A DNA stretch of 64,000 nt from the NCBI RefSeq assembly GCF_000711295.1, contig NZ_JOMJ01000003.1, forward strand, positions 1,189,501 through 1,253,500, written 5' to 3'. Positions 1 to 64,000 of the stretch are shown here, piece by piece (position 1 is the first letter of the stretch; each line of letters opens with the position of its first letter). The position numbers and the translations under genes were made by a program. Under the pieces are notes generated by a model, which had not been told where the DNA came from, made no database searches, and worked only from the letters and a program-made list of their open reading frames with translations. This DNA comes from Desulfohalovibrio reitneri (GTDB taxonomy: Bacteria; Desulfobacterota; Desulfovibrionia; Desulfovibrionales; Desulfovibrionaceae).

Positions 1-202
1 TGTAGAGCTCCACCCGGCATGGTTCGCGCAAGGCCTCCAGGGCCTCGATCACGGCCAAAAGCTCCATGCGGTTATTGGTGGTGCGGCCGTACCCGCCGTG
101 CAGTTCCTTTTCCGAGCCGCTGTACTCAAGCAGCGCGCACCAGCCGCCCGGCCCCGGGTTGCCCAGGCACGAGCCGTCCGTATGGACGCGGACCTCTTTC
201 AC
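1..202 (-). CDS. rnhA: ribonuclease HI, N-terminal part, cut by window edge
   Basis: The first 67 codons of a type 1 ribonuclease H, which degrades the RNA strand of RNA:DNA hybrids. Visible are the opening [14 protein letters not shown] motif with the first catalytic Asp at residue 9 and the [13 protein letters not shown] motif with the catalytic Glu at residue 47. The remaining active-site residues lie outside the window. The start is taken as GTG at 202; it overlaps the stop of the upstream membrane-protein gene as GTGA, which suggests translational coupling. No ATG gives a better start. Confidence 0.9.
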
Positions 203-732
203 GATGGATTTTCCCCCTCCCGCACAGCGGGGTCTTTTCCTGAAATTTCCTCCAGCCGCTCCCATATGGCGGCCAGCAGCAGCACCAGGCCGCTCTGCCA
301 CTCCTCGTCTTGCCAAAAATCATTCAGATGGTTGGCGCGCAGGTCGTCCAGAAACTCCTCACCCAGGGCCGACCCCAAAAGCGGAGGCAGCCGCAGCACG
401 ATTTCTTCACTGGCGGGCGAAAGCCCCACGTAGAGCGTCTTCTGGTCCGACTCGGGCCGCGGCGCCGGCCCTTCCACCACCCGCAGCCTGAAGGAGATGC
501 CGTAGCGGGAGTGCAGGGCGTCGCGGAATCCCTTCACGAAGGAGAGCTGCTCGTCCGAGAGGTAGCCACCGGTGTCGGCCACGTCCTGCTTGCGCTCTAT
601 CTCGGAGATGACCCGCTGGTTGTTCTCCCAAAAGGCCCAGATGACGGCCGCGAAGATGGCGAAAAGCGCCACGATGCGGATGAACCGCTCCAGGCCGGAG
701 GACTGCTTGAGGGAGGGAAAGAGTCTGGACAT
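199..732 (-). CDS. membrane-anchored TPM-like domain protein
   Basis: A 177-residue protein with one hydrophobic segment at about residues 17-35 followed by a soluble domain. The spacing of short hydrophobic strands, the central VGLSP segment and the C-terminal helix with [12 protein letters not shown] resemble the TPM (YgcG/psb32) fold found in membrane-anchored proteins of envelope maintenance. This is a pattern judgement, not a search result, and the function is unknown. It lies downstream of gapA but a terminator-like hairpin separates the two, and it is coupled to rnhA by the GTGA overlap. The start at 732 places the hydrophobic segment close to the N-terminus. Confidence 0.7.
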
Positions 733-807
733 GGGATGAACCGCTCCGTGGGCGAGCCCATACTGTACCGCAACGCCCCCGATGGCAAGGGCCTCGGCCG
801 GGGGAAC

Positions 808-842
808 GAAAACGGGCGGCGTCCGCGTGGGGACGCCGCCCG
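808..842 (-). terminator. terminator-like hairpin after gapA
   Basis: An inverted repeat with 12-bp arms at 813-824 and 831-842 (CGGGCGGCGTCC and its complement) and a 6-nt loop lies just beyond the gapA stop. On the minus strand it is followed by TTTTCG. The T run is short, so termination may be partial. Confidence 0.6.
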
Positions 843-872
843 GTCGTTGCGGATGTTGGCTTCCCGGCGGGC

Positions 873-1862
873 CTACAGGGAGGCGGCCACCTTCTTCACC
901 AGCCGCAGCAGCTGGTGGGTGAAGCCGGCCTCGTTGTCGTACCAGACGATGACCTTGACCTGGGTGCCGCCCTGCACGCGGGTGCACAGGCCGTCCACCA
1001 CTCCTCCGTGGGTGTCCCCGATGTAGTCGCAGGAAACCAGCGGAATCTCGGTGTAGCCCAGGTGCTCGTCTGCCGCGTCCTTGAAGGCCTGGTTGACCTC
1101 GTCAGCGGTGGTGGCCTTGTCCACCTCCACCACCAAGTCCACCAGGGAGCCGTCCGGGGTAGGCACGCGCACGGCCATGCCGTCCAGCTTGCCGTCCAGC
1201 TCGGGCAGCACCAGGCCCACGGCCTTGGCCGCGCCGGTGGTGGTGGGCAGCATGGACACGGCCGCGGCCCGGCCACGGCGCAGGTCCTTGTGGGAGCCGT
1301 CCAGAATGCGCTGGCTCATGGTGTAGGAGTGCACGGTGGTCATCTGGCCGTGCTTGATGCCGAACTTCTCGTGCAGCACCTTGGCCGCGGGGGCCAGGCA
1401 GTTGGTGGTGCAGGAGGCGTTGGAGACGATTTTGTGGGCAGCGGGGTCGTAGTCGTCGTCGTTGACGCCCATGACCACGGTCACGTCCGGCTTCTTGCCC
1501 GGCGCGGAAATGACCACCTTCTTGGCGCCGCAGGCCAGGTGCTTCTCGCAGGACTCGCGGTCGGTGAACTTGCCGGTGGACTCCACCACCAAGTCGCACC
1601 CCTCGTCGCCCCAGGTCCACTCACCCGGCGCGTTGCGGGTGACTTTTATCTTGCGGCCGGCGATGACGATGCCCTCGTCCCAGGTGCCGACCTCACCGGG
1701 GAAGGTGCCGTGCACGGAGTCGTACTTGAAGAGGTGGGCCAGATCCTCGTTGGAGGCGCGGGCGTTGATTACGCCCAGCTCGAGCGTGCCGTCCTCCGCC
1801 ATGATGCGCGCCAGATAGCGTCCGATGCGGCCCCAGCCGTTCATGCCGATGCGTACGGGCAT
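873..1862 (-). CDS. gapA: glyceraldehyde-3-phosphate dehydrogenase, type I
   Basis: NAD(P)-dependent oxidative phosphorylation of glyceraldehyde-3-phosphate in glycolysis and its reverse in gluconeogenesis. The 329-residue protein has full family length. The N-terminal GMNGWGRIGR is the dinucleotide-binding loop; SNASCTTNCLAP holds catalytic Cys151, and His178 in TTVHSYT is its partner. The C-terminal WYDNEAGF motif is present. It follows fba by 79 bp on the same strand, so the two probably form a glycolytic operon from the promoter upstream of fba. The ATG at 1862 is the only sensible start. Confidence 0.97.
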   Translation of the reverse strand: MPVRIGMNGWGRIGRYLARIMAEDGTLELGVINARASNEDLAHLFKYDSVHGTFPGEVGTWDEGIVIAGRKIKVTRNAPGEWTWGDEGCDLVVESTGKFTDRESCEKHLACGAKKVVISAPGKKPDVTVVMGVNDDDYDPAAHKIVSNASCTTNCLAPAAKVLHEKFGIKHGQMTTVHSYTMSQRILDGSHKDLRRGRAAAVSMLPTTTGAAKAVGLVLPELDGKLDGMAVRVPTPDGSLVDLVVEVDKATTADEVNQAFKDAADEHLGYTEIPLVSCDYIGDTHGGVVDGLCTRVQGGTQVKVIVWYDNEAGFTHQLLRLVKKVAASL

Positions 1863-1941
1863 ATGTTCTTCCCTCGCTGTTGTGGGGTGAGTGTTTCAGC
1901 GTATTTTTCTCGCACGGGCCGCCTCCGCGGGCCATGACAAA

Positions 1942-2883
<942 letters not shown>

Positions 2884-2898
2884 TTATTGGGAATATCG

Positions 2899-2922
2899 GC
2901 GCGGTGGCCGGGACCACCGCGC
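2899..2922 (-). promoter_or_regulatory. perfect dyad in the fba leader
   Basis: Two perfect 9-bp arms, GCGCGGTGG at 2899-2907 and its complement at 2914-2922, are separated by six bases. The dyad sits between the predicted fba promoter and the fba ribosome-binding site. It could be an operator for a transcription factor or an RNA hairpin in the leader; the sequence alone does not decide. There is no T run, so it is not a simple terminator. Confidence 0.5.
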
Positions 2923-2935
2923 GTAAATACCATCA

Positions 2936-2966
2936 ATTATGTATCCGGGGGCGTGGCGGCTGTCAA
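2936..2966 (-). promoter_or_regulatory. candidate sigma-70 promoter for fba-gapA
   Basis: On the minus strand a perfect TTGACA (2961-2966) is followed by TACATAAT. Read as CATAAT (2936-2941) the spacer is 19 bp; read as TACATA (2938-2943) it is 17 bp. The start point would lie about 60 bp before the fba ATG, leaving the dyad in the leader. Confidence 0.45.
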
Positions 2967-3131
2967 CGAACCGTGAACAAGGGACCGGAGTCACACGCTT
3001 TCCCCCGTCGTCCTTGCCAAAACCGACCTGAGCGGGCACAACATGAAGCATGACCCGTGAAGGGGCCTTCCCGACCGCGGCGAATCAACGCCCCGGGCCG
3101 CCCCCGCCGGGAGACCAGACGAGAGGTGACG

Positions 3132-4349
3132 ATGACCGAGATAGCGCGGATGGAAATCCGCAGCCTCAAGGAGTTCTACCGGCTCATGGCCGCCACCCGG
3201 GAGGTGCGGCTGGAGGCCGTTTCCGCCATTCTCGACGGGGGAGAACCGCCGGTCGAGGCGGCCGAGTCCCTGGAGAACGCCCTGGCCGCCCTGCGCGGCC
3301 TGCCCCACGAGGACGGCAAGGCCAGGCTGGACCTGGACGGCGAGCGCACCGTGCTGGCCGACCTGACCTATGAGACTACGGAACTGGACAAGGACATCGT
3401 CTATTTCCGCCAGGGGGAAAAGGCGCTGCTGGACCGGCTGGCCGAGGACCACCCCGCCCTGCCGGAGGAAGTCGAGCGGCTGGCCGAGCCGCTGGCGGGC
3501 AAACGATTCACCACATTCATCACCGACCGCGACGGCACCACCAACAACTACTGCGGCCGCTACCGCTCCTCGGTGCAGTCGGCCTACAACGCTGTCTTTC
3601 TGACCCGCTTCGCCCGGGCCAGGGTGGACAACCCCGTGTTCATCACCTCCGCGCCCCTGTCGGACTTCGGCATACTCGACGTCAGCGTCAACCCGGAGCA
3701 CAGCTTCATCTATGGCGCCTCCAAGGGGCGGGAGTTCCTTGATTTGTCCGGCAACCGGCGGGCCTACCCCGTGGACCCGGACAAGCAGGCCCTGCTGGAC
3801 CGGCTCAACGCCGAGCTGACCCTGCTTCTGGAACGGCCCGGCTACGAGCGCTTCGGCCTCATCGGCTCGGGGCTGCAGTTCAAGTTCGGCCAGACCACCG
3901 TGGCCCGGCAGGACGTCACCGGTTCCATTCCCGAGGAGGAGTCCCGCTCCTTCCTCAAGGCCGTGTCCGGGCTTGTGCGGCAGATAGACCCGGACAACGA
4001 GAACTTCCGCATCGAGGACACCGGCCTGGACATCGAAATCATCCTGACCATCGAGGGCGAGGGCGGGGTGAAGGATTTCGACAAGGGCGACGCCATCCGC
4101 TACCTGACCGGGGAACTGGGCATAGACATGGCCGACGGCCCCCACCTCGTCTGCGGCGACACCGCCTCGGACCTGCCCATGCTGGCGGCGGTGCGTGAAA
4201 TGTGCCCCAAGGAGACCGCCTGTCTGCTGGTCACGCAAAAGGACGACCTGGCCCGGCGCACCCGCGAGGCCTGCCCCCAGGCGCTCATCGCCCCCGTGCC
4301 CGACGTGCTGGTGGCCCTGTGCAACCGCCTGGCCCAAGAGGAGGAATAG
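3132..4349 (+). CDS. HAD-superfamily sugar phosphatase, trehalose-6-phosphate phosphatase-like
   Basis: A 405-residue protein with HAD motif I as TDRDGT (Asp132, Asp134), motif II in FITSAP and motif IV as GDTASD at about residues 342-347, so the catalytic Asp nucleophile and metal ligands are present. The extra N-terminal 120 residues are helical and unassigned. The gene lies 5 bp before a GH65 phosphorylase/beta-phosphoglucomutase fusion, which suggests dephosphorylation of trehalose-6-phosphate or a similar phosphorylated disaccharide. The substrate is an inference. The start at 3132 follows GAGAGGTGACG; an upstream in-frame ATG at 3057 would add an Arg/Pro-rich tail without a ribosome site. 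Confidence 0.75.
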   Translation: MTEIARMEIRSLKEFYRLMAATREVRLEAVSAILDGGEPPVEAAESLENALAALRGLPHEDGKARLDLDGERTVLADLTYETTELDKDIVYFRQGEKALLDRLAEDHPALPEEVERLAEPLAGKRFTTFITDRDGTTNNYCGRYRSSVQSAYNAVFLTRFARARVDNPVFITSAPLSDFGILDVSVNPEHSFIYGASKGREFLDLSGNRRAYPVDPDKQALLDRLNAELTLLLERPGYERFGLIGSGLQFKFGQTTVARQDVTGSIPEEESRSFLKAVSGLVRQIDPDNENFRIEDTGLDIEIILTIEGEGGVKDFDKGDAIRYLTGELGIDMADGPHLVCGDTASDLPMLAAVREMCPKETACLLVTQKDDLARRTREACPQALIAPVPDVLVALCNRLAQEEE

Positions 4350-4354
4350 CCCGG

Positions 4355-7300
4355 ATGTTCACCACCGAAGTCAAAGGCGTGGTATTCGACCTCGACGGCG
4401 TCATCACCGACACCGCCGGGGTGCACGCCGACTCCTGGGAGAAAATGTTCAACGACTTCCTCCAGGACTACGCCGAGCGCAACAACGTCCCCTTCCTGCC
4501 ATTCGACAAGTACGACGACTACCAGAAGTATGTGGACGGCAAGCCCCGCTACGCCGGAGTGAAGAGTTTTCTGGAGTCCCGGGGCATCAAGCTGTCCTAC
4601 GGCACCCCGGAGGACTCCCCGGACGAGGAGACCATCTGCGGCCTGGGCAACCGCAAAAACGACATCTTCCAGGCGATTCTCAAGGAAAAGGGACCGGAGG
4701 TCTTTCAGACCTCGGTGGCGTTCGTGGAATCCCTGCGCGCCGAGGGCCTGAAGGTGGCCGTGGCCTCTTCCTCCAAGAACGCCCGCCTGGTGCTGGAGCT
4801 GGCCGGGCTGGACGGGCTCTTCGACACCGTGGTGGGCGGCATCCGCTCGGCTGAACTGCAACTGGCCGGCAAGCCTGAACCGGACATCTTCGTCACCGCG
4901 GCCAAGGAGCTGGGCCTGTGGCCCGGCGAGTGCATGGTGGTGGAGGACGCCATCTCCGGCGTGCAGGCCGGCCGGGCCGGAAACTTCGGCCTGGTGCTGG
5001 GCGTCTCCAGGACCACCTCGCCGGAGCTTTTGCGCCGCTTCGGCGCGGACAAGGTGGTGCAGGACCTCTCGGAAATCCCCCTGGACGAGATCCACAAATG
5101 GTTTCTGCACGGCATCGAGAAGGACTCCTGGCGGCTGACCTACGAGGGCTTCGACCCGGGCGACGAGAAATTGCGCGAGACCCTGACCACCGTGGGCAAC
5201 GGCTTCATGGCCACCCGGGGCTCCTTCGAGTCCGAGTCCGCCTCCTTCAACTTCTATCCCGGCACCTACATCGCGGGCATGTTCAACAAGCTGCCCAGCG
5301 AGGTCCACGGCCGCACCATCTACAACAACGACTTCGTCAACTGCCCCAACTGGACGGCGGTGGAGATCAAGATCGGCACCTCCGACTTCAAGAGCCCCCT
5401 GTCCATGGAGCTTTTGAACTACACCCACGCCCTGGACATGAAGAAGGGCGTGATGATGCGCACCATCATTTGCCGCGACGGCCTGGGGCGGCTCATTCGG
5501 CTGCACACCAAGCGGTTCGTGTCCATGGCCAACCGCAACCTGGCCTGCCAGCAGTTCTGCATCACCCCGCTCAATTTCTCGGACACCGTGACCATCCGCT
5601 CCTCCCTGGACGGCAATGTCATCAACGCCGGGGTGGCCCGCTACCGGGCGCTGTCATCCAACCACCTGGACTTGATGGGCTTGGGAGCCACCGACGACGG
5701 CGTCAGCCTGCACGTCAAGACCAAGGCCTCGAACTACCATTTGGTCATGCGGGCCAAGACCCGCGCCTTCGAGAACCAAAAGGAGATCCCCCTGGCCAAG
5801 CGGGTGGTCATTGACGGGGCGCGCATCAGCGAGGAGATGGACGTTTCCCTGCGCGAGTCGGCCACCTGCACCTTCGAGAAGCTGGTGGCCGTGCACACCA
5901 CCCTGGAGGAGGAAACCCCCATCCCGGAGGAGGCGGAGCAGGCCGCCATCAAGACCCTCGACGGCATCCGAACCTTCCGCCAGGCCAAGACCCCGCACGC
6001 CCGGGCCTGGGAGAAGCTGTGGGAGAAGGCCGACATCGTGGTCGGCGGGGACCGTTTCGTGCAGAAAGTGACCCGGCTGCACATCTTCCACCTGCTGAGC
6101 ACGGCCTCGCCCCACAACACCGACCTCGACGCGGGCATGCCCGCGCGCGGGCTGCACGGCGAGGCCTACCGGGGCCACATCTTCTGGGACGAACTCTACA
6201 TCCTGCCCTTCTTCGACCTCAATTTCCCGGACATCGCCAAGGCGTTGCTCACCTACCGGGTCAAGCGGCTGGACGCGGCCAGGGAATACGCCCGCAGCAT
6301 CGGCGCGGAAGGGGCCATGTACCCCTGGCAGACCGCGGACGACGGCGGCGAGGAGACCCAGGAGGTGCATTACAACCCCGAGTCGGACAGCTGGGGGCCG
6401 GACCTCTCGCGGCGGCAGCGCCACGTCTCCATCGCCATCTTCTACAACTTCTGGCGCTACTACACGATCTCCGGGGACAAGACCTTCCTGCGCGACAACG
6501 GCGCGGAGGTCATGCTGGCCATCGCCCGCTTCTGGGCCTCCATCGCCAGCCTGGAGGAGGACGGCCGCTACCACATCCGGGGCGTCATGGGCCCGGACGA
6601 ATTCCACGAGAAGATGCCCGATTCGGACGAGCCGGGGCTTTCGGACAACGCCTACACCAACATCATGGTGGTCTGGCTCATGGAGAAGGCCCTCTCCCTG
6701 ATGGATATCCTGCCCAGGCAGACCCGCGACCGCCTGCTGGAGGAGATGAACCTCACCGAGGAGGAAACGGCCAAGTGGCGGGACATGACCCGGCGCATGA
6801 AGGTCATCATCGACGAGTCCGGCGTCATCTCCCAGTTCGAGGGCTACATGGACCTCGACGAGTTGGACTGGGACCACTACCGCCGCCACTACTACTCCAT
6901 CCACCGCATGGACCGCATCCTCAAGGCCGAGGGCGACAGCCCCGACCACTACAAGGTGGCCAAGCAGGCGGACGTGCTCATGACCTGGTACGTCCTCTCC
7001 CCCGAATCCGTGGCCCGCATCCTGGAGCAGCTGGGCTACCCGGTTGAGGACCCCTACGAGCTGCTGCGGGTCAACTACGACTACTACAAGCCGCGCACAT
7101 CCCACGGCTCCACCCTGTCCAAGGTGGTGCACGCCGTGGTTTCCAACTTCATCAACCGCACCGAGTCCGCCTGGGACTGGTTCCTGGAGGCCATGCGCTC
7201 GGACCTGTTCGACACCCAGGGCGGCACCACCATCGAGGGCATCCACACCGGCGTCATGGCCGGAACCCTCATGACCATCGTGCGCTACTTCGCCGGGGTG

Positions 7301-7546
7301 GAGGTCCACTCCAAGCAGCCCATCATCAACCCCTCGCCCCCGCCGCACTTCAACGGCCTGGCCCTGCGCTTCTGCCACCGCCGCGTGTGGTACAATCTGC
7401 GCATCGGCCGCGAGAGCATGAAGATGTGGCTGGAGAGCGACCGCCGCACCCAGTCCGTGTTCCAGTACAAGGGCGAGATGATCTCCCTGCCGCCCGGCGA
7501 GGTGGTGGAACTGCCCCTGGACGGCGTGGACGGAAAGCCGGAATAG
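4355..7546 (+). CDS. bifunctional beta-phosphoglucomutase / GH65 disaccharide phosphorylase
   Basis: A 1063-residue fusion. Residues 1 to about 240 are a HAD beta-phosphoglucomutase: FDLDGVITDT (Asp12 and Asp14), an SSSKNA motif II, GKPEPDIF and VVEDAISGVQA. The rest is a GH65 alpha/alpha-barrel phosphorylase with GPDEFH (general acid Glu749) and the phosphate-binding HGSTLS near residue 917. GH65 enzymes split trehalose, maltose or kojibiose with phosphate to glucose and beta-glucose-1-phosphate, and the mutase then makes glucose-6-phosphate, so both steps are on one chain. Because of the phosphatase upstream I favour trehalose; maltose and kojibiose remain possible. A strong terminator follows. 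Confidence 0.88.
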   Translation: MFTTEVKGVVFDLDGVITDTAGVHADSWEKMFNDFLQDYAERNNVPFLPFDKYDDYQKYVDGKPRYAGVKSFLESRGIKLSYGTPEDSPDEETICGLGNRKNDIFQAILKEKGPEVFQTSVAFVESLRAEGLKVAVASSSKNARLVLELAGLDGLFDTVVGGIRSAELQLAGKPEPDIFVTAAKELGLWPGECMVVEDAISGVQAGRAGNFGLVLGVSRTTSPELLRRFGADKVVQDLSEIPLDEIHKWFLHGIEKDSWRLTYEGFDPGDEKLRETLTTVGNGFMATRGSFESESASFNFYPGTYIAGMFNKLPSEVHGRTIYNNDFVNCPNWTAVEIKIGTSDFKSPLSMELLNYTHALDMKKGVMMRTIICRDGLGRLIRLHTKRFVSMANRNLACQQFCITPLNFSDTVTIRSSLDGNVINAGVARYRALSSNHLDLMGLGATDDGVSLHVKTKASNYHLVMRAKTRAFENQKEIPLAKRVVIDGARISEEMDVSLRESATCTFEKLVAVHTTLEEETPIPEEAEQAAIKTLDGIRTFRQAKTPHARAWEKLWEKADIVVGGDRFVQKVTRLHIFHLLSTASPHNTDLDAGMPARGLHGEAYRGHIFWDELYILPFFDLNFPDIAKALLTYRVKRLDAAREYARSIGAEGAMYPWQTADDGGEETQEVHYNPESDSWGPDLSRRQRHVSIAIFYNFWRYYTISGDKTFLRDNGAEVMLAIARFWASIASLEEDGRYHIRGVMGPDEFHEKMPDSDEPGLSDNAYTNIMVVWLMEKALSLMDILPRQTRDRLLEEMNLTEEETAKWRDMTRRMKVIIDESGVISQFEGYMDLDELDWDHYRRHYYSIHRMDRILKAEGDSPDHYKVAKQADVLMTWYVLSPESVARILEQLGYPVEDPYELLRVNYDYYKPRTSHGSTLSKVVHAVVSNFINRTESAWDWFLEAMRSDLFDTQGGTTIEGIHTGVMAGTLMTIVRYFAGVEVHSKQPIINPSPPPHFNGLALRFCHRRVWYNLRIGRESMKMWLESDRRTQSVFQYKGEMISLPPGEVVELPLDGVDGKPE

Positions 7547-7561
7547 GCCGGGCGGAAAATG

Positions 7562-7610
7562 GACGTAAAAAAGGGCGCTCCCCCGACGGGGGAGCGCCCT
7601 TTTTTACGTC
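7562..7610. terminator. strong bidirectional intrinsic terminator
   Basis: Perfect inverted repeat with 23-bp arms (7562-7584 and 7588-7610) and a 3-nt loop. The G/C-rich core is flanked by A6 on the left and T6 on the right, so it can end transcripts from both the GH65 operon and the convergent surE-lipoprotein operon. Confidence 0.92.
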
Positions 7611-7628
7611 TCGTTGGCCCTGTCCGGG

Positions 7629-8189
7629 CTACTGCTCGGAGCCGGGCATCTTGGGTTCGGGCTGCTGGCCCTCGCCCTCGCCCTCGGGCGCCTTGAGAGT
7701 GACGTCCACGTCCATCTCGTCCATGGCCTTGATGACGTCTGGGGTGACGTCGGCCGAGGGGGCGTAGGCCATGACCTGGTCCTTGACCAGGACGGCGGTC
7801 AGGCCCTTCTCCTGGCGAATCCGCTCCACGACCTTCTCGAAGGCCTGGCCGATCTGCTGGTTGAGGCGCTGCTGGGCCTGGGACAGCTCGTCGCGGGCCT
7901 GTCCCACGGCCTGCTGCATGGCCTTGCGCTGCTCCTGGGTGGCGTTCTCGCCCATGTCGGCCTGCATGGACTGCAGCTCGCCGGAGAGGTTTTCGCTCAT
8001 CTCCTTGAGCCCGGCCATGCCCTCCTTGGCCACGGCGCTGTCCTCCATCACCTTCTTGGCGTCCACCACGCCGATGGCGGGGGCCGCGTCCTTGGCCCCG
8101 GACTGTCCGCCCTGGTTGCACCCGGTGAGGAAAAGACCCAACAAAAGGGCGGCCAGCAGCAGCATCGGAAGTTTGTACGTGTTTCTCAT
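7629..8189 (-). CDS. OmpH/Skp-like periplasmic lipoprotein
   Basis: A 186-residue lipoprotein: basic N-terminus, hydrophobic core and lipobox LTGC. The mature part opens with IGVVDAKKVMEDSA, the beta-strand typical of OmpH/Skp chaperones, continues with a long Gln/Glu/Met-rich helical hairpin and ends with a short strand pair containing VMAYAPSADVTPDVIKAMD. That is the jellyfish-type holdase plan for outer-membrane proteins, although here it is lipid-anchored. The ATG at 8189 overlaps the surE stop as ATGA, so the pair is a translationally coupled operon. The C-terminal tail is rich in Glu, Gly and Pro. Confidence 0.8.
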   Translation of the reverse strand: MRNTYKLPMLLLAALLLGLFLTGCNQGGQSGAKDAAPAIGVVDAKKVMEDSAVAKEGMAGLKEMSENLSGELQSMQADMGENATQEQRKAMQQAVGQARDELSQAQQRLNQQIGQAFEKVVERIRQEKGLTAVLVKDQVMAYAPSADVTPDVIKAMDEMDVDVTLKAPEGEGEGQQPEPKMPGSEQ

Positions 8190-8950
8190 TTCGCCTCCGT
8201 TTGGCAACTTTTCAAAAGCAGGTCCATCACCTCATAGTCGGTGAAATCGAACCTGAGGGGGGTCAGGGTGATCCAGCCTTCGGTGAGCAGGGCGCGGTCG
8301 GTGTCCTCGCTCAGCTGTTCGGGCGGGATGACCCCGTCCAGCCAGTAGTAGGGCCTGCCGCGCGGGTCCTGGCGCTGGTCGTACCAGTCGCGGTAGGGGG
8401 CCCGGGTGTGGCGGCAGACCTTCAGTCCCTTGACCTGCTCGATGGGCAGGTCGGGGAAATTCATGTTCAGGACGCAGCGTTCGCGCAGTCCCTCCCAGGA
8501 CATGGAGGCCACGAAATCCGCCAGATAACGGGCCTGTCCGGAAAGGTCCTCGGGGTTGAAGCCGTCGAAGGAGACGGCCATGGAGGGCAACCGCATGAGC
8601 GCGCCCTCCGTGGCAGCGGAGACCGTGCCGGAGTAGAGGATGTCCACCCCGCAGTTGCCCCCGGCGTTGATGCCGGAGACCACCAGGTCCGGCTTGCCCT
8701 CCATGAGGGAGGACAGCCCCAGCTTGACGCAGTCCGCCGGAGTTCCGGAAACGCCGAAGCCCCGGAAGCCGTTCTCCTTGAAGTTCTTCACCCGCAGGGG
8801 CTGGGACAGGGTCACGGCGTGCCCCACGGCGCTCATCTCGGAGATGGGCGCCACGCAGACCACCTCGTGCCCCGCCTCCTTCATGGCCTTGTACACGGCG
8901 CGCAGGCCAACCGCCTGGATGCCGTCGTCGTTGGTCAAGAGTATCCGCAT
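8186..8950 (-). CDS. surE: 5'/3'-nucleotidase SurE
   Basis: Metal-dependent survival protein nucleotidase that dephosphorylates nucleoside 5'- and 3'-monophosphates. The 254-residue length fits the family. The N-terminal MRILLTNDDGI carries the metal ligands Asp8 and Asp9, and SGINAGGNCG and YSGTVSAATEG are the other active-site loops. The start at 8950 is fixed by the conserved N-terminus; an open extension upstream to 9067 has no homologous look. It is co-transcribed with the OmpH-like lipoprotein. Confidence 0.95.
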   Translation of the reverse strand: MRILLTNDDGIQAVGLRAVYKAMKEAGHEVVCVAPISEMSAVGHAVTLSQPLRVKNFKENGFRGFGVSGTPADCVKLGLSSLMEGKPDLVVSGINAGGNCGVDILYSGTVSAATEGALMRLPSMAVSFDGFNPEDLSGQARYLADFVASMSWEGLRERCVLNMNFPDLPIEQVKGLKVCRHTRAPYRDWYDQRQDPRGRPYYWLDGVIPPEQLSEDTDRALLTEGWITLTPLRFDFTDYEVMDLLLKSCQTEAK

Positions 8951-9142
8951 CGTTCTCCTCTCCGGGGGGGGAACCGCCCGCCCGGAACAAATCGGCCCCG
9001 CTTCGGGGCCGATGGCGTTTCGCGTTTGCCGGGGCTCACATTGACAATCCGGCATCTTTGGGGGCACACCTTGCCTTCAAGCCGGACCGGGGAAAGCCCA
9101 AGGCACCCCTTGTAGTCATCCCGGCCATAATCTGCAAGGACC

Positions 9143-10165
9143 ATGCCCCAGAAATCCGCCTACATCAGGGACTTCACCCCGGGAAGCCACGTCTCGGACC
9201 TGTTCCTCATCTCCGAGGCCAGGCTGGGCCAATCGCGCAACGGTCCCTTCTGGAACCTGCTGCTGTCCGACGCCTCCGGGAGGGTGGAGGCCAAGATATG
9301 GTCACCGCTGTCCCAGCGCTTCGAGGGGCTGGCCTCCGGACAGGTGGTGCGCGCCTCCGGCCAGGTGGAGGTCTTTCGGGAGAAGAACCAGCTCAACATC
9401 CGCGAGATGGAGGTTCTCGACGAGCCGGACCACGACCTGCTGCAAGGGCTTGTTCCGGTCTCCGAAGTGCCGCCCGTGGAGCTCATGGAGCGACTCGAGG
9501 ACCTGCTGCGCGAGCACCTGACCCACAAACCGTGGAAAACCTTCGTCTTTAAAGTGTTGAACGACGAGGAGGTGCGCGCCAGGATGCTGGCCGCGCCCGG
9601 AGCCAAGGCCATCCACCACGCCTACTCCGGCGGCCTGCTGGAGCACACCCTGGCCGTCTGCCGCATCTGCGCCAGCCTGGCCGCCCTGTACCCGGAGGTG
9701 GACAAGGAGGCGCTTTTGGCCGCCGCCGCCTTCCACGACCTGGGCAAGGCCTGGGAGCTGACCTCCGGCCCCGCCTCCGGCTACACCGCCGAGGGCCGCC
9801 TGCTGGGGCACATCAACCTCTGCCTGGAGATCCTGGAGCCCTTCTTCCGCCGCTGCAAGTCGCTGGACGAGGAGCTGGTGCTGCACTTCAAGCACATGAT
9901 CCTCTCCCACCACGGCGAGTACGAGTTCGGCTCGCCCAAGCGGCCCAAGACTTCCGAGGCCATGCTGCTCCACTACGCCGACCAGATCGACGCCAAGATG
10001 AACACCGTGGCCCAGGCCTTCGAGCCCGAGGCCGAACCCGGCGACTTCTCGCCCTTTGTGCGGGCCCTGGACCGCTTTCTCTACAAACCCGCCCGCACCC
10101 CCCGCAAGGACCGCCCCAAGGACGACAAGGAGCCGCCGCAGTGTTTGTTACCTTTGAAGGGATAG
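9143..10165 (+). CDS. OB-fold/HD-domain 3'-5' exoribonuclease, YhaM-like
   Basis: A 340-residue protein with an N-terminal OB-fold nucleic-acid-binding domain (about residues 15-105, with RVEAKIWSP) and a C-terminal HD phosphohydrolase domain with [18 protein letters not shown] and [11 protein letters not shown] metal-binding motifs. This order is that of YhaM/CbfA 3'-5' exonucleases. The basic C-terminal tail is unassigned. The last 25 bases overlap tmk, so the two genes are probably co-transcribed. Confidence 0.85.
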
Positions 10166-10785
10166 AGGGAACCGGCAAGACCACCCAGATAGCCCGCGCC
10201 GTGGAGCACCTGCGGGAAAACGGCCTGGAGGTGGAGACCACCCTGGAGCCGGGCGGCTCCCGCCTGGGCCGCGAACTGCGGCGCATCCTGCTGTCCATGG
10301 AGAGCCGCGACCTGACCGGCCGGGCCGAGCTTTTCCTCTACCTGGCCGACCGCGCCCAGCACGTGGAGACCTTCATCCGCCCCGCCCTTATGCGCGGCGC
10401 GGCCGTCATCTCCGATCGCTACGCCGACTCCACCGTGGTCTACCAGGGCTACGGCCGGGGGCTGGACCCCAACCTGCTGCACCGCCTCAACGACACCGCG
10501 GTGGACGGGCTGTGGCCCGACCTGACCATTCTGCTGGACATCGAGCCGGAAACGGGCCTCAAGCGCGCCTTCGACCGCAACATCCGCGAGGGCAAGCAGA
10601 ACAAGGAAGGCCGCTTCGAGGCCGAGGCCATGGACTTCCACCAGCGCGTGCGCGAGGGCTACCTGACCTGGGCCGCCCTCAATGCCGACCGCTTCGCGGT
10701 GGTGGACGCCTCCGGCTCGCCCGACGAGGTATTCGCCCAGGTGCGCGACGCCCTGGACCGTGCCCTGGCCATACGCCAGAGCTAG
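10141..10785 (+). CDS. tmk: thymidylate kinase
   Basis: dTMP to dTDP phosphorylation for DNA synthesis. The 214-residue protein has the P-loop [11 protein letters not shown] at residues 5-15, the DR motif as [13 protein letters not shown], and a LID region [12 protein letters not shown]. The start is GTG at 10141, inside the 3' end of the HD-domain gene, because the conserved [13 protein letters not shown] begins there; no ATG is available. Confidence 0.95.
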
Positions 10786-10940
10786 ACCGTCCCTTCCCCC
10801 TCTCCACCACGTCCAGGCGGCTTCCAACCGTCCTGGACAGCCGCCGCCGCATCTGCCATATACTAGACGCCTAAAAAGCGTGCGTCAGGACCCGGCCGTT
10901 CTCCCGGCCGCAGCCACCAACCGAACACGGAGTACCCTCC

Positions 10941-11030
10941 ATGCGCCGCATCGGCTGTTTCGTGCACTGCAATGGCTTCCTCATCCAGTTGACCAATTGC
11001 ACCGAGCCCTCCGGGCCGGCACACAGGTAG
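10941..11030 (+). CDS. possible 29-residue leader peptide ORF
   Basis: A short reading frame ([10 protein letters not shown]..., three Cys at 6, 10 and 20) lies in the 260-bp gap between tmk and the ABC transporter operon and stops 15 bp before the permease ATG. A GGAG sits 9-10 bases upstream of its start. The permease itself has only a weak ribosome site, so translation of this frame could be coupled to it. No homology is recognised; the reading frame may be chance. Confidence 0.25.
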
Positions 11031-11045
11031 CGCCAGGCACTACGA

Positions 11046-11846
11046 ATGTCCGACGCACGCCTGTCTCTTTCGCGCCTCGCGCGCGCCCTGCCCGATTTGC
11101 TGTTCGCCCTGCTGGTCCTGGCCGGAGTGGTCTGGCTCATGGCCATGGGGTCCGAGCGGCTGGGCTACAACTGGCAGTGGCACCAGGTGCCGCCCTACCT
11201 TCTGGATCTCGAGGACGGCCTCTCCCCCGGCCCCCTGCTGGCCGCCCTGGCCGAGACCCTGCGCATCGCCGGGGTGGCCTTGCTGCTCTCTTTTTTCTTC
11301 GGTCTGGCCGCGGCCGTGCTGCGCCTCTCCCCGTCGCTCATCGGCCGGGCCGTGGCCCGGGGCTATCTCGAACTTATCCGCAACACCCCGCTGCTCATCC
11401 AGATATTCTTCATCTATTTCGTCCTCGGCCCCATGCTGGACATCCCCCGCTTCTGGGCCGGGGTGCTTGCCCTGTCCCTGTTCGAGGGTGCCTACGCCTC
11501 GGAGATCATCCGCGCGGGCATCACCTCCGTGGCTCGGGGCCAGTGGGAGGCGGCCCACTCCCTGGGGCTGTCCGTTCGCCACACCTACCGCAGGATCATC
11601 CTGCCGCAGGCCCTGCGGCGGGTAATTCCACCGCTCACCTCCCAGGCCGTGGCCCTGGTCAAGGATTCGGCCCTGCTGTCCACCATCTCCATTTTCGAGC
11701 TGACCCTGCGCGGGCAGGTCATCGTGGCCGACACCTTCCTCACCTTCGAGATCTGGTTCACCGTGGCGGCCTTGTACCTTCTTGTCACCTTAAGCCTCTC
11801 GGCCCTGTCGGGAGCCCTGGAACACCGTTTCAAGGTGGAGACGTGA
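11046..11846 (+). CDS. polar amino acid ABC transporter permease (HisM/GlnP family)
   Basis: A 266-residue inner-membrane protein with about five hydrophobic segments. The conserved [16 protein letters not shown] motif and the EAA loop as [12 protein letters not shown] identify the polar amino acid permease family. It is first in an operon with its ATPase, a periplasmic binding protein and a second permease of the same family, so the transporter probably has a heterodimeric membrane core. The substrate (Gln, Glu, His, Arg or another polar amino acid) cannot be read from sequence. Confidence 0.9.
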
Positions 11847-12640
11847 GCCTCATGGCATTCCAGACCGAGGACCGGGCGCCCGTCCGCCCGGAAAAGCCCC
11901 CGTTGGGGGACGTCATCGTGCGGGTGCGCGACTTGGTGAAAACCTTTCCCGGCGGCACCACCGCCCTGGACCACGTCAACCTGGACGTGCGCCAGCGCGA
12001 GGTGGTGGTCGTCGTCGGCCCCTCCGGCTCGGGCAAGTCCACCCTGCTGCGGTGCTTAAACGGCATCGAGGACCGCGACTCCGGCGAGATCGTGGTGGAC
12101 GGCGCGCCCCTGGACGGTTCGCGCAAAAACCGCGACCTCATCCGCACCGAGGTGGGCATGGTTTTCCAGTCCTTCAACCTCTTCCCGCATATGACCGTGC
12201 TGGAAAACGTCTGCCTGGCCCCGCGCCTGGTGCGCGGCCGCCCCTCCAGGGAGGTGGAGGCCGAGGCGCGGGAGCTTCTGGAGCAGGTGGGGCTTAAGGA
12301 CAAGCCGGACAGCTACCCCGCCCACCTCTCCGGCGGGCAGCAGCAGCGGGTGGCCATCGCCCGCGCCCTGGCCATGCGGCCCAAGGTCATGCTCTTCGAC
12401 GAGGCCACCAGCGCTTTGGATCCGGAGATGATCGGCGAGGTGCTGGACGTCATGCGCGATCTGGCCCGCGAGGGCATGACCATGATCGTGGTCAGCCACG
12501 AGATGGGCTTCGCCCGCGAGGTGGGCGACCGCGTGATTTTCATGGACGAGGGGCGCGTGGTGGAAAAGGCGGGGGTCGAGGACTTCTTCCTGCAGCCCAA
12601 AAGCGAACGAACCAAGGCCTTTCTGGCGCAAATCCTGTAA
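11843..12640 (+). CDS. polar amino acid ABC transporter ATP-binding protein
   Basis: ATPase subunit energising the neighbouring permeases. Walker [11 protein letters not shown]-loop VFQSFNLF, signature LSGGQQQR, Walker [14 protein letters not shown] and the H-loop VVSHEMGFA are all intact, as in GlnQ/HisP. I take GTG at 11843, which overlaps the permease stop as GTGA; ATG at 11852 is an equally possible start three codons later (265 or 262 residues). The first 25 residues are an unconserved lead-in before [10 protein letters not shown]. Confidence 0.93.
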
Positions 12641-12672
12641 CCCGGCGCGAGCCGGAAAACAGCGGAGCGAAC

Positions 12673-13500
12673 ATGAAGTGCAAACGTATCGCCGCCCTGA
12701 TGGCGGCGTTGATCCTCACCCTGGCCGTGGCCCTGCCCGCCTCGGCCGACGTGCGGCAGGAGCTGACCAGCCAGTCCACCATCGAGAAGGTGTTGGAGCG
12801 CGGCGTGCTGCGCGTGGGCATGTCCACCTTCGAGCCCTGGGCCATGAAGGACGCCCAGGGCGAGTTCATCGGCTTCGAGATCGACGTGGCCAAGCGGCTG
12901 GCCGAGGACATGGGCGTGGAGCTGGAACTGGTTTCCACCCAGTGGGCCGGCATCATCCCCGCCCTGCTCACAGGCAAGTTCGACGTCATTATCGGCGGCA
13001 TGTCCATCCGGGCGGACCGGGCCAAGAAGGTCAACTTCTCCATCCCCTACAACTACACCGGCATGGCCATCGTGGCTTCCAAGGAAAAGGCCGAGGGCTT
13101 TGACGAGCTGGCGGACTTCAACAAGTCCGGGGTGGTCATCGCGGCCCGCACCGGCACCACCGCGGCCAAGGCGGCCCGCAAGCACATGCCCCAGGCCGAC
13201 CTGCTGCTCTTCGACCAGGAGCCCCAGGCCGTGCAGGAGCTGCTCAACGGCAACGCCCACGCCTTCGTCTCCACCGCGCCCAAGCCGGGCTTCGAGGCGG
13301 CCAAGCACCCGGAGAAGCTCTTCCTGCCCTTCTCCGGCACCTTCACCAAGGAGCCCAACGCCATGGCCGTGCGCAAGGGCGACCCGGACACCCTGAACTA
13401 CCTCAACTCCTGGATCCGCGCCGTGGCCGCCGAGGGCTGGTTCATGGAGCGGTTCAAGTACTGGTTCGAATCCCGCGACTGGGAAGGCCAGCTCAAGTAG
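12673..13500 (+). CDS. periplasmic polar amino acid-binding protein
   Basis: A 275-residue secreted protein with a Sec signal peptide (basic MKCKR, hydrophobic core, cleavage near ASA-DV at about residue 26). The mature part is a family 3 solute-binding protein: LRVGMSTFEPWA, GFEIDVAKRLAEDMG and ADRAKKVNFSIPYNYTG are the typical opening, hinge and ligand-pocket segments. The stretch AARTGTTAAK is the second-lobe binding loop. It captures the amino acid and delivers it to the two permeases of this operon. Confidence 0.92.
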   Translation: MKCKRIAALMAALILTLAVALPASADVRQELTSQSTIEKVLERGVLRVGMSTFEPWAMKDAQGEFIGFEIDVAKRLAEDMGVELELVSTQWAGIIPALLTGKFDVIIGGMSIRADRAKKVNFSIPYNYTGMAIVASKEKAEGFDELADFNKSGVVIAARTGTTAAKAARKHMPQADLLLFDQEPQAVQELLNGNAHAFVSTAPKPGFEAAKHPEKLFLPFSGTFTKEPNAMAVRKGDPDTLNYLNSWIRAVAAEGWFMERFKYWFESRDWEGQLK

Positions 13501-13509
13501 CCAACCATC

Positions 13510-13535
13510 CGGGGCCCCGGTCCGCCGGGGCCCCG
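13510..13535 (+). terminator. stable hairpin between binding protein and second permease
   Basis: Perfect 11-bp arms CGGGGCCCCGG (13510-13520) and CCGGGGCCCCG (13525-13535) with a TCCG loop and only a weak T run after it. In ABC operons such a hairpin behind the binding-protein gene usually protects its mRNA and lets it be made in excess over the downstream permease; here that role is inferred. Confidence 0.6.
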
Positions 13536-13545
13536 CCATTTTCCC

Positions 13546-14427
13546 ATGCTGCCCGGCAAACCCGCCACATTCACCCGTCTCGATCTCCTCCTCGGCCTGC
13601 TGCTCGCGGCCGGGGCGGCTTGGCTCGTCCTGCGCGCGGGGGCGAACCTGGACTACGACTGGGACTGGTCCGTGGTGAGCCGCTACCTGGTCAAGACCAC
13701 CCCGGACGGCGTGGCCCCCAACCTGCTGCTGGAAGGGCTCTTCACCACAATCAAGCTGGCCCTGTGGTCCATGCTCCTGGCCCTGCCCGTGGGCACCATC
13801 GCCGGGCTGGCCCGGGCGCGCGGGCGGCTGGGGCTGCGCCTGCTGGCGCGGGTGTACGTGGAGTTCGTGCGCAACACCCCGCCCTTGGTGCTCATCTTCA
13901 TCTTCTACTTCTTCGTGGGCGACCAGGTCATGACCGCCCTGGGCGTGCAGGAGGCGGCCCGCGCCCTGCCCGATTCCATGCGGCAGACCACGGCCTGGCT
14001 GGCGGCCGAACCGGGGCGCCTGGCTGCCTTCGCCTCGGCCGTGCTCACCCTGGGGCTGTACGAGGGGGCCTACATCGCAGAGATCGTCCGCTCCGGGGTG
14101 CAGTCCATCGAACGCGGCCAGTGGGAGGCGGCCTACGCCCTGGGGCTCTCCCCCTGGCAACGCATGCGGCGGGTGGTGCTGCCGCAGGCCTTCCGCCGCA
14201 TCGTGCCGCCGCTGGCGGGGCAGTTCATCTCCACCATCAAGGACTCGGCCATCGTCTCGGTCATCTCCATCGGCGAGCTGACCTTCCAGGGCATGGAGAT
14301 CATGGCCACCACCTACCAGACTTTCGAGATATGGCTGACCGTGCTGGGCATGTACCTGGCGCTGTGCCTGACGCTGTCGCTGCTTTCCCGCAGGCTGGAG
14401 GCCTATCTGGCCCGCTGGGGCTTCTAG
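13546..14427 (+). CDS. second polar amino acid ABC transporter permease
   Basis: A 293-residue inner-membrane permease with about five hydrophobic segments, RNTPPLVLIFIFYFF and an EAA loop GQWEAAYALGLS. It shares the NLDYDWDWS type N-terminal loop with the first permease (YNWQWHQV), which supports a common origin. An extra stretch around residues 125-160 (QEAARALPDSMRQTTAWLA) is absent from the first permease. Together the two would form the transmembrane heterodimer. Confidence 0.9.
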   Translation: MLPGKPATFTRLDLLLGLLLAAGAAWLVLRAGANLDYDWDWSVVSRYLVKTTPDGVAPNLLLEGLFTTIKLALWSMLLALPVGTIAGLARARGRLGLRLLARVYVEFVRNTPPLVLIFIFYFFVGDQVMTALGVQEAARALPDSMRQTTAWLAAEPGRLAAFASAVLTLGLYEGAYIAEIVRSGVQSIERGQWEAAYALGLSPWQRMRRVVLPQAFRRIVPPLAGQFISTIKDSAIVSVISIGELTFQGMEIMATTYQTFEIWLTVLGMYLALCLTLSLLSRRLEAYLARWGF

Positions 14428-14493
14428 GCCGGGTGCGTACGCCATTCCCCTCCGCTTTTCCGAGTGCCATGCGGCGGAAAAGCGGTCCGGGTG

Positions 14494-14521
14494 TTGACAT
14501 CCGCGCCCTCTCCACTACGAT
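14494..14521 (+). promoter_or_regulatory. candidate sigma-70 promoter for glutaredoxin-FTR operon
   Basis: TTGACA at 14494-14499 and TACGAT at 14516-14521 with a 16-bp spacer, 35 bp before the glutaredoxin ATG. Confidence 0.45.
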
Positions 14522-14556
14522 GGCGGCTTGAATCGCAAAATGCAAAGGACGGTACC

Positions 14557-14832
14557 ATGCCTCCCATCAAGTTCTGGGGTCTCTCCACCTGCATCCACTG
14601 CAAGAAGGCCAAGGAATTTCTCGACGAACGCGACGTGAACTACGACCTGACCTACGTGGACAGGCTCTCCGGTGACGAGCGCCAGCAGTGCATCGACGAG
14701 ATCAAGAAGCACAACAAGGCTCTCTCCTTCCCCACCATCGTCTTTGACGACGGGGAAACCGTTGTGGTCGGCTTCAATTCCGAGGAGCTGGAGTCGGCCC
14801 TGGAGAACTGCGGCTACACTCCGGAGAAGTAA
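14557..14832 (+). CDS. glutaredoxin family protein
   Basis: A 91-residue thioredoxin-fold protein with the redox motif CIHC (Cys12, Cys15), the cis-Pro loop FPTIVFDDG and the C-terminal VVGFNSEEL typical of NrdH/glutaredoxin-like proteins of anaerobes. Its stop overlaps the start of the ferredoxin-thioredoxin-reductase-like gene (TAATG), so the two are almost certainly made together and probably form an electron relay to disulfide substrates. The ATG at 14557 is chosen because conserved strand IKFWGL begins there. Confidence 0.88.
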   Translation: MPPIKFWGLSTCIHCKKAKEFLDERDVNYDLTYVDRLSGDERQQCIDEIKKHNKALSFPTIVFDDGETVVVGFNSEELESALENCGYTPEK

Positions 14833-15191
14833 TGGACGCCAAGCAGCTCTACGAAAAGCTAAAGCCGCTGCAGGAGAAACAGGGCTACCAGTTCAACAAG
14901 GACATGACCTACACCATGCCCCTGCTGGAGTCGCTGCTGGTGAACAAGGAGCGACACGGCTACATGGCCTGTCCCTGCCGCCTGGCCACCGGCGAGTACG
15001 AAAAGGACCGCGACATCATCTGCCCCTGCACCTACCGCGGCCCGGACGTGGAGGAATACGGCGCCTGCTTCTGCGCCCTGTACGTCTCCGACGACTACAA
15101 CCAGGAGCGCATGGACAAGAAGACCGTGCCCGAGCGCAGGCCGCCGGAAAAGGTCATGGAGGCCCTCGAGGCCAACCTGGGCGGCGACTAA
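14832..15191 (+). CDS. ferredoxin-thioredoxin reductase catalytic subunit-like Fe-S protein
   Basis: A 119-residue protein with the cysteine pattern of the FTR catalytic chain: CPC at residues 47-49, CPC at 64-66 and CFC at 79-81 (CHC in plant and cyanobacterial enzymes). These hold a [4Fe-4S] cluster beside a redox-active disulfide. No variable FTR subunit is seen here, which fits the free-standing FTR-like enzymes of anaerobes. The partner is presumably the glutaredoxin encoded directly upstream; the electron donor could be ferredoxin. Confidence 0.88.
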   Translation: MDAKQLYEKLKPLQEKQGYQFNKDMTYTMPLLESLLVNKERHGYMACPCRLATGEYEKDRDIICPCTYRGPDVEEYGACFCALYVSDDYNQERMDKKTVPERRPPEKVMEALEANLGGD

Positions 15192-15218
15192 CCAACCCGC
15201 GCACACCATCGACGCCGC

Positions 15219-15252
15219 GCGGCCCCGGTTTTCCGCCGGGGCCGCTTTTTTT
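15219..15252 (+). terminator. intrinsic terminator after FTR-like gene
   Basis: Arms GCGGCCCCGG (15219-15228) and CCGGGGCCGC (15236-15245) followed by seven Ts. Confidence 0.9.
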
Positions 15253-15280
15253 GCTCCGCGCCGCGTGCTACTCTTGGCGC

Positions 15281-16492
15281 ATGTCCAAAGCCATCACCCC
15301 CGACTCCCTGGCCGTGCTGGAAGTGCGGCTTTTCTGGCAAAGCCCCGAGGCCTCCTTCGAGGAACGCTACCTGGCCCGCAAGGCCAACCTCTGGCGCGAC
15401 TGCTTCCCGCCCGGCGTGGAAGAGGAGCTGGTGGGCAAGGGACCGGGCGACTCCGTGCCGTTCTCCCTGGAAGCGGGCGAGGCCGTCCCCGCCTACTCGG
15501 AACAGCGCGTGGACCGCCTGCCCTGGCGCGACTACCTGCCCCGCGCCGTGGCCGGGCGGGAGATCCCCCTGCGGCCGGGACGCTTCTACCCGCAGGGGGT
15601 GCTGCGGCTACCAAGCGTCCACCCCCAGACCGCCACGCCCTTCCGCCTGCTGGACAAGGACGACCAGGGCCTGACCTGCGACCGCAACCACCCTTTCGCC
15701 CGCTTCGCCGCGCGGGGCGAGGTGCACGTCATCAACTGCCGGGAAAAGACCGGCGACACCGGCGGAGCCTGCGCCATGTGGCTGGAGGACGTGCTCAACT
15801 TCGGCCCCGGCATGCAGGCCCGCTTCCATGGGCGACCCACCGACTTCTGGGGCGGCGACTACCCCCTGCCGCGCGCCGAGGAGACCCCGGACGCCGAATT
15901 CTACGCCTCGCCCAAGCTCACCGGCCACGTGGACTCCCAAGCCTCCGAGCACATCCGCGACATCACCATGCGCTCCCTCGCCCCGGGCATGGAGGTCCTG
16001 GACCTCATGGCCTCGGTGCAGTCCCACCTGCCCGACGGCCACGGCCTGCGGGTCACCGGCCTGGGCCTCAACACCGAGGAAATGGCCGCCAACCCCCATC
16101 TGGACAGCCACACGGTCCACGACCTCAACCGGGATCCTTCCCCGCCCTTCGCGGACAACAGCTTCGACGCCTGCTTCTGCCACCTCTCGGTGGAATACCT
16201 GCGCGACCCCCTGGCCGTGTTCCGCGAGGTCCGACGCGTGCTCAAGCCCGGCGCGCCCTTCATCCTCACCTTCTCCGACCGCTGGTTCCCGCCCAAAACC
16301 ACCCTGGTCTGGCCGGACCTCCACCCCTTCGAACGCCAAGGCTTCGTCCTCGAACTCTTCCTCCGCGCGGGGGGCTTCACCAACCTCCACGGCACCTCCC
16401 ACCGCAACTGGTGGCGCCCCGCCGACGACCCCCACTACGGCCAGATCTTCACCGCCGACCCCGTCTTCGCGGTGCAGGGCGAGGCGGTGTAG
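15281..16492 (+). CDS. SAM methyltransferase with SlyD/FKBP-like N-terminal half
   Basis: A 403-residue two-part protein. The C-terminal half (from about residue 215) is a class I methyltransferase: SAM-binding VLDLMASVQSHLP, acidic second strand, DNSFDACFCHLSVEYL and RRVLKPGAPFILTFSDRW. The N-terminal half contains FPPGVEEELVGKGPGDSVPF and, later, LTCDRNHPFARFAARGEVHV, which resemble the flap and the DxNHPLAG signature of SlyD-type FKBP peptidyl-prolyl isomerases. The isomerase-like assignment is my own pattern match and the catalytic residues look altered. The substrate is unknown. Start ATG at 15281. Confidence 0.75.
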   Translation: MSKAITPDSLAVLEVRLFWQSPEASFEERYLARKANLWRDCFPPGVEEELVGKGPGDSVPFSLEAGEAVPAYSEQRVDRLPWRDYLPRAVAGREIPLRPGRFYPQGVLRLPSVHPQTATPFRLLDKDDQGLTCDRNHPFARFAARGEVHVINCREKTGDTGGACAMWLEDVLNFGPGMQARFHGRPTDFWGGDYPLPRAEETPDAEFYASPKLTGHVDSQASEHIRDITMRSLAPGMEVLDLMASVQSHLPDGHGLRVTGLGLNTEEMAANPHLDSHTVHDLNRDPSPPFADNSFDACFCHLSVEYLRDPLAVFREVRRVLKPGAPFILTFSDRWFPPKTTLVWPDLHPFERQGFVLELFLRAGGFTNLHGTSHRNWWRPADDPHYGQIFTADPVFAVQGEAV

Positions 16493-16509
16493 GGAAGGGA
16501 AGAAGAAAA

Positions 16510-16559
16510 TATGGGGGAGAGAAGGAAACTTTTGGAAAAGTTTCCTTCTCTCCCCCATA
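16510..16559. terminator. perfect 24-bp hairpin at methyltransferase 3' end
   Basis: Perfect arms of 24 bases at 16510-16533 and 16536-16559 with a two-base loop. The inner arm has TTTT/AAAA next to the loop and the outer part is a purine run (GGGGGAGAGAAGG). It lies 17 bp after the methyltransferase stop and its right arm runs into the first 286-bp repeat unit. It can act as a transcription stop on either strand, though it lacks a trailing T run. Confidence 0.6.
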
Positions 16560-16835
16560 CCCCCTCTCATCCTTCAAAACTCTTTACCGCTCGCTTCGCT
16601 CGGGGGCGTGGTGCGAAGAACGCGGCTGGCGGGGGACATCAGCCCAATTTCGCGTCCAGCGCGTCTGATACTTCACGACCAACGTGAAAATACCCTCAGC
16701 CCCGAGCCCCACTCGCACATTCGCCGGAGTGCTCCCCACCAGCGCACCACCTTCCGTAATCCCGCGTCACATATGCAAAGTTACTTTGCCTCGGGTCCAG
16801 GGCCGAGCAGGCCCTGGTCGCCCGCAGGGCGAAAT
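16551..16835. repeat. 286-bp repeat unit, copy 1
   Basis: First of three nearly identical units, running from TCCCCCATACCCCC to GGGCGAAAT. Inside are several dyads: CGCTCGCTTCGCTCG, CCAGGGCC-GAGCA-GGCCCTGG and TCGCCC-GCA-GGGCGA. The unit has no convincing gene. Its end is joined directly to the IS3 element. Confidence 0.9.
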
Positions 16836-16850
16836 TGTACTGCCCCCGGT

Positions 16851-17627
16851 TTAGCAAGCCTTTTTTAAGAGAGTCCGCGAGTTGATCAGTTCCTGCTCGG
16901 TTGTCACCGGGGTTTTATACCCCAGCGCCGAGTGCAGGTAGCCTTGGTTGTATTCTTCGATCCAGGAGCCCAAGGCTTGGCAAAAGGCCGTCGGGCTACG
17001 CCATTCATTAATCCAGACCAGCTCTTCCTTCATGGTGCGCATGAAGCGCTCGGTGTCGGCATTGCCTTTTGGGTTGTTGTAGCTGGTGAAGGCGAGTTTG
17101 ATGTCCATGACGCGGCAAGCCTTCATGAAGCTCGCCGAGGTCGGCTGGCAGCCGTTGTCGGCCATGAGATGAAGACCGCCGTCGCGCACGCCTTCGGGGA
17201 ACTGCCTGCCGACAGCCGCGTTGAGCGCCGAGAGCCAATGCCACGCCTTGGCCTGGTCGCCGGCGTAATGGCCGACGACCTTCTTGGTGCGCCAATCAAG
17301 CACAATGACCACGTACAGCCAGCCGTAGCCGTCAATCTTGATTTTGGTCATGTCGATACCCCACCACTCGTTGGGTCGCGTGGGCCGGGGCTTGACGCCG
17401 GTCGGCCTGCGTTTGGCCTTGAGTCGCAGGTTGGGCTTCACCGTGAGGTCATGCTCGCTCATGAGCCGGTAGACGCGATTTTTGCCGACGACTACGCCGT
17501 CCACGAAGCGCAGAAACGCCCAGACCCGACGGTATCCCCAGAACGGATGGTCGGCCTTGATGCCGCGAATGCGGGCCAGGAGGTCGGCGTTGCGCTCGGC
17601 GACCTTTGCATATGGTCCACGCTTCAT
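16851..17627 (-). CDS. IS3-family transposase OrfB (DDE integrase domain)
   Basis: A 258-residue rve-type integrase domain. The catalytic triad is visible as D in WWGIDMTKI, D in LMADNGCQPTS and E in NADTERFMRTMKEEL with the expected downstream K/R pattern. HTH_21-like sequence HPFWGYRRVWAFLR is near the N-terminus. It overlaps orfA by four bases. In this family the active transposase is an OrfAB fusion made by -1 frameshifting; a slippery A8G run lies just upstream. It differs from the copy at 55227 by one residue I noticed (VRDGG here, VRNGG there). Confidence 0.95.
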   Translation of the reverse strand: MKRGPYAKVAERNADLLARIRGIKADHPFWGYRRVWAFLRFVDGVVVGKNRVYRLMSEHDLTVKPNLRLKAKRRPTGVKPRPTRPNEWWGIDMTKIKIDGYGWLYVVIVLDWRTKKVVGHYAGDQAKAWHWLSALNAAVGRQFPEGVRDGGLHLMADNGCQPTSASFMKACRVMDIKLAFTSYNNPKGNADTERFMRTMKEELVWINEWRSPTAFCQALGSWIEEYNQGYLHSALGYKTPVTTEQELINSRTLLKKAC

Positions 17628-17896
17628 CCGAACGGCCCGCTTTTTTTTAGCTCAATGGTCAACTCACCGATCAGGCTTTTGAGCTTCATGTTCTCGCGCT
17701 CAAGCTTGGCCGTACGCTGTGCGCCGTGCTCGGTCTCGAACGCTTTGTGCGCCTGGGCAAGGAATTGATCGCGCCACTTGTAGTACTGGTTCTGCGAGAT
17801 GGCGTACTCGGCGCACACTTCGCCCACGGGTCGTCCTCGAAGGCCTTCGAGGACGACCCGAGTCTTCTGCTCCGGGGTCCACTTCCGTCGCTTCAT
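17624..17896 (-). CDS. IS3-family transposase OrfA (helix-turn-helix)
   Basis: A 90-residue protein with the HTH_Tnp_1 pattern: KRRKWTPEQKTRVVLEGLRG, VGEVCAEYAISQNQYYKWRDQFL and a C-terminal leucine-zipper-like helix rich in Leu and Lys. It binds the IS ends as part of the OrfAB fusion. The start at 17896 (MKRRKWT) is preferred to the upstream in-frame ATG at 17935 because the family pattern begins there. Confidence 0.9.
   Translation of the reverse strand: MKRRKWTPEQKTRVVLEGLRGRPVGEVCAEYAISQNQYYKWRDQFLAQAHKAFETEHGAQRTAKLERENMKLKSLIGELTIELKKSGPFG
17640..17648 (-). other. programmed -1 frameshift slippery run
   Basis: On the minus strand AAAAAAAAG lies near the end of orfA. Slipping back one base on this run joins the orfA frame (reading ...CTA AAA AAA AGC) to the orfB frame (AAA AAG CGG), giving a fused transposase, as is usual in IS3 elements. 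Confidence 0.75.
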
Positions 17897-17973
17897 GGCA
17901 AACCTCCTGCCTGTTGAGAAGCCACGGACTTCCACTTAAATCAAGGCTGTTTCAAACTGGGGGCAGGATAAAA

Positions 17974-18258
17974 TATCCCCCATACCCCTCTCATCCTTCA
18001 AAACTCTTTACCGCTCGCTTCGCTCGGGGGCGTGGTGCGAAGAACGCGGCTGGCGGGGGACATCAGCCCAATTTCGCGTCCAGCGCGTCTGATACTTCAC
18101 GACCAGCGTGAAAATACCCTCAGCCCCGAGCCCCACTCGCACATTCGCCGGAGTGCTCCCCACCAGCGCACCACCTTCCGTAATCCCGCGTCACATATGC
18201 AAAGTTACTTTGCCTCGGGTCCAGGGCCGAGCAGGCCCTGGTCGCCCGCAGGGCGAAA
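17974..18258. repeat. 286-bp repeat unit, copy 2
   Basis: Second unit, nearly identical to copies 1 and 3. It differs by one fewer C in the opening CATACCCC run and by GACCAGCGTG where the others have GACCAACGTG. It abuts copy 3 head to tail. Confidence 0.9.
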
Positions 18259-18545
18259 TATCCCCCATACCCCCTCTCATCCTTCAAAACTCTTTACCGC
18301 TCGCTTCGCTCGGGGGCGTGGTGCGAAGAACGCGGCTGGCGGGGGACATCAGCCCAATTTCGCGTCCAGCGCGTCTGATACTTCACGACCAACGTGAAAA
18401 TACCCTCAGCCCCGAGCCCCACTCGCACATTCGCCGGAGTGTATCCCACCAGCGCACCACCTTCCGTAATCCCGCGTCACATATGCAAAGTTACTTTGCC
18501 TCGGGTCCAGGGCCGAGCAGGCCCTGGTCGCCCGCAGGGCGAAAT
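18259..18545. repeat. 286-bp repeat unit, copy 3
   Basis: Third unit in the same orientation. It has GTGTATCCCACC where copies 1 and 2 have GTGCTCCCCACC. It ends at GGGCGAAAT; the remaining 71 bp before metX are pyrimidine-rich with no recognisable element other than the gene start region. Confidence 0.9.
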
Positions 18546-18616
18546 CTTCCTTCCTCTCATTCCTTCTTCCCTTCCCCCTGGTCCCTCGCCCTCTTCCGCG
18601 TTACAAGATCCGGGTC

Positions 18617-19782
<1,166 letters not shown>

Positions 19783-19783
<1 letters not shown>

Positions 19784-20376
19784 TGCGTTTCGACCTGAAG
19801 GTCATCGCCTCCTGGGTGGAGGAAGGCGCGCGCGTGCTGGACCTTGGCTGCGGCACCGGCTCGTTGCTGGAGCACCTGGTCAAGGACAAGGGGGTGCGCG
19901 GCACCGGCATAGAGCACGACGAGGAGAAGGTGGGCAAGGGAATCGGCCGGGGGCTGGCGGTGGTGCACGGCGACCTGGTGGAGGAGATAGGGGACTACCC
20001 GGACGGCCAGTTCGACTACGTCATCCTCTCGCAGACGCTCATGCAGGTGGCCGACCCGGCGGGGCTTATCCGGCGCATGCTGCGGGTGGGCCGCCGGGGC
20101 ATCGTCAGTTTTCCCAACTTCGCCCGCCTGGGCAACCGGATGCACCTGCTGATGCGCGGCCGCGCCCCGGTTTCCCGCAACCTGCCCTACGAGTGGTACG
20201 ACACGCCCAACATCCGCGTCATCACCCTGGCGGATTTCCGCCGTTTCTGCCGCGTGCAGGGCTTCGCCATCCAGCGGGAGGAAGCGGTCATCTCCCTGGA
20301 CCCGGCCGAGGGGCGCACGGTGCGCTTCTGGCCCAACCTGCGTGCCACCCACGGCATCTACATGCTGGGGGACTAG
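19783..20376 (+). CDS. metW: methionine biosynthesis protein MetW
   Basis: A 197-residue class I methyltransferase-fold protein with VLDLGCGTGSLLEHL, the IEHDEEKV acidic loop, and the diagnostic SQTLMQV and SNF-like RGIVSFPNFARLGNR segment of MetW. It is known to act with MetX in homoserine acylation. It overlaps metX by one base and its stop overlaps the stop of the convergent aminotransferase gene (CTAG). Confidence 0.94.
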
Positions 20377-21554
20377 ACCACCTTGCGCAGGCAGGCCCCG
20401 AGACGGGCGATGCCTTCCTCGATGCGCTCGGGCGCGGCGTTGGAGAAGTTGAGGCGGAAGGCCCCGTCCGATCCGTCCAGGTAGAAGGGGCTGCCGGGCA
20501 CGAAGGCAACCTTCTCGCGGATGGCCTCGTGAAAGACGTCTTCGCTGCGCAGCCCGTCCGGCAGGCGGCACCACAGGAACATGCCCCCCTCGGGCTCGGT
20601 GTACTCCAAGGCCTCGGGGAACTCCCGGCCAATGGCCTCCACCATGACTTGGCGGCGGTGGCCATAGACTCCGCGCAGGGTCTCCACGTGGGCGTCCAGG
20701 TCCTCTTCCGCCAGAAAGCGGGAGGCGATGCGCTGGGTGAGGGAGGGGGTGTGCAGGTCCGCGGCCTGCTTGGCCGTGACCAGCTTGGCGTACAGGTCGT
20801 CCGGGGCGACGACCCAGCCCAGGCGCAGTCCGGGGGCCAGAATCTTGGAGAAGGAGCCGCACAGCACGGCGTTTTCCACCCCCTGGGCGACGGGCGGCAG
20901 GTCCTCGCCCAGAAAGCGCAGCTCGCCGTAGGGATCGTCCTCCACCAGCAGGGTGTCGGAGCCGGCCAGCAGGTCGCGCACGGCTTGCCTGGCTTCGGCG
21001 GAGTAGGTTGCGCCCGAAGGGTTCTGGAAATTGGGCACGCAGTAGAAAAGTTTGGGACGCTCGGCCAGCCTGCCGGCCATTTCGGCCGTGTCCGGCCCGG
21101 TGTCGCCCAGGCCCACGGTGGCGAAGCGCGGCGCGAACATGGAGAAGGACTGGATGGCCCCCAGGTAGCCGGGCCGCTCCAGCAGCAGGCCGTCGCCCTC
21201 GTCCAGCATGACCTTGCCCAGCAGGTCCAGCGCCTGCTGGGAGCCGGTGGTGACGAGCACGTTCTCCGGGTTCACCTCCCAGCCGAACCGCGTGCGGTAG
21301 CGGGCGGCGATGGCCCGGCGCAGGGGCGGGAAGCCCTCGGTGACGGCGTATTGCAGGGCCTGCGCCCCTTCCTCGGCGAATACGGCCCGGGCGGCGCGGT
21401 CCATGGCCTGGACCGGGAAATGGTCCGGGCTGGGCAGGCCGCCGGCGAAGGAGATGATCTCCGGATCGGCCGTGACCTTGAGGATTTCGCGGATGTAGGA
21501 ACGCTTGACCGCGTCCAGGCGCCTGGCGGTGCGAAGGGGTGTCGTGGAAGGCAT
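20373..21554 (-). CDS. PLP-dependent aminotransferase, class I/II (2-aminoadipate/MocR-like catalytic type)
   Basis: A 393-residue fold-type I aminotransferase. IISFAGGLPSPDHFP is the N-terminal signature of the LysN/2-aminoadipate transaminase group, TTGSQQALDL binds cofactor phosphate, NFQNPSG and VEDDPYGELRF contact PLP, and GSFSKILAPGLRLGW contains the Schiff-base Lys. The substrate is not defined; aromatic, branched-chain and 2-aminoadipate activities all occur in this group. The ATG at 21554 has AGGA upstream; a longer start at 21584 is possible. Confidence 0.88.
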   Translation of the reverse strand: MPSTTPLRTARRLDAVKRSYIREILKVTADPEIISFAGGLPSPDHFPVQAMDRAARAVFAEEGAQALQYAVTEGFPPLRRAIAARYRTRFGWEVNPENVLVTTGSQQALDLLGKVMLDEGDGLLLERPGYLGAIQSFSMFAPRFATVGLGDTGPDTAEMAGRLAERPKLFYCVPNFQNPSGATYSAEARQAVRDLLAGSDTLLVEDDPYGELRFLGEDLPPVAQGVENAVLCGSFSKILAPGLRLGWVVAPDDLYAKLVTAKQAADLHTPSLTQRIASRFLAEEDLDAHVETLRGVYGHRRQVMVEAIGREFPEALEYTEPEGGMFLWCRLPDGLRSEDVFHEAIREKVAFVPGSPFYLDGSDGAFRLNFSNAAPERIEEGIARLGACLRKVV

Positions 21555-21591
21555 CGCGGCATCCTGCACCCGCCCGGCGGCCATGGCAAGC

Positions 21592-22955
<1,364 letters not shown>

Positions 22956-22959
<4 letters not shown>

Positions 22960-24692
22960 GCCGCCTCTCCGCCGGTTTCCGGTTCATTCGGGAAAAACAG
23001 CCGCATGGTGGTTCCCTCCCCGGGCTTGCTGTCGATGTCCAGCCTGCCGCCCACCCCTTCGGCCACGGCGGAGACGATGGCCAGCCCCAGCCCCGTTCCC
23101 TCGGCCCGGGTGGTGTAGAAGGGCTCGCGGGCGCGCTCCAGGGTCTCGGCGTCCATGCCCCGGCCGTTGTCCGCCACCGAGACCTCCACTCCGCCGTCCA
23201 CCTCGCGGGAGCCGATGCGGATGCGGCCGCCCTCGTCCACGGCCGTCAGGGCGTTCATGACCAGGTTGAGCAGGGCCTGCCGCAGCGAGCCCGGATCGGC
23301 CCGCGCCTCGGGGGCCTGAAAATCCGTCTCCAGTTCCACGCCCTTTTCCTCAAGATCGAAGATCAGCAATCGCTCGATCTCCGAGGCGGCCTCGGCCAGG
23401 TCCACCGGCGCAAGGTCTCTGGGCGCGGGCCGGGCCATGAAAAGCAGGTCGGAGATGACCTTGTTCAGCCTGTCCGCCTCGCGCACCATGGTCTCGGCGT
23501 ACTCCTCTTCCGGCGCGCGCCCGGCGAACTTCTTGCGGAAGAACTGGGCGAAGCCGCGCAACGAGGACAGGGGATTGCGCACCTCGTGGGCCACGCCGGC
23601 CGCCAGCCGTCCCACGGCCGCCAGCCGCTCGGAACGGGCCAATTCCGCCTCCAGCCGTCCCACCTCGGTGCGGTCTCGCAAAAGCATCAGGCAACCGCCC
23701 TCGCCGGGCAATTCTTTGCGGATGACCTCCAGCCTGCGGCCGGAAAGCTCCATATGGGAGGCCCCCCGGCAGAGGGACACGCCGGGCATGACCTCGGCCA
23801 GTGGCCGCCCCACGGCCTCGCCGCCCAGCATGTCGCGGGCGGCCGCGTTGGCCGCGGTCACGTCGCCGGAAGCGTCCACCCGCAGCAGGCCGTCGGGCAT
23901 GGCGTCCAGCAGGCCGTGGTGCACGCGCTCCAGGGCGGCCAGCCGCCGCCCCGCCTCGCGCCGCCGGGCGTAGGCCGCGCCCATGAAAATCAACAGTCCG
24001 CCCGCTCCGGCGGTGAAACCGGTGGTCAGCCAGGCGGTGCGCCGCGCACCCCGGTAGCCCTCCATGAATTCCCCGGCCCCGAGCCCCACGGCCAGGTGGA
24101 TCGGCTCCCGGCCGCCCGGCTCGCAGCCCATGCCGGGATCCATGGAGCAGACGTTGGACAGGACGCGCCCTCCTGGTATGATGGTCATGTATACTTCCTG
24201 TCCAGGCAGGAACCCGGACCAGCGTTCCCTGACGTCCAGGGCCCGCGCCGCTCCCGGCGGCAGGTCCACGGCCTCGCTCCCCTCTCCGCGCAGGACGGCG
24301 AGTTGCCGTCCGTCACGCCCCAGCAGGGCCATGAAGCGTACGTCCGACTCGCCCGCCACCTCGCGGAAGAAGGCGCCGGCAGTGGCCAGGATATCGGGAT
24401 CCGCCGCCTCGGTCCCGTCCGGCGGCGGGCGGCGCTCCCGCCCTTCCCGCATGTGGTTCCGCCCCATGTGGCCCATGTGCCCCATCATGCCTGGTCCCAT
24501 GAAACGGCGGGTCAGGCCCCCGCGCACCCCTCTGGCCACCACTTCGGAGGCCAGTTCCAGGTGTTCCTCCATGAGATGGCGCTGCCGCCGCACTCCGTCC
24601 CAGGTCACGGCGGTCACGGCCAGACAGGCAGCGGCGATGGCCGCCCAGGCGAGCCACGTGGGCAGGCCGCCACGGTCGAGGCGGAACTCCAT
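22956..24692 (-). CDS. sensor histidine kinase, ZraS-like, with Met/His-rich periplasmic segment
   Basis: A 578-residue membrane kinase. Two hydrophobic segments (about 12-30 and 220-245) enclose a periplasmic domain that contains MGPGMMGHMGHMGRNHM near residue 65, a likely metal ligand cluster. A PAS domain (about 255-350), the HisKA box VAHEVRNPLSSL and an HATPase domain with NALTAVDEGG, DNGRGM and GTGLGLA follow. The arrangement is that of ZraS. It pairs with the NtrC-type regulator encoded directly downstream. The signal (zinc, copper or envelope stress) is inferred from the Met/His cluster and from the secreted proteins next door. Confidence 0.9.
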
Positions 24693-24830
24693 CTAGGCCT
24701 CCGCCCGGAACCTGCCGGGAAGGCGGACATGTGTGGAAAAGACGGAAAAATGGATCATATTGCTTTGTCTCTGCGCAAAGAATCGGGCCGCCTCATCGCC
24801 ATACAGTTCCGCCGTGGGCCTGACAAGGCG

Positions 24831-24860
24831 CGGGGCCCGGCGGCCGTCCGCCGGGCCCCG
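24831..24860 (-). terminator. hairpin after first ZraP-like gene
   Basis: Perfect 13-bp arms CGGGGCCCGGCGG (24831-24843) and its complement (24848-24860) with a 4-nt loop, just past the ZraP-like stop; no T run. Confidence 0.6.
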
Positions 24861-24880
24861 CATCGCGGCATACTTTCCGC

Positions 24881-25501
24881 CTAGTAGTCGTTCATGCGGC
24901 CCTGGCGGCCCCGGGAGTCGTAGCCGTTGTACTCATCGTACATCATGCCCCTGCGGCCGTTGTAGCCGTCATGCATCATGCCCGGCCTCATGTGGCGGCC
25001 CTGGCCGTCGTGCATCATCCCGGGCCCCATGTGGCGGCCCCGGCCGTCACGCATCATCCCTGGCCCCATGCGGCCACGGCCGTATCCGTCGTTCCAGCCG
25101 GGACAACCCTCCAGGTAGACCGCATCCCCCAGGGCGTTCCGCAATTCGTCGCGCATGGCCCGGCGCTGCTGGCGCAGTTGGGTCTGCAGCTCCACGATGT
25201 CCTTGGTCAGCTGCTCCACCTTGGCCTGGTCGCCCTGGCCGGAAGCCATGAGGTGGTCCAACTGCGTGCGTTTGGCCCACAATTCCTGGCGGGTGGCGAA
25301 AATCCTGTCCTGGTGTTTGTCCATGATCTCCCGCGCCTGTTGCCGCTGCTCGTCGCTGAGGTTCCGCTGCCCCTGGTAGGAATAGCCCGGGCACTCGCCG
25401 TAGTAGCCGCCTCCGCCCCAGCGTTGCGCCTGGGCGGGTACGGCCGCCAGCAGACCGAGGGCCAGCGCCAGGGTGGTCAACAACATCGTCTTGCGGGTCA
25501 T
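24881..25501 (-). CDS. ZraP/CpxP-like periplasmic protein with Met-rich repeats
   Basis: A 206-residue secreted protein: signal peptide ending near AQA at residue 26, a helical LTxxQ-type core (LSDEQRQQAREIMDKHQDRIF, LWAKRTQLDHLMASGQGDQAKVEQL, IVELQTQLRQQRRAMRDEL) and a tail of three repeats of the form MGPGMMxDGxGRH. The core matches the zinc-resistance-associated protein family of periplasmic chaperones. The Met/His repeats resemble those in the neighbouring sensor kinase. It is preceded by a sigma-54 promoter and an activator dyad. Start at 25501 (MTRKTML) follows GAGGAGG; an upstream in-frame ATG lacks a signal-peptide context. Confidence 0.88.
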   Translation of the reverse strand: MTRKTMLLTTLALALGLLAAVPAQAQRWGGGGYYGECPGYSYQGQRNLSDEQRQQAREIMDKHQDRIFATRQELWAKRTQLDHLMASGQGDQAKVEQLTKDIVELQTQLRQQRRAMRDELRNALGDAVYLEGCPGWNDGYGRGRMGPGMMRDGRGRHMGPGMMHDGQGRHMRPGMMHDGYNGRRGMMYDEYNGYDSRGRQGRMNDY

Positions 25502-25552
25502 GTCGTCCTCCTCAAGGGAAAATGGTTTCGCCGTCCGCTGCAACAAAAAAAT

Positions 25553-25570
25553 AAGCAGACGACGTGCCAA
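25553..25570 (-). promoter_or_regulatory. sigma-54 promoter of first ZraP-like gene
   Basis: TTGGCACGTCGTCTGCTT on the minus strand: GG and GC are exactly 10 bases apart as required for -24/-12. It lies 52 bp before the start codon. The 308-bp gap 25502-25809 holds this promoter, the activator dyad at 25634-25651 and the next gene's terminator, and no gene. Confidence 0.85.
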
Positions 25571-25633
25571 GGCGTCTTTCCCCTGTATTATTGGAAAGTT
25601 GCCGCACTTTCCGCATCCATCGACGCGCAGACT

Positions 25634-25651
25634 TGTGCAACATCCCGCACA
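25634..25651 (-). promoter_or_regulatory. predicted ZraR-like activator site
   Basis: Dyad TGTGCAACATCCCGCACA (TGTGC-N8-GCACA) centred about 80 bp upstream of the -24/-12 element. The same dyad occurs at the other two sigma-54 promoters of this locus. Confidence 0.7.
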
Positions 25652-25737
25652 GCTTCGCCGACAATACGGACTCTCCCCATTTCTATCAGATGGAGGGTGC
25701 GGATGCGAGGGTCTGGATTGTACGCATTGCTGGTGGC

Positions 25738-25769
25738 AAAAAAAGGCCCGGCGGATATTCCGCCGGGCC
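25738..25769 (-). terminator. intrinsic terminator of small secreted-protein gene
   Basis: Arms GGCCCGGCGG (25745-25754) and its complement (25760-25769), followed on the minus strand by seven Ts. Confidence 0.88.
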
Positions 25770-25809
25770 GCCTGTACTTCCCCCCGAAACCGGAGGTTCG
25801 GACTGTAGC

Positions 25810-26133
25810 CTAGTAGTTCCAGCCGGGGCAGCCTCCGCCTCGGCGGTGGCCGTAGCCCGTGGCGCGGCCCTGGCGCATGCCCTGGCCATGGTTCCAGTTC
25901 CCGGCCTGGTCATACCGGTTCATGTGGCCCCGGTAGTGGCCGCGCTGGCCGTTCATGGCCGCGTTGCCCTGGTACCGCTGGTTGTACTGCCCGGTATTCC
26001 GGCCGTTGTAGGCTTGTTCCTGGTTGTAGCCGTTGTTTTGTCCGAAGCCGACGCCGTTCTGCGCCAGGGCGGGGATGGCCGCCAGGGCGATGACGAGGGC
26101 TGCGGCCAGAAGAAGCATGGTCTTGCCTTGCAT
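25810..26133 (-). CDS. small secreted Asn/Gly/Tyr-rich protein
   Basis: A 107-residue protein with a clear signal peptide (MQGKTMLLLAAALVIALAAIPALA) and a low-complexity mature part rich in Asn, Gly, Gln, Tyr and, toward the end, Arg and His. No family is recognised. The ending GGGCPGWNY resembles the ECPGYSY and GCPGWNDGY pieces of the ZraP-like neighbour, which hints at a shared origin without the helical core. It has its own sigma-54 promoter and paired activator dyads, so it belongs to the same response. Start ATG at 26133 has GAGAGAAAACA upstream. Confidence 0.75.
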   Translation of the reverse strand: MQGKTMLLLAAALVIALAAIPALAQNGVGFGQNNGYNQEQAYNGRNTGQYNQRYQGNAAMNGQRGHYRGHMNRYDQAGNWNHGQGMRQGRATGYGHRRGGGCPGWNY

Positions 26134-26173
26134 TGTTTTCTCTCCTTTCTTTCCTTGCGTTTCAGTATACATA

Positions 26174-26191
26174 AAGCAGAGAGCGTGCCAA
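26174..26191 (-). promoter_or_regulatory. sigma-54 promoter of small secreted-protein gene
   Basis: TTGGCACGCTCTCTGCTT on the minus strand, with 10 bases between GG and GC, 41 bp before the start codon. Confidence 0.85.
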
Positions 26192-26253
26192 GACGACAGC
26201 CTAATAATTTCAAGTATTTAGACAGGAGGGCATTTTCTGTGATGTGCACGCGA

Positions 26254-26292
26254 TGTGCAATTCTCCGCACGCCTTGTGCATCCGGGTGCACC
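26254..26292 (-). promoter_or_regulatory. paired activator dyads
   Basis: Two copies of TGTGC-N8-GCAC: TGTGCAATTCTCCGCACG (26254-26271) and TGTGCATCCGGGTGCACC (26275-26292). Their centres are 21 bp apart, two helical turns, and lie about 80 and 100 bp upstream of the sigma-54 promoter. Confidence 0.7.
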
Positions 26293-26307
26293 CCCCCCCA
26301 ACGTGAA

Positions 26308-26335
26308 GAGCCCGGCGGCCTGGGCCGCCGGGCTC
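26308..26335 (-). terminator. hairpin after second ZraP-like gene
   Basis: Arms GAGCCCGGCGGC (26308-26319) and its complement (26324-26335); on the minus strand it ends with CTTCACG, so the T run is poor. It lies 53 bp past the stop codon. Confidence 0.6.
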
Positions 26336-26388
26336 TCCGGTTTGGGGTTCAAGGATGAGGAGGATGGAGGGTATGTGGACAGGAGCTC

Positions 26389-26928
26389 CTACCAGGTCAT
26401 GCAGGGACCGTAGCCCATGCCGTGCCCCATCATGCCGTGATGGGGGCCACGGTGGTAGCCACGACCATAGCTGTTGTTGGCGGCCACATCGCCCAGCTTC
26501 TGGTTCAGTTCCCGCCGCATGGCTTGGCGCTCCTGGAAGAGTTGTCCGCGCAGATCGGAGATTTCAGTGGTCAGCTGCTCGACCTTCCCCGGGTCGGCCT
26601 GGCCGGAGCGGGTCAGGGCGTCGAGCTGGGTGCGCTTGGCCCAGATGTCCTGGCGCAGCTGGAAGAGCTTCTCCTGGTGCTTGTCAATGATCTGGTCAAA
26701 AGTCTTCTGTTGCTCCGTGGTCAGGGCGGGGCCGCCGTATCCGGGGCCGCCGCGCATGGAGCCGGGACCTCCGCAGCCATAGCCCTGGGCGTGGCCGTAG
26801 CCCGGGCCGCCGTGTCCGTAGCCGGAACCGTGGCCGGGTCCGCCGTGGTTGCGGGCCATGGCCGGGACGGCGGCCAGCAGGCCCAGGGCCAGAATCGCCG
26901 TGATGAAAATGGATGTACGCTTGGTCAT
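26389..26928 (-). CDS. ZraP/CpxP-like periplasmic protein, second copy
   Basis: A 179-residue secreted protein: signal peptide ending near AMA, a His/Gly-rich spacer (HGGPGHGSGYGHGGPGYGH), the same helical core as the first copy (LTTEQQKTFDQIIDKHQEKLF, IWAKRTQLDALTRSGQADPGKVEQL) and a His/Met-rich tail HHGMMGHGMGYG. The spacer and tail are plausible metal ligands. It probably arose by duplication with the 24881 gene. It has its own sigma-54 promoter and paired dyads. Start at 26928 (MTKRTSIF) follows GGAGAGAGAC. Confidence 0.88.
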   Translation of the reverse strand: MTKRTSIFITAILALGLLAAVPAMARNHGGPGHGSGYGHGGPGYGHAQGYGCGGPGSMRGGPGYGGPALTTEQQKTFDQIIDKHQEKLFQLRQDIWAKRTQLDALTRSGQADPGKVEQLTTEISDLRGQLFQERQAMRRELNQKLGDVAANNSYGRGYHRGPHHGMMGHGMGYGPCMTW

Positions 26929-26979
26929 GTCTCTCTCCTTGCTTGATGTGCAACGCGTCGTCGCCATTGCCCAGGAGAG

Positions 26980-26997
26980 AGGCAGAAGCCGTGCCAA
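26980..26997 (-). promoter_or_regulatory. sigma-54 promoter of second ZraP-like gene
   Basis: TTGGCACGGCTTCTGCCT on the minus strand with 10 bases between GG and GC, 52 bp before the start codon. The 316-bp gap 26929-27244 holds this promoter, paired dyads and the nfu upstream region, and no gene. Confidence 0.85.
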
Positions 26998-27058
26998 AAA
27001 TGAAAAAATAGTCATAACGAATACTTACCCAATGCGCACCCGCCGCATCCGCCCGGGT

Positions 27059-27098
27059 TGTGCGAAGCGCTGCACCAGCATGTGCAAACGGGTGCACA
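27059..27098 (-). promoter_or_regulatory. paired activator dyads
   Basis: TGTGCGAAGCGCTGCACC (27059-27076) and TGTGCAAACGGGTGCACA (27081-27098), centres 22 bp apart and about 78 and 100 bp upstream of the sigma-54 promoter. A further TGTGCAC follows at 27101. Confidence 0.7.
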
Positions 27099-27244
27099 AA
27101 TGTGCACGGCGAAGGGCGCGCGTCCCGCCGGGGCTTGCCTCGGCGCGCGTGGAGGGTATGATGGCCCGTCCACTCCCGCCCGCTTGATTGACAAGCCCGG
27201 GGGGAGGGGCTACCTGACCACCAACCGCAACCAAGGAGCGTGGC

Positions 27245-27472
27245 ATGCGCGAGAAGGTCGAAGCCGCACTGGAAACCGTCCGTCCCAGCCTGCGGGCCGA
27301 CGGCGGCGACGTCGAACTGGTTGAGATCACAGACGACAACGTGGTCAAGGTGCGCCTCAAGGGCGCCTGCCAGGGGTGCCCCATGTCCCAGATCACCCTC
27401 AAAAACGGCATCGAGAAGATCATCCTCAAGGCCGTGCCCGAGGTGAAGGCAGTCGAATCCGTGCCCATGTAG
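27245..27472 (+). CDS. NifU-like C-terminal domain Fe-S scaffold
   Basis: A 75-residue stand-alone Nfu domain: LRADGGDVELVEI, VRLKGACQGCPMSQITLKNGIE with the cluster-binding CxxC, and a C-terminal VKAVESV strand. Nfu proteins carry [4Fe-4S] clusters to target enzymes. The gene is single, with its own terminator, and AAGGAG lies before its start. TTGACA at 27188-27193 could be its -35 element but the matching -10 is poor. Confidence 0.93.
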   Translation: MREKVEAALETVRPSLRADGGDVELVEITDDNVVKVRLKGACQGCPMSQITLKNGIEKIILKAVPEVKAVESVPM

Positions 27473-27495
27473 GGCGCGGTCCGCTTTCGAACGCG

Positions 27496-27521
27496 GCGGG
27501 CCTTCCGGCCCGCTTTTTTTT
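27496..27521 (+). terminator. intrinsic terminator after nfu-type gene
   Basis: Arms GCGGGCC and GGCCCGC around TTCC, followed by eight Ts. Confidence 0.92.
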
Positions 27522-27539
27522 GCTCTCCAAAGGATACCC

Positions 27540-28943
27540 ATGAGCCAGATCGTCACCCGCTTCGCGCCCAGCCCCACCGGATTCCTGCACGTGGGCGGGG
27601 CGCGCACCGCGCTGTTTTCCTATCTGCTGGCCCGCCACCACGGCGGCGAGTTCCTGCTGCGCGTGGAGGACACCGACCGCGAGCGCTCCACCGCCGAGGC
27701 CACCCAGGCCATCCTGGACGGCATGGCCTGGCTGGGTCTGGAGCCGGACCGCGAAACCGTCTTCCAGAGCCAGCGCACCGACCGCCACAACGAGGTCGTC
27801 GAGCAGCTGCTGGAGTCCGGCCAGGCCTACTGGTGCGAGTGCACCCCGGAAGAGGTGGAGGCCATGCGCGAAAAGGCCCGGGCCGAGGGCCGCAAGCCCA
27901 AGTACGACCTGCGCTGCCGCGAGCGCGGCATGACCGCCGCCCCTGGGCGGGTGGTCCGCCTCAAGGCCCCCCTGGACGGCCAGACCGTGTACGAGGACCT
28001 GGTCAAGGGGCACATCGCCACGCCCAACGCGGAGATGGACGACCTCATCCTGCGCCGGGGCGACGGCTCGCCCACCTACAACCTGGCCGTGGTGGTGGAC
28101 GACATGGACATGGGCGTGACCCACGTGCTGCGCGGCGAGGACCACGTCTCCAACACGCCGAGGCAGATCCTCATCTATCAGGCCCTGGGCGTGCCCCAGC
28201 CGCGCTTCGGCCACGTGCCCATGATCCTGGGCCCGGACAAGAAGAAGCTCTCCAAGCGCCACGGCGCGCTGTCCGTGCTGGAATACCGCCACATGGGCTA
28301 CCTGGCCGAGGCCATGGTCAACTACCTGGTCCGCCTGGGCTGGAGCTACAAGGACCAGGAGATATTCTCCCTGGACGAGCTTGTGGAGCTGTTCACCACG
28401 GACAACCTCGGCGCGTCCGCGGCGGTGTTCGACGTGGAGAAGCTCAACTGGCTCAACGCCCACTACATCAAGGAGAAGGACCCGGCCGAGCTCGCCCGGC
28501 TGGTGCGCCCGCTGTTCGAGAAGAAGGGGCTGGACGCCTCGGACGAGGAGTACCTGCGCCGCATCGTCCCCCACTACCAGCCCCGGGCCAAGACCCTGGT
28601 GGAGATGGTGGAGGGGGCGGACTTCTTCCTCTATTCCACCGAGGACCTGCCCTACGACGAAAAGGCGGTGAACAAGTTCCTCAAGGGCGACGCCGTGGGC
28701 CGCCTGCGCGACCTGCGCGGGATGCTGGCCGGGCTGCCCGATTTCGAGGAGGAGACGCTGGAGACGGCCCTGAAGGGCTACGTGGAGCGCAACGAGCTGA
28801 AGTTCAAGGACATCGCCCAGCCCATGCGGGTAGCCGTGACCGGCCGCACCAAGAGCCCCGGCCTGCACGAGACCCTGGCCGTGCTTGGCCGCGAGCGCAG
28901 CCTGTCCCGCCTGGACCGGGCCCTGGGCATGGCCGGGGAATAG
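27540..28943 (+). CDS. gltX: glutamyl-tRNA synthetase
   Basis: Charges tRNA-Glu. The 467-residue class I synthetase has its HIGH-type motif in PSPTGFLHVGGARTALF, the KMSKS-type motif as KKLSKRHGAL, and the anticodon-binding helical C-terminal domain ending in a short variable tail. LRVEDTDRERS is the family glutamate-binding segment. It is a single-gene unit between two terminators. Confidence 0.97.
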   Translation: MSQIVTRFAPSPTGFLHVGGARTALFSYLLARHHGGEFLLRVEDTDRERSTAEATQAILDGMAWLGLEPDRETVFQSQRTDRHNEVVEQLLESGQAYWCECTPEEVEAMREKARAEGRKPKYDLRCRERGMTAAPGRVVRLKAPLDGQTVYEDLVKGHIATPNAEMDDLILRRGDGSPTYNLAVVVDDMDMGVTHVLRGEDHVSNTPRQILIYQALGVPQPRFGHVPMILGPDKKKLSKRHGALSVLEYRHMGYLAEAMVNYLVRLGWSYKDQEIFSLDELVELFTTDNLGASAAVFDVEKLNWLNAHYIKEKDPAELARLVRPLFEKKGLDASDEEYLRRIVPHYQPRAKTLVEMVEGADFFLYSTEDLPYDEKAVNKFLKGDAVGRLRDLRGMLAGLPDFEEETLETALKGYVERNELKFKDIAQPMRVAVTGRTKSPGLHETLAVLGRERSLSRLDRALGMAGE

Positions 28944-28960
28944 CCCCGGCTGCCCAACGA

Positions 28961-28998
28961 GAAAAGGCCCGGCTGTTGGAGAACAGCCGGGCCTTTTT
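28961..28998. terminator. bidirectional intrinsic terminator between gltX and rpmB
   Basis: Arms AAAAGGCCCGGCTGTT and AACAGCCGGGCCTTTT around GGAG; T run on the right, A run on the left, serving the convergent genes. Confidence 0.92.
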
Positions 28999-29020
28999 CA
29001 TTGCGGTCCGTGCGCCTGGA

Positions 29021-29230
29021 CTACTCGGCGCTGCGGGCGGCGGGCTTGACCACCCTCCCGGAACGCAGGCAGGTGGTGCAGACCATCTCGCGGGAGACCT
29101 CGCCGTTGGGGAGCTGCACGCGCATGCGCTGCAGGTTGGCCCCGAAGGTGCGCTTGGTCTTGATGTTGGAGTGGCTGACGTTGTTGCCGACTTGGCGCTT
29201 CTTGCCGCAGATGGAACATTCCTTGCCCAT
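29021..29230 (-). CDS. rpmB: 50S ribosomal protein L28
   Basis: A 69-residue protein with the L28 opening KECSICGKKRQVGNNVSHS, the RTFGANLQRMRV segment and VCTTCLRSG. The two CxxC pairs (CSIC and CTTC) show the zinc-binding form of L28. It is transcribed away from yceD-rpmF, convergent with gltX. Confidence 0.96.
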   Translation of the reverse strand: MGKECSICGKKRQVGNNVSHSNIKTKRTFGANLQRMRVQLPNGEVSREMVCTTCLRSGRVVKPAARSAE

Positions 29231-29356
29231 GGTCGCCTCCTAAAACGATTCGCCCGGCCGCGCCGGGCGTGGTATGGTCGTACTCGTCCCCGGCGTGTCG
29301 GCTCGGGGAACATCGCTCTTTAGCCACTTTGGAAAAAAATGGCAACCCCTTTTTTC

Positions 29357-29385
29357 TTGACAAGGGTCGGACCTGCCTCTACGTT
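29357..29385 (+). promoter_or_regulatory. candidate sigma-70 promoter for yceD-rpmF-fab cluster
   Basis: TTGACA (29357-29362), a 17-bp spacer and TACGTT (29380-29385), just before the ribosome site GGAGG of the DUF177 gene. Confidence 0.45.
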
Positions 29386-29410
29386 CCCTTTTCCGCGCCG
29401 GAGGACCCCT

Positions 29411-29944
29411 ATGTCAGAGCATTTGCTGTCGCTCACCAACCTGCCCCAGGACGGGCGCCGCTTCCAGACCAGCGACCCCGCCATGTGGGACGATCTGCTG
29501 TCCCGCCACGGAGCTCCCTTCAGCCTTGAGCGCGTGCCCGAGGCCGAGGTTCTGGTGCGGCCCAGCGGCAAGGGGTACTTCATCCAGGGGTCCCTGGAGG
29601 GAGCTGTGCTCCTGTCCTGCGACCGCTGCGCGGAGAGCGTGGCCACGGAGGTTTCCGCCTCCTTCGACCACTTCGAGGAGCCCGGCCACGAGCCGGAGAC
29701 CGGCGAGGGCCCGGAGGAGCGGGTGGTGGTCACCCGCGACGGGGAGCCCATGCTCGACGTGGCCTCCCTGTTGTGGCAGTTCCTGCTGCTCGAGTTGCCG
29801 TTGAAGGTGCTCTGCGCGGCCTCCTGCAAGGGCATATGCCCCACCTGCGGGGCCGATCTGAACGAGGGCGAGTGCGCCTGCGAGGCGGAGACCGGCGACC
29901 CGCGCCTGGCTCCCCTGCGCGGGCTGAAGATAGACAAGGACTGA
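29411..29944 (+). CDS. yceD: DUF177/YceD-family protein
   Basis: A 177-residue protein of the YceD family, commonly found just before rpmF and linked to 23S rRNA accumulation. It has the central SCDRCAES motif, the [17 protein letters not shown] helix and the C-terminal cysteine cluster [19 protein letters not shown], probably a zinc site. Start ATG at 29411 is 8 bp after GGAGG; an earlier in-frame ATG at 29339 would overlap the promoter. Confidence 0.88.
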
Positions 29945-29991
29945 GCCTCCCGCCGGGCGGGAAGACCAAAGACCAACCAACGAGGCACATC

Positions 29992-30174
29992 ATGGCTGTC
30001 CCCAAGAAGAAGACTTCCAAGTCCCGCAAGGGCATGCGCCGCGCCCACGACCACGCGGCCAAGCCCACCGTCGTCTACTGCCAGTGCGGCGAGCCCGCCG
30101 TCCCCCACCGCGTCTGCTCCGCCTGCGGCGCCTACAAGGGCCGCCAGATGCTGCGGCGCGAGGAAGAACAGTAG
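29992..30174 (+). CDS. rpmF: 50S ribosomal protein L32
   Basis: A 60-residue protein opening [20 protein letters not shown], with a zinc ribbon CQCG...CSACG typical of L32. It stands between yceD and plsX, the order that couples ribosome assembly with lipid synthesis in many bacteria. Confidence 0.96.
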
Positions 30175-30179
30175 CGGGC

Positions 30180-31256
30180 ATGACTCCCTCTGCCGAGGCG
30201 CCGCTTCAGGGCCGCGCCGCCCCCCGCATCGCAGTGGACGCCATGGGCGGCGATTTCGGCCCCCAGGTCGTCGTGCCCGGCGCGGTCGAAGCCGCCAGGG
30301 GACAGGACCTCAACCTCGTCCTGGTGGGCGACGTGCGCCGTATCGAGACGGAGCTTGAGAAGCTGGACACCTCCGGGCTGGCCATCGAGGTGGTCAACGC
30401 CTCCCAGGTGGCCGAGATGGGCGACAAGCCCTCCGAAGTGGTCCGCCGCAAGAAGGACTCCTCCATCGTCGTGGCCTCCCGGCTGGTCAAGGACGGGGCG
30501 GCCGACGGCGTGGTCAGCGCGGGCAACACCGGGGCCACCATGGCCTGCGGCGTGTTCGTCATCGGCCGCATCAAGGGCGTGGACCGGCCCTGCCTGGCCT
30601 CCATCATGCCCACCGAGCAGAACCCCATGATCCTCACGGACGTGGGGGCCAACCCGGACGCCAAGGCGCACCACCTCTTCCAGTTCGCCATGCTCTCCGA
30701 CGCCCTGGCCCACACCGTGCTGGGCTACGAGCGGCCCCGCGTGGGGCTGCTCTCCATCGGCGAGGAGGAAGGCAAGGGCAACGTGCAGGTGCGCGAGGCC
30801 TTCAACATGCTCCGCTCCTCCACCCTGGACTTCGTGGGCAACGTGGAGGGCCGGGCCATCTTCCGGGGCGGCACGGACATCGTGGTCTGCGACGGCTTCG
30901 TGGGCAACGTCTGCCTCAAGCTCTCCGAGGGGCTGGCCTCCTCCTTCGGCAGGCTGCTCAAGCGCGAGCTGACCTCCGATTTCTTCGCCAAGGTGGGGAC
31001 CATGTTCTCCATCGGGGCGCTGCGGCGCTTCAAGCGGCTGGTGGACTACGCCGAATACGGCGGCGCGCCCATGCTGGGGCTGACCGGCTCGGTCATCGTC
31101 TGCCACGGGGCCTCCAACGAGAAGGCCATGAAGAACGCCGTGGACATGGCCGCCACCAGCGTGCGGAACAACACCTCCGCCCTCATGGCCCAGCGGCTCT
31201 CGGAAAACTGCGACCTGACCCGCTACTCCCGCCGCCAGGCCGGCGACTGCGCCTGA
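30180..31256 (+). CDS. plsX: phosphate acyltransferase PlsX
   Basis: Makes acyl-phosphate from acyl-ACP for phospholipid synthesis. The 358-residue protein has IAVDAMGGDFGP at the start, VVSAGNTGATMA, LTDVGANPDAKA and GFVGNVCLKLSEG, all PlsX signatures. The ATG at 30180 lies 5 bp after the rpmF stop. A leader of about 15 residues precedes the conserved first strand. Confidence 0.95.
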   Translation: MTPSAEAPLQGRAAPRIAVDAMGGDFGPQVVVPGAVEAARGQDLNLVLVGDVRRIETELEKLDTSGLAIEVVNASQVAEMGDKPSEVVRRKKDSSIVVASRLVKDGAADGVVSAGNTGATMACGVFVIGRIKGVDRPCLASIMPTEQNPMILTDVGANPDAKAHHLFQFAMLSDALAHTVLGYERPRVGLLSIGEEEGKGNVQVREAFNMLRSSTLDFVGNVEGRAIFRGGTDIVVCDGFVGNVCLKLSEGLASSFGRLLKRELTSDFFAKVGTMFSIGALRRFKRLVDYAEYGGAPMLGLTGSVIVCHGASNEKAMKNAVDMAATSVRNNTSALMAQRLSENCDLTRYSRRQAGDCA

Positions 31257-31281
31257 CGGCGTTCCATAAGGAATCCTGCCC

Positions 31282-32271
31282 ATGACCGCCCATATCCTCG
31301 GAACCGGACGTTTCGTGCCCGAGAAGGTCCTGACCAACAAGGACTTCGAACGGATGGTCGAGACCTCGGACGAGTGGATCGTCACCCGCACCGGCATCAA
31401 GGAGCGCCACGTGGTGGCGCCCGGCCAGACGGCCTCCGACCTGGCGCTTCAGGCCTCCCGCCAGGCCCTGGACGAGGCCGGGCTGACACCGGACGATCTC
31501 AGCCACATCATCGTGGCCACCTGCACGCCGGACACCTTCACCCCGGCCTGCGCCTGCCACCTGGAGCGCAAGCTGGGCATCAGCGGCAAGATCGCCTTCG
31601 ACATCAACGCCGCCTGCTCCGGCTTCACCTTCGGGCTGGAACAGGCCCGCGCCGTGCTCGCCCTGCATCCCCACTCCAAGGTGCTGCTGGTGGGCGTGGA
31701 CATCCTCTCCTCCCGCACCAACTACGAGGACCGCACCACCTGCGTGCTCTTCGGCGACGGCGCGGGCGCGGCCGTTCTCACGGGGGCCCCGGGGGAACGC
31801 GAGGTGGACGGCGAGGTGCTGGACGTCATCCTGGGCACCGACGGCAACTACTCGGAACTGCTGCACATCAAGGGCGGCGCTTCGGGCTGGCCGTACAAGG
31901 CCGGGGACACCGTTGGGCCGGAGAACTTCATCGTCATGGAGGGGCGCGAGGTCTACAAGGTGGCCGTGCGCACCATGGAGTCAGCCTGCCGCGCCGTGCT
32001 CGACGGCCAGGGGCTGACCACCGACGACGTGGACATGCTCATCACCCACCAGGCCAACCAGCGCATCATCGAGGCCGTGGGCAAGAAGCTGAACATCGAC
32101 AACGGCCGGGTATTCATGAACGTGCACAAGTACGGCAACACCTCCGCGGCCTCCGTGCCCATGGCCCTGGCCGAGGCCAGGGAGGAAGGGCGCGTGAAGA
32201 AGGGCGATCTGGTGCTGGTGGCCGCCTTTGGCGGCGGCTTCACCTGGGGTTCGGCCCTGATCCGCTTCTAG
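31282..32271 (+). CDS. fabH: 3-oxoacyl-ACP synthase III
   Basis: Condenses acetyl-CoA with malonyl-ACP to start fatty acid chains. The 329-residue thiolase-fold enzyme shows the Cys-His-Asn triad: INAACSGF, THQANQRI and KYGNTSAAS. It follows plsX by 25 bp. No fabD gene is found in this cluster, so malonyl transfer must be encoded elsewhere. Confidence 0.96.
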   Translation: MTAHILGTGRFVPEKVLTNKDFERMVETSDEWIVTRTGIKERHVVAPGQTASDLALQASRQALDEAGLTPDDLSHIIVATCTPDTFTPACACHLERKLGISGKIAFDINAACSGFTFGLEQARAVLALHPHSKVLLVGVDILSSRTNYEDRTTCVLFGDGAGAAVLTGAPGEREVDGEVLDVILGTDGNYSELLHIKGGASGWPYKAGDTVGPENFIVMEGREVYKVAVRTMESACRAVLDGQGLTTDDVDMLITHQANQRIIEAVGKKLNIDNGRVFMNVHKYGNTSAASVPMALAEAREEGRVKKGDLVLVAAFGGGFTWGSALIRF

Positions 32272-32273
32272 GT

Positions 32274-32303
32274 TTGCCAAGCCCGCATCATTTGGGCTAA
32301 ATA
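32274..32303 (+). promoter_or_regulatory. possible internal promoter before fabG
   Basis: TTGCCA (32274-32279), 18-bp spacer, TAAATA within CTAAATAATC. Located in the 62-bp gap between fabH and fabG. Confidence 0.3.
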
Positions 32304-32333
32304 ATCCCGCATCTTTTCCGGAGAACGCACCGT

Positions 32334-33071
32334 ATGAGCGAATCCAAGCCAATCGCCGTGGTAACCGGCGGATCGCGCGGCATCGGCCGCGCCTGCGCCG
32401 AACGGCTGGCCCTGGACGGATTCCACGTCCGTCTGACCTACGTGAGCAAGCCCGAGCAGGCCGAGGAGGTGGTGGCCGCCATCACCGCCGCCGGAGGCTC
32501 GGCCGAGGCCGACCGGCTGGACGTCGGCGACCGCCAGGCGGTGGTGGAGTATTTCAAGGGCCTCAAGGGCCAGCCGCTGTTCTGCGTGGTCAACAACGCC
32601 GGCATCACCCGCGACGGCCTGCTCATCCGCATGAAGGACGAGGACTGGGACAAGGTCCTCGGTGTCAACCTGACCGGGGCCTTCACCTGCCTGCGCGAGG
32701 CGGCCAAGCTGCTGTCCAAGCGCCGCGAGGGCCGCATCGTGAACATCTCCTCCATCGTGGGGCAGATGGGCAATCCCGGCCAGGCCAACTACGTGGCCGC
32801 CAAGGCGGGCCTCATCGGCCTGACCAAGACGGCGGCCAGGGAGCTGGGCTCCCGCGGGGTGACGGTCAACGCCGTGGCCCCGGGCTTCATCGAGACCGAC
32901 ATGACCTCCGAACTTCCCGAGGACATCCGCCAGAACATGAAGGATTCCGTCCCTCTGGGCCGCTTCGGCAAGCCCGAGGAAGTGGCCGAGGCCGTGAGCT
33001 ACCTGGCCTCCCCCGGCGGGGCCTACGTCACCGGCCAGGTGCTCGGGGTGAACGGCGGCATGTACATGTAG
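32334..33071 (+). CDS. fabG: 3-oxoacyl-ACP reductase
   Basis: NADPH-dependent reduction of 3-oxoacyl-ACP. The 245-residue short-chain dehydrogenase has TGGSRGIGRA, NNAGITRDGL, catalytic Ser in NISSIVGQMGNPGQ and the YVAAK Tyr/Lys pair, and the VNAVAPGFIETDMT segment of FabG. Confidence 0.96.
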   Translation: MSESKPIAVVTGGSRGIGRACAERLALDGFHVRLTYVSKPEQAEEVVAAITAAGGSAEADRLDVGDRQAVVEYFKGLKGQPLFCVVNNAGITRDGLLIRMKDEDWDKVLGVNLTGAFTCLREAAKLLSKRREGRIVNISSIVGQMGNPGQANYVAAKAGLIGLTKTAARELGSRGVTVNAVAPGFIETDMTSELPEDIRQNMKDSVPLGRFGKPEEVAEAVSYLASPGGAYVTGQVLGVNGGMYM

Positions 33072-33130
33072 CGAAAAGGTATCATGGCGCGCCCAAGGCG
33101 CGATAGGAAAAGGACCGCAAGGAGAACGAC

Positions 33131-33361
33131 ATGAGTGTTGAAGAGAAAGTGAAAGGCATCATCGTGGACCAGCTGGGCGTGGGCGAGGACGAGGTCAAGC
33201 CCGAGGCTTCCTTCGTGGACGACCTGGGAGCCGACTCCCTGGATCTGACCGAGTTGATCATGGCCATGGAAGAGGAATTCGACATGGAGATCGACGACGA
33301 GGAGGCCCAGAAGCTGATCAAGGTCAAGGACGCCGTGGACTTCATCAAGTCCAAGCAGTAG
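33131..33361 (+). CDS. acpP: acyl carrier protein
   Basis: A 76-residue acidic four-helix protein with the phosphopantetheine attachment Ser in [21 protein letters not shown] precedes the ATG at 33131. Carrier of growing acyl chains for the surrounding fab enzymes. A terminator-like hairpin follows it, so it may be made in excess over fabF. Confidence 0.97.
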
Positions 33362-33381
33362 CCGACCGCAGCAGCGCTTCT

Positions 33382-33426
33382 TCCGGGGCGCGGCCGCCAC
33401 GCGGTCCGGCGCCCCGGACTTTTTTT
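33382..33426 (+). terminator. intrinsic terminator/attenuator between acpP and fabF
   Basis: Arms TCCGGGGCGC (33382-33391) and GCGCCCCGGA (33409-33418), then CTTTTTTT. It would give a short abundant acpP mRNA with read-through into fabF. Confidence 0.75.
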
Positions 33427-33449
33427 AGCTAACCCGTCGCGAGGGAACC

Positions 33450-34694
33450 ATGATCGGCAAGCGCGTCGTCGTCACCGGCCTATCGGCCGTGACCCCCATC
33501 GGCAACGATCACGAGACTTCCTGGAAGAACCTGCTGGCCGGCGCTTCCGGCGCCCGGCCCATCACCCGCTTCGACACCGCCAGCCACGCCACCAAGTTCG
33601 CCACCCAGGTGGCCGAGGACTACGACGACACCTCGGTCATAGACAAGAAGGCCGCCAAGCGCATGGATCTCTTCACGCGCTACGCGGTGTACTGCTCCAT
33701 GCGCGCCCTGTCCGACGCGGGCCTGGAGATCACCGAGGAGCTGGCCCCCGAGGTGGCCTGCATCATCGGCGTGGGGCTGGGCGGCCTGGAGACCATCGAG
33801 ACATTCCACACCAAGCTCGTGGAATCCGGCCCCAGGCGGGTCTCCCCGTTCTTCATCCCCATCCTCATCGCCAACATGGCCGCGGGCCAGGCCTCCATCT
33901 TCTCCGGAGCCAAGGGGCCGCAGTACTGCACCACCTCCGCCTGCGCCTCGGGGGCCCACGCCATCGGCGCGGCCTACTCCGACATCAAGCTCGGCCGAGC
34001 CAAGGCGGCCATATGCGGCGGCTCGGAATCCACCATCACCCCGCTGGCGGTGGCCGGGTTCAACGCCTCCAAGACCCTCTCCACCCGCAACGACGACCCC
34101 GGGAAAGCCTCGCGTCCCTTCGACGCCGGGCGCGACGGCTTCGTCATGGGCGAGGGCGCGGGCGTCATGGTTCTGGAGGAGTACGAGTTCGCCAAGGCGC
34201 GCGGGGCCAACATCCTGGCCGAGGTCGTGGGCTACGGCGCCTCGTCCGACGCCTACCACCTGACCGCCCCGCCCGAGGACGGCTCCGGCATGGCCCTGTC
34301 CATGCAGGGCGCCCTGCGCGAGGCCGGGGTGGCTCCCGAAGACGTGGACCACATCAACTGCCACGCCACCTCCACGCCCGTGGGCGACATGTGCGAGGTG
34401 CGGGCCATCCGCAGGGTCTTCAGCGAGCACGCGGACAAGCTGACCGTGACCGCCAACAAGTCCATGGTCGGGCACCTGCTCGGCGCGGCCGGCGGCGTGG
34501 AGTCCCTCTTCGCGGTGCTCTCCATGATCAACTCCATCTGCCCGCCCACCGTCAATCTCGACGACCCGGACCCGGAATTCGACCTGAACTGCCCCCGCGA
34601 AGCCAGACCGCAGGAAATGCGGCATGTGCTGTCCAACTCCTTCGGCTTCGGCGGCACCAACTGCTCGCTGCTGTTCCGCAAGTTCTCGGAATAG
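33450..34694 (+). CDS. fabF: 3-oxoacyl-ACP synthase II
   Basis: Elongating condensing enzyme. The 414-residue protein has the active-site Cys in TTSACASGAHAIG, the His residues in NCHATSTPVGD and KSMVGHLLGAAGG, and C-terminal SNSFGFGGTNCSLLF, all FabF features. Confidence 0.96.
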   Translation: MIGKRVVVTGLSAVTPIGNDHETSWKNLLAGASGARPITRFDTASHATKFATQVAEDYDDTSVIDKKAAKRMDLFTRYAVYCSMRALSDAGLEITEELAPEVACIIGVGLGGLETIETFHTKLVESGPRRVSPFFIPILIANMAAGQASIFSGAKGPQYCTTSACASGAHAIGAAYSDIKLGRAKAAICGGSESTITPLAVAGFNASKTLSTRNDDPGKASRPFDAGRDGFVMGEGAGVMVLEEYEFAKARGANILAEVVGYGASSDAYHLTAPPEDGSGMALSMQGALREAGVAPEDVDHINCHATSTPVGDMCEVRAIRRVFSEHADKLTVTANKSMVGHLLGAAGGVESLFAVLSMINSICPPTVNLDDPDPEFDLNCPREARPQEMRHVLSNSFGFGGTNCSLLFRKFSE

Positions 34695-34708
34695 TTCGTC
34701 CTTCCCCT

Positions 34709-34740
34709 GGAGCGGGACCGCCACTTGACGGTCCCGCTCC
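34709..34740 (+). terminator. hairpin after fabF
   Basis: Perfect 12-bp arms GGAGCGGGACCG (34709-34720) and CGGTCCCGCTCC (34729-34740) with an 8-nt loop, 15 bp past the fabF stop; no T run, so it may mainly protect the transcript. Confidence 0.55.
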
Positions 34741-34838
34741 AATGGGCAAAGGTAGTGACCCCCTTGAACGGGGGGTACCCCCACCCTCTTCGCGACCCCC
34801 CAAACCCGCGCCATCGCGGCAAGGAAATCGTACATCCC

Positions 34839-36077
34839 ATGGAAGAACTCATTCTGCAGGACCCGGAACTGGCCCGCTCCATCGAGCTTGAGTGCGGCCG
34901 CCAGATCGAGAAGCTGGAACTCATCGCCTCGGAGAACTTCACCTCCACCGCCGTGCGCCAGGCCCAGGGCTCGGTGCTGACCCACAAGTACGCCGAGGGC
35001 TACCCCCACAAGCGCTACTACGGCGGCTGCGAATACGTGGACATCGCCGAGGACCTGGCCCGCGACCGGGCCAAGGAGCTGTTCGGCTGCACCTACGCCA
35101 ACGTCCAGCCCCACTCCGGCTCCCAGGCCAACATGGGCGTCTACATGTCCATTCTGCAGCCCGGCGACACCATCCTGGGCATGGACCTCTCCCACGGCGG
35201 CCACCTGACCCACGGCTCGCCGGTCAACTTCTCGGGCAAGCTCTACAACACCGCTTTCTACGGCGTCTCCAGGGAGACCGGCCTCATCGATTACGACGAC
35301 GTGCTGGCCAAGGCCAAGGAGCACCGCCCCAAGATGATCATCGCCGGGGCCTCGGCCTACCCCCGCGTCATCGACTTCAAGCGCTTCCGCGAGATAGCCG
35401 ACGAGGTGGGCGCCAAGCTGGTGGTGGACATGGCCCACATCGCCGGGCTCATCGCCGCCGGGGTGCATCCCACCTGCATCGGCCACGCCCACTACACCAC
35501 CTCCACCACCCACAAGACCCTGCGCGGCCCCCGCGGTGGCCTCATCCTCTCCGAGGAGGAGAACATGAAGCCGCTCAACTCCAACATTTTCCCCGGCATC
35601 CAGGGCGGGCCGCTCATGCACGTCATCGCAGCCAAGGCGGTGGCCTTCGGCGAGGCCCTGCGTCCCACCTTCAAGGCGTACCAGCAACAGGTGGTGAACA
35701 ACTGCCAGGCCCTGGCAAAGACCCTCACCGACGCGGGCTTCTCCCTGGTCTCCGGCGGCACGGACAACCACCTGGTGCTCATGGACCTCACGGACCGCGA
35801 CATCACCGGCAAGGACGCCGAGCACGCCCTCGACCTGGCCGGCATCACCGTGAATAAGAACACCGTGCCCTTCGAGACCCGCTCCCCCTTCGTCACCTCC
35901 GGCGTGCGCATGGGCACCGCCGCCCTGACCACCCGGGGCCTGAAGGAAGAGGACATGGCCAAGGTGGCCGGCTGGATCGTGGACGCCCTGAACAACGTGG
36001 GCAACGAGACGCGGCTTTCCGAGATCGCGGGCGAGGTCAAGGCCTTCGGCCGCCAGTTCCCCCTCTTCGCCTGGTGA
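34839..36077 (+). CDS. glyA: serine hydroxymethyltransferase
   Basis: Interconverts serine and glycine with tetrahydrofolate, feeding one-carbon metabolism. The 412-residue PLP enzyme has [35 protein letters not shown] and the Schiff-base Lys in [15 protein letters not shown]. Start ATG at 34839 with AAGGAAA upstream; an upstream frame to 34725 is not conserved in look. Confidence 0.96.
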
Positions 36078-36085
36078 GGTGAACC

Positions 36086-36547
36086 GTGTCCGACCAGAGG
36101 CTGCCCTGGCCCGACTACTTCATGAAGATCGCCCACATCGTGGCCGAGCGCTCCACCTGCCTGCGCAGGCGGGTGGGCGCGGTCGCGGTCAAGGGGCACC
36201 GCATCCTGGCCACGGGTTACAACGGCGCGCCCGCGGGCATGGCCCACTGCCTGGACATCGGCTGCCTGCGCGAACAGATGAACGTGCCCTCGGGCGAGCG
36301 GCACGAACTGTGCCGCGCCCTGCACGCCGAGCAGAACATCATCATCCAGGCCGCGGCCCACGGCGTGAGCATCGCCGAGGCCACCATCTACTGCACCACC
36401 CAGCCCTGCCTCATCTGCACCAAGATGCTCATCAACGTGGGGGTGAAGGAAATATTCTTCGCCGAGTCCTACCCGGACGAGCTGTCGCGGGCCATGATCG
36501 AGGAGGCCAACATCACCTTCCGGGAGATGCCCCACAGCCATGGCTGA
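36086..36547 (+). CDS. deoxycytidylate deaminase (ComEB-type)
   Basis: A 153-residue zinc-dependent deaminase converting dCMP to dUMP for thymidylate synthesis. ALHAEQNII carries the His ligand and catalytic Glu, and [12 protein letters not shown] the two Cys ligands. The RPSWDEYF-like opening is present as [12 protein letters not shown]. The start is GTG at 36086, preceded by GAGGTGAAC. It overlaps ribD by eight bases, so the pair is tightly coupled. Confidence 0.93.
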
Positions 36548-37682
36548 ATCCCACGAGCCCATCATGCGGCGCGCCCTGGAGCTGGCCGAGCGCGCCCGGG
36601 GCCTGACCGCGCCCAACCCCTGCGTGGGGGCGGTGCTGGCCCGGGAGGGGCGCATCCTGGCCGAGGGCTTCCACGCCCGAGCGGGCGAGCCCCACGCCGA
36701 ACGCGCCTGCTTGGCGGACGCGGCCGCGCGCGGGGTGGACCCCACCGGCTGCGACCTCTACGTAACCCTGGAGCCGTGCAACCACCACGGACGCACCACG
36801 CCCTGCACCGAGGCCATCCTCGAGTCCGGGGTGGCCCGCGTCATCGAGGGCTGCGCCGACCCCAACCGCGAGGTGGAGGGCGGCGGCTCCGCCCGGCTGC
36901 GCGCGGCCGGGGTTGAAGTCGTCGAGGGCGTACTCAAACAGCGCTGCCGCGACGCCATCGACGACTTCGTGCGCTGGCAACGGGACAAGCGCCCCCACGT
37001 GCTGGTCAAGCTGGCCCAGACCATCGACGGCCGCATCGCCGCCCGCTCCGGCGTTCCGGAAAAGGTCTCCGGCACCGAGTCGCACCGGCGGGTGCAGGAG
37101 CTGCGCGGCCGGGCCGACGCCGTGCTGGTCGGCGGCGGCACCCTGCGGGCCGACGACCCTCGCCTGACCTGCCGCCTGGACCCGCAGGAGCGCGGCCTGT
37201 CCCCCAAGGGGCAACCCCTGGCCGTGGTGGCCACCCGCTCCCTGCCGCCCCCCAGGGCGCAGCTCTGCCTGCTGCGCCAGCGTCCGGCGGAGACTGTCTT
37301 TCTGACCAGCCGGGAGCGGGCCGAATCCGACGAGGCTGACCACCTGCGCGCCCTGGGCTGCCGGGTGTGGGGCCTGGGCGAGTCCGGTGGCGGCCTGGAC
37401 CTGGGCGAAGGGCTGAACAGGCTGTACGACGAGGCCGGAGTCCATCACGTGCTCTGCGAGGGCGGCGGCACGCTGGCCATGTCCCTCGCCCGAGCCGGGC
37501 TCATGGACGAGTTGCGCCTGTATATGGCCCCGCGCGTGCTTGGCGACGAGCGCGCCCGCGCCTCCTTCGCCGGGGCCGGCGACATACCCATGGCCGACGC
37601 CCTGTCCCTGCGGCTTTGCTGGACCGCCTCCTCCGGGGCGGACCTGGAACTGTGCTACCGTCCCAAGCGGGAGGACGACTGA
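36540..37682 (+). CDS. ribD: bifunctional diaminohydroxyphosphoribosylaminopyrimidine deaminase/reductase
   Basis: Two successive steps of riboflavin synthesis on one 380-residue chain. The N-terminal deaminase domain has [18 protein letters not shown] and [12 protein letters not shown] zinc motifs; the C-terminal reductase has [38 protein letters not shown] and [11 protein letters not shown]. The last base overlaps the ribE start (TGATG). Confidence 0.95.
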
Positions 37683-38358
37683 TGTTCACCGGACTGGTGC
37701 AGTGCCTTGGCCGCATCGAGCGCGCCGAGACGCGCGGCGGCGAGACCCGTTTCCGCATCCGCCCTCTGGGAACTTTCGAGGAGGTGCGGCTGGGCGAGTC
37801 CATCGCGGTCAACGGCGTTTGCCTGACCGTGGAGACCTGGACCGGCGGGGCCTTCACCGCCTACGCATCGGCCGAGACCCTCTCCCGCTCCAACCTGGGT
37901 GGCCTGCGCGCCGGGTCCGAAGCCAACCTGGAGCGCGCCCTGGCCATGGGCGACCGCCTGGGCGGCCACATGGTCTCCGGCCACGTGGACTGCTTGGCGG
38001 AGGTGGCCTCCACCGCCCCGGCCGGTGAATCCACCGTCTACACCCTCTCCTTTCCCAAGGAGCAGGCCCCCTTCGTCATCCCCAAGGGCTCGGTGGCCCT
38101 GGACGGCATCTCCCTGACCGTCAACGAGTGCACCGCCACCAGCCTCTCGGTGAACATCATCCCCGAGACGCAAAAGGCCACCACCATCCGCTCCTGGACC
38201 CCTGGAACGGCCGTGAACATGGAGACCGACCTCATCGGCAAGTACGTGGCCCGCATGGTGGGCCCGTGGGCCGGGGCGGCTCCGGCGCCGGCCGGGGAGG
38301 CGGGGGCGGCAAGCCCGGCGGCCTGGGCGAGGAGTTCTTCCGCCGCCACGGCTTCTGA
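37682..38358 (+). CDS. ribE: riboflavin synthase alpha chain, apparent one-base frameshift near 3' end
   Basis: Dismutates two lumazines to riboflavin. Two homologous lumazine-binding halves are visible: [13 protein letters not shown] with GESIAVNGVCLTV, and GHMVSGHVDC with GSVALDGISLTVNEC. In the starting frame the sequence runs past the expected end into Ala/Pro-rich nonsense and stops only at 39046, 520 bases inside ribBA. Another frame gives a short Gly-rich linker, GGLGEEFFRRHGF and a stop at 38358, a normal family ending. Adding one G in the G run near 38267-38270 restores this. Either an assembly deletion or a real mutation explains it. Confidence 0.85.
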
Positions 38359-38525
38359 CGCCTCCCTTCACGAAGGGATTTCCGACCTCTTTCCGGCGTG
38401 GCCGGGACCCCTGGCGGGGGCTTTCAAAGCGCGGCGATTCCGTGTAAGGTCCCCGTTCGCCAATTCTCCCGGCCGCCCGGCCCTTCCCCGGGCCCACGGC
38501 GCGGGACTCGATACCCGGAGCAGTA

Positions 38526-39767
38526 ATGACCCAATCGCACGAACCGCCCCTTTGCTCGGCCGAGGAGGCCATCGCGGAAATCCGCAAGGGGCGGATGATC
38601 ATCCTCGTGGACGACGAGGACCGAGAGAACGAAGGCGACCTGACCATCGCCGCCGAACACGTCACCCCCGAGGTGATCAATTTCATGGCCACCCACGGCC
38701 GGGGCCTCATCTGCCTGGCCATGAGCCCCCCCATGGTGGAGCGGCTGGACCTGCCCATGATGGCCACCCGCAACGAGTCCTCCTTCGGGACCAACTTCAC
38801 GGTCTCCATCGAGGCGCGCCAGGGCGTGACCACCGGCATCTCCGCCTTCGACCGGGCGCACACCATCCAGACCGCCGTGGCCGACGAGGCCAAGCCGGAC
38901 GACCTGGTCACGCCGGGACACGTCTTTCCCCTGCGGGCCAAGAGCGGCGGCGTGCTGGTGCGCACCGGCCAGACCGAGGGCAGCGTGGACATGGCCAAGC
39001 TGGTCGGGCTCAAGCCCGCAGCCGTTATCTGCGAGATCATGAATGAGGACGGCTCCATGGCCCGCATGCCGGACCTGGTGGAGTTCGCCAAAAAGCACGA
39101 CCTCAAGATCGCCACCATCGCCGACCTCATCGCCTACCGCATGCGCTTCGGCGACCACACCGTCACCCGCGTGGGCGAGGCCAAGCTGCCCACCTGCTTC
39201 GGCGAGTTCAACATCCGCGCCTTCGACTCCACCTCCGACGGCCGCACCCACATCGCCCTGACCCTGGGCGACGTCGACGACGGCGACCCCGTGCTGGTGC
39301 GTGTGCACTCCGAGTGCCTCACCGGCGACGTCTTCGCCTCCATGCGCTGTGACTGCGGCCCCCAGCTGCACACGGCCATGCGCCGGGTGCAGGAGGAGGG
39401 GCGCGGGGTCATCCTCTACATGCGCCAGGAGGGCCGGGGCATCGGCCTGGCCAACAAGATCAAGGCCTACCACCTGCAGGACAAGGGCATGGACACGGTG
39501 CAGGCCAACGAGGAGCTGGGCTTCGCCCCGGACATGCGCGACTACGGCACCGGGGCGCAGATCCTGGTGGCCCTGGGCGTGCGCAAGATGCGCCTTCTGA
39601 CCAACAACCCCAAGAAGATGGTCGGCCTCGAGGGCTACGGGCTGGAGATCACCGAACGCGTGTCCATCGAGTGCGAGGCCTGCGACCTGAACCTGCGCTA
39701 CCTGGAAACCAAGCGCGACAAGATGGGCCACCTGCTTGACCTCAAACCGCACCAGGAGAACGAATAA
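38526..39767 (+). CDS. ribBA: bifunctional 3,4-dihydroxy-2-butanone-4-phosphate synthase / GTP cyclohydrolase II
   Basis: A 413-residue fusion supplying both precursors of riboflavin. The RibB half (1-205) has [20 protein letters not shown], and NFTVSIEAR with TPGHVFPL; the RibA half has [24 protein letters not shown] zinc-binding cysteines, [11 protein letters not shown] and LLTNNPKK. The 167-bp gap between ribE and ribBA holds no recognised element. Its last base overlaps the ribH start. Confidence 0.96.
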
Positions 39768-40237
39768 TGCCGCACCTGAAAACCGTGGAAGGGCAACTGG
39801 ACGCCAAGGGCCTGCGTTTCGCGCTGGTGGCGGGACGCTTCAACGAGTTCGTGGTGGACAAGCTGGTGGGCGGCGCGGTGGACTACCTCACCCGCCACGG
39901 CGCGGACCGCGACAACATCACCCTGGTCCGCGTGCCGGGAGCCTTCGAGCTGCCCCTGGCCGCCAAGCGGCTGGCCGGAAAGGGCGAGTACGACGCCGTC
40001 ATCTGCCTGGGCGCCATCATCCGCGGGGCCACCCCCCATTTCGACTACGTGGCCGCCGAGTGCTCCAAGGGCCTGGCCCAGGTCATGATGGACTCCGGCC
40101 TGCCCGTGGGCTTCGGCGTTTTGACCTGCGACTCCCTGGAGCAGGCCGTGGAGCGCGCCGGTTCCAAGGCGGGCAACAAGGGCGTGGAGGCCGCGGCCGC
40201 CGCCCTGGAGATGGTCCGCGTGGTGGAGCAGCTGTAG
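39767..40237 (+). CDS. ribH: 6,7-dimethyl-8-ribityllumazine synthase
   Basis: Condenses the two ribBA/ribD products. The 156-residue protein has [44 protein letters not shown] and [10 protein letters not shown], the usual subunit of the icosahedral enzyme. It is directly followed by nusB without a gap. Confidence 0.96.
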
Positions 40238-40708
40238 ATGGCGCAGCAGCGGACCGGAGCGCGCAGCGAAGGGCGCGCCAAGGCCTTCCAGATTCTTTAC
40301 GGGCTGACCTACGTGCCGCCCGCGCGCGGGCTGGACAGTCTGCCCCACGTGCTGGCCGAAAGCCCCGCCCTGTGGAACGAGGACGTGTCCGAGCGGGCGC
40401 GGCAGTTCGCCGCCCAGCTGGTGGAAGGGGTGTGGTCCCGCATGGACGAGTTGGACGAGGTCATCACCCGCTTCTCCACCCACTGGAAGGTCAACCGCAT
40501 CGGCCGCATCGAGCTGACCGTGCTGCGGCTGGCCCTCTACGAGATGCTGTACGTGCCGGACATGCCGCTGAAGGTGGCCATCAACGAGGGCGTGGAACTG
40601 GCCAAGTCGTACGGCGACGAGGCCTCCTCCACCTTCGTCAACGGCATCCTGGACGCGGCCGCGAGGGCCGTGAACAAGGGCGAGCTGGGCACCGGCAAGG
40701 AAATCTGA
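40238..40708 (+). CDS. nusB: transcription antitermination factor NusB
   Basis: A 156-residue all-helical protein that binds boxA RNA with S10. It has [15 protein letters not shown], the [20 protein letters not shown] core and [25 protein letters not shown] signature. The ribH-nusB order is widely conserved. Confidence 0.94.
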
Positions 40709-40722
40709 GAACGAGACGGACA

Positions 40723-43209
<2,487 letters not shown>

Positions 43210-43215
43210 GCGATC

Positions 43216-43710
43216 ATGCGTACGGTAATCCGACTCCTCCTCCCGGCCCTTCTCCTGCTCGCGGCCTGCGGCTGCGCCCGCTACGGCTTCGGCGGCGGCC
43301 AGGCCGAACTGCCCGACGACGTCCGCGCCCTGGACGTGCGCGAGGTGGAGAACCCCACCATGGAGACCGGCCTGCCCGCCGAGCTCATGGCCTCCTTCCG
43401 CGACGAGATCACCCGCCGCGAGGGGCTGTCCTGGGCGCCGCGCGAGCGGGCCGACGGACTGGTGGATTTGGAAATCGAACGCTACTCCGTGACCTCCTCG
43501 GTTGTTGGCGAACGGCAGGAGACTTTGCAGTTCTCGGCCAACGTGCGCCTCAACGCTGAAATCGTCCGCCGGGCCGACGGCAAACGGCTGTGGAACGGCA
43601 CGGCCGCCTACGCCCAGACCTTCCAGGCCGTGGGCGAGGAGGAAGCGCGCCGACGCGCCGTGGACCTGGCCGTCCGCCGCCTGGTGGACAAACTCACCGA
43701 CGCGTACTGA
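43216..43710 (+). CDS. lptE: LPS-assembly lipoprotein LptE
   Basis: A 164-residue outer-membrane lipoprotein with lipobox LLAACG, then GYGF-like RYGFGG and a two-strand/two-helix LptE layout (LDVREVENPT, REGLSWAPRERADGLVDLEIERYS). LptE plugs the LptD barrel that inserts lipopolysaccharide. The position between leuS and holA is the conserved one and supports the assignment, since the family is poorly conserved in sequence. Confidence 0.85.
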   Translation: MRTVIRLLLPALLLLAACGCARYGFGGGQAELPDDVRALDVREVENPTMETGLPAELMASFRDEITRREGLSWAPRERADGLVDLEIERYSVTSSVVGERQETLQFSANVRLNAEIVRRADGKRLWNGTAAYAQTFQAVGEEEARRRAVDLAVRRLVDKLTDAY

Positions 43711-43716
43711 GCCCCC

Positions 43717-44685
43717 ATGGCCAGGCCGGGTTTCAGCATCCTCGTCTGCCCCGATCCCGAACTGATCAAGCAACAGGTGCGGCGGCTGCTGGCGGACGGC
43801 GGCTTCGACCGCCGCGTGCACTTCGGGGACGAGGGCCTGGACCAGGACTTCTGGACCGATCTGGGCAGCCCCGGGCTGCTGGGCGGCAACAAGGCCCTGG
43901 TCCTGCGCAGGGCGGAAAAGCTGCCCGCCGACCAGGTCCGTTCCCTGACACCGCAGCTGGGCGGCTTCAACGACGCCTGCTGGCCCATCTTCTGTCTGGA
44001 AGGCCCTTGGGAAAAGAAAAAGCCCAGGATTCCAGCCCACTGGAAGAAAGAAAAGTTCTGGAGCGTGGCCGAGCGCAAGGGCTGGCTGTGGCAGAGCCCC
44101 GGCCTGGATCGCGCCGGGGTGGAGCGCATGGCCAGGGAATGGGCCGAGGCGCGAGGCATCACCGTGCCGCGTGAACTGGCCAGAGAATTTTCCTCCCGTC
44201 TGCCGCCCGACGCCGCGGCCGTGGCCTCGGAGCTGGACAAGCTGGAACTGGCCCTGGGCGAGCGGCGCGAACTCGCCCGCGAGGACCTGGACCTGCTGGC
44301 CCCGCCCGAGGAGGGCCTTGAAATCTGGGCCGTGCTGGACGCCCTGACCAAGGGGCAGGCCGGAGCCGGCGTCTGGCGCGAGGTGCTGCGGCACCGCACC
44401 TCTTCCGAAAGCCTCCTTTTCCCCCTGCTGGCCGGACTGACCCGCGACGCGCGGCAGATGTGGATGATCCTGCACGGCGAGAACCCCGGCCTGCCAGGCT
44501 GGTTAGCGGACAAGAAGGCCCCCGTGGCCAAACGGCTGGGCGTGGCCGGCCTGAGGCGTCTGTTCCGCCTGGCCCTGGAGGCCGAGGTGCGGGTCAAGAC
44601 CGGCGAGATGAAGGAAGAGCAGGCCCTGCAGCATTTGGTGTCCGACCTGGGCTCGCTGGCCTCCGCCCCCGGGGGTCGAGGGTGA
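43717..44685 (+). CDS. holA: DNA polymerase III delta subunit
   Basis: A 322-residue clamp-loader subunit. The N-terminal region lacks an obvious P-loop, as usual for delta, and has the FSILVCPDPELIKQQVRRLL opening; LPPDAAAVASELDKLELAL is the HolA helical signature. The C-terminal helices (LLFPLLAGLTRDARQ, KTGEMKEEQALQHLV) match the collar domain. Start ATG 43717, six bases after lptE. Confidence 0.85.
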   Translation: MARPGFSILVCPDPELIKQQVRRLLADGGFDRRVHFGDEGLDQDFWTDLGSPGLLGGNKALVLRRAEKLPADQVRSLTPQLGGFNDACWPIFCLEGPWEKKKPRIPAHWKKEKFWSVAERKGWLWQSPGLDRAGVERMAREWAEARGITVPRELAREFSSRLPPDAAAVASELDKLELALGERRELAREDLDLLAPPEEGLEIWAVLDALTKGQAGAGVWREVLRHRTSSESLLFPLLAGLTRDARQMWMILHGENPGLPGWLADKKAPVAKRLGVAGLRRLFRLALEAEVRVKTGEMKEEQALQHLVSDLGSLASAPGGRG

Positions 44686-45356
44686 AGAAGCCCCACTACC
44701 ACGGCCACCGCCAGCGTCTGCGCGAACGGCTGCAGCGCGACCCGCGCTCCCTGGCGGACTACGAGGTGCTGGAGATGCTCCTGGGCTACGTGCTGCGGCG
44801 CGGCGACACAAAGCCCCTGGCCAAGGAGCTGCTGGCCCGCCACCAGAACCTGCGCGGCGTCTTCCAGGCCTCGCCCGAGGAACTGCGGCAGGCGGAGGGC
44901 TTCGGTCCGGCCATGGAGACCTTCTGGCACCTGTGGAAGGAGGTCTGGGCCCGGCTGCACGAGACCCCGGCCCGCAGCCGGGCGGTGCTCTCCTCGCCGC
45001 AGGAGGTGTCCGAACTGGCCATGGCCCGGCTGGGTCCCTCCCGCTCCGAAGAGTTCTGGGCCGCTTTGGTGGACAACAAAAACCGCTTGCTGGCCTGGGA
45101 GCGGGTGAGCCAGGGCACGGTGGACCAGGCCCCGGTCTACCCCCGCGAGGTAATGGCCCTGGCGCTTAAGCACGAGGCCTCGGGCATCGTTCTGGTGCAC
45201 AACCACCCCGGCGGCGACCCACACCCCTCATCCCAGGACATGGAGCTGACCCGCCGCCTGGTGCGGGCCGCCTCCGACCTGGGCGTACGCATTCTGGACC
45301 ACTTGGTGGTCACCGACGACGCCTACTACTCCTTCCAGCAGGAAGGCATGCTTTAG
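44682..45356 (+). CDS. radC: RadC/JAB-domain protein
   Basis: A 224-residue protein of the RadC family: N-terminal helix-hairpin-helix region (LADYEVLEMLLGYVL, LRQAEGFGPAM) and a C-terminal JAMM metalloprotease-like domain with the zinc motif VHNHPGGDPHPSSQD. Cellular role is unsettled in spite of the historical name. The start is GTG at 44682, overlapping the holA stop as GTGA. Confidence 0.93.
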   Translation: MKKPHYHGHRQRLRERLQRDPRSLADYEVLEMLLGYVLRRGDTKPLAKELLARHQNLRGVFQASPEELRQAEGFGPAMETFWHLWKEVWARLHETPARSRAVLSSPQEVSELAMARLGPSRSEEFWAALVDNKNRLLAWERVSQGTVDQAPVYPREVMALALKHEASGIVLVHNHPGGDPHPSSQDMELTRRLVRAASDLGVRILDHLVVTDDAYYSFQQEGML

Positions 45357-45486
45357 GCGAAACGATTTTTTTCAAAGAAAAGGTCTTTTTCCGCTCTTTT
45401 TTCCGTTTTCACCAGGCTGCTTGCCATCTTCCCCCGTTTTCGTGGTATTCACTCAGGGTGAATCAACGGGAAAGGGAGGAAAAACC

Positions 45487-45759
45487 ATGCTGACTGTTCA
45501 CGGAATCGTCCGCGGCCGCGTGCAGGGCGTCTGCTTCCGGGACTTCACCCGGGGCGCGGCGGACTCGCTGGGCGTCTCCGGCTGGGTGCGCAACGTGCCG
45601 GACGGCACGGTGGAGTTTTTGGCCTCCGGCGGGGAGGACGCCGTGCGGGCGTTTATGGACAAGGTGCGGCAGGGACCGCCCGCCTCCCGCGTGGAGGGGG
45701 TGGATGCGGACGAACGCCCCGGCGCGGAGGCCAGCGGCGGTTTCGAGGTGCGCAGATAG
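45487..45759 (+). CDS. acyP: acylphosphatase
   Basis: A 90-residue acylphosphatase hydrolysing carboxyl-phosphate bonds. The active-site loop GRVQGVCFRDFT contains the catalytic Arg and the GWVRNVPDGTVEF strand has the catalytic Asn. GGGAGGA precedes the ATG at 45487. It is a single gene. The 186 bp to lon hold a GGGCGGAAAAAACCCGCC dyad near 45877-45894 but no clear promoter. Confidence 0.94.
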   Translation: MLTVHGIVRGRVQGVCFRDFTRGAADSLGVSGWVRNVPDGTVEFLASGGEDAVRAFMDKVRQGPPASRVEGVDADERPGAEASGGFEVRR

Positions 45760-45945
45760 GCCGGATGAGTCGGGTTTTACCCGGTTTTTTCGGCAAAAAT
45801 CAGGCTCTACCGCTTTACGAGCCGGGCAAAATGATTAATTGGGCCTCTCCGGAGTGACGCAAGCGGCTTCCAGGCGGGTTTTTTCCGCCCAAGAACCCGA
45901 TTGACGACCTCCCCAAAGACGACTTCATCCGGAGGCACGAACCAT

Positions 45946-48462
<2,517 letters not shown>

Positions 48463-48488
48463 CCAACACGAATCCGAACACCACCGGC

Positions 48489-48524
48489 AAAACCGGGAGG
48501 CGCGATGTCGCCTCCCGGTTTTTT
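48489..48524 (+). terminator. intrinsic terminator after lon
   Basis: Arms AAAACCGGGAGGCG and CGCCTCCCGGTTTT around CGATGT, followed by TTC-rich sequence. Confidence 0.9.
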
Positions 48525-48577
48525 CTTCATATCAGCCGGTTTTTGCGGTAGTCCTGTCACCACGCAGGGAGGTTTCA

Positions 48578-49708
48578 TTGCTGCTGGACGACAAGCCCTA
48601 CACCATCGACCGCATCTTCCGCCTGGCCGTGGGCGTGGCCTTCCTGGTCTTTCTGGTCAAGCTGCTCGGCTACCTGTCCGACGTGCTGCTGCCCTTCGCC
48701 GTGGCCCTGCTGCTGGCCTACCTGCTCAACCCGCTCATCCGACTGGTGCAGGAAAAGCTCATCCCCCACCGGCTGCTGGCCGTGCTGTCCACCCTCCTGG
48801 CCCTCGGGGCGGTGCTGGGCGGGGCGATATGGCTGCTGTTCCCCATAATTGCCGGGGAGATGGCCCAGTCCGCCAAGCTGCTCTACGGCGTGGTCAACAA
48901 CTCCGACGTGGCCGCCAGGCTGCAGGAGTATCTGCCGCCCGACATCTGGCAGGCTGTGCGCGGCCTGCTGGACAAGCCGGACGTGCAGGAGTTCCTGCGT
49001 TCGGGCGATGCGCTGGGCGTGCTGCACGGCGCGCTCAGGCGGCTTCTGCCGGGCATCTGGAACGTTGTCACCGGCACCGCCTCCCTGCTGGGCATCGTGG
49101 TGGTTGTCTCGGTCATCGTCCTCTACCTGGTCTTCCTGCTGCTGGACTTCGAAAAAATCGCCGCGGGCTGGACCCGCTACATCCCCCGCGACTACCGCCA
49201 GGCCATCGCCGACTTCACCCGCGAGTTCGAGGACGGCATGCGCCGCTTCTTCCGGGGGCAGGCCATGGTGGCCGGTACAGTGGGCATCCTTTTCGCCCTG
49301 GGATTCGCCCTCATGGGGCTGCCCTTCGGCATCCTCTTCGGGCTGGTGCTGGGGCTGATGAACATGGTCCCCTATCTGCAGCTGCTTGGCATTCCGCCCG
49401 CCCTCTTCCTGGCCCTGGTTCAATCGGTGCAGACCGGCGACCCCTTCTGGATGGTGCTGGGACAGGTGGCCCTTGTCTTTATCGTGGTGCAAAGCCTGCA
49501 GGACGGCTTTCTGATCCCCCGCATCATGGGCGGCATCACCGGCCTCTCCCCGGCGGTCATTCTCCTGTCCCTGTCCGTGTGGGGCAAGTTGCTGGGCCTT
49601 TTGGGCCTGCTCATAGCCATCCCCGTTACTTGCCTGCTGCTGGCCTACTACAACCGGTATCTGGCCAAACGGGAAGAAGCGCCTGAAGCCCCGGAGGAGT
49701 CGCCATGA
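48578..49708 (+). CDS. AI-2E family transporter (PerM-like)
   Basis: A 376-residue inner-membrane protein with about eight hydrophobic segments and the family features LLAYLLNPLIRLVQ near the N-terminus and GLVLGLMNMVPYLQLLGIPPA plus MGGITGLSPAVILLSL near the end. Family members export diverse small molecules; the cargo here is unknown. The start is TTG at 48578, with AGGGAGG five bases upstream; no ATG or GTG gives an intact first helix. Its stop overlaps the GH57 start as ATGA. Confidence 0.88.
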   Translation: MLLDDKPYTIDRIFRLAVGVAFLVFLVKLLGYLSDVLLPFAVALLLAYLLNPLIRLVQEKLIPHRLLAVLSTLLALGAVLGGAIWLLFPIIAGEMAQSAKLLYGVVNNSDVAARLQEYLPPDIWQAVRGLLDKPDVQEFLRSGDALGVLHGALRRLLPGIWNVVTGTASLLGIVVVVSVIVLYLVFLLLDFEKIAAGWTRYIPRDYRQAIADFTREFEDGMRRFFRGQAMVAGTVGILFALGFALMGLPFGILFGLVLGLMNMVPYLQLLGIPPALFLALVQSVQTGDPFWMVLGQVALVFIVVQSLQDGFLIPRIMGGITGLSPAVILLSLSVWGKLLGLLGLLIAIPVTCLLLAYYNRYLAKREEAPEAPEESP

Positions 49709-51939
49709 ACGGACTGTGCATCCACGGCCACTTCTACCAGCCACCGCGCGAGGACCCCTGGCTGGACAGCGTTCCGCCCGAGGGCTCGGCCGCGCCCATG
49801 GACAACTGGAACCTGCGCATCGCCCGCGAGTCCTACGCCCCTCTGGCCTGGGCCCGCCGCCTGGACGGCGAGGGCCGCATCACGGACGTGGTCAACTGCT
49901 ACGAGTGGATCAGCTTCAACTTCGGCCCCACCCTGCTGCGCTGGCTGCGCCGCGAGGACCCGGCCACCCACCGCCGCATCCAGGAAGCGGACCGCCTTTC
50001 GGCCGAGCGCTGGGGCCACGGCAACGCCATGGCCCAGGTCTGCCACCACGCCATCCTGCCCCTGTGCACCCCGCGCGACCGCGAGCTTGAGGTGGCCTGG
50101 GGCATCGACGACTTCCAGACCCACTTCGGCCGCCGCCCCAGCGGCATGTGGCTGGCCGAGGCTGCCGTGGACACCGCCTCCCTGGAAACCCTGGCCGCCC
50201 ACGGCATCGAATTCGTACTGCTGGCCCCCCGGCAGGCCGAGTCCGTGGCCCCCGTGGACAGCGACGACTGGACCGACGTGGGGGAAGAGGGCCCGGACAT
50301 CACCCGTCCCTACACGGTGGAGCTGCCCTCCGGCCGGGACATCTCCGTCTCTTTCTACGACGGTCCCCTGTCCCAGGCCGTGGCCTTCGAGCGGCTGCTG
50401 GAATCGGGCGACGCCTTCTGGGACCGCCTTTCGGCCAACCCCGCTCCCGGCCTGCGCGCCGTGGGCACCGACGGCGAGACCTACGGCCACCACTTTCCCT
50501 TCGGCGAGATGGCCCTGGCCTACGTGCTGGAGCGCGCCCGGGCCGACGACTCCCCCTGGCGGCTGACCAATTTCGCCGCCTACCTGGAGACCAACCCGCC
50601 CACCATGCGCTGCCGCCTGCGCGAGCCTTCCTCCTGGAGCTGCGTGCACGGCGTCGAGCGGTGGCGGGCCGACTGCGGCTGCACCACCGGCGGCCACCCG
50701 GACTTCAACCAGTCCTGGCGCAAGCCCCTGCGCGAGGCCCTGGACCTGAACAAGCTGCGGGTGGACAGGCACTTCTTCCGCCGGGGCGAGGCCTGCTTCG
50801 CCGACCCGAAACGCGCCCTGCGCGAGTACGGCAAGGTGGAGGCGGGCGCGCTCAGCCAGTCCGATTTCGAGAAGGCGCAGTTCCAGCCCGGCCTGGACGC
50901 CTCCGGCAAGGAGTCCGCCTGGAAGCTGCTTGCCATGCAGCGCTGGGCCCTGTCCTCCTTCGCCTCCTGCGCCTGGTTCTTCGACGAGCTGACCCGCCTG
51001 GAGCCCCTGGCCGCCCTCACCCACGCCCTGCGCTCCCTGGAACTGGCCCGCCACACCGGCTCCTTCGACTGGGAGGAGGAACTGGTCATGATCCTGGGCC
51101 AGGCCCGTTCCAATTACCCCGGGGAAGGGTCCGGAGCGGACGTGTGGCGTAACCATATCGTTCCGCGCCGGTTGGAGGGCGCCTCCCTGGCCGCCTTCGG
51201 CCTGCTCATCCTGGCCGCCAGCGACGACCTGCCCGTGCCCGGCGGCTCCGCCTCCCTCGCCTGGCCAGGCCTGCGCCTCACCTTCCGCGTCACGCGCGAG
51301 GACGAGGACGGCGCGCTGCACGGCTCCATGGAGGGCGCGGTGCTCCCCGGCGCGGCCTCGCCCCCGGTCAACTGGACCATGACCCAGCCGCCGGACGGCG
51401 ACCCCCTGCAAACCGAGATCGTGCTTGCGGATGGCCAACGCGCCCGCACAGGCGACCTGTCCTGGAACCGCCTGGAGGAGGCGGCCATGCGCCTCACCGA
51501 GCGGGCCGCCGAGGCCGCCTGGCGCACCCGGCTGGCCTGCGCCACCCGGGCCACGGCCCTGTACCTGCCCTACCAGGAGGCCCAGACCAGCCCCATCCAC
51601 TCCTGGGACTGGGCGGAGCTGGCCCCCGCCCTGGCCTGGCGCGCCTGCACCGTGGACGGCGCGGACCACCAGGAATTGTGGGACTTCCTTGTGGACAGGC
51701 TGCGCGATCACCCCGTGGCCGAGTCCCTCAGCCACCGCCTGGCCAAGGAGGCCGCGCGACTGGCCACCGAGGAGAACGACCCGGCCGGGGCCGCCCGCGT
51801 GCTGCACCGGGCTCGGCGACTGGGCCTCTCCCCCGATCCCTGGCGGGCGCAGAACGCGGCCTGGGAACGGCGGGGGGCCATGCGCATCCACGGCGAAGCG
51901 GCCGCCCGCCTCGGTTTCGCGCCGGACGCGCTGGGCTGA
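49705..51939 (+). CDS. glycoside hydrolase family 57 protein with C-terminal DUF3536-type domain
   Basis: A 744-residue cytoplasmic protein. The N-terminal catalytic barrel has HGHFYQPPRE, the candidate nucleophile Glu152 in SGMWLAEAAVD and candidate acid Asp256 in VGTDGETYGHH, the conserved GH57 positions. GH57 enzymes act on alpha-glucans (amylase, branching, 4-alpha-glucanotransferase). The long helical remainder, with PSSWSCVHGVERWRADCGC, matches the DUF3536-type domain. It is coupled to the transporter gene upstream. The substrate cannot be told. Confidence 0.85.
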   Translation: MNGLCIHGHFYQPPREDPWLDSVPPEGSAAPMDNWNLRIARESYAPLAWARRLDGEGRITDVVNCYEWISFNFGPTLLRWLRREDPATHRRIQEADRLSAERWGHGNAMAQVCHHAILPLCTPRDRELEVAWGIDDFQTHFGRRPSGMWLAEAAVDTASLETLAAHGIEFVLLAPRQAESVAPVDSDDWTDVGEEGPDITRPYTVELPSGRDISVSFYDGPLSQAVAFERLLESGDAFWDRLSANPAPGLRAVGTDGETYGHHFPFGEMALAYVLERARADDSPWRLTNFAAYLETNPPTMRCRLREPSSWSCVHGVERWRADCGCTTGGHPDFNQSWRKPLREALDLNKLRVDRHFFRRGEACFADPKRALREYGKVEAGALSQSDFEKAQFQPGLDASGKESAWKLLAMQRWALSSFASCAWFFDELTRLEPLAALTHALRSLELARHTGSFDWEEELVMILGQARSNYPGEGSGADVWRNHIVPRRLEGASLAAFGLLILAASDDLPVPGGSASLAWPGLRLTFRVTREDEDGALHGSMEGAVLPGAASPPVNWTMTQPPDGDPLQTEIVLADGQRARTGDLSWNRLEEAAMRLTERAAEAAWRTRLACATRATALYLPYQEAQTSPIHSWDWAELAPALAWRACTVDGADHQELWDFLVDRLRDHPVAESLSHRLAKEAARLATEENDPAGAARVLHRARRLGLSPDPWRAQNAAWERRGAMRIHGEAAARLGFAPDALG

Positions 51940-52025
51940 CCGGCTCCCCCGCGCCGCCGCGCCCCTTGACCCGGGCCGTTTTTTCGGGCTGAAATGCGCG
52001 TTTCAGCCAAGGAGACCCCGATCAT

Positions 52026-53126
52026 ATGGACCCGCTTCTGGATATCCGCGAGGAGGCCGCGGCCTTCACCCCGTACGTGGCCGGCCTCTCCATCGACGAA
52101 ATCAAGAACCGCTACGGCCTGACCAACGTGGTCAAGCTGGCCAGCAACGAGAACCCCCTGGGCACCTCTCCCGTGGTCAAGAAGGCCGTGGCCGAGTCCG
52201 CCGAGTTCGCCTTCCGCTACACCCGCCACGGCAACCCGGAGCTCAACGCGGCCATCGCCGGCCACCTGGGCGTGGACGCGGCGCGGGTTGTCTGCGGCAA
52301 CGGCTCGGACGAGATCATCGACCTGCTCTGCCGGGTCAAGCCGCGCCCTGGGCTGGACAACGTGGTGGCCTGCAAGCCCTGCTTCTCCATGTACCGCTCC
52401 CAGACCCTGCTGGCCGGTGCGGAGTTCCGCCAGGTGCCCATCAAGGACGACTTCTCCTTCGACTGGGACGGCCTGGCCGAGGCCTGCGACGACAACACCG
52501 CCCTGGTCTTCGTCACCAGCCCGGACAACCCCTCCGGCTACGCCGCCACGGCCGGGGAGCTGGCCGCCTTCGCCCGCCGCCTGCCGCCGCGCGCGCTGCT
52601 GGTCGTCGACGAGGCCTACGTGGACTTCTGCGACGAACTGGACGCCTTCAGCCTGATCAACCGGTTGGACGAATTTCCCAACGTGGCCGTCACCCGCACC
52701 TTCTCCAAGGCCTACGGGCTGGCCGGGCTGCGGCTGGGCTACGGCGTGCTGCCCCCGGCACTGGCGGAAAAGCTTCTGGCCTGCCAGATCCCCTTCTCGG
52801 TGAACCAAGCCGCCCTGTTCGGCGGGCTGGCCGCCCTGGAGGACACCGTGCATCTGGGCGAGACCCTGCGCGTCACCCGCACCGAACGTGAGCGGCTGAC
52901 CCGCGAGCTCACCGCGCTGGGATGCCGCGTCCAGCCCTCCCAAGCCAACTTCCTGCTCTTCGCCCCGCCCAAATCCGCCAAGCGCGTTTTCGAGGACCTT
53001 CTGGCCCGGGGCGTCATCATCCGGCCCCTGGCCTCCTACGGCCTGGACGACTCCTTGCGCGTGTCCATCGGCCGCGAAGATGAAAACACCACCTTCCTCC
53101 AGGCCCTCAAAGGAGTGCTGGCATGA
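52026..53126 (+). CDS. hisC: histidinol-phosphate aminotransferase
   Basis: A 366-residue PLP aminotransferase of histidine synthesis. KLASNENPLGTSP, NGSDEIIDLLC, SPDNPSGY, VDEAYVDF and TFSKAYGLAGLRLGY with Schiff-base Lys228 are the HisC motifs. It can also act on aromatic amino acids in other species. Stop overlaps the cmk start (ATGA). AAGGAGA lies before the ATG. Confidence 0.93.
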   Translation: MDPLLDIREEAAAFTPYVAGLSIDEIKNRYGLTNVVKLASNENPLGTSPVVKKAVAESAEFAFRYTRHGNPELNAAIAGHLGVDAARVVCGNGSDEIIDLLCRVKPRPGLDNVVACKPCFSMYRSQTLLAGAEFRQVPIKDDFSFDWDGLAEACDDNTALVFVTSPDNPSGYAATAGELAAFARRLPPRALLVVDEAYVDFCDELDAFSLINRLDEFPNVAVTRTFSKAYGLAGLRLGYGVLPPALAEKLLACQIPFSVNQAALFGGLAALEDTVHLGETLRVTRTERERLTRELTALGCRVQPSQANFLLFAPPKSAKRVFEDLLARGVIIRPLASYGLDDSLRVSIGREDENTTFLQALKGVLA

Positions 53127-53782
53127 GCGAAGCCTTCATCGTGACCATCGACGGCCCAGCGGGCGTGGGCAAGACCACCCTGGCCAAACGGCTGGCGGAC
53201 AGGTTGGAAGTAGCCTACCTGGACACCGGGGCCATGTTCCGGGGCGTGGCCTGGAGCCTGGGCGAAGGCTCCTGGAACAAGCCCGTGGAGGAACTCCAGG
53301 TAGCCATGGACTCCATGTCCTTCGAGCTCACCGGCTCCGGGCGCGACTCCCTTCTCCTGCTCAACGGCACCCCCCTGGACGAACGCATCCGCACGGAAAA
53401 AGTCGGCCTCTGGGCCTCCAACGTGGGCACCCTCCCCGTGGTCCGCACCTTCCTCAAGCAGGCCCAGCACGCCATCGGCCAGGACACTTCCCTGGTGGCC
53501 GAAGGACGCGACATGGGCACCGTGGTCTTCCCCAAGGCCCAGCGCAAGTTCTTCCTGGACGCCACCCCCGAGGAACGCGCCCGCCGCCGCTACCGCCAAC
53601 TCAAGGAACAAGGGGAGAAGGCCGACCACGACGACATCCTCCTGCAAATCAAAATCCGCGACGCCCAGGACCGCAACCGCCCCATCGCCCCCCTGGTCGC
53701 CGCCGAAGACGCCATCACCATCGACACAACCCACCTCGATCCCGACGGCGTCTTCCAAGCCATGCTCAAGCATCTGAAGTAG
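53123..53782 (+). CDS. cmk: (d)CMP kinase
   Basis: A 219-residue nucleoside monophosphate kinase. P-loop DGPAGVGKTT at residues 10-19, LDTGAMFRGVAW, VAEGRDMGTVVFP, and the LID with RYRQLKEQGEKADHDDILLQIKIRDAQD. It is the last core gene before the accessory island. Confidence 0.95.
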   Translation: MSEAFIVTIDGPAGVGKTTLAKRLADRLEVAYLDTGAMFRGVAWSLGEGSWNKPVEELQVAMDSMSFELTGSGRDSLLLLNGTPLDERIRTEKVGLWASNVGTLPVVRTFLKQAQHAIGQDTSLVAEGRDMGTVVFPKAQRKFFLDATPEERARRRYRQLKEQGEKADHDDILLQIKIRDAQDRNRPIAPLVAAEDAITIDTTHLDPDGVFQAMLKHLK

Positions 53783-53817
53783 GTTTGCCATTCCGAGATT
53801 AATCGAAGGGGATACAC

Positions 53818-53875
53818 ATGCCTGATTTCGCAAACCAAGAATTGAACCAGATTTTTGAAAGATGTCTTAATTCAA
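53818..53875 (+). pseudogene. 5' fragment of a gene cut by ISL3 insertion
   Basis: A reading frame starts with ATG at 53818 (MPDFANQELNQIFERCLNS), preceded by GAAGGGG eight bases upstream. After 19 codons it enters the left end of the ISL3 element at 53876. Base composition is lower in GC than cmk next to it. The family of the lost gene cannot be told from 19 residues. Confidence 0.5.
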
Positions 53876-55207
53876 GGTCCTTCCGGGATTTCAGTGGGTG
53901 GCTCCGGTTTTGCAGGCCGGATAGAGGTCCAATCCACCACAGAAGAAGTAGATCGCCGTCTTGAAGTGCTCTTTGTTCCTGTAGCCGCAAGCTCGGCGTT
54001 TGATTGCCATGATCTTGCTGTTCAGTCCCTCGGCCACGGCGTTGGTGATTCGATGCCGGCAAAAGGTCACCACGTTGTCCATGTGAGCTCTCAAGGTCTG
54101 GGCCACCTTCTTCATCGGCGTGATCCGGGATCGCGTGGCCCAACCGCACCATTTCTCCAGGAACCTCTTTGCCCAGCCAGGGCTCATGTAGCCCCACAGA
54201 TCCTGCAGGCTTTCCTTCATGGCCCAGGCTTTGGCCGTCTTCAGGTTGGCCTGCTTGAGGTCATCGAACCGAGGTCTGTGCTTATCCGGCAGACGGCTTT
54301 CGCCGTAAAGCCACAGGTATCTGGTGCCCTTGAGGATTGACTCCCCTTCGGCCATCAGGGCCTTGTGTTCCTGACGCCGGACAGTGTCCACCGCTTTCCC
54401 CACGTGTTGCATGACGTGGAAACGGTCAAAGACGATTTTCCGGCTTGCCTCAGGGATCCACTTCATAGTGGCCGAAAAATACGGCTGCCACATGTCCATG
54501 CTCACGGCCCGCACTGCTTCCAGCTGCTCGCTACTCAGGCTTTGATAATACGCCTCGAGGCTCGCCGTTCGGCGATCTTCAGCAACATGCTCAACTGTGC
54601 CCCTCATCAGATCGCAGACGACGGTCATGTACTTGTGTCCCTTGCGGAAAGCCTTCTCGTCCACCCCGAGGTAGTGGATATTGCGCTGTTCCTTGCGGCT
54701 CAAGCCTCTTTTGACGGCTCGTTCCATGATCCCCCAGGTCTCGTCCCAGGAAATACGCAACAGCCTGCGTGCACCTTCGATGGTCGAACAGGCCGTAATC
54801 ACGTCAATGGCCATGCGCTCCATGAGCAGGGTGAAACGAGAATGGGGAGCGGCCCAGGGGACCTGTGCTTGGCGTACGCCGTGATCAGGACAGTTAACTC
54901 GTGGAATACGTGCATGAAGAAATGTCTTGAACTGGCAGGTATCTAGATGTCTCCATGTCCGTTCTTCGGCATGATCCCGGCAAGCCAACTCTCGCCCGCA
55001 CTCTGGGCAAGACCAAAGAGCGCCAGGCTCATGATCGATCCACACATCCACTCGCCCAGCCCCAGTCTGGAGCTTCACGTCATCCACATGCCAGGGGTGG
55101 TCAATGCCAAGAATCTGAGCATAGAAATCGATGTCCCTCATGAGCAATGTCTCCTCTAGAACAGAGGACTACCTCAGGCTGCTACCCACGACAATTCCGG
55201 AAGAACC
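53876..55207 (-). mobile_element. ISL3-family insertion sequence, copy 1
   Basis: A 1332-bp element with imperfect terminal inverted repeats GGTCCTTCCGGGATTTCAG (left, from 53876) and GGTTCTTCCGGAATTGTCG (right, reading inward from 55207), 20 of the first 26 bases matching. One transposase gene on the minus strand. The flanks (TAATTCAA left, AAAAAAGC right) do not form a target duplication, so the element is a junction between two different sequences, not a simple insertion. Confidence 0.9.
53891..55141 (-). CDS. ISL3-family transposase
   Basis: A 416-residue transposase. The N-terminal zinc finger has CPECGRELACRDH and a second pair CPDHG; the DDE domain has YLGVDEKAFRKGHKY (first Asp), VSMDMWQPYFSAT (second Asp) and NAVAEGLNSKIMAIKRRACGYRN with the Glu, the standard ISL3 pattern. 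The start is ATG at 55141; a TTG two codons earlier is in frame. The frame appears intact and active. Confidence 0.93.
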   Translation of the reverse strand: MRDIDFYAQILGIDHPWHVDDVKLQTGAGRVDVWIDHEPGALWSCPECGRELACRDHAEERTWRHLDTCQFKTFLHARIPRVNCPDHGVRQAQVPWAAPHSRFTLLMERMAIDVITACSTIEGARRLLRISWDETWGIMERAVKRGLSRKEQRNIHYLGVDEKAFRKGHKYMTVVCDLMRGTVEHVAEDRRTASLEAYYQSLSSEQLEAVRAVSMDMWQPYFSATMKWIPEASRKIVFDRFHVMQHVGKAVDTVRRQEHKALMAEGESILKGTRYLWLYGESRLPDKHRPRFDDLKQANLKTAKAWAMKESLQDLWGYMSPGWAKRFLEKWCGWATRSRITPMKKVAQTLRAHMDNVVTFCRHRITNAVAEGLNSKIMAIKRRACGYRNKEHFKTAIYFFCGGLDLYPACKTGATH

Positions 55208-56018
55208 AAAAAAGCGGGCCGTTCGGATGAAGCGTGGACCATATGCAAAGGTCGCCGAGCGCAACGCCGACCTCCTGGCCCGCATTCGCGGCATCAAGGC
55301 CGACCATCCGTTCTGGGGATACCGTCGGGTCTGGGCGTTTCTGCGCTTCGTGGACGGCGTAGTCGTCGGCAAAAATCGCGTCTACCGGCTCATGAGCGAG
55401 CATGACCTCACGGTGAAGCCCAACCTGCGACTCAAGGCCAAACGCAGGCCGACCGGCGTCAAGCCCCGGCCCACGCGACCCAACGAGTGGTGGGGTATCG
55501 ACATGACCAAAATCAAGATTGACGGCTACGGCTGGCTGTACGTGGTCATTGTGCTTGATTGGCGCACCAAGAAGGTCGTCGGCCATTACGCCGGCGACCA
55601 GGCCAAGGCGTGGCATTGGCTCTCGGCGCTCAACGCGGCTGTCGGCAGGCAGTTCCCCGAAGGCGTGCGCAACGGCGGTCTTCATCTCATGGCCGACAAC
55701 GGCTGCCAGCCGACCTCGGCGAGCTTCATGAAGGCTTGCCGCGTCATGGACATCAAACTCGCCTTCACCAGCTACAACAACCCAAAAGGCAATGCCGACA
55801 CCGAGCGCTTCATGCGCACCATGAAGGAAGAGCTGGTCTGGATTAATGAATGGCGTAGCCCGACGGCCTTTTGCCAAGCCTTGGGCTCCTGGATCGAAGA
55901 ATACAACCAAGGCTACCTGCACTCGGCGCTGGGGTATAAAACCCCGGTGACAACCGAGCAGGAACTGATCAACTCGCGGACTCTCTTAAAAAAGGCTTGC
56001 TAAACCGGGGGCAGTACA
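55208..56018 (+). mobile_element. IS3-family element, 3' remnant
   Basis: The orfB part and right end (to CCGGGGGCAGTACA) of the same IS3 element seen at 16836-17970, in the opposite orientation. It begins inside the A run of the frameshift site, directly against the ISL3 end, so orfA and the left end are missing. Confidence 0.9.
55227..56003 (+). CDS. IS3-family transposase OrfB, second copy lacking its OrfA
   Basis: A 258-residue DDE domain virtually identical to the one at 16851-17627 (one substitution seen, Asp to Asn in VRNGG). The triad residues are intact, but without orfA and the left terminal repeat this copy cannot make OrfAB or transpose on its own. The frame is also open upstream through the ISL3 end to 55131, which would add foreign residues. 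Confidence 0.88.
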   Translation: MKRGPYAKVAERNADLLARIRGIKADHPFWGYRRVWAFLRFVDGVVVGKNRVYRLMSEHDLTVKPNLRLKAKRRPTGVKPRPTRPNEWWGIDMTKIKIDGYGWLYVVIVLDWRTKKVVGHYAGDQAKAWHWLSALNAAVGRQFPEGVRNGGLHLMADNGCQPTSASFMKACRVMDIKLAFTSYNNPKGNADTERFMRTMKEELVWINEWRSPTAFCQALGSWIEEYNQGYLHSALGYKTPVTTEQELINSRTLLKKAC

Positions 56019-56118
56019 CGATACACCCCCTACCACTGACCCCCTAGCCGAGCCGGGAAAAGCTCCTTCGCCCCCAAAAGCTGCTTCTCTTGATAAGGCG
56101 TTTCCGCCCGTTTGGCTC

Positions 56119-57663
56119 ATGGTCGGGCTGATTTGCTTCGTTTCGCTGCTTCTTCTTGGCATGGGCTGGAAGATCATGGGGCTGGAGGAAGAACGCTCGG
56201 AGTTGCGCGCAGCAATGGCCGAAGAGCAACGCGAACTGGCCGTGGCCAAGGAAGCCCTGCGCAAAGACCGTGAGATTCTGGAGAAAGACATTGCCCGGCA
56301 TGCCGCTATCCGCAAGGAGCTTCCCGAGCTGGTAGACCGCAAGGCTTCCCTGTCGCGAGAGGTCAAGGCCCTCGAGTCTGAGAAGGAGACCCTGGAAATA
56401 CGATTGAAGACGGCTTCAGAGGAGTTGGAGACGGCTCGGAAACAGCGTCAAACTGCCAAGGAAGAGATGCAGGTAGCTGTAGAACGAAGGAAAACAGCCC
56501 AAAGCGATTACAAGAAGCTGAAGGGCAAGTCCGAAGAATTGGAAACGACCGTAGCGAGTCTGTCCAGCAAAGAAGAGGCGCTAAGTGAGCGGGTGGCCAA
56601 ACATGAAAAGCAACAGGTGAAACTTGAGCGTAACATTTCGGGATTAAAAAAGAAAAGGGATGAGTTGCAGACCAAGGTCGCCGAAATGGAAAGCCTCATC
56701 GACGGCAAGACCCTGGCCTTGCAACAACTCCAGCAGGATAAAGAGGCGTATGAAGGTCTGTCCGATAGTTTTCGTGAAATTCTCGATAAGTTGCAGAGAG
56801 CCGGACAAGACGCGGGCCGGACTGTGGATAGCCTGAAAGGTGGGGCCGAAAGACTCATGGATTCGGCGGCCAGTGCCAACGAACAAACACGAAAAATAGC
56901 CGAAGTCGCCGGAAATATGGAACGGCAGGGATCCGTCCTTGAGCGGGAAGCGAATACCCTCAAGTCATCCGTGGAGCAAGTGGAAGGCCAAGCGAAGTCT
57001 CTTGAGGGTGCTTCCAGAAAGCTCTCCTCATCCGTCGATTCAGTAAAGGGGACTTTGGAGGATGTCCAAAAAAAGGCTTCTCAGTCTCTCGATAGTCTGA
57101 GTTCTGAGGTTTCCAAGGCCCGCAACGCCGTTGCGGGCTTGGAGCAGGAGAAAACACGCCTGCAGAATGCGGGTTCAAATCTGGACGGCAGCGTCGCCAC
57201 CCTGAACAAACAGACCGAAAGGCTTCCAAACCTGGCGGATCAAGCCGCGTCCGGGGTCTCCAGCCTGGAGGACACGACCAGGAATCTCAATGAGGAATAC
57301 CAAGCCCTGAGAAAGTTCAACCAGGACCTTGCCTCTCAGGTAACCAGTCTGGGCCAGAGGTTGGAGCAGATGATTCGAGATGTCCAAACCCTGGCAGACA
57401 AATCCCCGACCATAGAATCCGCAACTGAGGCCTCTGAAAGATTCAAAGAGTCTATGGACGACAAGGCGAACCGCCTAGACGTCCTGCTCAATGACTTGGC
57501 CGCCCTCCAGCAACGACTGAACTCCCTGACTTCCAGTCTGGAAAGCCGGAAGGCCTTGTCATCGACCCCATCGGCACAGCCAAGCGCACTAGACATCGAA
57601 TTCCAGGACACTTTTTCCCTGAACCCGCGGACTAACTCAGACGCCAACAGACAATCTCGATAG
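56119..57663 (+). CDS. membrane-anchored long coiled-coil protein, N-terminus probably lost
   Basis: A 514-residue protein with one transmembrane segment (VGLICFVSLLLLGMGW) at the very start, then about 450 residues of heptad-rich helix with many Glu, Lys, Ser and Gln, and a disordered tail. No enzymatic motif is visible. The frame is open upstream of the ATG back through the IS3 end, and the residues encoded there (Pro-rich, ending AFPPVWL) extend the hydrophobic segment, so the original start was probably removed by the IS3 copy. It heads the four-gene module, 15 bp before the McrB-like gene. Codon use is less GC-rich than in the core genes. Confidence 0.7.
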   Translation: MVGLICFVSLLLLGMGWKIMGLEEERSELRAAMAEEQRELAVAKEALRKDREILEKDIARHAAIRKELPELVDRKASLSREVKALESEKETLEIRLKTASEELETARKQRQTAKEEMQVAVERRKTAQSDYKKLKGKSEELETTVASLSSKEEALSERVAKHEKQQVKLERNISGLKKKRDELQTKVAEMESLIDGKTLALQQLQQDKEAYEGLSDSFREILDKLQRAGQDAGRTVDSLKGGAERLMDSAASANEQTRKIAEVAGNMERQGSVLEREANTLKSSVEQVEGQAKSLEGASRKLSSSVDSVKGTLEDVQKKASQSLDSLSSEVSKARNAVAGLEQEKTRLQNAGSNLDGSVATLNKQTERLPNLADQAASGVSSLEDTTRNLNEEYQALRKFNQDLASQVTSLGQRLEQMIRDVQTLADKSPTIESATEASERFKESMDDKANRLDVLLNDLAALQQRLNSLTSSLESRKALSSTPSAQPSALDIEFQDTFSLNPRTNSDANRQSR

Positions 57664-57678
57664 CTTGGAGACAGCACC

Positions 57679-59868
57679 ATGCAAACCGCTCCCACCTTTC
57701 TTCCAGCAACTCTCTGGCTACTGGCTGCAGCCCTGACTGTGACAGTGCTTTTGCTGTTCTTCTTCATGCACATCTACTGGCGGAGAAGGCAGCAGGCTTT
57801 CCTGCAGGACGGGAGCGAGGCCGCCGACCTAGCCGCCCGTAAGCAGCAATACGAAGCAGACGCACAGGAACTAAGGGAGTGGATGAACCGACAAAAGGAT
57901 GAGCTCTTACGTCTGACCTCCGAAAGAGAGGAGCAAGAGCGAATTAGAGCCGAACTGACCGATCTGGAACAACGCTGTCTAGCTAAGGATCAGGAAAATG
58001 AGACTCTGCGCAAGGAAGTGGGCGAGTTGGAGAGTCAGAAGCTCATGGCTTCTCAGACTTTGGAGCAGCTCAAGAGAGACATTGGCTCCATTGAAAACAA
58101 TAGAGCCGAAGCAGAAGCCTTGAAGAAAGAAATCGGGGAGATGGAAAAACGGCTGGAAGAAACTCGAGAAATCCTATCGCAAGTGCCGGAAGCAGAACTT
58201 CGCTTGCAGGCATTAAACCAGGAGAAAACAGCGCTTGAAGAGCGCATAGGCAAATTGCATGAGGAATCCAGAGAACTCCAGAACGTAGAACAGGAACTGG
58301 AGGAGCTGAAAGAGGGAAGAAGAGAAAAGGCCCAACTAGCTGTTCTAGTGGATTCGCTCCGTTCCGAGCAAAGCGCACTTGAAAGGGATGTAAGGACGCT
58401 TGAGAAGAAAACGAAGGAGCAGGAGGACAATCTAGAAGACTTGAAGGAAGCCGTGGCCCGTGAGACGCAAGCCGCTGAGGAGAACAAGCAGGCTGCGGAT
58501 GAAGCCCGGGAACAACTTAAGAAAGCCGCTAGCAAGCGAGAGGAAACCGAGGAGACAGTCCATTCGCTGGAGGCCCGAAAAGCAGTTCTGGAAGAGCGTA
58601 TAGATGCGCTTTCCAGGAAGGAAACCGAGAATGGCAGTCCTAAAGCCGAAAAGCGTTACGCCGACCTCCTTAAACGCAATGCCGACTGCCTCATTCCGGA
58701 TGAATTCAAGTCGGAGCCCCGTAATGTGGACGAATACCCCGCTCTTGAGCAGTTCAAGGACGACCTGCGACAACGCAATCTTCACTTCCCACCCCGCCTC
58801 ATTGATGCTTTCCACACCTCCCTCAAGTGCCAAAGCATCAACCCTTTGACGGTACTGGCCGGTGTCTCGGGTACGGGGAAGACCCTTTTGCCCATGAAGT
58901 ACGCTGAGCTCATGGGCCTCCATTCTCTGGTCTTGCCAGTGCAGCCCCGCTGGGATTCGCCTCAGGATCTTTTTGGTTTCTACAACTACTTGGAGAAAGA
59001 GTACAAAGCCACTGAACTCTCCAGAGCCCTGGTGCGCATGGATTCCTACAACTACCCTGAGGGACAAGAGCAAGACGGTTATATCTGGCCCAGAAAACGC
59101 ATGCTCATGGTGCTTCTGGACGAAATGAACCTAGCACGCACCGAATATTACTTCAGCGAATTTCTCTCTAAGCTAGAATTGCGTCGGTTGGTGGAAAACC
59201 CGGAAAACCCGGCGCAGCGGGAAAAGGCCGAGGTGGAACTAGACACAGGTCCCGGCTTGAAGAAGAGCTACCGCATTTGGGTACCGAAGAACGTCCTTTT
59301 CGTGGGCACCATGAATGAGGACGAGACCACCCAGACACTTTCTGACAAGGTCCTCGATAGGTCCAATGTCCTGAGGTTCGGAAAGCCTGATGAGCGGCAG
59401 ATTGGACAAAGGAATAAGCAGGACCAGCAAAAGCGTCAGGTTCTCGACATTGAAAACTGGGAAAAGTGGCTCCGCAAACCAAATCAGCATGATCCATGGC
59501 AGGAACAAATCAATAGCTGGATCAGCAAGATTAATAACGGTCTGAATCTGATCGGCCGTCCGTTTGGTTTTCGGGTGGAAGATGCAATCCGACTGTATGT
59601 CGCTAACTATCCCAGGGTGGATGCTGAAGACCGATTCAAGCTGGCCTTTGCCGACCAGGTAGAACAAAAGATCATACCCAAACTGCGGGGGCTGGACATG
59701 CATGACAGCAACTCAAATACCCCCCAATGCATCAACGAGATCGGCAATGTAATAGAGGAACTTGGCGACAAGCCCCTTTCAGACGCTTTTATGGCTGCAA
59801 AAAATGAAAGCAATAGCATGGGCATGTTCACCTGGCATGGGGTGACACGGACGTTGGACCAGGGGTAG
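57679..59868 (+). CDS. membrane-anchored coiled-coil protein with McrB-like AAA+ NTPase domain
   Basis: A 729-residue protein: transmembrane segment at about 8-32 (LWLLAAALTVTVLLLFFFM), charged coiled coil at about 45-320, and an AAA+ domain at about 345-700 with Walker A GVSGTGKT (395-402), Walker B MVLLDEMNLAR (near 478) and a sensor segment VGTMNEDETTQTLSDKVLDR (near 540). The MN..D..T..L.DKVLDR pattern is that of the McrB GTPase clade; whether this one uses GTP or ATP is not known. The DUF2357 gene follows 3 bp later, the usual McrB-McrC partnership. GC content looks lower than in the flanking core. Confidence 0.85.
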   Translation: MQTAPTFLPATLWLLAAALTVTVLLLFFFMHIYWRRRQQAFLQDGSEAADLAARKQQYEADAQELREWMNRQKDELLRLTSEREEQERIRAELTDLEQRCLAKDQENETLRKEVGELESQKLMASQTLEQLKRDIGSIENNRAEAEALKKEIGEMEKRLEETREILSQVPEAELRLQALNQEKTALEERIGKLHEESRELQNVEQELEELKEGRREKAQLAVLVDSLRSEQSALERDVRTLEKKTKEQEDNLEDLKEAVARETQAAEENKQAADEAREQLKKAASKREETEETVHSLEARKAVLEERIDALSRKETENGSPKAEKRYADLLKRNADCLIPDEFKSEPRNVDEYPALEQFKDDLRQRNLHFPPRLIDAFHTSLKCQSINPLTVLAGVSGTGKTLLPMKYAELMGLHSLVLPVQPRWDSPQDLFGFYNYLEKEYKATELSRALVRMDSYNYPEGQEQDGYIWPRKRMLMVLLDEMNLARTEYYFSEFLSKLELRRLVENPENPAQREKAEVELDTGPGLKKSYRIWVPKNVLFVGTMNEDETTQTLSDKVLDRSNVLRFGKPDERQIGQRNKQDQQKRQVLDIENWEKWLRKPNQHDPWQEQINSWISKINNGLNLIGRPFGFRVEDAIRLYVANYPRVDAEDRFKLAFADQVEQKIIPKLRGLDMHDSNSNTPQCINEIGNVIEELGDKPLSDAFMAAKNESNSMGMFTWHGVTRTLDQG

Positions 59869-59871
59869 GTC

Positions 59872-61608
59872 GTGATTGGCACTGTCGCAGTCCAGTTGCA
59901 CTTGTGGCCCTGGTCCGTGGGCAATCCGGACGAGACGGTCAACCTCGTCAACGGCCAAGCGACGGCCCGGTTTTATGGTAGCCCAGTGCTCTCCGTAACT
60001 CGAGGCGCTGAGGTGATCCTTGCGAGACGGTACGAGAAGTTTCTGCCATTCGGGCCGGAGTATGATTCGACCACCGGTCCTTGTAGACTGTATCAGACGC
60101 CCCATGGGGTGATGGCGGAAAAAGACGATTCACCGAAGAATCTACAGGATCAGACTGCGCCTACCCTGACAGTGATGCCGGATGGCAACCAAGCCGAGCA
60201 AATCCTCTTACGCATGGATGGGGCAGTTTCGAGTCTGTGCGAGGGAGAGGAAAAACTGGACGAAAGTCCCCTTTACCGCACCGTCCTAGCTTGGTCCAAT
60301 TACTTTGACGAGTGCATCCGAGAGTCCTTGGACTCCAAGCGCAATGGCAAGCTTCGCTGGTCCAATATTCTGTTCTATCTGAATAGAATCGCAGCGCAGG
60401 ACAAAGAGCCACGTATGGCGCTCATTGTTCACATAGCTGAGAGTATGCGCAGGCAATTGCCTCAGGTGGTGCATGCCGCAAGGCGCATCCTTGTGCGAGA
60501 GAGAAAAATGGTTCCGGCCCCGCGTGTAGCAGAAACTGATACGGCATGCCTGCGCTGGTACGTTCGCCAGCCCGGAACCACCTCGGCCCAGAAGGCGGCA
60601 GCTAACCGCCATCGCCTTCTGGCCGTTACCCGTCGGGAATCTCTGGACACACTGGAAAATATGGTCCTCAAGGATTTTTTAAAGCGGTGCACCTCGGAAT
60701 GCAGGCGCTATCTCAACTTCGACTGCACGAAAGAACAGCGTACCGGCTCCGAGCGGGGACGAAATGTCAACTCATTCGGCCACATCTGTGCCGAACTCAG
60801 ACACTTGCCGCAGATGGAGCGTATCTCTCCCCCTCCCGCCGCCATTCGTCCTAACTACGTTTTACAAAATGACTCCCGCTACAAGCGCATCTGGAAGCTT
60901 TATCTCAAATTGTTGCGCCGCGAGGACGAGGAAGACCGGCTTTGGGACTGGCAGGCCCGCACATGGGCAGACATCGCACGCATGCTTGTCAGCGCTGCGC
61001 TGATATCTCTAGAGGAAAACGTCGGGAATTCTCGTTTTCGGCTGACGGAGATCTTGGAATCGGTATTAGCCATCCTGAAGGAACAGCGTCTGGGCACACG
61101 TCTCGAAAGAGGCTCTGAGCCCGGACCGTTTCTAATCCAACCTGATAGTGGTGATGGTGACAGACAGGGGCCGGGTGTAATTCTGGAGATAGTGCACCCC
61201 ACATTAGCCCATGAGCATGAATTAACAAAGAATCTTGGCCGCATGGGCGGGCATCTTTATCTTGTTTTCACTCCCCTGGACGGCTCGCAGTCAACCGTGC
61301 AGGTGCTCTGGGCAGTGCATACTGCCGGGGGGGGCCCATCGAAGCGCCCTGAATGGAATGAAATCTCGGAGTCCGCCGCTAACGCTCTTGAGCGCCACAA
61401 AGTTCTGCTAGGCGAAAGAGCTTCCACGATGCCCAAGATGCGCGCCTTTGTCCTTGCAAGTGACCTAGAGACCGATACTCCCGACTTTCACCCCTCATCA
61501 CAGGGCACTGTCCATCTGATCCAGATTCCCACCAACCAGAAGGCCTGGAACGAAGTTGTCGGACACATTGCCCTGGTCCTCGAAAAAGTGCTGGAGGCAG
61601 TGGTATGA
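59872..61608 (+). CDS. DUF2357/McrC-like protein with degenerate PD-(D/E)XK motif
   Basis: A 578-residue protein, best read as the McrC-type partner of the McrB-like protein. The helical DUF2357 core is marked by ESLDTLENMVLKDFL (near residue 258), like the DTxEN motif of the family. Toward the end a PD at 424-425 is followed by VILEIVHP with Glu439, matching PD-(D/E)XK spacing except that the expected Lys at 441 is Val. So the nuclease site may be inactive or use another residue. Start is GTG at 59872 with GGGGTAGGT upstream; the stop overlaps the next gene as ATGA. Confidence 0.72.
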   Translation: MIGTVAVQLHLWPWSVGNPDETVNLVNGQATARFYGSPVLSVTRGAEVILARRYEKFLPFGPEYDSTTGPCRLYQTPHGVMAEKDDSPKNLQDQTAPTLTVMPDGNQAEQILLRMDGAVSSLCEGEEKLDESPLYRTVLAWSNYFDECIRESLDSKRNGKLRWSNILFYLNRIAAQDKEPRMALIVHIAESMRRQLPQVVHAARRILVRERKMVPAPRVAETDTACLRWYVRQPGTTSAQKAAANRHRLLAVTRRESLDTLENMVLKDFLKRCTSECRRYLNFDCTKEQRTGSERGRNVNSFGHICAELRHLPQMERISPPPAAIRPNYVLQNDSRYKRIWKLYLKLLRREDEEDRLWDWQARTWADIARMLVSAALISLEENVGNSRFRLTEILESVLAILKEQRLGTRLERGSEPGPFLIQPDSGDGDRQGPGVILEIVHPTLAHEHELTKNLGRMGGHLYLVFTPLDGSQSTVQVLWAVHTAGGGPSKRPEWNEISESAANALERHKVLLGERASTMPKMRAFVLASDLETDTPDFHPSSQGTVHLIQIPTNQKAWNEVVGHIALVLEKVLEAVV

Positions 61609-62969
61609 GCCGAATCCACGGTGTCAGCGCTTTCGGACTCAGGGACTGCGCTACGGTCACTGACGGTAAATGTAAAACCAACGGTTTATATCTTGCGGAC
61701 GCCGTGCTGCCTCAAAGAGCCATGGGGCAGATTCGCACCGGCGAAGAGGCTGAAGCGGAGCGAATCCACTCGGGGTTGCAATGGCCGCCGGAAGCAAGGG
61801 TGTCTCCTGGCAAGCCTCTGCGCCGCGTACCTATCCCGGTGGCCTGGTCTCTGCTTGTGGACGCCGGGGACCGGTCGGTGAGTTGGGAAGGCGGCAATGG
61901 TGTCTCCATCCCCCTGGCAAGCATTTTGGCGGCCCATATCAAAGGACTGCTGGACGAAAACGAGTTCACCTACGGCAACCAAGAACGAGCCGTGGTGGCC
62001 ATTCCCGACCATTTGGATGAGTATGGGCAGGAGTCGCTGCTCAAGGCATTCGACAATAACCAGGACCAAGTATGCCTTCTCTGGCGACCCGTTGCTGCGG
62101 CCATGGCTTGGCTGGATGCGGCCAAGCCGAGAGATTTGCGCCAAGGTGACTTCATGCTCGTGATTTACCTCGGACCAGACGGCATGGAGTTCACCACTTT
62201 TGAACTGCGTGAGGAAACGCAAGACGGGCAGCGGTTTGTGCTACCGGTACGCAATCGCCCTGTCCGCGCCCCTCTACCGCCGGGATGGGAGTGGGCCTGC
62301 GTCCTCTCTGCCGAGGCCGATCAATTGTGCCGGGAGGACCATGGTGCTTTCTGGCAGGCCTTCACCATCTTCCCAGAATTGTGGGCCGCCATTGCGGGGG
62401 CGCCATGGGATAACGGGAACCTACCGCGCCCCTGGTCCGCGCATCGAGGCTGGCGGCTCTGGAACCCAGACTCTAACCTGCTGGAGAAGACGCTTAGCTG
62501 CCGCCTGGAACAATCTGAAATCCTGCGCGAATTACTCAAGGGATCCTGCAAACTACCGCCGGCAAATCGTCAGAACAGCGGGGAAAACTGGGGAGCGCAC
62601 CTTGAAGCAGAGCTCAAGGCGGCCTATGCCGCGCATGCGGGACGTTTGCGAGGCGCGGTGTTGTGCGGTCCGATGGCACCTGAGCAGACGCCATCCTGGC
62701 TGAATCCGGAATTATTGGGTGTGGGACCTGACACGGTCCCCTCTTCCGACACTCTCTGGCTGGCCTGCGCCTGCAAAGATCCCGTGGCTGCAGGAGCCAG
62801 GCTTTTTGGTGAACGACTGGCTGCAGGTCTCCCCACATACCTGGACACCCTGCCTAGCTTGGCTCTACTGACAGAAGTCAAGGGCAACCTTGACTGGGTG
62901 GACATAGTGGAGTCCAGCGAGTGTGCGGGAGGAAAGACTTATAGGTTCTTCCGGAATTGTCGTGGGTAG
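61605..62969 (+). CDS. actin/Hsp70-fold ATPase-like protein, 3' end cut by ISL3
   Basis: A 454-residue reading frame. AVVAIPDHLDEYGQESLLKAF followed by LLWRPVAAAMAWLD resembles the Hsp70/actin-fold segment in which a conserved Pro-containing strand leads to the peptide-independent subdomain and a GEAxAxA-like helix; MLVIYLGPDGMEFTTFEL is placed like the phosphate-2 loop and ACKDPVAAGARLFGERL like the adenosine motif. These are weak motifs judged by eye. The last eight codons are ISL3 terminal-repeat sequence, so the natural C-terminus is missing. It overlaps the DUF2357 gene by four bases. Confidence 0.6.
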   Translation: MSRIHGVSAFGLRDCATVTDGKCKTNGLYLADAVLPQRAMGQIRTGEEAEAERIHSGLQWPPEARVSPGKPLRRVPIPVAWSLLVDAGDRSVSWEGGNGVSIPLASILAAHIKGLLDENEFTYGNQERAVVAIPDHLDEYGQESLLKAFDNNQDQVCLLWRPVAAAMAWLDAAKPRDLRQGDFMLVIYLGPDGMEFTTFELREETQDGQRFVLPVRNRPVRAPLPPGWEWACVLSAEADQLCREDHGAFWQAFTIFPELWAAIAGAPWDNGNLPRPWSAHRGWRLWNPDSNLLEKTLSCRLEQSEILRELLKGSCKLPPANRQNSGENWGAHLEAELKAAYAAHAGRLRGAVLCGPMAPEQTPSWLNPELLGVGPDTVPSSDTLWLACACKDPVAAGARLFGERLAAGLPTYLDTLPSLALLTEVKGNLDWVDIVESSECAGGKTYRFFRNCRG

Positions 62970-64000
62970 CAGCCTGAGGTAGTCCTCTGTTCTAGAGGAG
63001 ACATTGCTCATGAGGGACATCGATTTCTATGCTCAGATTCTTGGCATTGACCACCCCTGGCATGTGGATGACGTGAAGCTCCAGACTGGGGCTGGGCGAG
63101 TGGATGTGTGGATCGATCATGAGCCTGGCGCTCTTTGGTCTTGCCCAGAGTGCGGGCGAGAGTTGGCTTGCCGGGATCATGCCGAAGAACGGACATGGAG
63201 ACATCTAGATACCTGCCAGTTCAAGACATTTCTTCATGCACGTATTCCACGAGTTAACTGTCCTGATCACGGCGTACGCCAAGCACAGGTCCCCTGGGCC
63301 GCTCCCCATTCTCGTTTCACCCTGCTCATGGAGCGCATGGCCATTGACGTGATTACGGCCTGTTCGACCATCGAAGGTGCACGCAGGCTGTTGCGTATTT
63401 CCTGGGACGAGACCTGGGGGATCATGGAACGAGCCGTCAAAAGAGGCTTGAGCCGCAAGGAACAGCGCAATATCCACTACCTCGGGGTGGACGAGAAGGC
63501 TTTCCGCAAGGGACACAAGTACATGACCGTCGTCTGCGATCTGATGAGGGGCACAGTTGAGCATGTTGCTGAAGATCGCCGAACGGCGAGCCTCGAGGCG
63601 TATTATCAAAGCCTGAGTAGCGAGCAGCTGGAAGCAGTGCGGGCCGTGAGCATGGACATGTGGCAGCCGTATTTTTCGGCCACTATGAAGTGGATCCCTG
63701 AGGCAAGCCGGAAAATCGTCTTTGACCGTTTCCACGTCATGCAACACGTGGGGAAAGCGGTGGACACTGTCCGGCGTCAGGAACACAAGGCCCTGATGGC
63801 CGAAGGGGAGTCAATCCTCAAGGGCACCAGATACCTGTGGCTTTACGGCGAAAGCCGTCTGCCGGATAAGCACAGACCTCGGTTCGATGACCTCAAGCAG
63901 GCCAACCTGAAGACGGCCAAAGCCTGGGCCATGAAGGAAAGCCTGCAGGATCTGTGGGGCTACATGAGCCCTGGCTGGGCAAAGAGGTTCCTGGAGAAAT
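62944..64000 (+). mobile_element. ISL3-family insertion sequence, copy 2, cut by window edge
   Basis: Begins with GGTTCTTCCGGAATTGTCG at 62944 and runs out of the window. As far as visible it matches copy 1 in the opposite orientation; even non-coding-strand reading frames within it translate identically, so duplication is recent. The eight bases before it are GACTTATA. Confidence 0.92.
63010..64000 (+). CDS. ISL3-family transposase, copy 2, partial at window edge
   Basis: The first 330 residues of the same transposase as at 53891-55141, with the zinc-finger cysteines, first Asp (YLGVDEKAF) and second Asp (VSMDMWQPYF). The end of the catalytic domain lies outside the window. GAGGAGACATT precedes the ATG at 63010. 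Confidence 0.93.
   Translation, partial: MRDIDFYAQILGIDHPWHVDDVKLQTGAGRVDVWIDHEPGALWSCPECGRELACRDHAEERTWRHLDTCQFKTFLHARIPRVNCPDHGVRQAQVPWAAPHSRFTLLMERMAIDVITACSTIEGARRLLRISWDETWGIMERAVKRGLSRKEQRNIHYLGVDEKAFRKGHKYMTVVCDLMRGTVEHVAEDRRTASLEAYYQSLSSEQLEAVRAVSMDMWQPYFSATMKWIPEASRKIVFDRFHVMQHVGKAVDTVRRQEHKALMAEGESILKGTRYLWLYGESRLPDKHRPRFDDLKQANLKTAKAWAMKESLQDLWGYMSPGWAKRFLEK

Follow-up and report, generated by a model that had tools for sequence, protein, structure and literature searches.

A predicted two-component, sigma-54-dependent switch with helix-phased GTGC-N8-GCAC dyads at three exported-protein genes of Desulfohalovibrio reitneri

Genes and promoters of the locus

We analysed a 64,000-nucleotide stretch of the Desulfohalovibrio reitneri genome (the window), in which five genes follow one another on the minus strand. 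In the order of transcription these are a ZraP-like gene (gene A), a gene for a small exported protein, a second ZraP-like gene (gene B), a kinase gene and a response regulator gene:

26389..26928, minus strand: ZraP-like gene A; 179 aa, signal peptide, PF13801 (E 3.6e-12)
25810..26133, minus strand: small secreted Asn/Gly/Tyr-rich protein; 107 aa, signal peptide, GCPGWN tail, no family
24881..25501, minus strand: ZraP-like gene B; 206 aa, signal peptide, PF13801 (E 3.4e-18), C-terminal GPGMM repeats
22956..24692, minus strand: membrane sensor histidine kinase; PAS domain, MGPGMMGHMGHMGRNHM in the N-terminal sensor region
21592..22959, minus strand: NtrC-type response regulator; receiver, AAA+ domain with GAFTGA at residue 215, Fis-type HTH

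The products of genes A and B scored 47 and 66 bits against PF13801 (Metal_resist, ZraP superfamily; gathering score 29.2) and were the only proteins of this genome above that cut-off. Gene B also matched the Salmonella ZraP structure 3lay (E 5.6e-10), and the two genes are paralogous, with 47% identity across the aligned part. The small protein encoded between them matched neither PF13801 nor any other family; it has the signal peptide and GCPGWN tail in common with gene B and lacks the helical core. From these sequences we infer that genes A and B encode ZraP-like periplasmic proteins acting as chaperones or metal binders, and that the third product is either a short relative or of unknown function. 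The kinase and regulator genes overlap by 4 bases. As the original prediction had proposed, the regulator encoded alongside is an NtrC-type enhancer-binding protein, in which the receiver, the AAA+ domain with GAFTGA and the Fis-type HTH were all found.

Each of the three exported-protein genes is preceded by an exact sigma-54 promoter sequence, and strong hairpins or a terminator separate the genes:

26982..26996, minus strand: sigma-54 promoter 1, TGGCACGGCTTCTGC; exact, GG-N10-GC, serves ZraP-like gene A
26176..26190, minus strand: sigma-54 promoter 2, TGGCACGCTCTCTGC; exact, GG-N10-GC, serves the small secreted protein gene
25555..25569, minus strand: sigma-54 promoter 3, TGGCACGTCGTCTGC; exact, GG-N10-GC, serves ZraP-like gene B
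26305..26338, minus strand: strong hairpin 3' of gene A; 15 pairs, without a T run, z -5.8
25745..25769, minus strand: perfect intrinsic terminator 3' of the small gene, ahead of promoter 3
24829..24862, minus strand: strong hairpin 3' of gene B, ahead of the kinase gene; without a T run, z -4.1

These three predicted promoters proved to be the only exact TGGCACG-N5-TGC matches in the window. All fit the more general TGGCAC-N6-TGC pattern of sigma-54-dependent promoters with the GG-N10-GC spacing, and the genome encodes one sigma-54. The distance from promoter to start codon is approximately 40-55 bases in all three cases, and each downstream gene encodes a signal peptide. Because each gene has its own complete switch and is followed by a terminator or strong hairpin, it is plausible that the locus comprises three separately driven single-gene units and a kinase-regulator operon.

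Operator dyads and their conservation with the regulator

Upstream of the three promoters lie six exact copies of the dyad GTGC-N8-GCAC, all within 1.5 kb. Distances are counted from the dyad centre to the T of TGG:

27060..27075, minus strand: promoter-proximal operator of promoter 1, GTGCAGCGCTTCGCAC; centre 71 bp upstream
27082..27097, minus strand: second operator of promoter 1, GTGCACCCGTTTGCAC; centre 93 bp upstream, 12/12 against TGTGCA-N6-TGCACA
27092..27107, minus strand: third, overlapping operator of promoter 1, GTGCACATTTGTGCAC; centre 103 bp upstream
26255..26270, minus strand: promoter-proximal operator of promoter 2, GTGCGGAGAATTGCAC; centre 72 bp upstream
26276..26291, minus strand: second operator of promoter 2, GTGCACCCGGATGCAC; centre 93 bp upstream
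25635..25650, minus strand: single operator of promoter 3, GTGCGGGATGTTGCAC; centre 73 bp upstream

The 3.39-Mb genome contains 39 such cores, and the binomial probability of finding six of them inside 1.5 kb is approximately 2e-14. A longer string, TGTGC-N8-GCACA, had been predicted to be shared by all three promoters. It is present in exact form at promoters 1 and 3 only and fits two of the six cores (2 in the window, where shuffles would give 0.11; 4 in the genome), so that the element common to the three promoters is GTGC-N8-GCAC. The constant distances of about 80 and 100 bp that had been given for the dyads hold as outer edges; measured at their centres, the dyads lie at 71, 72 and 73 bp and at 93 and 93 bp, with pair spacings of 22 bp at promoter 1 and 21 bp at promoter 2. 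The overlapping dyad at 103 bp, the helical phasing and the IHF-type element described below were not part of the original prediction. The six listed operators are all the exact cores of the locus, and no GTGC-N8-GCAC was found upstream of the kinase-regulator operon itself (above 24692); in contrast to Nitratidesulfovibrio, autoregulation is therefore not evident here.

To measure how specific this arrangement is, we defined a composite as a dyad followed after 46-76 bp by TGGCAC-N6-TGC, with the reversed pattern as a control. The genome contains three composites, all at this locus, and no reversed pattern. When the best operator match within 140 bp upstream was scored for 30 of the 36 TGGCAC-N6-TGC sites in the genome, the three promoters reached 12, 11 and 11 of 12 positions and no other site exceeded 9, a match no better than background. 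Counted this strictly, the regulon of D. reitneri consists of the three promoters of the locus.

The composite extends well beyond this genome. Among 37 loci of the order, namely that of the window and 36 with the best regulator match of a relative (tblastn, 53-67% identity), 14 had GTGC-N8-GCAC 40-130 bp upstream of a sigma-54-like site, whereas each of 119 other combinations of half-site and spacer was found at one locus at most; of spacers from N4 to N13, N8 was sharply favoured. In 247 genomes of the family we counted 120 composites, distributed over 77 genomes and 18 genera, against 25 occurrences of the reversed pattern. An ortholog of the regulator was encoded in 72 of the 77 composite-bearing genomes and in 63 of the 170 genomes lacking a composite (Fisher p 3e-18, without correction for shared ancestry), and the reversed pattern had no association with the ortholog (p 0.66). 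By coordinates, a composite lay no more than about 6 kb upstream of the regulator ortholog in 55 of the 72 genomes. The DNA-binding helix of the orthologs is almost invariant (HR[EQ][RK]TADALGISRRTLQYKLKK). These comparisons indicate that the switch is kept in many sulfate-reducing bacteria. The 63 genomes that encode the regulator and have no strict composite suggest that operator or promoter varies, or has been lost, in part of the family.

Co-occurrence of composite and ortholog, the location of most composites by the regulator operon and the near-invariant helix together make the adjacent GAFTGA regulator the best candidate to bind the dyad and very probably the activator of the switch. 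The proposal that the dyad is a concrete operator, tied to these sigma-54 promoters, is strongly supported by the sequences of relatives. It is unlikely that another protein, either a paralogous NtrC-type activator or a CRP/FNR-type regulator, binds the dyads and that the adjoining two-component system is a mere neighbour. Close paralogs of the regulator (45-54% identity) are encoded in every genome, the TGTG...CACA half-sites resemble those of CRP-type proteins, and composites lie away from the regulator in 17 of the 72 genomes having both. CRP sites, however, have the spacing TGTGA-N6-TCACA, and the sharply favoured N8 does not fit it; a CRP-type reading of the dyad was ruled out on this ground. 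A paralogous activator would have to account for composites that track the regulator ortholog and lie mostly beside its operon, and the ZraP-linked paralog of Nitratidesulfovibrio has another HTH and a promoter without the dyad.

Helix phasing, an IHF-type element and the target genes

We next considered where the dyads lie relative to the promoter. In 118 composite promoters, dyad centres fell at 59-64, 68-75, 81-85, 91-96 and 102-105 bp upstream of TGG and nowhere between; the search behind most of these promoters admitted 54-84 bp, so the far peaks are under-sampled. Phasing at a period of 11 bp gave a mean resultant R of 0.70 for 133 dyads and of 0.75 (p 0.0003) when one locus was taken from each of 13 genera other than that of the window, and the six dyads of the window deviate by no more than 1.7 bp from the phase of these other genera. 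These positions place the dyads on one face of the helix, at approximately 61, 72, 83, 94 and 104 bp upstream of TGG. The extended operator consensus is TGTGCA-N6-TGCACA, in which the search fixed GTGC and GCAC; at the positions left free, the flanking T is present in 75% and the inner A in 90%.

The spacers between dyad and promoter contain a third element. An unsupervised motif search of these spacers returned AACATRCTGAAAT with a log-likelihood ratio of 208, compared with 35-41 in shuffled spacers; in 78 of 115 promoters the start of the element lies 29-31 bp ahead of TGG. Extended by the pyrimidine before it, the motif becomes YAANNNNYTGAWW, which on the opposite strand is the IHF consensus WATCARNNNNTTR from a study of the D. 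vulgaris orp promoters (PMC3897727). The boxes in the window, whose match counts come from comparison with the consensus by eye, are as follows:

27015..27027, minus strand: IHF-type box of promoter 1, TAAGTATTCGTTA; weak, 7/9 defined positions, 30 bp upstream of TGG
26208..26220, minus strand: IHF-type box of promoter 2, TAAATACTTGAAA; 8/9 defined positions, 29 bp upstream of TGG
25589..25601, minus strand: IHF-type box of promoter 3, CAACTTTCCAATA; 7/9 defined positions, 31 bp upstream of TGG

Between operator and -24, a clear element resembling YAANNNNYTGATW recurs at a fixed offset across the family, and the boxes of the window itself are mediocre, at 7-8 of 9 positions. None of the 27 further sigma-54-like sites examined in the genome, which encodes six strong members of the HU/IHF family, has an IHF-type box. 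The match to the consensus makes it probable that the spacer element is an IHF-type bending site.

These features also bear on whether the likeness of the three promoters could merely go back to a single zraP unit that was recently duplicated in tandem, under no functional constraint, which we consider very unlikely. Such a history would fit the 47% identity between the two ZraP-like paralogs, as well as the GCPGWN tail and signal peptide that the small gene shares. The three promoters have nevertheless diverged between their elements and differ in the number and inner bases of their operators, while their positions and phase differ by 2 bp at most, and unrelated genes in other genera are preceded by this layout too. 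Duplication may explain how the arrangement arose; it does not explain its retention.

A ZraP-like gene lies within 900 nt of 72 of 115 distinct composites. The remaining composites include some ahead of genes for small secreted Met/Gly-rich proteins or SHOCT-like small membrane proteins, and some at sites without a credible ORF. In Humidesulfovibrio-type genomes, an ORF-less composite is followed by a conserved candidate RNA, approximately 150 nt long, that contains a GGAGACGAACA stretch as well as CCUCC repeats and has a perfect terminator. This candidate was found at full length in 11 genomes of one genus; covariation in its upstream helix is patchy only, and a comparison of the candidate RNAs with Rfam returned no match. 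The match of the small-RNA model in the D. reitneri genome (C3:2387613) was rejected as a terminator look-alike with neither promoter nor dyad. These observations suggest that the bacteria of this family have a multi-copy ZraP-type envelope response with ties to small RNAs. In enterobacteria, the sigma-E and Cpx responses have a comparable tie to small RNAs.

For a regulator whose targets are largely hypothetical proteins, the dyad provides a precise operator with which regulons can be predicted genome-wide throughout a large group of sulfate reducers. With more than 100 promoters, this set is also among the clearer sequence cases of helix-face phasing combined with a fixed bending site in natural sigma-54 promoters.

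Proposed switch and comparison with known systems

We propose, with a probability of roughly 0.8, that the locus encodes a two-component, sigma-54-dependent envelope-stress (or metal-stress) switch of the DVU1419 type, in which the regulator would act from phased GTGC-N8-GCAC dyads across an IHF-type bend on three parallel ZraP-type units. In this model, the membrane kinase would sense a periplasmic signal, presumably envelope or metal stress, and phosphorylate the response regulator, dimers of which would bind the operators cooperatively on one helix face and assemble into an AAA+ hexamer. An IHF-type bend, at a constant position in the spacer, would then allow the hexamer to meet RNA polymerase with sigma-54. 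The three exported-protein genes would be driven in parallel, each by its own switch, with ZraP-like chaperones as the output.

The sensor region of the kinase contains MGPGMMGHMGHMGRNHM and the tail of gene B contains GPGMM repeats; similar Met-rich stretches are found in a minority of the orthologous kinases. This resemblance hints that sensor and chaperone may bind the same ligand and that the chaperone may feed back on the sensor, as has been reported for ZraP of Salmonella and E. coli. Because only a minority of kinases have the motif, we leave a shared metal-binding GPGMM motif as a hint to the sensing mechanism. Simple copper induction is unlikely, as zraP is the most strongly repressed gene of D. 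alaskensis G20 under Cu(II) (PMC8836040).

Which known system this switch corresponds to can be approached through Nitratidesulfovibrio, which has two relevant two-component systems; an HTH scan of genome contigs included Nitratidesulfovibrio liaohensis, N. oxamicus and Desulfovibrio sp. A2 among the named relatives. In the first system, zraP is divergent from the kinase operon, the regulator (loci L235 and L238) is approximately 50% identical to that of the window and has the helix NKSEAARRLGITRATLHNKLKKY, and the intergenic region contains no GTGC-N8-GCAC. In the second, genes for a kinase, a regulator, a lipoprotein and an Hpt protein lie behind a GTGCAATTTTATGCAC dyad 80 bp upstream of TGGCACG, and the regulator is 56-60% identical to that of the window, with an equal helix and the same dyad. 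An ORF-less composite is also present in this genus.

We take DVU3384 of D. vulgaris to be a ZraP homolog, and DVU3381 was the first candidate for a known counterpart. The targets of DVU3381 are DVU3382-DVU3381 and DVU3384, with the label envelope stress response (Kazakov 2015, PMC4641369). That label and an equal gene content, comprising ZraP, a kinase and a GAFTGA regulator, would suit the locus, whose system would then be the ortholog of this ZraP-linked one, with the operator belonging to the DVU3381 regulator. We consider this quite unlikely and dropped the candidate, since it is the first Nitratidesulfovibrio system that fits DVU3381, through its divergent zraP, other helix and lack of the dyad, whereas the better ortholog of the window regulator sits in a kinase-regulator-Hpt operon elsewhere. 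With that first system as reference, a DVU3381-type helix and promoter motif were not found in the window.

DVU1419 is another envelope-stress regulator, with DVU0036, the operon that encodes it and an ncRNA as targets (Rajeev 2011, PMC3333781; Kazakov 2015, PMC4641369). It belongs to a three-gene operon, has an 18-bp motif validated by EMSA in 2011, and Hpt is among the abbreviations of the operon figure that covers it (PMC3333781). The second Nitratidesulfovibrio system fits this description of DVU1419, and the ORF-less composite of that genus fits the ncRNA target. By way of this counterpart, operon layout, target types and motif length make it probable that the window regulator is of the DVU1419 type. 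For the Desulfovibrionaceae as a whole, we suggest tentatively, at somewhat short of even odds, that one regulator governs an envelope-stress regulon through a rigid three-part enhancer of phased dyads, IHF box and sigma-54 promoter, with ZraP-like chaperones of the periplasm and small membrane proteins as outputs, joined in some genera by a C-rich small RNA that lacks annotation, and that zraP of Nitratidesulfovibrio is now under a second, paralogous two-component system.

With ZraPSR of Escherichia coli and Salmonella, the locus has in common the predicted sigma-54-dependent two-component control of a periplasmic ZraP chaperone, but its zraP genes are co-directional with the kinase operon and present in several copies. 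The description of the regulon as ZraR-like holds for the ZraP target and not for the signalling proteins: against the NCBIfam equivalogs, the regulator scored 413 bits for ZraR (cut-off 760), with higher scores against AtoC and NtrC, the kinase 233 bits for ZraS (cut-off 479) and the periplasmic proteins 36 and 26 for ZraP (cut-off 200). Like orp1 and orp2 of D. vulgaris, which have an IHF site between the activator site and -24 that at orp2, where it lies at -43, proved important (PMC3897727), the window promoters have a putative IHF element at a similar position; the orp promoters differ in their operator and in their activator, DVU2106. DVU3382-DVU3381 with DVU3384 resembles the locus in its ZraP-like target, kinase, GAFTGA regulator and sigma-54 dependence, and differs, judging by its likely Nitratidesulfovibrio counterpart, in the DNA-binding helix, the divergent zraP and the missing GTGC dyad.

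The closest likeness is to DVU1418-DVU1419 of D. vulgaris Hildenborough, a two-component sigma-54 activator with GAFTGA whose 18-bp motif has the length of TGTGC-N8-GCACA and may be the same motif. The locus differs in its targets, namely the pair of ZraP-like genes and the gene for a small exported protein, in having no Hpt gene behind the regulator, and in having no operator ahead of the kinase gene; an operator at its own operon is a property of the D. vulgaris system and not clearly a defining one. As the ortholog of the window regulator is encoded in an autoregulated kinase-regulator-Hpt operon that fits DVU1418-DVU1419, the operator is probably not new to science. The type of system has probably already been mapped in Desulfovibrio vulgaris, to which the present analysis adds the detail of the promoter architecture and the family-wide set of targets.

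Putative ORF-less RNAs behind dyad–sigma-54 composites

In Humidesulfovibrio-type genomes, the composite of a putative operator dyad and a sigma-54 promoter is immediately followed by a conserved RNA without an ORF. A second kind of ORF-less composite is found in Nitratidesulfovibrio.

L250:207-364 (G029:C13:78151-78308), Humidesulfovibrio-type ORF-less RNA immediately 3' of the composite
L134, L143, L251, L255, L257, L262, L266, further loci of the same RNA
L139, L111, L114-L116, L118, L241, L245, ORF-less composite of the second kind, Nitratidesulfovibrio

The Humidesulfovibrio-type RNA, of which full-length copies were found in 11 genomes, is about 150 nt long and contains GGAGACGAACA, C-rich repeats resembling an anti-Shine-Dalgarno sequence and a perfect terminator; it had no match in Rfam. 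In the Nitratidesulfovibrio composite, a CAGCGCATGACAACGCTG hairpin is conserved and there is also a GC-rich stem; this composite may be the counterpart of the non-coding RNA upstream of DVU3282 that is a target of the two-component regulator DVU1419.

Hairpins and ZraP-linked loci

Each of the three small genes of the window is followed by a hairpin, and the three share a near-identical GCCCGGCGG stem.

26305-26338, hairpin
25745-25769, hairpin
24829-24862, hairpin

Met/His-rich GPGMM motifs are common to the sensor loop of the kinase (22956-24692) and the tail of the ZraP-like gene B (24881-25501). Nitratidesulfovibrio also has a second ZraP-kinase-regulator system (L235 and L238), in whose divergent intergenic region a TGTATAAAAACTATACGC element is conserved and is the likely operator for the regulator of the DVU3381 type.

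Small proteins behind composites

Small SHOCT-like membrane proteins (MEF..GNWCGGP..) are also predicted to be driven by composites (L142, L152, L284, L293); in the genomes concerned they lie about 6-9 kb from the regulator and on the opposite strand. In Pseudodesulfovibrio-type genomes, composites are followed by a hydrophobic peptide of 63-66 amino acids (L141, L291, L296) with the pattern ..ILVV..LLRR.., like a leader peptide. A similar locus, L311, ends in a tail of CGAACACC and CCTCCTC, which resembles the Humidesulfovibrio-type ORF-less RNA.
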